From positions 1 through 23,703 of IMG/VR virus record IMGVR_UViG_3300007346_000250: a stretch of DNA of 23,703 nucleotides, one strand, 5' to 3'. The stretch comes from a virus. A program made the translations under genes and the position numbers. The notes under the pieces were generated by a model that made no database searches, had not been told where the DNA came from, and saw nothing but the letters and a program-made list of their open reading frames with translations. Of the stretch, positions 1-23,703 are shown one piece after another (within the stretch, counting starts at the first letter, position 1; the number at the start of each line of letters is the position of its first letter).

Positions 1-876
1 AGCCAGTTTCTTCTCGTAGATGGAAACGTAAGCTGAAGCCCATTCCTCCCTCATACCTGCATTGATTGACTTACCAAACTTCTTTTTGAGTTTTGCTCTT
101 CTCTTCTCAGCATCTGTCTTTGCTTTATCTGCATCAACTTCTTTTTTGTCTTGTACAGACTTAATAGCAGTACCAATCCTATCGAGTCCTGATCTTCCCG
201 ATCGATTCATTTCCTGCTGTTTCTTCAGAGGATCTTTAGCTTCTTTCATCGAACCACGAGTTCTTTCGGCCTTATCGTGATCGAAGTTTGGATCCTTCAT
301 TGGATCATAAGTCTTTCCCAAACCCCTGCCGCCGGTATACTTTTTAACCAGTCTATCGGCGTATTCTTTTTTAGACTCACCGGGTCTTCTAGCTTCAAAC
401 ATTTTCAGAAGACCCTCAATCGCATCAGATCTGTCTTGTGCAATCACAGAGGCGTGAATCTTAGCATTACCATGTTCATGAGTCACACGACCTTCCCATT
501 TCTCAATGAGAGGCTTACTCTCACGATAATTGAGGAATGATTCGATGGCGATGTTAGGTGCTTTCTCTTCCACCTTTTCATAAACTCTGTCGAATGCTTC
601 TGCGAGTCGAGTAATCTTATTCAAACGAACTTCAGTCTTTTCCTTATCAACTGCATCTTCCAAAGAAGAAGCAATCAACTCATAAGACTCATTGATGCTC
701 AGTTCCGAAAGGAACAAAAACTCAACAACCTCTTCGGCAAGATCAGTGAGGTCAGCGTCTGTCATCTTCGACAGTTTCATTGAGCTGATCTCATCTCTGG
801 ATTCGGAAAGTTCTCCTCTGATCCCGTCATCATGCACTGCAGAATATGCACGATACAGGTTATTCATATCCGACAT
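1..876 (-). CDS. Probable cyanophage virion structural protein, 3' end outside window
   Basis: The frame is open for 292 codons from ATG at 876 to base 1 and continues beyond the window. The protein starts MSDMNNLYRAYSAVHDD. It has an acidic helical N-terminal part (TDADLTDLAEEVVEFLF at about residues 39-55), then the phrases KPLIEKWEGRVTHEHGNAK and FEARRPGESKKEYADRL, and a Lys/Asp-rich stretch near residues 225-270. This pattern is familiar to me from structural proteins of T4-like cyanophages, which often share such an N-terminal region. The virion assignment is inferred from that resemblance and from the late-promoter motif just upstream (902-911). No enzymatic motif is visible. A second ATG four codons downstream is possible; the first is preceded only by a weak Shine-Dalgarno sequence. 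Confidence 0.75.
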   Translation of the reverse strand, partial: MSDMNNLYRAYSAVHDDGIRGELSESRDEISSMKLSKMTDADLTDLAEEVVEFLFLSELSINESYELIASSLEDAVDKEKTEVRLNKITRLAEAFDRVYEKVEEKAPNIAIESFLNYRESKPLIEKWEGRVTHEHGNAKIHASVIAQDRSDAIEGLLKMFEARRPGESKKEYADRLVKKYTGGRGLGKTYDPMKDPNFDHDKAERTRGSMKEAKDPLKKQQEMNRSGRSGLDRIGTAIKSVQDKKEVDADKAKTDAEKRRAKLKKKFGKSINAGMREEWASAYVSIYEKKLA

Positions 877-892
877 GACTCTAAGCAATAAC

Positions 893-1102
893 TTATTCAG
901 TGTTATTTATGGAATCCAAGATCTCTCGTTCTTCTTGATAAGGTTTTTCGTTCCTTTGATACAAATCCCAGGCACGTTGAATCTCTGGATACAACCAAAC
1001 ATCCCAATCATTAAAACAGTATTTCCAATTAACTGGATTAGTGACACAGGGAACAATCAGTGTTGTCCAGAGAGCAACAAAATATGCCCAGAAGTAATAC
1101 AT
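893..1102 (-). CDS. Small aromatic-rich membrane-associated protein
   Basis: This 69-aa ORF starts MYYFWAYFVALWTTLIVPCV. The N-terminal 20 residues are strongly hydrophobic and rich in Trp, Tyr and Phe, suggesting one membrane segment, followed by a polar C-terminal half with many Trp and Tyr residues. Its ATG overlaps the TAA stop of the upstream gene by one base (TAATG), a usual translational-coupling arrangement. No strong ribosome-binding site is present, so expression would depend on coupling. A late promoter for the next gene lies inside its 3' end. I do not recognise a function. Confidence 0.55.
   Translation of the reverse strand: MYYFWAYFVALWTTLIVPCVTNPVNWKYCFNDWDVWLYPEIQRAWDLYQRNEKPYQEEREILDSINNTE
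902..911 (-). promoter_or_regulatory. T4-like late promoter (CATAAATAAC)
   Basis: On the minus strand the sequence reads CATAAATAAC, one base from the T4 late-promoter core TATAAATA. It lies about 26 nt upstream of the ATG at 876 and inside the last codons of the preceding small gene. The same ATAAATAAC core occurs before uvsW and before the gp19-like gene. Recognition by the phage sigma factor gp55 is inferred from T4. Confidence 0.6.
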
Positions 1103-1317
1103 TAGAACAAATGTGGATTATTTTCTCCGTCCCTACCAAGGTTCTCCAACGAATCCATAAGTTTATCCGCGGACTGGAGAATATCAATCCTGTGTAGGAT
1201 ATCAGCGATCGACTGACACACCATTGTTCTTTCATTTCTTGCAGCAAAGGCAAGAGCATTTCTAAGAGCCCCCTCTGCTTCTTTTAATGAATCACTAACA
1301 CTATCAGACAGCGCCAT
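1102..1317 (-). CDS. Conserved small cyanophage protein of unknown function
   Basis: The 71-aa product starts MALSDSVSDSLKEAEGALRN and looks all-helical (ALAFAARNERT, SIADILHRIDILQSADKLMDSLENL). The ATG at 1317 is preferred over the one at 1323 because a strong AAGGAGG stands six bases before it, whereas the first ATG directly abuts that site. The gene overlaps the 3' end of its upstream neighbour by 14 bases. Its general look fits small conserved cyanophage proteins, but no function is known to me. Confidence 0.7.
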   Translation of the reverse strand: MALSDSVSDSLKEAEGALRNALAFAARNERTMVCQSIADILHRIDILQSADKLMDSLENLGRDGENNPHLF

Positions 1318-1516
1318 CTTCATCCTCCTTCTTATTGAATCCTAAAGTTGTTTTATTGTCTGATCTGTTCCTCATCGCAACACCAGCAAGACTCTCCATA
1401 ATTGCAAGAATGTCTTCTGTTTTTGCTCCTTCGCCAAGTTGTTCAGCAACAAAGAAATACTTAGGCATAAACTCATCAGCTGCTTCTTTATACTCATCAA
1501 GAGTGATTGGTTTCAA
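1304..1516 (-). CDS. Conserved small protein with TTG start
   Basis: This 70-aa protein begins (M)KPITLDEYKEAADEFMPKY and continues FFVAEQLGEGAKTEDILAIM. It is helical and acidic and ends in a charged tail (KKEDEDGAV). The start is TTG at 1516, eight bases after a clear AAGGAG, and no ATG is available near the N-terminus. It follows the 28-aa membrane ORF by two bases and overlaps the next gene. I cannot assign a function. Confidence 0.7.
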   Translation of the reverse strand: MKPITLDEYKEAADEFMPKYFFVAEQLGEGAKTEDILAIMESLAGVAMRNRSDNKTTLGFNKKEDEDGAV

Positions 1517-1518
1517 AA

Positions 1519-1605
1519 TTAATTCTCCTTATCAATAAATTCTCTTACTACACAAATGAGCACTCCAATTACAAATCCAAGAATGGCGAACTCCAATGTC
1601 GTCAA
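1519..1605 (-). CDS. 28-aa single-span membrane micropeptide, TTG start
   Basis: The sequence encodes (M)TTLEFAILGFVIGVLICVV followed by REFIDKEN and a TAA stop. About 17 hydrophobic residues are followed by a charged tail, a typical one-helix membrane peptide. The TTG start overlaps the TGA stop of mazG (TTGA) and has an excellent AAGGAGG seven bases upstream, inside the last mazG codons. The stop is followed two bases later by the TTG of the next gene. The strong ribosome-binding site and tight packing argue for real translation. Its function is unknown. Confidence 0.6.
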   Translation of the reverse strand: MTTLEFAILGFVIGVLICVVREFIDKEN

Positions 1606-2006
1606 AGATCCCCCTCCTTACGGTTTTCAGAATAGTGAACATCAAACTGTCCCCCTGGATAACGTGCCTTCAGTTTGTCCACGTTCATTTCAATGATCTC
1701 ATCAATAGTAGTATTAAGACCCATACATGCTTGAGCAACATACCACATAATATCACCTAACTCTCTCTTCAGGTGGAACAAGTTCTCCTCATTGACAGGT
1801 TTACCTTGAAAGACAATCTTCTTGACTACTTCGGTGAATTCACCTGCTTCTGCACACATACCTACAGATGCAGTAAGCAGTCGCTCGGCAGGAAACTCTT
1901 CACCTTCAAGTTCTTGGATACGATATACAAAAGCTTCGTGATCTTTACTTGGTTCTGAAGTAACGGCATCAACAAACTCCAAGTATTTTTTAGTGTTTAC
2001 AGTCAT
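1602..2006 (-). CDS. mazG: MazG-like nucleoside triphosphate pyrophosphohydrolase
   Basis: This 134-aa protein has the all-alpha NTP pyrophosphohydrolase metal-binding signature: EAGE at residues 53-56 and ELGD at 82-85, in the context CAEAGEFTEVVKK and LKRELGDIMWYVAQA. Enzymes of this family hydrolyse (d)NTPs to monophosphates. Phage MazG has been proposed to clean nucleotide pools or to influence host alarmone levels; its substrate cannot be read from sequence. The ATG at 2006 overlaps the upstream stop (TGATG). Its first 15 codons are duplicated 297 bases upstream (2256-2303). MazG is a frequent accessory gene in T4-like cyanophages. Confidence 0.9.
   Translation of the reverse strand: MTVNTKKYLEFVDAVTSEPSKDHEAFVYRIQELEGEEFPAERLLTASVGMCAEAGEFTEVVKKIVFQGKPVNEENLFHLKRELGDIMWYVAQACMGLNTTIDEIIEMNVDKLKARYPGGQFDVHYSENRKEGDL
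1963..1996 (-). repeat. mazG: 34-bp direct repeat, copy A (mazG 5' end)
   Basis: Bases 1963-1996 are identical to 2260-2293 over all 34 positions, at a spacing of exactly 297 bp. This copy encodes NTKKYLEFVDAV near the start of the intact mazG. The similarity fades just outside the block, although the CAT of each start codon also aligns. Confidence 0.95.
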
Positions 2007-2266
2007 CAAATTTCAATAGGTTGTAGTTCGGATTCTGGAAGAATTTTTTGTTCTGGAAGTTCTGGGTCAGGTGCAACTGAAGTATGAAATATATCTACAG
2101 TCTTTGGTGGGTTGGGAAGATAAATCTTTTCATAGGTAAATTCAGGATGAAGAGATAACATTTTTTCTACATCTCTCATAGTACCACAATGACAGTATCG
2201 ATTACCATCATTATTTCTTATTTCAAAATAATGAGGTTGTTCTTTAGTAACCAATTCAGACGGCAT
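2006..2266 (-). CDS. Small cysteine/histidine-containing protein between mazG repeats
   Basis: The 86-aa product starts MPSELVTKEQPHYFEIRNND and contains RYCHCGTMRDVEKML, then a proline-rich C-terminal half (LPNPPKTVDIF, SVAPDPELPEQKI). The ATG at 2266 has GGAG seven bases upstream, and that GGAG lies within the duplicated mazG segment. A TTG at 2296 in the same frame, overlapping the upstream TGA and with AAAGGA nine bases before it, would add ten residues read from the repeat in another frame. The gene sits exactly between the two copies of the 34-bp repeat, so it may be a late arrival. Its function is unknown. Confidence 0.65.
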   Translation of the reverse strand: MPSELVTKEQPHYFEIRNNDGNRYCHCGTMRDVEKMLSLHPEFTYEKIYLPNPPKTVDIFHTSVAPDPELPEQKILPESELQPIEI

Positions 2267-2303
2267 CAACAAACTCCAAGTATTTTTTAGTGTCAACGTT
2301 CAT
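2256..2303 (-). pseudogene. mazG: Truncated duplicate of the mazG 5' end
   Basis: Starting from ATG at 2303, the minus strand encodes MNVDTKKYLEFVDAV and then a TGA stop. The intact mazG begins MTVNTKKYLEFVDAV, 297 bp downstream. The reading frame is lost at the point where the 86-aa gene begins, so this is a remnant and cannot make an enzyme. Its GGAG appears to serve as the ribosome-binding site of the 86-aa gene. Confidence 0.65.
2260..2293 (-). repeat. 34-bp direct repeat, copy B (mazG remnant)
   Basis: This is the second exact copy of the segment at 1963-1996. It lies across the end of the 58-aa gene and the start of the 86-aa gene. Together the two copies flank the 86-aa gene like the scars of a recombination or duplication event. 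Confidence 0.95.
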
Positions 2304-2469
2304 AATCCTTTCCCCAATTTCCAGTTTCCTTCAGATAATCAACAAACTGCTGTTCATAAAAATCCAATTCTTGTTCATTTTTAATTTTCATCTTCAGTTC
2401 GTGAACTGAAAACTCTGTATTAAATCCTGGCAATCTTGTCTTAAATGGTTCTAGATAATAATGTTTCAA
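2293..2469 (-). CDS. 58-aa hypothetical protein, TTG start overlapping gp41 stop
   Basis: The frame reads (M)KHYYLEPFKTRLPGFNTEF, continues through SVHELKMKIKNEQELDF, and ends ETGNWGKDYER. TTG is the only usable start: it overlaps the TGA of gp41 (TTGA), with GAGG about ten bases upstream inside the gp41 tail. The gene fills a gap of about 160 bases that would otherwise be empty, and it is uninterrupted. The amino acid mix is protein-like, with aromatic residues and amphipathic helices. Its function is unknown, and its 3' end runs into repeat copy B. Confidence 0.6.
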   Translation of the reverse strand: MKHYYLEPFKTRLPGFNTEFSVHELKMKIKNEQELDFYEQQFVDYLKETGNWGKDYER

Positions 2470-3842
2470 AACTTAAATCCCTCAAATGATTTCTTTGGCT
2501 TCTCCCCTTGGGGATTATAATCCGGTTCATTTCCTCCGTCAAGAAGTTCATCCTGAGCCGACTGCTCACAATCATAAAGTCTCATCTTGGCTCTGTCGAT
2601 TCCAATCACAAACCTCTTGTAAATTGTTGGATCATTATAACGATTCTTCAATTGCTTTACAAGTATCTGTCCCAGTGACTCAAGCTCGTCAGTTGAAATA
2701 AGGGCAAACATAAGATCAGCAGTAGCAGGCAAACCAAAGGATTCAGAAGTATCAGTGAGTTCAACGTCACTGCTGCCAAAACCAGAGCGAGTGGTCTGCG
2801 TGGCAGAAACGATAGGGACGTTTGCCTCGACAGCCAACCCTCGAAGCTCCTCAGCAATCGCTTTGATATAGCTATATGAATTGACAGAACCCATTTTGCT
2901 ATACCTGCTGGAAGCACATATATTAAGGTAATCAATGAAAATAATGTCAGGTCTAAATGACTTCTTAAGAGAAAGTTCGTTAAGGAGTCCACGGAAGTGG
3001 CCACAATGTGCAGAGGCGGTTGGATATTCTTTGATGATTAATGTTCCCTGTGTCTTCTTAGCAAGATTATTTACCTTAGTCTCAAACATTGTCTTAGGAA
3101 GATCAGCAATGTCCTGAATGTTGAGGTTTAAGAGATTGGCATCAATCCTCTCGGCAATCTTCTCTTCAGCCATCTCCATTGTAACGTAAAGAACGTTCTT
3201 ACCAGAAAGAAGAACAGAAGAAGCCATATGACACATAAAGAGAGACTTACCGACACCAGTCCCAGCAAGAGCAATATTGAGTGTCTTATTAGGCAATCCA
3301 CCCTTTGTAATCCTGTTAAAGTATTCCAAGTCGAAAGGAATCCTGGATTCTTTCTTATTGTAGAGTTCATATCTTAACTCGTAGTCCAGAAGATAATCAT
3401 GCCCCACATGGCTGTCAAAACTTACGGCAAGGGCATTAGAAAGAATGGACGGAATGGCATCGGGTGTCTTCTTATCGTCATTCCCATCAGCGATAGAAAT
3501 CGACTCCAGAAGTGCCAAGTAAATGGCACGGTCACGACACCACTTCTCCGTAGTGTCTAACAGCCAGTTATACTCAACCGGCTCTTCATCTAAGTAAGAA
3601 ATAATCTTAGAGATTTCCCTGAAGATTGTTTCATTGATATCTGTTCTCTTCTCAATCTCAATGGAGAGGATTTCCTTAGTTGGCACCTCATTATATTGAG
3701 TGACAAAATTGAAGATCTCTTGGAAGATAACTTGTTGATTGTTTTCTTGAAAGAACTCTTTCTTAATGAAGGGAATTGCCTTTCTAAGAAACTCCTCATT
3801 GTGAATTAAGTTTTTAAGAATGAGAATCTCAATCTTATCCAT
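2466..3842 (-). CDS. 41: Replicative DNA helicase, T4 gp41-like (DnaB family)
   Basis: This 458-aa protein has the RecA-type ATPase core of DnaB-family helicases: Walker A GTGVGKS at residues 194-200 and Walker B IIFIDYLN around residue 304. A helical N-terminal domain of about 150 residues precedes the core. It should form the hexameric helicase that unwinds DNA ahead of the lagging-strand machinery and works with a primase (gp61 in T4, not in this window). The length matches the T4 family (about 475 aa). The ATG at 3842 overlaps the stop of the oxygenase gene by eight bases. The acidic, Lys-rich C-terminal tail is usual. There is no sign of the inteins known in some environmental gp41 genes. 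Confidence 0.93.
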   Translation of the reverse strand: MDKIEILILKNLIHNEEFLRKAIPFIKKEFFQENNQQVIFQEIFNFVTQYNEVPTKEILSIEIEKRTDINETIFREISKIISYLDEEPVEYNWLLDTTEKWCRDRAIYLALLESISIADGNDDKKTPDAIPSILSNALAVSFDSHVGHDYLLDYELRYELYNKKESRIPFDLEYFNRITKGGLPNKTLNIALAGTGVGKSLFMCHMASSVLLSGKNVLYVTMEMAEEKIAERIDANLLNLNIQDIADLPKTMFETKVNNLAKKTQGTLIIKEYPTASAHCGHFRGLLNELSLKKSFRPDIIFIDYLNICASSRYSKMGSVNSYSYIKAIAEELRGLAVEANVPIVSATQTTRSGFGSSDVELTDTSESFGLPATADLMFALISTDELESLGQILVKQLKNRYNDPTIYKRFVIGIDRAKMRLYDCEQSAQDELLDGGNEPDYNPQGEKPKKSFEGFKF

Positions 3843-4356
3843 AATGAATGTATGTGCTCAAGATGTACTTTGTATTATCAGTGGGAGGGAGTCCAGCATG
3901 TGGATATTCCCAGGTGGGAGGAAACACAGTGACCCTTCCACATTCGGGTTTCACTCGTTCTCCAGACATTGTGAATTGTGTCTCTCCGTCGTTATCGTTT
4001 AGATAGAAAATAAAAGCAACTGCTCTCTTTGCTGTGTTGTAGTTATCCACATCAACATGTTCATCAAACCTTTCTTCCCCTGAGGTATTATAACGCTTCA
4101 ATCGAAATTCCTCAAGAAACTTCCACTTTGGCATGAAAGGATTCTTGAGGTCTTTCTTATACTTGTCGTATGCAACCTTTGTGAGGTTCACCAAACTTGC
4201 AACAAGATGTGGATGATGAATGTTCAAATTCAATTGATGAAAACAGGGTTTGTGATCATGATTCACAAATTCATGGTGATGAGAATCAGACTCAAAAATC
4301 TTAATCAAATTCTCACATGTTCCAGATGGAATCACATCATCATATACTTTCACCAT
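3835..4356 (-). CDS. 2OG-Fe(II) oxygenase (prolyl-hydroxylase-like)
   Basis: This 173-aa protein carries the Fe(II) triad H100-x-D102 (in FDEHVDVDNY) and H153 (in WEYPHAG). K163 is a candidate 2-oxoglutarate-binding residue. The strand AVAFIFYLND and the motif GRVTVFPP fit the double-stranded beta-helix of P4H-type enzymes, which hydroxylate a substrate using oxygen and 2-oxoglutarate. The substrate is unknown. The ATG at 4356 follows AGGAG by seven bases and is preferred over the longer reading from 4377. The gene overlaps the uvsX 3' end by 17 bases, so the two are co-transcribed. Such oxygenases are common in T4-like cyanophages. Confidence 0.87.
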   Translation of the reverse strand: MVKVYDDVIPSGTCENLIKIFESDSHHHEFVNHDHKPCFHQLNLNIHHPHLVASLVNLTKVAYDKYKKDLKNPFMPKWKFLEEFRLKRYNTSGEERFDEHVDVDNYNTAKRAVAFIFYLNDNDGETQFTMSGERVKPECGRVTVFPPTWEYPHAGLPPTDNTKYILSTYIHYG

Positions 4357-5350
4357 AAGAAAACTCCTGCTTTGCAATTGTGTCTAATTTTTCAAGAACC
4401 TCTTGGGTAAAGTAACTCTCAGGTTCTTTCATGATCTGTTTGGCATAAACCTTTTTGCCATCCATTTCATAACGACCGGCGGTATTCTTCCAGAGACCTC
4501 CCAGTTCACCCAGTTCCAACAAACCATAATATCGGTCTAAACCTCTTTCGTCATAATAAAGACGAACTGTGACATCCTTATTCTCTTTACTCAGACGCGA
4601 CTTAGCAGTCTTTGCCTTGATAAGATTTCCAATGACATCTTTTCCATCTTTCTCCTTCTTCTTAGTGAGGTAAATGATAGTCGATGAAGCATATTTGAGT
4701 CCGCTTCCTCCACCCATTTCTTTAGTTGGGACATAAGCTCCGATGACATCATAGGTATGATTAGTTACTATCATTGGTATTTTAGCTTGGCCGAGCTTTA
4801 GGGTGAGCATTCTAAATGCCCCCTTCACAAGCTGCGACTTGGTCATGTCTCGAACATTCTTCTCATCCAAAGCATCCTGAATCTCTTTCTCTGTGGATAA
4901 CATTCCCAGAGAATCTAGAACAAACATGCAAGGTTTTCTCTCTTCTTCTGGTGTTTTCTGGTAAAGGTCCACAGCCTGAAGAGCTTTCTGTCTGAACTGT
5001 TCGATAGTGACAACGTTAACAACTACAACTCGTTTAAGGTCTATTCCACGACTTGTAAGAAGAGACTTATTAACTGCTGCTTCAGTGTCAAAGTACAGAC
5101 AGTAACCATCAGGATTAGAATCCAGAAAGTTTTTAACAACAGCGAGAGAGAAGAAAGTCTTTCCAGTAGAAGACTCCCCAGCAATGGCAGTAATCTTGTT
5201 CCCAGATACACCGCCAAATATACTACCTGAAACCAGTGCGTTAAAAATGTACGAACCTGTGTCCACATAAGTCTCTGAGTCATCAATGTCAGAAGCAAGT
5301 TGTGTGTACTCGTCCCCAATCTCCTTTACAATGTCACGTAAGAAATCCAT
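4340..5350 (-). CDS. uvsX: UvsX RecA-like recombinase
   Basis: The 336-aa product starts MDFLRDIVKEIGDEY and has Walker A GESSTGKT at residues 58-65 and a Walker B strand CMFVLDSLGML near residues 141-151. The stretch MTKSQLVKGAFRML and the loop KEMGGGSGLKYAS are typical of cyanophage UvsX. It catalyses strand exchange for recombination-dependent replication, loaded by UvsY. The ATG at 5350 lies five bases after the gene 43 stop. An in-frame TTG at 5401 would extend it by 17 residues into the gene 43 tail and is less likely. The length is a little shorter than T4 UvsX (about 390 aa), as expected in cyanophages. Confidence 0.95.
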   Translation of the reverse strand: MDFLRDIVKEIGDEYTQLASDIDDSETYVDTGSYIFNALVSGSIFGGVSGNKITAIAGESSTGKTFFSLAVVKNFLDSNPDGYCLYFDTEAAVNKSLLTSRGIDLKRVVVVNVVTIEQFRQKALQAVDLYQKTPEEERKPCMFVLDSLGMLSTEKEIQDALDEKNVRDMTKSQLVKGAFRMLTLKLGQAKIPMIVTNHTYDVIGAYVPTKEMGGGSGLKYASSTIIYLTKKKEKDGKDVIGNLIKAKTAKSRLSKENKDVTVRLYYDERGLDRYYGLLELGELGGLWKNTAGRYEMDGKKVYAKQIMKEPESYFTQEVLEKLDTIAKQEFSYGESI

Positions 5351-5355
5351 ATCTT

Positions 5356-6525
5356 CTATCCGAAAAATAACTCCAAGTTTGTTGTTTTCTCTACGTTCCA
5401 ACCAATGGAATCAAGAATTGTCTTGACAGGTTCGAGAAATGCTTTTTCAAATTGTAAGTCATAATCAATGTATTTGTCAAGTCCAAGTTCATGAGGAAAC
5501 TCAGAAATAAAAGAGATAACATTTTCTCTAATAGGGTTTGCCTTCTTCAGATGAATAAACTTTATCTTCTCACCATTATCAATCATTGAATACTTATTTC
5601 CCAATCCTTTCTCTTTAATGTAATGGTTGTAAAGAAGGCAACCCCTAACATGCATTGGGCACCCCTTTCCATAGATGTGTGTGGATGATTTATGCTTCTT
5701 CAAATCAGAAACTTTACGAGGAAAGGCAATCTCCTCGATGGCCATCTTTTTGAAATCAGATCGGCAATTATCAATGAACTTGATCACATCATCTTCTGTT
5801 CCTTCCATCATCAACTTCAGGGCATCCTTGATCATCTTTCGACAGGGAGCAGGTGTGGAGGACTTCACTGCCTCAATGCCCATAATCTTCAGTTTTGGTT
5901 CCTCATAACGAACACCCTCACTGTCCCAAACATTTAGAATGTAACGCTTCTTCGCTGTCCAAATTCCACGATCGGCGATGTTCTCTCGCTTCATCTGCAT
6001 CTTCTGGTCATAAGCATTCACATAATCAGCAAGTTGGGTGTAACACTTATCAATGAATGGTTCTAGTTGATCTTTACAGATCTTGTCGATCATGCTGACT
6101 GTTTTCTCTTTATCGCCCTTAAACTTTGTCAGAAACTTATTCACAACACCTTGGAAGTTGATGTAAATGGAATCAGTGTCAGAAGCAATCACATAATCAA
6201 CACCCTCCGTCTCCAGAATCTTATTGATGAATCCATTCATCTTATTTTCAATCCATCGGATGCTGACCTGTCCAGAGAGTGTCACTGCTTCAGCATTGGC
6301 AAGTTTATAGTAACGAAACCATTCATTACCCAGAGCACCATAAGCGGAGTTTAGAGTCACCTTTCTTACAAGTTGAAAGTTACTAAACTTAGAAATGTCT
6401 TTTATGGTTTCATCTCTCAACTTCCTCAACTCATTATCAGAAAGATGAGAGTAATCGCTCTCAGATGCTGTAATTCTTTGTGGTTGCTTACCTGCTTCGT
6501 CATCCCCACCAATCAGAAATCCGAT
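5356..6525 (-). CDS. 43: DNA polymerase gp43, C-terminal part (second cistron of split gene)
   Basis: This cistron holds the part of the family B polymerase missing from 7292-8755: motif B (VRKVTLNSAYGALGN), motif C (YVIASDTDSIYI, with catalytic DTDS), the KKRY motif, thumb residues, and the C-terminal clamp-binding tail LELFFG. The reading frame is open from 6552. No ATG or GTG occurs upstream of a conserved region; the first ordinary start is TTG at 6429, without a ribosome-binding site. A perfect AAAGGAGGTG at 6531-6540 stands seven bases before an in-frame ATC at 6525, which I take as the likely, non-canonical start. The 32 residues so added include SDYSHLSDNE, which runs smoothly into the fingers helix. 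The start is the uncertain part; the identity is not. Confidence 0.85.
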   Translation of the reverse strand: MGFLIGGDDEAGKQPQRITASESDYSHLSDNELRKLRDETIKDISKFSNFQLVRKVTLNSAYGALGNEWFRYYKLANAEAVTLSGQVSIRWIENKMNGFINKILETEGVDYVIASDTDSIYINFQGVVNKFLTKFKGDKEKTVSMIDKICKDQLEPFIDKCYTQLADYVNAYDQKMQMKRENIADRGIWTAKKRYILNVWDSEGVRYEEPKLKIMGIEAVKSSTPAPCRKMIKDALKLMMEGTEDDVIKFIDNCRSDFKKMAIEEIAFPRKVSDLKKHKSSTHIYGKGCPMHVRGCLLYNHYIKEKGLGNKYSMIDNGEKIKFIHLKKANPIRENVISFISEFPHELGLDKYIDYDLQFEKAFLEPVKTILDSIGWNVEKTTNLELFFG

Positions 6526-7223
6526 GACAACACCTCCTTTATTACGAGTGGATTATCTTTGATTTGTTTATCAGTAATCCTCACCAGATTATAACCCAAC
6601 TCCTCCGCTTTTGCCATCTGCTCTTTATCTTTCTTTACTTGATTCTCCATTGTGTGCCAATAAACCCCATCCATCTCCACCAGCAAATTCATTGAGGGAA
6701 TGTAAAAATCATAAGGATGCCCATTCTTCTCAATTGAAAACTGCCTCTTATAATTTATCCCCATCTCATCACACACTTTCATAAACTTCACTTCAATGGA
6801 GGTTGAATGAAACTTTCTTCCAGCACGAAACACTCCAGTAATCCCCGACAATGCCTGTTGACGATGAAGCTCGCGTCTCTCCTTTGTAAAATAACGACTT
6901 AGAGACACAGACTTTACGTCAATGTTATGTTTCTTCATAAAATAACAGATTGCTCCCTTCGTCACTCCCAACTCTTCAGCAATCTCTTTCTGCCCCATTC
7001 CCTTCTCAAAAAACATCTCTTTCATTTCTTCTGGTGAAATCAAAACCTTTCGCGGTCGTTTCTCCAATTTGAATGTGCCATTTTTATTTCTGCTTATTGA
7101 GTTTGGGTGACTCTTTTTCAGTCTCTTATAAACTAAATTATAAGGATAAGAAAATCTCTCACAGAAAGATAATAAACTCCCATCATAATGTAAGAATTCT
7201 TCACAAATAACATCTAAATCCAT
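6513..7223 (-). CDS. Free-standing Vsr-like (EDxHD) homing endonuclease splitting gene 43
   Basis: This 236-aa protein has an N-terminal DNA-binding region with a helix-turn-helix (KEIAEELGVTKGAICYFMKK, residues 79-98). A C-terminal nuclease domain of the Vsr / EDxHD type follows: IE at 143-144, YDFYIP with D172, VEMDGVYWH with D185 and H190, and KKDKEQMAKAEELGYNLVRI from residue 197. These match the order of catalytic residues in Vsr (E, D, H, D). Homing endonucleases cut alleles lacking the insertion and so spread. The gene lies between two separate halves of the DNA polymerase gene and ends inside the open frame of the second half. A weak ribosome-binding site and a small hairpin (7226-7249) precede its ATG. 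Confidence 0.85.
   Translation of the reverse strand: MDLDVICEEFLHYDGSLLSFCERFSYPYNLVYKRLKKSHPNSISRNKNGTFKLEKRPRKVLISPEEMKEMFFEKGMGQKEIAEELGVTKGAICYFMKKHNIDVKSVSLSRYFTKERRELHRQQALSGITGVFRAGRKFHSTSIEVKFMKVCDEMGINYKRQFSIEKNGHPYDFYIPSMNLLVEMDGVYWHTMENQVKKDKEQMAKAEELGYNLVRITDKQIKDNPLVIKEVLSSDF
6531..6540 (-). promoter_or_regulatory. 43: Perfect 10-nt Shine-Dalgarno of the gp43 C-terminal cistron
   Basis: On the minus strand AAAGGAGGTG is fully complementary to the 3' end of bacterial 16S rRNA (CACCTCCTTT). It lies within the last codons of the homing endonuclease gene, where it encodes KEV. The only in-frame codon at normal spacing for polymerase is ATC (6525-6523). The GTG and TTG just after it belong to the endonuclease frame and stop after a few codons. 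Confidence 0.7.
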
Positions 7224-7225
7224 AA

Positions 7226-7249
7226 GAGTTTATCGTAATCTTCCAACTC
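7226..7249 (-). other. Short inverted repeat before the homing endonuclease start
   Basis: Within the 68-base gap between the polymerase N-terminal cistron and the endonuclease gene, minus-strand GAGTT and AACTC form complementary arms around a 14-base loop just before the ATG at 7223. GGGGAG, the only Shine-Dalgarno-like run, overlaps the upstream arm and lies far from the ATG. Weak, structured leaders are common in phage homing endonuclease genes. The gap holds no other feature that I see. Confidence 0.35.
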
Positions 7250-7291
7250 CCCATTCTAACACATCATTACCTCTCCATAACCCACCCAGTC

Positions 7292-8755
7292 TTACTTCAA
7301 CCCCCTTCTCTTCATCTCTGCCTCAATGTCAACCAACTTCTGTTTAGATTTTAACATCTCCTTCTTGAATGCCTTTCTTTCTTTATACATTCTCTCCATC
7401 AGTTCCGGAAGAAAACCTCTCTTGTCCTTACGGAACATTGCCCCATTGGCACAGACGGCATAATCCTTATACATCTCAAAGTTCACTTCCTCATTAAGGA
7501 TCTTCTCCACATTCACTGATGGGTGTCTCTCGTCCAGAAGAGTTTCCGGTGAGATGTTGTACTGCATTAGGAGGTGAGGGTACAGAGAGTTCAAATCAAA
7601 GGACACCACCCAGTCATAAGCTCCAGGAACGGGTTCTTTTACATAAGCACCTGCAAACTTAGAGTTCTTCTCTGTCATCTCCCGTGGTGGGATAACGATG
7701 TTTTGTTTCTTCAGATAATTATAGATGATGGCGTCCCACAATCCCACCTGTCCCATTGGATCATTGAAGTTCACCTTTGCGTCAAACGCCATGGTAATGA
7801 TGAGTTCAATCAGTCGGAGTTTATCCTCCAACTTGTCCACCAGTTCCACGTCAACAATGTTGTAATCGACAAACTTATCCCATCCCTTTGTGTAAAACTC
7901 TTCAAAGGTGTCAAACTCTGAGTGATCTAATTTGTTGTGTCCAAGTTCCACCTCGGCAATGTGATCCAACCGATAACTCTCTCGGTTGACGTAAGTGAAC
8001 TTCTTATAGATATCAAGATAATCAAGAGAACTCACACCCTGAATCTTGAAGGTAGTGTATCTTTTACCAGTAACATAAAGTTCACCTTCCTGAACCAATC
8101 CCCAAGGGGATAACATCTTTACTTTCTTTTCGCCAAAGACTCGTGTGATTCTTCCACAAATGTAAGGAATATCAAAGAGTCTAGTGTTCCAACCTGTCAC
8201 AACATCTGGCGTGTTCTGTGTCCACCAATAGATGAAACCATTTAGAAGGTCATACTCAGTTCCACACTCATGATAGGTGACATTCTTCTGTTTGGGTGTG
8301 TAAGGTTTCTGGCCCCAAGTGATGATCTGTTTGGTTGCAGCATTCTGAATGGTGATTAGTAAAATCTCTTCCTGACATTCCTCTGGACTGGGAAATCCAT
8401 ATTTGGTTGTAGTCTCAATGTCAAGAGAATAGATGTCCATCTTCTTCTTGTCCCATTGGATCTCATCCTCTGGGTATTTGTCAGAAATGTATTGATAGAC
8501 ATATCTCTCATTGCCATAGATCTTAAACCCATCTACACCCTCATATTTCTTAAAGAATTCACGACAATCCCTCACGGATCCGGGTTTGATGGGTTCTACC
8601 TTCTCACCATCCAATGTGCGATACTCGGTGTCTCTGTTCGTCTTAACAAACAGAGTTGGTTGATATTCTTCTCTGAGAGTTACTCTTTTACCATCTTCAT
8701 AACCACGAAGTAGGAAGGTGTTTCCTACCATCACCACACTGGTATAAAACCTCAT
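7292..8755 (-). CDS. 43: DNA polymerase gp43, N-terminal part (first cistron of split gene)
   Basis: This 487-aa protein has the N-terminal and 3'-5' exonuclease domains of T4-type family B polymerases: Exo I LDIETT (D112, E114), Exo II VVTGWNTRLFDIPYI (from residue 185) and Exo III DYNIVD (297-302). It also has polymerase motif A SFDLNSLYP (385-393). It ends with a charged helix, KQKLVDIEAEMKRRGLK, and a TAA stop, at the fingers tip before motif B. Motifs B and C are found only in the downstream cistron at 5356-6525. Both parts are probably needed to make the replicative polymerase with proofreading. The ATG at 8755 overlaps the upstream stop by four bases (ATGA). Confidence 0.92.
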   Translation of the reverse strand: MRFYTSVVMVGNTFLLRGYEDGKRVTLREEYQPTLFVKTNRDTEYRTLDGEKVEPIKPGSVRDCREFFKKYEGVDGFKIYGNERYVYQYISDKYPEDEIQWDKKKMDIYSLDIETTTKYGFPSPEECQEEILLITIQNAATKQIITWGQKPYTPKQKNVTYHECGTEYDLLNGFIYWWTQNTPDVVTGWNTRLFDIPYICGRITRVFGEKKVKMLSPWGLVQEGELYVTGKRYTTFKIQGVSSLDYLDIYKKFTYVNRESYRLDHIAEVELGHNKLDHSEFDTFEEFYTKGWDKFVDYNIVDVELVDKLEDKLRLIELIITMAFDAKVNFNDPMGQVGLWDAIIYNYLKKQNIVIPPREMTEKNSKFAGAYVKEPVPGAYDWVVSFDLNSLYPHLLMQYNISPETLLDERHPSVNVEKILNEEVNFEMYKDYAVCANGAMFRKDKRGFLPELMERMYKERKAFKKEMLKSKQKLVDIEAEMKRRGLK

Positions 8756-9018
8756 CCCTTCACTGCTTGTTTGTACTTATCCTTCAGTTTATCATTGGGT
8801 TCCATCATAGTCAAGATCTTGTCACTATGAATCATAAATGTGTTCTGACGTGTCACACTCATCATCCAAGGTGAAAGTGTCAACGTTGATTCATTCACAA
8901 CGAATGGTTCAACCATCTTACAATCAGGTTGTCCAAGTTCAGATGGTACTTCTTCAATCTGAGTCAGTATCAACTGATTGTTTGTCATCAACAACAGCTG
9001 CAGATTTTCTTCGTTCAT
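8752..9018 (-). CDS. Small Sm-like family protein (paralogue B)
   Basis: This 88-aa protein is a divergent, shortened relative of the upstream neighbour and of the genes at 10806-11093 and 19903-20283. Shared traits are a strand LLLMTNNQLILTQIEEV in place of KLxSGEDVVAxV, MVEPFVV for the IENPI segment, LSPWM for the PW motif, and the ending MMEPNDKLKDKYKQAV, which closely matches MMEPIDELRRMYEKVV next door. The glycine of the SGED motif is lost. It overlaps the upstream paralogue by 65 bases and gene 43 by four. A small beta-barrel (Sm-like) fold is an inference; the function is unknown. Confidence 0.75.
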   Translation of the reverse strand: MNEENLQLLLMTNNQLILTQIEEVPSELGQPDCKMVEPFVVNESTLTLSPWMMSVTRQNTFMIHSDKILTMMEPNDKLKDKYKQAVKG

Positions 9019-9313
9019 AATCCAACACTACTTTTTCGTACATTCTTCGGAGTTCATCGATTGGTTCCATCATACTGATGACCCAATCGACAACCACGGG
9101 GATTCTTTGGTCTTTGGAAAGAGGAGACCACGGGAGAATATCAATCTTAAAGGGACTATGATGACTCCCATCTCTCTGAGGACCCTTACTGGTCAGTTTC
9201 ACACGACAGGGATGATTAAAGAAGTAACCAACCACCTTGTCATTGATCACCATTTCTTCAACATCTGCCACAACATCCTCACCAGATTTGAGGATGACAA
9301 GTTTTATAGACAT
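8954..9313 (-). CDS. Small Sm-like family protein (paralogue A)
   Basis: The 119-aa product starts MSIKLVILKSGEDVVADVEE. It contains the SGED motif, a HPCRVKL segment, an LPWSPLSKD motif and VVVDWVISMMEPIDELRRMY, ending in an acidic Ser/Asp-rich tail. Similar short proteins with SGEDV and PW motifs recur in cyanophage replication clusters, and their layout suggests a small beta-barrel of the Sm/LSm type, which would imply RNA or protein binding. That role is only inferred. The ATG at 9313 follows AAAGGA and is the first gene behind the strong promoter at 9335-9364. It leads the transcript carrying gene 43 and uvsX. Confidence 0.8.
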   Translation of the reverse strand: MSIKLVILKSGEDVVADVEEMVINDKVVGYFFNHPCRVKLTSKGPQRDGSHHSPFKIDILPWSPLSKDQRIPVVVDWVISMMEPIDELRRMYEKVVLDYERRKSAAVVDDKQSVDTDSD

Positions 9314-9334
9314 AAGCTTATAATTCCTTTCATA

Positions 9335-9364
9335 ATTATAACACAAAAAAAGGGGGGATGTCAA
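9335..9364 (-). promoter_or_regulatory. Consensus sigma70-type early promoter for the gene 43 cluster
   Basis: The minus strand has a perfect -35 TTGACA (9364-9359), an 18-bp spacer made of a C6 and a T7 run, and a perfect -10 TATAAT (9340-9335). A transcript would begin near 9328, about 15 bases before the ATG at 9313. It likely uses unmodified host RNA polymerase to start early transcription of the Sm-like genes, gene 43, uvsX and gp41. Confidence 0.85.
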
Positions 9365-9410
9365 TGGATTTTGCCATTAACTCCCCGCGGCGACGATATT
9401 TGGTTATGTT

Positions 9411-9420
9411 CTTATTTATC
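9411..9420 (-). promoter_or_regulatory. Possible late promoter (GATAAATAAG)
   Basis: The minus strand reads GATAAATAAG across the hsp20 stop codon, matching the ATAAATA late-promoter core. If active, it would add late transcription of the gene 43 cluster from upstream of the early promoter. The match is shorter than at the three other sites (no AAC ending). Confidence 0.35.
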
Positions 9421-9859
9421 AGGCTTTATCAGAACCAAAGAGAAGTTTCTTCTGGAACTTCTCAGGAACAACCTTCAGAATGTTGACACTCAGGACACCA
9501 TTGACGAAGGTAACATCACGAACCTCAACATCATCAGCCAAGTTCCAGACCCGCTTGAATGCTCGGTTTGCCAGTCCACGATAAACATACTCACGACCAT
9601 CAGTCTCTTCCTTAGAGGCTTCAACAATCAGTTGATTGCGCTCAGTGTAGACTTTCAGATCTTCTTCGCGGAAACCAGCAAGAGCCAGCTCCAGTTGGAA
9701 CTCAGTATCAGATTGCTTGACGAGGTTGTACGGAGGATAATTTGTATCATTGACGGATCCAATCCGATCAAACCAACTATCCAATCCGATAGAATAACGG
9801 TTGATATCGCTCAGAAACTTATCAATGTTTCCGGCATTGTAGCGTGAAAGTGTTGTCAT
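9419..9859 (-). CDS. hsp20: Small heat-shock protein, Hsp20 / alpha-crystallin family
   Basis: This 146-aa protein has an alpha-crystallin domain. YPPYNLVKQSDTEFQLELAL, AGFREEDLKVYTERNQL, REYVYRGLANRAFKRVWNL and VTFVNGVLSVNI are the usual strands, and the tail KKLLFGSDKA is short. Hsp20 proteins bind unfolding proteins without using ATP. In T4-like cyanophages the gene is nearly universal and lies close to gene 43 and regA, as here; its target (virion assembly or photosystem protection) is not settled. The ATG at 9859 follows AAGGAG by seven bases. A long leader with a hairpin precedes it. Confidence 0.93.
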   Translation of the reverse strand: MTTLSRYNAGNIDKFLSDINRYSIGLDSWFDRIGSVNDTNYPPYNLVKQSDTEFQLELALAGFREEDLKVYTERNQLIVEASKEETDGREYVYRGLANRAFKRVWNLADDVEVRDVTFVNGVLSVNILKVVPEKFQKKLLFGSDKA

Positions 9860-9892
9860 TTGATTTCTCCTTATTAAGCGAGAGTTGAACAA

Positions 9893-9916
9893 TGTGGAAC
9901 CGTTATGGCTTCCACA
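9893..9916 (-). other. Stem-loop in the hsp20 leader
   Basis: Minus-strand arms TGTGGAA and TTCCACA pair perfectly over seven bases. An inner CC/GG pair beyond a bulged G leaves a five-base loop. The stem lies about 15 bases upstream of the AAGGAG of hsp20. It has no U-run of terminator quality. It could stabilise the message or act in regulation. Confidence 0.5.
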
Positions 9917-9948
9917 CTATTAATTTATCACTGGAGAGTTCAAATGAG

Positions 9949-9991
9949 AAGTGGCGATAACCTCACCTCAGTTATGGTGGTTTCTTCACTT
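9949..9991 (-). other. Imperfect stem-loop between regA and hsp20
   Basis: Nested complementary arms AAGTG/CACTT, AACC/GGTT and ACC/GGT form an interrupted hairpin immediately after the regA stop. No U-tract follows, so it may be a processing or pausing site rather than an intrinsic terminator. The 130-base gap between regA and hsp20 contains this stem, the hsp20 leader stem and no clear sigma70 promoter. Confidence 0.35.
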
Positions 9992-10427
9992 ATTCAGAAG
10001 TTTTTTCTTTTGCGCGAGAACCAATATTGTACTTCTGTTCTAGAACCCATTCAGTTTTCTCTCTGTATGGGAGAACTTTAATTTGGTTCAGAGGAGCGAT
10101 ATTCAAGATATCATCTTCACTCACCACCGAGACCAATCCCCAATCAGATAAAAGTTTTGTAATACGATTACGACGTTGAACATCATTGACAGTAAGATTA
10201 GCATATTTACCATCAAGAGCAAATAACTCTTTGAAGTGTACGATGTAGTACTTACCCTGCTTGTGTAGGATGTGGCAGGATTGGTATAGTTTCTTTTCCT
10301 TTCTCGACGCAACGCCAATCCTCGTTAGTGTTTCTCTCACTTTCAAGAAATCATCAGGTTCATTCAATTTGATCTCAATCATTTTATCCTGAGACCACTC
10401 CACCTGCGGCTCAACCGTTTGTGTCAT
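9990..10427 (-). CDS. regA: RegA translational repressor
   Basis: This 145-aa protein aligns by eye with T4 RegA from residue 16: MIEIKLNEPDDFLKVRETL, then LYQSCHILHKQGKYYIVHFK, and KTEWVLEQKYNIGSR near the end. RegA binds the ribosome-binding regions of early phage mRNAs and blocks their translation, including its own. The ATG at 10427 overlaps the gp62 stop (ATGA) like many junctions in this cluster and adds 15 residues over T4. The ATG at 10382 (AGGA four bases upstream) would give exactly the T4 N-terminus. Both remain possible. The gene order 43, regA, 62, 44, 45 is as in T4 apart from insertions. Confidence 0.93.
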   Translation of the reverse strand: MTQTVEPQVEWSQDKMIEIKLNEPDDFLKVRETLTRIGVASRKEKKLYQSCHILHKQGKYYIVHFKELFALDGKYANLTVNDVQRRNRITKLLSDWGLVSVVSEDDILNIAPLNQIKVLPYREKTEWVLEQKYNIGSRAKEKTSE

Positions 10428-10804
10428 CTTTTTCCACCAGTATCAAGTCGTTGTTTAATAAAATCAATTTGTTCAGGTGACAAAAGTTTCAAAGCTTGGA
10501 GTGCCTTCTCGTTACTATAACCATAATAACGTTTCACATAATCCAGATCTGAAATTTTATCTTTGCGAAGCCAAGGAGAGAATCTCCTTTTCTTCCTCAG
10601 ACTATTTAGATAAAAATAATATTGCATATCTTTATCTAAGAAATGAGACTTGTTCATTTCATTCACAAAGAGGATGCAATCCAGATGTCCAGACAAACAA
10701 CGATTGATAATGAATGGTGGGTACTGTTTAACGATATCGGGGTTTCCTTTAATAAGGTTTTCCTTATTAAAGTTTATTGAGTTCAACCAGTCTTTCAGTT
10801 CCAT
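10424..10804 (-). CDS. 62: Clamp loader small subunit gp62
   Basis: The 126-aa protein starts MELKDWLNSINFNKENLIKG and contains YPPFIINRCLSGHLDCILFV, MQYYFYLNSLRKKRRFSPW and YVKRYYGYSNEKALQALKLL, all typical of T4 gp62. One gp62 joins four gp44 subunits to load the gp45 clamp onto primer ends. It is shorter than T4 gp62 (about 187 aa), as is usual for cyanophages. It starts one base after the stop of the Sm-like gene and overlaps regA by four bases. Confidence 0.92.
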   Translation of the reverse strand: MELKDWLNSINFNKENLIKGNPDIVKQYPPFIINRCLSGHLDCILFVNEMNKSHFLDKDMQYYFYLNSLRKKRRFSPWLRKDKISDLDYVKRYYGYSNEKALQALKLLSPEQIDFIKQRLDTGGKR

Positions 10805-10805
10805 A

Positions 10806-11093
10806 TCAGAGAATCAGTTTCTTACTGGGCTTGGAGATGGGGGAGAACATCTCTTCATAACTCTCAACAAGATCATCATTCACACCAGCAACATAAACAA
10901 TCCACTTCTTATTGAGTTCCAATTCCTTCTGATCTTTATTCAGAAGAGGAGCATATGGAGCAAACCCAAGCTGACCATTACCTTGATTGAAAGCAACAAT
11001 TGGGTTCTCAATCACCAACACATCTTCCTTATCCTCAAGAACAGAAGCCACAACATCTTCACCAGAAGACATCCGAATCACCTTTACATTCAT
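10806..11093 (-). CDS. Small Sm-like family protein (paralogue C)
   Basis: The 95-aa product starts MNVKVIRMSSGEDVVASVLE. It shows VLVIENPIVAF, QLGFAPYAPLLNKDQ and KKWIVYVAGVNDDLVESYEE, ending in a basic tail. It is the clearest representative of the family that also includes 8954-9313, 8752-9018 and 19903-20283. It is placed between the glutaredoxin-like gene and gp62, with an ATGA overlap upstream. A small beta-barrel fold is inferred. Its position inside the clamp-loader operon hints at, but does not prove, a link with replication or mRNA control. Confidence 0.82.
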   Translation of the reverse strand: MNVKVIRMSSGEDVVASVLEDKEDVLVIENPIVAFNQGNGQLGFAPYAPLLNKDQKELELNKKWIVYVAGVNDDLVESYEEMFSPISKPSKKLIL

Positions 11094-11329
11094 AATATTT
11101 TACCTTTGTTTTTTAGATAGTTTAGTGTTTGTTTGAGACCACCGATATGGTTGATTCCAATAGATACTTGAGGATATTCAGCAGACTCACCAAACTCCTT
11201 ACGGAATTGAGACTCTGTGAAATCTTCACCTAATGTATATTCGTGATATTCATCACCAAGACTCATTAGAAGTTGGCGAAGGCGATCAGATTCCTGACCA
11301 CCATTTGTATAAAGAACGATTGTATTCAT
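11090..11329 (-). CDS. Glutaredoxin-like protein lacking the catalytic CxxC
   Basis: This 79-aa protein has a thioredoxin-fold glutaredoxin layout: strand MNTIVLYTNGG, helix ESDRLRQLLMSLG, the cis-proline segment EYPQVSIGINHIGG, and the final helix LKQTLNYLKNKG. In the family the first strand is followed by CPYC. Here the same place reads NGGQES, and the protein contains no cysteine at all. Thiol redox chemistry is therefore unlikely. It may bind a partner or act as a scaffold. The ATG at 11329 overlaps the gp44 stop by four bases. Sequence length and register are otherwise normal. Confidence 0.8.
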   Translation of the reverse strand: MNTIVLYTNGGQESDRLRQLLMSLGDEYHEYTLGEDFTESQFRKEFGESAEYPQVSIGINHIGGLKQTLNYLKNKGKIL

Positions 11330-12282
11330 TTGAATGAGCATTCTATCATAATTTCAGTTAACGCCGCCAGAAGGTTGATCTCCTGATCTGCCACGAACGC
11401 ACTTTGATACTGATACTTAGCAACAATAAGAACAGCAGCAGCAACACCAGGACCTGTGAGGAAGTCGTAACAACCATCATATACAGAACGAAGAACCACA
11501 GTAGGGTCATTATCCAGATTATTGACCACCCACTTACGAACCGACGGAAAGTCCTTCTCCTTGAGTTTCTTGAAGAGATCATTTGTTTTTACATTACTAA
11601 AGGAAGCAAGAATGCCAGCGTCAATCTTACCACTCGCAGAATAACGCTGAACCTCATTCAACACTCTCCTCCAATCAGGAAAGTGTTTGTTGATAAGTTC
11701 TACCAGAACCTTATCCTCCGAATCAACCTGTTCCAGATCCAGGATTTCTTTGAGTCGAGTGTAGAACGATGCTGCGAGACTCGCTCTTTCCCGACCCTTG
11801 AGACTGAAGTCAACAACGGCACATCGCGAGTGGAGGGGTTCAATGATTTTATTTTTGTAGTTACAGGTGAAAATGAATCGACAGTTGCCAACAAACTCCT
11901 CAGTAAAAGCCCGTAAGGCGAGTTGTACGTCGTGTGACGTGTTGTCAGCTTCGTCGATAATGATGACTTTGTGTTTAGCAGTTGACGAAAGTGAGACGGT
12001 CGAAGCGAAATTCTTCGCATTGTTTCTGACAGTGTCGAGGAATCTACCTTCATCGGATCCATTGATGACATAAACGTCAACTCCTAATTCATTACAAAGT
12101 GCCTTAGCAACTGTGGTTTTACCACAACCAGGAGGACCAGAAAGAAGAAGGTTAGGCACTTCACCTTGCTTCACAAAGTCCTTAAATGTCTTTTTGATTC
12201 CCTCTGGAAGGATACACTCTTCAATTGTCTGAGGTCTGTAAGCTTCCACCCAGATGAAGGGTTTTTTATCAATTGAACTCAT
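11326..12282 (-). CDS. 44: Clamp loader large subunit gp44 (AAA+ ATPase)
   Basis: This 318-aa protein has Walker A GPPGCGKT (residues 49-56), Walker B VIIIDEADN (106-114), a sensor-1 strand RFIFTCNY, and an SRC arginine-finger motif (HSRCAVVDF). A C-terminal collar region follows. It matches T4 gp44 in length (319 aa) and order. Four copies with one gp62 use ATP to open and place the gp45 sliding clamp. The ATG overlaps the stop of the AbrB-like gene by four bases. Confidence 0.95.
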   Translation of the reverse strand: MSSIDKKPFIWVEAYRPQTIEECILPEGIKKTFKDFVKQGEVPNLLLSGPPGCGKTTVAKALCNELGVDVYVINGSDEGRFLDTVRNNAKNFASTVSLSSTAKHKVIIIDEADNTSHDVQLALRAFTEEFVGNCRFIFTCNYKNKIIEPLHSRCAVVDFSLKGRERASLAASFYTRLKEILDLEQVDSEDKVLVELINKHFPDWRRVLNEVQRYSASGKIDAGILASFSNVKTNDLFKKLKEKDFPSVRKWVVNNLDNDPTVVLRSVYDGCYDFLTGPGVAAAVLIVAKYQYQSAFVADQEINLLAALTEIMIECSFK

Positions 12283-12446
12283 AATGCAACTTTCCTTACA
12301 GTAAAGGATCCATCATTATTATCAGACCATTCTAACACATCTCCCTCAGTCCATCCAAGCTCTCCCAACATCTCAGGTGGCAGATCTATAAACCAATCAT
12401 CCTCTCCATCAACATAACAATCTTGAATCGTCGTAATCCACTTCAT
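12279..12446 (-). CDS. Small AbrB/MazE-like protein
   Basis: This 55-aa protein starts MKWITTIQDCYVDGEDDWFI. The pattern of hydrophobic residues in FIDLPPEMLGELGWTEGDVL and EWSDNNDGSFTVRKV resembles the swapped-hairpin SpoVT/AbrB fold, in which a short strand, LPxEM, GxxEGD and a final strand recur. Such proteins are dimeric DNA-binding regulators or antitoxins, but no toxin partner is visible here. The ATG at 12446 has AGGA five bases upstream and overlaps the stop of its neighbour (ATGA), so it is preferred over the longer reading from 12476. The fold is a moderate-confidence inference. Confidence 0.65.
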   Translation of the reverse strand: MKWITTIQDCYVDGEDDWFIDLPPEMLGELGWTEGDVLEWSDNNDGSFTVRKVAL

Positions 12447-12895
12447 AGTAATCCTACCAAATAACCAACTCCCCAACTTGTGTGTTCACAAATGGGCTTA
12501 CAATTCACATCTTTCTGAATGGTTTTAGCCGCATTTAAAAGCCTTTCTTTGCCAACTGCTCGCGAGGACCCAACTGATGCCATCATAAACTCATCAAAGT
12601 CTTCTCTGTTTCCCTGTTTAACTCCACTGATGTAAAGTTCTCGAATTTGACGAAGAACTTTCTCAGTCTCTGGCGTAAAAGTGACGTTACCACTCTTTAG
12701 TGGAATGGTCATTCGTTTCATAGCACCCATACTGAACTTCATTGCTTCGCGAGTGTCTTCAATGGAAAGCGCATAAGGTTCACTACCCCTGTGGGCATGT
12801 TGAATAACCCCATTAGTACATTCCATTACTCTAAGAATGGCAATCTTATCTTTCTCATCGTCAGAAAGATTATCAAAAAAACTAAACCAATTCAT
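12443..12895 (-). CDS. Conserved hypothetical protein in clamp-loader operon
   Basis: The 150-aa product starts MNWFSFFDNLSDDEKDKIAI and is mostly helical. Notable stretches are LRVMECTNGVIQHAHRGSEP, MKFSMGAMKRMTIPLKSGNV and EDFDEFMMASVGSSRAVGKE. The C-terminus contains two cysteines and ends WGVGYLVGLL. I recognise no enzymatic motif and cannot assign a family. Four-base overlaps on both sides place it firmly in the co-translated chain running from gp45 to regA. Confidence 0.7.
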   Translation of the reverse strand: MNWFSFFDNLSDDEKDKIAILRVMECTNGVIQHAHRGSEPYALSIEDTREAMKFSMGAMKRMTIPLKSGNVTFTPETEKVLRQIRELYISGVKQGNREDFDEFMMASVGSSRAVGKERLLNAAKTIQKDVNCKPICEHTSWGVGYLVGLL

Positions 12896-13113
12896 GATGA
12901 TAAAATCAACTCAACAGTAAGACTGTAACCAAAAATAATTATTGATTTGTAGATAGCAAAGCCTCCACCAATCTGAAACAACACACAGAAATTTATCTTT
13001 GATTTCTTATCTCTTTCAAGTTCAATGTTCAACTTGGAGTCGAACAATTCCCAACGAGTTCCAGAGAGATTGCATCGATTCCACTTTTCTGTCTTTAGTA
13101 ATTTCATAGCCAT
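12892..13113 (-). CDS. Hypothetical protein with hydrophobic C-terminus
   Basis: This 73-aa ORF starts MAMKLLKTEKWNRCNLSGTR. The first half is basic and polar; the second (CVLFQIGGGFAIYKSIIIFG, then YSLTVELILSS) is rich in beta-branched and hydrophobic residues and could be a membrane-facing hairpin or buried strands. The ATG at 13113 follows AGGAG by six bases. The stop overlaps the next start (ATGA). Its function is unknown. Confidence 0.6.
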   Translation of the reverse strand: MAMKLLKTEKWNRCNLSGTRWELFDSKLNIELERDKKSKINFCVLFQIGGGFAIYKSIIIFGYSLTVELILSS

Positions 13114-13178
13114 TCAGGTCTCCTATCTGGAATTCTAAGGTAATTATCTGTCACCCAAGGTTTAGATGCAATGTACAT
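13104..13178 (-). CDS. Possible 24-aa micropeptide
   Basis: An ATG at 13178, one base after the upstream stop codon, opens MYIASKPWVTDNYLRIPDRR followed by PEWL and a TGA that overlaps the second ATG of the next gene. It would fill an otherwise empty 66-base gap. Gap-filling and composition favour it; the lack of a Shine-Dalgarno sequence and the very short length argue against it. Confidence 0.3.
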   Translation of the reverse strand: MYIASKPWVTDNYLRIPDRRPEWL

Positions 13179-13179
13179 T

Positions 13180-13629
13180 TTAAGCATCAAAGGTAGAAAT
13201 ACTTGTGTCCAGTTTGAACTCATCAGGCATTGCCCTCACGAATGGTGTGGGTTCTTTACCAGATCTACCTGTGGGATCACCTGTGGGAAATATCTCCTTT
13301 GCTGCGTGAAGAGTTTGAAGACAACTGTGTTTCTTTCCATACCTCATCTTGTACTCATCACAGAGTGCAAACCCATGAGCAATCAACCACTGCCAGTTCA
13401 TTACAAACTCAGATGCCCACTTAGTGCAGGGATGATTGCGAAAAGCACCCTTCTCAGTGGCATAGGGAGTACCGTCTGCTTTGGGAAGGGTGCCAAATCC
13501 ATGTCCCCATTTCTTAGATGCGACAATGGCCAACATTTGGCATGTTTCCAAGGGCATCTTGCAAACATGACGGTCAGGAAGCACCCTGGCACATTCCCAA
13601 GGGTCCGGCGAAGTCACAAAAATATTCAT
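13180..13629 (-). CDS. Conserved phage protein of unknown function (NHPCTxW family)
   Basis: The 149-aa product starts MNIFVTSPDPWECARVLPDR and is marked by HVCKMPLETCQMLAI, FRNHPCTKWASEFVMNWQWL, ALCDEYKMRYGKKHS and FVRAMPDEFKLD. I know this pattern from many phages of water bacteria, where the protein is usually unlabelled. The conserved His, Trp, Glu and Tyr residues suggest a binding or catalytic pocket, but I know no proven activity. It overlaps the membrane-protein gene upstream by four bases. Length is typical for the family. Confidence 0.75.
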   Translation of the reverse strand: MNIFVTSPDPWECARVLPDRHVCKMPLETCQMLAIVASKKWGHGFGTLPKADGTPYATEKGAFRNHPCTKWASEFVMNWQWLIAHGFALCDEYKMRYGKKHSCLQTLHAAKEIFPTGDPTGRSGKEPTPFVRAMPDEFKLDTSISTFDA

Positions 13630-13856
13630 AACGAAAGGTGAATGAACTTAGAAAGGTCGATCATGGCAAAGAAGGCCTCCAACGCCACGATGTCCCATGT
13701 TCGTATTCTAACAGCAAATGGGATCATTGCGATGTTTGCAAAGAATCTTATTGTAACTCCAGTCTTCACATCAATGTAAAGAAGAACAAAGTAACCCACG
13801 ATCATCATCGCGGCCCCTATGATCCTTAAGTAATCATCTTGTCTTAAATTCTTCAT
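13626..13856 (-). CDS. Small membrane protein, two to three predicted spans
   Basis: The 76-aa product has a polar start (MKNLRQDDYLR), a long hydrophobic span IIGAAMMIVGYFVLLYIDV, a second span FFANIAMIPFAVRI, and a third weaker one (IVALEAFFAMIDL). There is no cleavable signal peptide. The ATGA overlaps at both ends show co-translation with its oxygenase and NHPCTxW neighbours. The function is unknown; an inner-membrane or thylakoid location is inferred from hydrophobicity only. Confidence 0.7.
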   Translation of the reverse strand: MKNLRQDDYLRIIGAAMMIVGYFVLLYIDVKTGVTIRFFANIAMIPFAVRIRTWDIVALEAFFAMIDLSKFIHLSL

Positions 13857-14431
13857 ATAAAATTAGAATTCAATAGAATTCGATTAGGTGAATCTGTAGC
13901 TGACATTCCAGTGTGAATATGATTCCCAGGAAACAAAACAAGTCTATTTTCCTTAGGATAAACTCTCTCTTTCTCTGTGAGATTAAGATTCTCTGGAACA
14001 TCCCCTCTCATCAGTCTTTCATTGTAAATGACTGTGGGTCCGTTACAAGTGGTGAAATAGAAGATTGTTGTGTGGTGATATCCGTTCAGATCAATGTGTG
14101 CTCCAAACTTAACTTGTTCTTCACCCCGATATGTTGTCATATCTAGCCGAGATCTTCCGACCACTTTGAACCCAAACTCTCTCTTAATCTTCTCATTGAT
14201 TGAAAAGATGTAATCCTTGTTTGGTAGTTTGTGATAGATATCTGGTTTCTTTGCAGCAACAAAGGTGCATCCAAAACCATAGTAGAATCTTGGATCACCT
14301 TCTCCACTCATGGAGATGTTCTTTTGGAAATGATATTGTTGTTCATGCGAATCAATCTTGGACTTGGCTTGCTCGAAGAAGTCAGACTCCATGAAATCAT
14401 CGAGAACAACAATCTTATTTCTTTCATTCAT
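13853..14431 (-). CDS. 2OG-Fe(II) oxygenase
   Basis: This 192-aa protein carries H112-x-D114 in KFGAHIDLNGYHHTT, with the distal His in FPGNHIHTGM (H173, or H171) and R184 in SPNRILLNSNF for 2-oxoglutarate binding. YFTTCNGPTVIYNE and ENRLVLFPGN are core strands of the double-stranded beta-helix. The substrate is unknown; cyanophage enzymes of this type are thought to modify proteins or nucleic acid bases, without firm evidence here. It differs clearly from the oxygenase at 3835-4356. The ATG overlaps the L,D-transpeptidase stop by four bases. Confidence 0.85.
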   Translation of the reverse strand: MNERNKIVVLDDFMESDFFEQAKSKIDSHEQQYHFQKNISMSGEGDPRFYYGFGCTFVAAKKPDIYHKLPNKDYIFSINEKIKREFGFKVVGRSRLDMTTYRGEEQVKFGAHIDLNGYHHTTIFYFTTCNGPTVIYNERLMRGDVPENLNLTEKERVYPKENRLVLFPGNHIHTGMSATDSPNRILLNSNFI

Positions 14432-14811
14432 TGTCGAATATAAACAGGAACTCCTCGTTCTGTACTTTGGAATACAAACTTTGCTGCCTCATGTCCCATC
14501 CGAATACAACCCAAAGAGTATGGAGTTCCAAGAGGTTGATGTTCGTTTGGTTTTGGGTGCAGACAATAAGTGTCTGGACGAATCCCAGGACCATTTAGAC
14601 ACAACACATTATCAAGATTGATTCTTCCATAGTTACCAACAAAGTCGGTGTTTGCATACTTGGAACCAACATAAAACTCACCTGTGGGTGTAGGTGTTGA
14701 TGGCTTTCCGGTGGAGACCAGAGTTGAAAAAACCATCTGACCATTGTTGTCAAAGGCGTACAACTTCTGGTCAGAGAGATCAACAACGAGTGATGCAAAA
14801 AGTTCGATCAT
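14428..14811 (-). CDS. L,D-transpeptidase (YkuD domain)
   Basis: The 127-aa product is a bare YkuD catalytic domain. LVVDLSDQKLYAFDNNGQMV and STGKPSTPTPTGEFYVGSKY are the usual opening strands, and the active-site block has histidines at 85 and 91 followed by SLGCIRM with catalytic Cys102 and Arg104. L,D-transpeptidases form or exchange cross-links in peptidoglycan through an acyl-cysteine. There is no signal peptide or transmembrane anchor, so export must come from lysis, an unknown route, or the enzyme acts on precursors. It sits directly after gp45 with an ATGA overlap, among replication genes. The similarity to cyanobacterial proteins suggests host origin. Confidence 0.88.
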   Translation of the reverse strand: MIELFASLVVDLSDQKLYAFDNNGQMVFSTLVSTGKPSTPTPTGEFYVGSKYANTDFVGNYGRINLDNVLCLNGPGIRPDTYCLHPKPNEHQPLGTPYSLGCIRMGHEAAKFVFQSTERGVPVYIRQ

Positions 14812-15476
14812 GAGACGAAAGTTGAATCAGGTTCAAGGGCGATGTAATAAGTCAAATCACGATTCTGACTGGAGAAACGTGACAGAAGCTTAGAGGAAAC
14901 CACTACATCGTAGGTTCCCGGAAGAATCTTGAGGTTTTCTTCTTTGAAGTTGAAGACAAAATCCAAGTCAGTTTCACCAACGACAATGGAGAAATCATTA
15001 GATGTGTCATTTTTCTTATCCCTCGCGACGAGTTTGATCACACCAGCTTCACCAATGGCAGAAATATCAGGAGCCTGAAACACAGAAGCTGCTTTCTTCA
15101 GTTGTGCGAGATCCTGAGATGTCAAGACAAAACACACATCCTCTGAGGGAAGTGAGATCTCCTTATCTGGAGGAGAAACGATCACAGAAGGATCAGCAAA
15201 GAAGAACTTAGAACGCTTCTTGCCTTCTCGAATGAGAACATACTCATCATTTGTGAAGTCAAGTTCAGGATTCTGAAGAAGACTCAGTGCGTTCAAGAAC
15301 TGATTCAGATCATAAATGCCAAAGTCCTTTGGGATCTCTTCTGTGATGGTTGCTTCTGCAAGAATGTTTTTCATTACAGAAATAGACCTAAGTCGATCTC
15401 CAGCCTTAAAAAGAATTGACTGATTGATTGAAGAAAAATTCTTCAGAATGTTGATAGTAGAGTCAGAAAGTTTCAT
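14808..15476 (-). CDS. 45: Sliding clamp gp45
   Basis: This 222-aa protein starts MKLSDSTINILKNFSSINQS and has YDLNQFLNALSLLQNPELDF, LTSQDLAQLKKAASVFQAPD and YDVVVSSKLLSRFSSQNRDL, as in T4 gp45 (228 aa). The trimeric ring holds the polymerase on DNA and, in T4, also activates late transcription with gp33 and gp55. It starts two bases after the stop of the DUF3310 gene, behind the promoter at 15931-15959. Seven annotated genes and one possible micropeptide separate it from gp44, whereas in T4 the two are adjacent. Confidence 0.94.
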   Translation of the reverse strand: MKLSDSTINILKNFSSINQSILFKAGDRLRSISVMKNILAEATITEEIPKDFGIYDLNQFLNALSLLQNPELDFTNDEYVLIREGKKRSKFFFADPSVIVSPPDKEISLPSEDVCFVLTSQDLAQLKKAASVFQAPDISAIGEAGVIKLVARDKKNDTSNDFSIVVGETDLDFVFNFKEENLKILPGTYDVVVSSKLLSRFSSQNRDLTYYIALEPDSTFVS

Positions 15477-15478
15477 TA

Positions 15479-15904
15479 TTATTGAGGATAAGTTTCACGT
15501 TGTGAGTTTTTGTCGTTAAAGTACATCAGAAGAACAGCATAATGTAAGATCTTCATAATGTCACGTCGTGCGGTGCCTTTCTTATCATAACGAGAGGCAT
15601 ATTTGAGAATGTTGCTCCGACAGAATTCTTCTCCATCCCCACACGCCTCAATCAGATCCAGGGTTTGAATCTTGTCATCACCAGCAGAATAGTGTTGATT
15701 ATATGTTCGGGAAATGTATTCTTTCAGTTCTTCGAGAATCTTGTCCTCTTCATATTTGTAACGATTAGGACCTTTGTCATTACCAACATCCAAAGTAAAG
15801 GTAATCGAATCCGAAGGTTCTGATCCTGTGAGTGATACGCAATCCCTGCCATCACCCCCAAAGATTATCACATCACCCTCAAATGGAGGAATAGAATCTT
15901 TCAT
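15479..15904 (-). CDS. DUF3310 (SaV-like) protein
   Basis: The C-terminal 80 residues fit the DUF3310 pattern: YNQHYSAGDDKIQTLDLIEA, FCRSNILKYASRYDKKGTAR and RDIMKILHYAVLLMYF, a helical domain common in phage genomes. The N-terminal 60 residues (PPFEGDVIIFGGDGRDCVSL) are acidic and not recognised. It is sometimes thought to relate to nucleotide kinase-like functions, but no activity is established. It is the first gene behind a good promoter and leads the gp45 to regA chain. Confidence 0.8.
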   Translation of the reverse strand: MKDSIPPFEGDVIIFGGDGRDCVSLTGSEPSDSITFTLDVGNDKGPNRYKYEEDKILEELKEYISRTYNQHYSAGDDKIQTLDLIEACGDGEEFCRSNILKYASRYDKKGTARRDIMKILHYAVLLMYFNDKNSQRETYPQ

Positions 15905-15930
15905 ATTGCAGGACTTTATAATGTGTTTTT

Positions 15931-15959
15931 ATGATAACTGATTTGACACTCAATGTCAA
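15931..15959 (-). promoter_or_regulatory. Sigma70-type early promoter for the gp45 cluster
   Basis: The minus strand has -35 TTGACA (15959-15954), a 17-bp spacer and -10 TATCAT (15936-15931). The ATG of the DUF3310 gene at 15904 would be about 20 bases from the start of transcription. The -35 lies inside a palindrome, TTTGACA-N5-TGTCAAA (15942-15960), which could be an operator. The -35 also overlaps the stop codon of the preceding gene. Confidence 0.75.
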
Positions 15960-16117
15960 ATCAACTGAGTGAATTGATTGTATACGCTAACAAAATCTTC
16001 TGGTGTGTAAATCTCAGCGAATACTTGTTTATCTTCATCGAAGAGAAGACCAAATTCCCCCTCCTCATCAGACAAGGCGAAATACTTAATGTTCTCAGTG
16101 ATTTTTACAACTTTCAT
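15956..16117 (-). CDS. 53-aa hypothetical protein
   Basis: The product starts MKVVKITENIKYFALSDEEG and continues EFGLLFDEDKQVFAEIYTPE, ending with a short helix (DFVSVYNQFTQLI). It looks like a small alpha/beta fold of two or three strands. The ATG at 16117 has GGAGA six bases upstream; the longer reading from 16177 would run through the terminator hairpin and is rejected. It lies alone between the gp46 terminator and the gp45-cluster promoter. Its function is unknown. Confidence 0.65.
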   Translation of the reverse strand: MKVVKITENIKYFALSDEEGEFGLLFDEDKQVFAEIYTPEDFVSVYNQFTQLI

Positions 16118-16140
16118 GGTTTCTCTCCATAACACAAGGA

Positions 16141-16182
16141 TATAATAACAAACCCCCTGATGGGGGGGATCCATCAAGGGGG
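16141..16182 (-). terminator. Rho-independent terminator after gp46
   Basis: On the minus strand CCCCC-T-TGATGG pairs with CCATCA-GGGGG, giving an 11-bp stem with one bulged T and a C-rich loop. TTTGTTATTATA follows, a moderate U-run. It lies about 30 bases after the gp46 stop and should end the gp55-gp47-DUF3110-gp46 transcript. Confidence 0.75.
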
Positions 16183-16213
16183 ACTCTTATTGAAATGTAA
16201 CACAATTTTAGTC

Positions 16214-17932
16214 TCAGTCAGTCTCAGATAAGAATGAGAAGTTCTTTTCCTTGGAAAATGTGAGGACTCTGGAGAACTTATCCTCCAATCCTTGCTTATG
16301 GCTAATCACAAAGATGTTTGCGTCTGTCACAACATAACGCAAAATCTTTAACAGGTCATCACTTCCCGCACTGTCCAAACTTGAATCAAAAACTTCGTCA
16401 AACAAAATGAGGTTGGTATTCACTGAGTTCTTGTAACGGGCGACTTCCCTCCAGGCAAGAATCAATGCCAGGTCAATCCGAGACTTCTCACCCTCACTAA
16501 AGGAAGCATAAGAGAAGTCCTCATGAATGGGAGACTCAACAGTTTCATTGAACTCCTCATCCAGTTTGAAATTGATGTAGAAGTCCATCGATTGCAGATA
16601 CTTATTGACCTGCTGATTAATCAATGGAAGGTATTTCTTGATGATCTTTGCCTTCACTCCACCATCTTTCAGGAGTGAGTAGGTAAAATCATGGTAGGAG
16701 ATTGTCTCCTTCTTCTCTGCCAGTTTTTCGTATGTTTTTTGAAGACTCTCCTTAAACTCTTCTAACTTCTCATGTTCAGAATTCTTATTCTCGACTCGAT
16801 CGATAATGTCTTGAATTTCCGATTCCAGTTGATTGACTTGTCGCTGACAAACAGCAATGTGAGAATTGTTTGAAGTAATTCCATTCAGAATCTTAGTAAT
16901 TTCTCCAGATAATTTGTGAAAAGAGGACTCTCTCAGCTCTTCCTCTTTAATTGCTTCCTGAAGTTCTTCGAACCCAGCCTGCAATTCCTTTGCTTCATTT
17001 TGAGAGTCATCAATTCTATTTAACCGAAATGATTCTTCAATGTCCTGATTGCAGGTGGGACAAACCGAATTATCAGTAAAAAATTTATGTTCCTTTACAA
17101 TTGAAGAAATCTTCTGTGAGAGTTTTCCTTTTAGGGTTCCAAACTGACGAAGACGATCAGAAGATCCCTCATATTGTTTAATCTCTTCTCTTTTGAGTTC
17201 AACAACCTCATCGGAGTTATTGTTCTCATCAATCTTTTCTTCCACCTCTTTCAGAAGTTTAGAGATTCGATTTCTTTTCTGTTTGATCTGAAAGTTGCTA
17301 TCATTCTCAATCTCATCGATAAAACGTTTCTGCATTTCAACCTTATCAATGAGAGATTCCTTTCTCAGATTCAGTGTCTTAATCTCCTCCCTGATGGTTC
17401 TAATCTTCTCTTTGATAAGAGAGTTCATTGAGGAGAAGATCTTGATGTCCAGAAGGTCCTCAACCACCTCTCTGCGGGAATTGGTGGGGAGTTGCATGAA
17501 GGGGATAAAGGTGGATGAACCCAAAATAATTATTTGAGAGAATGATTTGTGATTCATCTTCAGAACATTCTGTTCCAACCACTTCTGTTGATCAATGACA
17601 GAAGCGCTTTGATCCAGTTCTTCACCATCTCTATGAATCTTGAAAAGATTGGGTTTGATGCCTCTCTCAATCTTCCACTCTGTTTTATTGATGGTGAACT
17701 CAATTTCCACCAAAGTTCCTTTCTCATTCACAGAGTTGATGAGTTGATTCTTCGTGATTTTTCTAAACGCCTTGCCATACAAAACAAAAGATAGCGCATC
17801 AAGGATTGTTGATTTGCCAGATCCATTTGCACCAATAATCAAAGTGGTGTTTGTTTTATTCAGTTGAACTTCTGTAAACTGATTACCAGTCGAAAGAAAA
17901 TTTCTCCATCTAATCTTTTCAAAGCAAATCAT
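16214..17932 (-). CDS. 46: Recombination exonuclease subunit gp46 (Rad50/SbcC-like)
   Basis: This 572-aa SMC-type ATPase has Walker A GANGSGKS (34-41), long coiled-coil arms around a zinc-hook CPTC (residues 291-294), an ABC signature SFSEGEKSRIDL and Walker B LILFDEVFDSSLD. With gp47 it forms the nuclease complex that resects DNA ends for recombination-dependent replication and degrades host DNA. The length is close to T4 gp46 (560 aa). It ends just before a terminator. It is nine bases downstream of the DUF3110 gene. Confidence 0.95.
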   Translation of the reverse strand: MICFEKIRWRNFLSTGNQFTEVQLNKTNTTLIIGANGSGKSTILDALSFVLYGKAFRKITKNQLINSVNEKGTLVEIEFTINKTEWKIERGIKPNLFKIHRDGEELDQSASVIDQQKWLEQNVLKMNHKSFSQIIILGSSTFIPFMQLPTNSRREVVEDLLDIKIFSSMNSLIKEKIRTIREEIKTLNLRKESLIDKVEMQKRFIDEIENDSNFQIKQKRNRISKLLKEVEEKIDENNNSDEVVELKREEIKQYEGSSDRLRQFGTLKGKLSQKISSIVKEHKFFTDNSVCPTCNQDIEESFRLNRIDDSQNEAKELQAGFEELQEAIKEEELRESSFHKLSGEITKILNGITSNNSHIAVCQRQVNQLESEIQDIIDRVENKNSEHEKLEEFKESLQKTYEKLAEKKETISYHDFTYSLLKDGGVKAKIIKKYLPLINQQVNKYLQSMDFYINFKLDEEFNETVESPIHEDFSYASFSEGEKSRIDLALILAWREVARYKNSVNTNLILFDEVFDSSLDSAGSDDLLKILRYVVTDANIFVISHKQGLEDKFSRVLTFSKEKNFSFLSETD

Positions 17933-17941
17933 TTTCGCAAC

Positions 17942-18214
17942 TCATACAAAATCACTCTGGCCATCAGGGGGTATTACAACATCTTGAGGAGTGATGATTG
18001 TGTACTTGTGTCCGTGTTTTTCACAAGCCTCAATCATAATCTCTTCATCAACTTTCATTGGAACCATTTCAGGATAATCCTGTGCATCGAGATGTTGTAC
18101 AAATCGATCCGCATCTTCCTGTTCTTCAAAGATAAAAAGCACTTCCTCACCTTCTCTGTCGACAACAGAGTAAGCTCCTTCTGTTTCATGTCCTTTGATG
18201 GTGAGGATGTACAT
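17942..18214 (-). CDS. DUF3110 protein
   Basis: The 90-aa protein starts MYILTIKGHETEGAYSVVDR and shows the DUF3110 traits: VLFIFEEQEDADRFVQHLDA, then QDYPEMVPMKVDEEIMIEAC. This family is largely restricted to cyanobacteria, plants and cyanophages, so it is one of the better markers for a cyanobacterial host. No biochemical role is known. It lies between gp47 and gp46 (its ATG overlaps the gp47 stop by one base), a spot where T4 also has small genes. Confidence 0.85.
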   Translation of the reverse strand: MYILTIKGHETEGAYSVVDREGEEVLFIFEEQEDADRFVQHLDAQDYPEMVPMKVDEEIMIEACEKHGHKYTIITPQDVVIPPDGQSDFV

Positions 18215-19254
18215 TAAATCGCTTCGCAGGCCTCCTGATAGATTTCACGAATCAATTTCTGAATTACTGGTTTATCCAACTCAGTATCAGATTCTTCAAT
18301 ATAACGATTCAGAATACTCAGAGTATCTTCTGATTCTTCTGCTTCAAATTCCTCAGATTCCATCAGTTGGAAGTTCTCAATGACCTTAAGTTCTGCCACT
18401 CCAACGGAGTAAAGTTTGTCAATGAACTTCTCGAACTTAATGTTATCTGACTTTTTACGAACGATCACTTTCACAATCTTATTTTCCAGTTCTCTGGCAT
18501 CAAAGAGTTGATGGTCTGTGTCTTCGTAATAAACATTATAAAACATTCTGAAGGGATTGTTCACATAATCCCATTCCAAAGTGTCTGTCTCAAGAATTAC
18601 AAATCCTCTTCGGTCGGCCACATCATTCCAGAACATTTCGTAGGGATTGCCGATATAGAAGACTCTAGAATCATTCGATCGAGTGTGGTAGTGGCCGCTG
18701 AAGACCAACGAGAAGTTCTTAAAGATGTTGCTGTCCATACCATCTTCCATGACGCAACCTCGATGAGGCATAAATCCTCTGCACTCAAGGTGCCCCACCG
18801 ACATCTTGCAAGTTGAATCTTGAATGGTCTGGAGAGTAACTTTGCGATTTTCTTCATTGATCCACGGAATAAAAAGAATTGGCAGATTTCCAATTGGAAC
18901 TTCTGTTGCCTCTGTGTACACACTTATATTGTGGTACTCATTCAAAAGTAAGTCAACAGATGTAACTGCGTTTGTGTTCTTATAATAAGAATCATGATTG
19001 CCAGAAACAATGTGAGTGTCAATGTTTCTTTCTTTGAGAGGTTCAAACACAACTCTCTTTGCCCATGTCAGTGCAGCAAAATCAATTCCTTTGCGACTGT
19101 CAAAGACATCACCCATGTGAATCACAGTGTCAATCCCATGCTCATCTAATGCTGGAAAGAAAATCTCATTGTAAAACTTCTCAAAATAATCATGAAAGAG
19201 TTTAGAGCCTTTTCTGCAACCGTAGTGGGTATCGGTCAAAATTGCAACCTTCAT
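18214..19254 (-). CDS. 47: Recombination exonuclease subunit gp47 (Mre11/SbcD-like)
   Basis: This 346-aa metallophosphoesterase has all the expected motifs: TDTHYG (D8, H10), GDVFD (48-52), SGNHDSY (84-90), VGHLECRG and FSGHYHTRS. It is the nuclease partner of gp46. The C-terminal part is an acidic cap (EEFEAEESEDTLS). Length agrees with T4 gp47 (339 aa). Its ATG overlaps the gp55 stop by four bases, so the late sigma factor and the nuclease complex are co-expressed from the promoter at 19811-19839. Confidence 0.95.
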   Translation of the reverse strand: MKVAILTDTHYGCRKGSKLFHDYFEKFYNEIFFPALDEHGIDTVIHMGDVFDSRKGIDFAALTWAKRVVFEPLKERNIDTHIVSGNHDSYYKNTNAVTSVDLLLNEYHNISVYTEATEVPIGNLPILFIPWINEENRKVTLQTIQDSTCKMSVGHLECRGFMPHRGCVMEDGMDSNIFKNFSLVFSGHYHTRSNDSRVFYIGNPYEMFWNDVADRRGFVILETDTLEWDYVNNPFRMFYNVYYEDTDHQLFDARELENKIVKVIVRKKSDNIKFEKFIDKLYSVGVAELKVIENFQLMESEEFEAEESEDTLSILNRYIEESDTELDKPVIQKLIREIYQEACEAI

Positions 19255-19760
19255 TTCCTTAACTTGGAATGAACATTGTCTTTAATTTGGTTGTAATCAC
19301 TCCAATTTGATGCATCTAACTCATTAGCATCAAACACTTCATCAAAATCAGTTCTTTCTAAAATCTTGTTCTTAATCTCCAGTTGCTTCTTCTCCATGGA
19401 GATTCTCCTTAGGAAAGCAAAATAAATGATTTGTGTGAAATAAGCAAATGGATTCTTTGACTTCTCTGGGTTAAAATTGAGAATGTAACGCACACAATTC
19501 TCAATCCCATCGCAAATCATGTCTTCCTTAAACATGTAATTCACAAAGTTTGGGCGATAAGAAAGGCGTGTTGCCATCTTCAAAAAACATTCACCAATGT
19601 AATGGGGAATCTGAGGCCTCTCTTTCCATTCTTTTAATTGATCTAAATCAACTCCAGCCTCAGTGGCCGCTCTCTTCACCTCAGCAATGTAATTCTCCAG
19701 TGCTTCCAGGAATTCCTGATTATTAACATAATGCTCTGGTGGTTTCTTTGATTTCGCCAT
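19251..19760 (-). CDS. 55: Late-transcription sigma factor gp55
   Basis: This 169-aa protein starts MAKSKKPPEHYVNNQEFLEA and contains PHYIGECFLKMATRLSYRPN, FKEDMICDGIENCVRYILNF and KNPFAYFTQIIYFAFLRRI, the sigma region 2-like core of T4 gp55. It directs host RNA polymerase to ATAAATA-type late promoters with help from the gp45 clamp. In-frame starts further up (ATG 19787, GTG 19799) are possible; none has a good ribosome-binding site. The chosen start is the one that agrees with my memory of cyanophage homologues. Confidence 0.92.
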   Translation of the reverse strand: MAKSKKPPEHYVNNQEFLEALENYIAEVKRAATEAGVDLDQLKEWKERPQIPHYIGECFLKMATRLSYRPNFVNYMFKEDMICDGIENCVRYILNFNPEKSKNPFAYFTQIIYFAFLRRISMEKKQLEIKNKILERTDFDEVFDANELDASNWSDYNQIKDNVHSKLRK

Positions 19761-19791
19761 TACTGAGTAAGTCTTACTAAAAGTCATATGA

Positions 19792-19810
19792 AACTTCACT
19801 TACTGAAGTT
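19792..19810 (-). repeat. Palindrome AACTTCA-N5-TGAAGTT at the gp55 transcription start
   Basis: Two perfect seven-base arms with a five-base centre lie immediately after the -10 element of the gp55 promoter, covering the likely start of transcription. The same arms occur in the uvsW leader (21766-21781). It may be an operator or a 5' mRNA stem. Confidence 0.6.
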
Positions 19811-19839
19811 ATGTTATCAGTAAATGTAAAGATTGTCAA
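19811..19839 (-). promoter_or_regulatory. Sigma70-type early promoter for gp55-gp47-gp46
   Basis: The minus strand has -35 TTGACA (19839-19834), a 17-bp spacer and an extended -10 TGATAACAT (core 19816-19811). A 10-bp perfect palindrome, CAAGCGCTTG (19837-19846), overlaps the -35, and another palindrome follows the -10. It is expected to be used by host RNA polymerase early in infection. Confidence 0.82.
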
Positions 19840-19902
19840 GCGCTTGCCAAACTCTCTTGGGAATGTTACACTCATCCTTGTTACAGTTTCAGAATTAAAG
19901 CT

Positions 19903-20283
19903 CTAGAGCTTATATAGCTTCTCTAAGGCTTTCTTGGCATCCTTAATGTTTCCTAGGTAGCCCATCTTAGAGTCAAGCTTAGAATAATTATCTCGATTAG
20001 ATTTCTTAATGTACTCGTCGTAATAAAGCACCATCTCAATGTCTGATGATTCACTCATTGTCATGACATTATCGAGATCAATAACAAATAGATCATCTGA
20101 TGTAGTTTTCAACCAGGGTTCCATCTTATATCCAGCTGGCCTACCTCTAATGATGATTTCTTCGACAACAATAGGAAAGTGAAGAAGAAGTTTATTATTG
20201 TGTTCTTCTTCTAAAGCAGACACTTTAGAGAAGATCTCTTCTCCTGTTTTAAGTTTAATAGTAGCATAGAATTCATCAGTCAT
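19903..20283 (-). CDS. Larger Sm-like family protein (paralogue D)
   Basis: The 126-aa product starts MTDEFYATIKLKTGEEIFSK and has the family traits TGEE (for SGED), HFPIVVEEI, YKMEPWLKTTSDD (PW motif) and VIDLDNVMTMSES. A basic helical extension, KKSNRDNYSKL and AKKALEKLYKL, is not seen in the three relatives. It lies between uvsW and the gp55 promoter, with AGGAG before its ATG. The family has no proven role, and the Sm-like fold is inferred from strand pattern only. Confidence 0.75.
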   Translation of the reverse strand: MTDEFYATIKLKTGEEIFSKVSALEEEHNNKLLLHFPIVVEEIIIRGRPAGYKMEPWLKTTSDDLFVIDLDNVMTMSESSDIEMVLYYDEYIKKSNRDNYSKLDSKMGYLGNIKDAKKALEKLYKL

Positions 20284-20292
20284 ATGTTTCTC

Positions 20293-21759
20293 CTAATCTT
20301 TAAGATCAACTGATGTAATCTCATAATTGAAACTTTCAGAGACGTAGATCTTAACTCGTTCTATAAAATGATTAAGAGTGAAGTTCTTACGACCTCTGAA
20401 TGTAATATCATCAGAGATGTCATATAGTTTTGCTTTGATCTTATCTTTGCCTTTCCTTAGCACTCTACCGATACTCTGGAGGTTTCTAATGCGCGACTTG
20501 TTTGGGGAAGCGAAGATAAGATTGTGAAGTTTCTTAATGTTAATTCCCGTGCTGAAGCACCCATAAGAAGCGACAATGATTGCGTCATCTTCTCTTTCAG
20601 TAATACTTCGAACCTGTTCTCGGTCCTCAGTACCAACACCACCATGAATAAAGAAGACCTTACGACCTTCTCTTACTTTACTATTTATGAGATCGTAAAT
20701 GATTGCTCCATGTGTTTCCACTCTGGTGTAAAGCACTAAAGTATTGCCATCACAATCACAAGCAAGATTACTGATAAAACGATTTCTGGAATCATGACTA
20801 ATCAGATACTTGATTTCATCCTCATAAGTCTCAAACTTACGAGGTGTGTGTTTGAGAACTAAACACCGAATGTCCAACAGAGCCAAGTGTCCTTGTTCTT
20901 GTAACTTAGCTGTCTGTGTAACCTTATAAGAAGGACCAAACAACCCCTCTAACACCCATTTATGGGTTTGTGTGCCATCTAATGTTCCTGTAAACCCATA
21001 ACGAAACTTGGCGTCATGTAACTTCTCCATGATGCCAATGAGAGACTTACTCTTGAACTGATGTGCTTCATCTCCAATGATGACATCATAAGCGTCAAAG
21101 AATGTTTTATCCAGTTGATAAACAGACTGCCAAGTGGTGATGGTCACCTCATTGGTGTTAACTCTCTCACGTCCCGCATAAATGCGATGACAATGGTTTT
21201 CAACATCCCACCCATAAGATTTAAAGTCCTCAAACATCTGTTCCACCAGAGAGGTTGTAGGAACCACCAGGAGAACCTTTCTCTTACATCCCACATGAAA
21301 CCTCACAACAGAGTAAATCATTAGAGATTTACCTGATGCCGTGGGGCTGAGAAGGAGTTTGCGGTTGTATCTCAGAGCATCATAAACAGCATCAATCTGA
21401 TAATCTCTGGGTTTGATTTCAGAACCAATAATGGATGCCATATAATCCTTGACACCTTCTTTTGAAATCATCTCATTGACTTCAAAAGGAAGACCATAAA
21501 ACTTATTATTTTTGAACTCATAAGTGTATCCTGCGTTCTCACAGAATGCCACTAACTTATCCAATAACCCAACGTAAAGACGTTTGGTTCTGAGGTCAAA
21601 CAGATGTATTTCTCCATTCCAGTTTCTCTTACGAAACTGAGGCATGAAAGACTTTCCAGGCACTTCAAAGGTGAACCGATCTCTCAGTTCATATTGAATA
21701 TGTGGATCCGCTGTAATCTTCAGATGAACTTCATTGATCTTCTCAATGACAACGTCCAT
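20293..21759 (-). CDS. uvsW: UvsW ATP-dependent DNA/RNA helicase
   Basis: This 488-aa SF2 helicase has motif I SPTASGKS (138-145), motif II DEAH (230-233), motif III-like GFTGTLDG and motif VI QSIGRVLRKG. The N-terminal 110 residues match the DNA-binding part of T4 UvsW (503 aa). In T4 it unwinds R-loops and branched DNA, shifting replication from origin-primed to recombination-dependent mode, and is a late gene. A late promoter motif at 21779-21788, about 20 bases before the ATG, agrees with that timing. Confidence 0.95.
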   Translation of the reverse strand: MDVVIEKINEVHLKITADPHIQYELRDRFTFEVPGKSFMPQFRKRNWNGEIHLFDLRTKRLYVGLLDKLVAFCENAGYTYEFKNNKFYGLPFEVNEMISKEGVKDYMASIIGSEIKPRDYQIDAVYDALRYNRKLLLSPTASGKSLMIYSVVRFHVGCKRKVLLVVPTTSLVEQMFEDFKSYGWDVENHCHRIYAGRERVNTNEVTITTWQSVYQLDKTFFDAYDVIIGDEAHQFKSKSLIGIMEKLHDAKFRYGFTGTLDGTQTHKWVLEGLFGPSYKVTQTAKLQEQGHLALLDIRCLVLKHTPRKFETYEDEIKYLISHDSRNRFISNLACDCDGNTLVLYTRVETHGAIIYDLINSKVREGRKVFFIHGGVGTEDREQVRSITEREDDAIIVASYGCFSTGINIKKLHNLIFASPNKSRIRNLQSIGRVLRKGKDKIKAKLYDISDDITFRGRKNFTLNHFIERVKIYVSESFNYEITSVDLKD

Positions 21760-21765
21760 AACATA

Positions 21766-21781
21766 AACTTCATCTGAAGTT
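21766..21781 (-). repeat. Palindrome AACTTCA-N2-TGAAGTT in the uvsW leader
   Basis: Two seven-base arms identical to those at the gp55 promoter, here with a two-base centre, lie between the late promoter motif and the uvsW ATG. They cover the probable transcription start. Confidence 0.6.
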
Positions 21782-21788
21782 ATTTATT
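21779..21788 (-). promoter_or_regulatory. T4-like late promoter upstream of uvsW
   Basis: The minus strand reads AATAAATAAC, seven of eight positions of TATAAATA. It overlaps the stop codon of the 62-aa gene. In T4 uvsW is also transcribed late. Its first bases after the core run into the AACTTCA palindrome. Confidence 0.7.
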
Positions 21789-21975
21789 ACATATCGTGAA
21801 ACTTGTAATCGATGATCGCCCTATAAAGATCTGTCTTCAGATTATGTAGATGTTCCTGCTCAAAGGGGTGATTCTTTGGCGCACCTTCCCAATTTTCAAT
21901 TCTTTTGCAGACACAATCATAAAGAAGATAAACATCTTCAATCGCAAAGTCGAGAATGTAGCTATCTTCTTTCAT
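21787..21975 (-). CDS. Small conserved cyanophage protein between uvsY and uvsW
   Basis: The 62-aa product starts MKEDSYILDFAIEDVYLLYD and is helical: CVCKRIENWEGAPKNHPFEQ, then EHLHNLKTDLYRAIIDYKF. Its ATG overlaps the uvsY stop by four bases. Position and length are like those of a short cyanophage gene found next to uvsY; I know no function. A possible helper of UvsY or UvsW is speculation from position only. Confidence 0.72.
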   Translation of the reverse strand: MKEDSYILDFAIEDVYLLYDCVCKRIENWEGAPKNHPFEQEHLHNLKTDLYRAIIDYKFHDM

Positions 21976-22379
21976 CCTAAGCCTGCCATAAAACGTTGGT
22001 AATCGATTGAGTTTTTGATTTGAAACCCTCTGTTGTGAATCATCTTCAGAATGTCTTCAAGGTACCTTAACATAACATCATAATACTCACACTTCAACGA
22101 AAGTCCTGAGAGTTTATCATCTGCGTCCAGATACTTTTCCATAACCGATTTATCCCGAATCTTTTTGGGGAACGGGTTTTCAACGTATACTTCTGGGTCT
22201 GCCTTTCCTGAGTAGTATTCGTATCTTTCGTGTCTAACATTCTTTCTCTGTTGTTCCGCTCGTTTCTTAAGAAGAATAATCGTGTTATAGAGATCAAAGT
22301 ACTTCGCATGAAGAACTGGAATATTTAGAGATTCCATGTGGAGATTATCTGGATCAATTTTTGAATCCTTCAACCACAT
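21972..22379 (-). CDS. uvsY: UvsY recombination mediator
   Basis: The protein has the UvsY features DSKIDPDNLHMESL, IPVLHAKYFDLYNTIILLKK, RHERYEYYSGKADPEVY, KYLDADDKLSGL and HNRGFQIKNSIDYQRFMAG. UvsY loads UvsX onto single-stranded DNA covered by the phage SSB. From ATG at 22379 it is 135 aa, equal to T4 UvsY (137 aa). Cyanophage homologues often include a few residues like LETIQEMW before this point, which are encoded here in frame, but the only upstream starts are TTG 22448 and GTG 22430, without a ribosome-binding site. The start is therefore uncertain by up to 23 residues. Confidence 0.88.
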   Translation of the reverse strand: MWLKDSKIDPDNLHMESLNIPVLHAKYFDLYNTIILLKKRAEQQRKNVRHERYEYYSGKADPEVYVENPFPKKIRDKSVMEKYLDADDKLSGLSLKCEYYDVMLRYLEDILKMIHNRGFQIKNSIDYQRFMAGLG

Positions 22380-22392
22380 TTCCTGAATGGTT

Positions 22393-22998
22393 TCAAGGTT
22401 GTGTACCGGAGTTCCTTTGGATTTGTCCACAACAATCAATAGGTCCAATGTTATAAACAGTATACTTGAATCTTACCTCTGCTGTAAAGTATTCCAAGTC
22501 CTGTAGTGTAGCGTCAAAGTCTAAAGTTGAAATACTGTAAGGAAACAGATTCTGAAAAACACAAACCAATTTGGGTCTGTTGTTGGAATCCAGAATTGTC
22601 AATGAACCATCAGAATAAAGATTCAATTGTTGGCGGTTACCAATTGACGCATAATCATAACCACCAGGTGCTTTCTGTAACTGCCAATCATAAATTTGAT
22701 CAAGAGTTTCAGGAAATCCAATTCCACGAATCCAGTTCTGAATCTCTAAGTAGTTCTCAAGATTTTCATCAACCAGAAATCTCAATGTGAGATCCTCAAA
22801 TTCAATCATTGTTCCCGGCAGGGGAATGTTTCTCAAATAATTCGGTTGAGTTGCAACATCAAAATTCAATGATGGAATGTTAATGGAATTTCCAAAGAAT
22901 GAAATCTTTGGAGCTCTTGTAACTTGAAAACGAAAACCAGTCGGTGCAAGAAAGTTTCTGTTTTCAATCTGTCCAGGAATGGCCTTTCTTACAGACAT
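22393..22998 (-). CDS. Virion structural protein, gp19-like (tail tube family)
   Basis: This 201-aa protein starts MSVRKAIPGQIENRNFLAPT. It shows the tail-tube pattern of T4 gp19-type proteins: GFRFQVTRAPKISFFGNSIN, IPSLNFDVATQ, the phrase LPGTMIEFEDLTLRFLVDEN and NYLEIQNWIRGIG, and strands PKLVCVFQNLFPYSI and FTAEVRFKYTVYN near the end. It could be a tail-tube or tube-cap (gp54-like) component. The assignment is by pattern, not by detailed alignment. A late promoter motif lies 26 bases upstream. The ribosome-binding site is weak. Confidence 0.72.
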   Translation of the reverse strand: MSVRKAIPGQIENRNFLAPTGFRFQVTRAPKISFFGNSINIPSLNFDVATQPNYLRNIPLPGTMIEFEDLTLRFLVDENLENYLEIQNWIRGIGFPETLDQIYDWQLQKAPGGYDYASIGNRQQLNLYSDGSLTILDSNNRPKLVCVFQNLFPYSISTLDFDATLQDLEYFTAEVRFKYTVYNIGPIDCCGQIQRNSGTQP

Positions 22999-23023
22999 GG
23001 TGTAATGGCATGCAGGAGGTTTA

Positions 23024-23033
23024 GTTATTTATT
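23024..23033 (-). promoter_or_regulatory. T4-like late promoter before the gp19-like gene
   Basis: The minus strand reads AATAAATAAC, identical to the core before uvsW, in the 39-base gap between the fibre gene and the gp19-like gene. Confidence 0.7.
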
Positions 23034-23037
23034 AGGA

Positions 23038-23703
23038 TTATGCGATGCCAGCATCACTTAGACGCTGCTCAAGGGTTTCGATGCGTTCCATTGCTTCCTG
23101 CAGAGCCTTCACTGCCTTCATGTAGAGCACTGAATAGTTGACGCTCTTGGTAACAGTGCCAAGGTCGTTGCCGTCTTCGTCGCGGTCAGGGGATTCGCTG
23201 ACGAGACCAGGGGAGACGAGTTCAACTTCTTGGGCGATCAGACCGATCTGGGTGTGGGTCTGACCTTCTTTGAAGTTGTAGTTGACAACTCGGAGATCCT
23301 TCAGGTCATTCCACTGGGAGGTGGCGTCAACGATGTTCTCCTTCAGTTTGATGTCGGAGATGGCGCCATAGGAGTTGTTAGTGTTTTCAACGTTGCCGTT
23401 GCTGCGAATAACAAAGCAATCAGTACCATTGTCAATGGACCCGCTAGAACTGTGTTTACCAACAAACAAAGTGTCTGTAGCGCCTGCTGCTTTTGTGGTA
23501 GCAAAAACATTTGCTGCGCCATCAGTGCTTACCATCGATAAGCGACCTTTAGGTGAAATTCTTAATCGTTCCGTCGGACTGCTCGCTCCGTCGGCGGTGA
23601 CAGAGAATACGAGGCGGCCTGGCATGTCGGATGAACCCGGAGTTCCATCTACTTGGGCGAGTATTTGCGCTCCAGCCCTAGCAACAGTCCCGTCCGTACC
23701 CTC
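23038..23703 (-). CDS. Tail-fibre-like protein with C-terminal S74 chaperone domain, 5' end outside window
   Basis: The frame is open to the window edge (222 codons seen). The beta-rich part (QILAQVDGTPGSSDMPGRLV, SSPTERLRISPKGRLS) is typical of fibre shafts. From about 105 residues before the end, ISDIKLKENIVDATSQW, LRVVNYNF, IGLIAQEVELVSPGL and SVLYMKAVKALQEAMERI form a Peptidase_S74 domain, an intramolecular chaperone that trimerises the fibre and then cuts itself off at a conserved Ser (in AISD). It ends with a coiled coil (IETLEQRLSDAG). Base composition is visibly richer in G and C than in the rest of the window. Confidence 0.92.
   Translation of the reverse strand, partial: EGTDGTVARAGAQILAQVDGTPGSSDMPGRLVFSVTADGASSPTERLRISPKGRLSMVSTDGAANVFATTKAAGATDTLFVGKHSSSGSIDNGTDCFVIRSNGNVENTNNSYGAISDIKLKENIVDATSQWNDLKDLRVVNYNFKEGQTHTQIGLIAQEVELVSPGLVSESPDRDEDGNDLGTVTKSVNYSVLYMKAVKALQEAMERIETLEQRLSDAGIA

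Follow-up and report, generated by a model that had tools for sequence, protein, structure and literature searches.

Broken core replication genes are usually taken as a curiosity or as an annotation error. In Aeromonas phages 25 and 44RR2.8t, the DNA polymerase gp43 is encoded in two cistrons, 43A and 43B, and for phage 25 a review citing Petrov 2010 reports that the two products co-purify and have polymerase activity; a seg-type endonuclease is associated with the split gene there (PMC2988022). In phage Aeh1, the homing endonuclease gene mobE lies between the halves of the essential gene nrdA, which yield separately translated, active chains (PMC2988022). Among cyanophages, Synechococcus phage ACG-2014f (Atlauavirus; GenBank KJ019085 and relatives) has gp43 annotated as two coding sequences.

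Here we analysed a viral DNA of 23,703 nucleotides (IMG/VR record IMGVR_UViG_3300007346_000250, positions 1 to 23,703; hereafter the window), in which an endonuclease gene lies between two gp43 cistrons. The first-pass annotation of this DNA had called a cyanophage polymerase working as two separately translated chains notable, but the same break is present in the ACG-2014f GenBank genomes and an analogous one in the Aeromonas phages. In the latter, 43A/43B of phages 25 and 44RR are broken at about the same fingertip position as the window's gene.

Two gp43 cistrons in a replisome cluster

The minus strand of the window carries a T4-type replisome cluster comprising uvsY, a uvsW-like helicase, a late sigma factor, gp47, gp46, gp45, gp44, gp62, regA, Hsp20, gp43, uvsX, gp41 and mazG. 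The description of gp43 as two cistrons flanking an endonuclease gene, and the allocation of motifs between them, were borne out by the open reading frames and by motif positions (Table 1). Pfam agrees: the first cistron matches the exonuclease domain plus the initial third of DNA_pol_B, and the second matches more of DNA_pol_B. Taken across both cistrons, the features of a T4-type family B polymerase (exo I-III, motifs A, B and C, thumb, and a clamp tail reading LELFFG) are complete, and a break in the fingers separates motif A from motif B, as in naturally split gp43 of the 43A/43B type. Alignment placed the break between residues ~509 and ~526 of RB69/T4 gp43, which form the tip of the fingers in the RB69 structure.

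The 68 bases of non-coding sequence reported on one side of the endonuclease gene were recovered, and on the other side the endonuclease frame and the C cistron frame share 13 bases. The C cistron is correct as a frame but does not have a canonical start; the codon at 6525 is ATC, and a standard ORF caller gives 5356-6429. A split intein or fractured gene, already judged unlikely in the annotation, was rejected, as no N- or C-intein segments are present at the break: the N cistron ends in EMKRRGLK followed by TAA, the C cistron begins with IGFLIGG, and neither Pfam nor PHROGs gave an intein match. The arrangement, including the ATC, is identical in separately assembled contigs (L089/L198, L090/L201 and L205) and is therefore not an assembly accident.

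Table 1. Features of the gp43 region, in positions of the window
Feature	Position	Strand	Remarks
gp43 N-terminal cistron	7292..8755	-	487 aa; 3'-5' exonuclease, palm motif A, first fingers helix
Exonuclease motifs	8408-8428, 8162-8194, 7838-7864	-	N cistron
Motif A	7577-7603	-	SFDLNSLYP; N cistron
EMKRRGLK tail	7295..7318	-	conserved; N cistron
Spacer	7224..7291	-	68 bases between N cistron and endonuclease gene; no Rfam match
EDxHD-type homing endonuclease gene (predicted)	6513..7223	-	236 aa; HTH region ~75-101, nuclease domain ~140-228
Shine-Dalgarno AAAGGAGGTG	6531..6540	-	inside endonuclease 3' end, 5 bases upstream of ATC
ATC, inferred start codon	6523..6525	-	position of ATG in insert-free relatives
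gp43 C-terminal cistron	5356..6525	-	389 codons; remaining fingers, motifs B and C, thumb, clamp-binding tail
IGFLIGG extension	6505..6525	-	N-terminus of second chain
Motif B	6325-6363	-	C cistron
Motif C	6163-6189	-	C cistron

The intervening gene encodes a predicted homing endonuclease with a DNA-binding region and a Vsr-like nuclease domain. The annotation was right that a nuclease gene intervenes, but the likeness to Vsr that it had named is weak (E 0.011); the best solved relative is the EDxHD homing endonuclease I-Bth0305I (3r3p, E 6.5e-8), and E, D, H and D are in place in the window's domain (E144, D172, H190 and D199). No closely related empty site was found for this element, and its homing activity is putative.

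The junction among IMG/VR relatives

Relatives were gathered from IMG/VR by search with the second cistron and then by a pattern scan for the junction, which gave 106 stretches, the newly fetched loci being gp43 in 76 of 76 cases. The survey covers 116 distinct junctions (76 with adjacent genes, 37 with an insert and three unassignable), beside many intact gp43 genes; because the contigs are mostly fragments and were sampled partly by pattern, these frequencies are not population estimates. Insert-free splits, reading TAATG or TAGTG, break at the same codon. Their first gene ends in KRRGLK-TAA or similar and the second begins within the stop (TAATGGG) as MGYLIGG, with 66 ATG and 10 GTG starts; a one-base stop/start overlap is present in 73 of the 76. 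Overlaps of this kind are known to couple translation, and subunits of heteromeric complexes are enriched for them (PMC10666635), which fits the TAATG junction.

Inserts at the 37 occupied junctions range from 70 to 2,865 bases. Besides the window's EDxHD endonuclease gene, occupants include an unrelated HNH endonuclease (L008, L028 and L208), purM with neighbour genes (L015, L157, L218 and others), a DNA methyltransferase (L248) and a thioredoxin-like gene (L219), the last two labelled by inspection, and the two small ORFs of ACG-2014f. Two contigs (L202 and L207) retain 70-77 bases of the HNH element, and in three others (L032, L043 and L045) a gene for an HNH-like protein of 224 residues lies in a break that has different flanks but a similar location. 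On a FastTree tree of 164 polymerases, split and intact forms are interleaved; insert presence changed at least 18 times and the split/intact state at least nine times, as unrooted counts from which the direction of gain or loss, or of break or re-fusion, is not readable. On this tree both states are labile. Judged from these sequences, many lineages of marine cyanophages have gp43 stably in its split form.

The annotation had gp43 split by the homing endonuclease gene. This does not follow, since relatives with the same break overlap as TAATG with no insert and, in other phages, the junction holds unrelated genes. Because the same break is insert-free in relatives, gp43 was most likely already in two pieces when the endonuclease entered, and the endonuclease is best read as a later occupant. 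We regard the reverse order as unlikely, in which a gp43 still whole in the window's lineage was split by this endonuclease and the insert-free relatives represent later losses. Losses do occur, as the HNH remnants indicate, and unrooted change counts do not distinguish them from gains, but the window's endonuclease was found at no gp43 junction outside its own lineage, the break is common to highly diverse phages in which it holds different inserts or nothing, and where no insert is present the overlap is a clean single base and the first gene has a ribosome-binding tail. An endonuclease in some ancestor may nevertheless have made the original break.

Halves of gp43 also seem to have been exchanged at occupied junctions, a pattern that chimeric assembly could mimic. 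The first half of L204 is 99.9% like that of L008 and its second half 99.6% like that of L202, the other halves of these pairs being 77-79% alike, and L238 is 100% identical to L240 in the first half but 75% in the second; all of these comparisons are at occupied junctions. Exchange at such places is in line with the occurrence of nuclease genes at exchange boundaries in general (PMC10448857).

Selection and the start of the second chain

Both gp43 halves are under purifying selection in relatives (dN/dS 0.01-0.10 where dS is unsaturated). GxLIGG is invariant in all 34 split C chains, down to 53% identity, and variation of the extension in closely related pairs is mostly synonymous. AlphaFold modelled the C chain alone with a low mean pLDDT of 65.6 and a disordered extension, which gives no basis for inferring contacts of the extension. 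The earlier proposal of two separately translated chains holds up, and the window phage would probably assemble its polymerase from them.

The junction of the window reads AAAGGAGGTGTTGTCATC. From the upstream stop (6555) down to a TTG at 6429, the frame contains no ATG, GTG or TTG. On the gene strand of the window, AAAGGAGG occurs once, in the AAAGGAGGTG site, the duplex of which (-15.6 kcal/mol) is the strongest among all junctions; 0 of 5,218 background ATH codons have a site as strong. In insert-free relatives, the purine tract of the tail, AAGAGRAGRGG, has a median duplex energy of -8.6 kcal/mol compared with about -3 at background in-frame ATH codons, and this tract in the KRRG codons is likely the Shine-Dalgarno of their second cistron.

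The start position is ATC, ATT or ATA in four unrelated insert contexts: the window (ATC), cultured ACG-2014f isolates and L200 (ATC or ATT), phages bearing the HNH element (ATT) and L213 (ATA). GAGG lies 4-7 bases upstream in all four, Shine-Dalgarno energies at these junctions range from -7.4 to -15.6, whereas the background has a median near -3, and the window, L200, L028/L197 and L213 lack a canonical in-frame start close upstream. Within ACG-2014f, Syn7803C8 has GTT where Syn7803US13 has its annotated GTG start, and GenBank calls the Syn7803C8 half 52 codons short. The contigs L010 and L207 have flanks that are 99.9/99.4% identical; L010 reads TAATG, and in L207 77 bases of the HNH element remain and end in GGAGGGACTT-ATT, which suggests that the tail of the element supplied both ribosome-binding site and start in L207. 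ATG, GTG or TTG is kept at 26 of the 37 insert-bearing junctions, so that AUH is not required.

A confinement of AUH starts to inserts was considered and not retained: they occur at 0 of 43 insert-free junctions and 6 of 35 others in a start-agnostic set (Fisher p 0.006), in which rows are related; with independent pairs, the median p is near 0.03. Sequencing error at the ATC was ruled out by the same base in several contigs. No tRNA genes, and hence no odd initiator or suppressor tRNA, were found in the window, and promoter-like matches for the second half inside the endonuclease gene do not exceed those in shuffles. L207 has a good TTGACA-17-TACTAT promoter-like site, its counts again being near chance. 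A weak terminator-like match at 6446-6463 lies within coding sequence.

Initiation of the second chain downstream, at TTG 6429, is a distinctly improbable reading. This codon is the first canonical in-frame start and gene finders would pick it, but its use would drop the GxLIGG extension and the conserved DYS..SDxEL segment and would leave a perfect Shine-Dalgarno serving nothing, and the extension of ACG-2014f, with ATC or ATT at its start position, still has pS 0.47-0.56 against pN 0.07. The second chain of the window most likely starts at ATC, and AUH initiation would apply to it. A lowered start efficiency that balances the two chains is a speculation of ours. A known gene initiated from a non-AUG codon (AUU/AUC) is infC. 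IF3 acts against non-canonical starts and on reinitiation (PMC2268962), and sigR is known to have a GTC start that IF3 represses (PMC5472188).

It is very doubtful that recoding, by frameshift or stop bypass, fuses both frames into one chain. The second frame of insert-free relatives is indeed -1 relative to the first and overlaps it, but the codons before the stop vary (AAG, CTG, TCT and AAC) with no common slippery sequence, the start codon and Shine-Dalgarno are conserved instead, and recoding across a 766-base insert is implausible. We give equally little credence to gp43 being a dying pseudogene while another polymerase works; the window is a 23.7-kb fragment, and the rest of the genome could carry a second, intact gp43, but all catalytic motifs are intact, all four gp43 polymorphisms relative to L090 are synonymous, and the gene sits in a normal replisome cluster between regA and uvsX. 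The records listed for complete ACG-2014f genomes each have one gp43 N part and one C part and no other copy. A self-splicing intron, with a mature mRNA encoding a single polymerase, has a negligible probability: group I introns are known in T4-type gene 43 (phage 25 g43B and JSE; PMC2993671), but the covariance-model search suggested with the annotation, which had doubted an intron, gave no Rfam match at the gathering threshold, no intron family match at E up to 10 and no conserved group I catalytic core in the interval, non-coding sequence there is just 68 bases long, deletion of 6526-7291 leaves TAA in frame as in insert-free relatives and thus still two cistrons, and some relatives have kept 70-77-base remnants at this site.

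Proposed history and comparison with known systems

We are largely confident that the window encodes a two-chain gp43 with an ancestral fingertip break, a later-inserted endonuclease and an ATC start behind a new Shine-Dalgarno. The ancestral break would have turned one gp43 gene into two, joined in most relatives by the one-base overlap TAATG. The KRRG-codon tail of the first gene would serve as the ribosome-binding site of the second, so that the chains would be made in step through termination-reinitiation, and their assembly would need no covalent bond, as has been reported for the chains of Aeromonas phage 25. The break would have created an intergenic niche entered by mobile and cargo genes. 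In the window, the EDxHD insert would have cut the second gene off from its former ribosome-binding site; the last codons of the endonuclease would supply the replacement before an ATC at the old ATG position, where ribosomes finishing the endonuclease at the overlapping stop perhaps help initiation. With more reserve, we favour a broader reading in which the break is a standing insertion and exchange site in an essential gene, and in which elements bring their own ribosome-binding site and AUU, AUC or AUA start, with non-AUG initiation in several independent lineages possibly setting the chain ratio.

The locus is a clear case of an essential gene as a landing site, and its coupled overlap, conserved extension and varied inserts provide a natural series of candidate two-chain polymerases. 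If AUC/AUU initiation is true, second halves are being annotated too short in phages, as happened with ACG-2014f Syn7803C8, and the junction could be used to test how a strong Shine-Dalgarno rescues non-AUG starts. What appears to be new is that, where inserts part the halves, the second cistron often has ATC, ATT or ATA at precisely the position that ATG normally takes, preceded by a Shine-Dalgarno.

Compared with cultured phages (50,697 records), the extension was matched, among the matches listed, in ACG-2014f genomes only, and ACG-2014f alone among these matches has the window's junction. It shares the break codon, the RRG tail and the IGxLIGG extension and has a similar gene order, but its insert is without an endonuclease and its Shine-Dalgarno is weaker. 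The Aeromonas 43A/43B genes belong to a distant lineage, have an ordinary ATG for 43B and are without the GxLIGG extension; in 44RR an untranslated spacer separates 43A and 43B, and the Aeromonas endonuclease is of the GIY-YIG type, whereas that of the window is EDxHD. The I-Bth0305I structure 3r3p is named a mobile intron protein in the PDB, whereas the window's predicted endonuclease is free-standing between gp43 halves. Aeh1 nrdA/mobE involves another gene and another endonuclease family, and there the insertion is credited with the split (PMC2988022).

Second break site in cyanophage gp43

Cyanophage gp43, the replicative DNA polymerase gene, is also broken at another site, distinct from the main one and lying immediately past motif A, in four of the compared loci (L030, L037, L040 and L063), and a remnant is present at this site in L062 and L069. 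Both new gp43 ends carry segments that look like heptad (coiled-coil) repeats, which are absent from intact sisters.

Features, with coordinates where available
Feature	Location	Detail
2OG-Fe(II) oxygenase gene	window 3835-4377	flanked by uvsX and gp41 helicase
Second gp43 half, ACG-2014f Syn7803C8	L004 (KJ019058) 3202-4365	
Post-motif-A break, first part		ends ...SISPETLVEKHELNNRIAELEKML-stop
Post-motif-A break, HNH gene		188 residues; between the two parts
Post-motif-A break, second part		begins MWKDVRKMSREEIVEELEALK...

Occupied junctions and intact genes

Between the gp43 halves of nine loci (L015, L157, L170, L181, L218, L220, L223, L226 and L247) lie purM and small adjoining genes; purM here is an auxiliary metabolic gene within a broken core gene. 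The occupied junctions of L204, L238 and L240 appear to join first and second halves that differ in ancestry.

In L002, L018, L029 and L031, gp43 is intact and nested among split forms, and its linkers (e.g., VDIESQLKNRDDP) have the longer first helix common to split forms. These intact genes are possibly re-fused split genes.

Annotation in a cultured phage

In Syn7803C8, an isolate of the cultured Synechococcus phage ACG-2014f, the GenBank call for the second gp43 half starts approximately 50 codons late because the apparent start codon is ATT.
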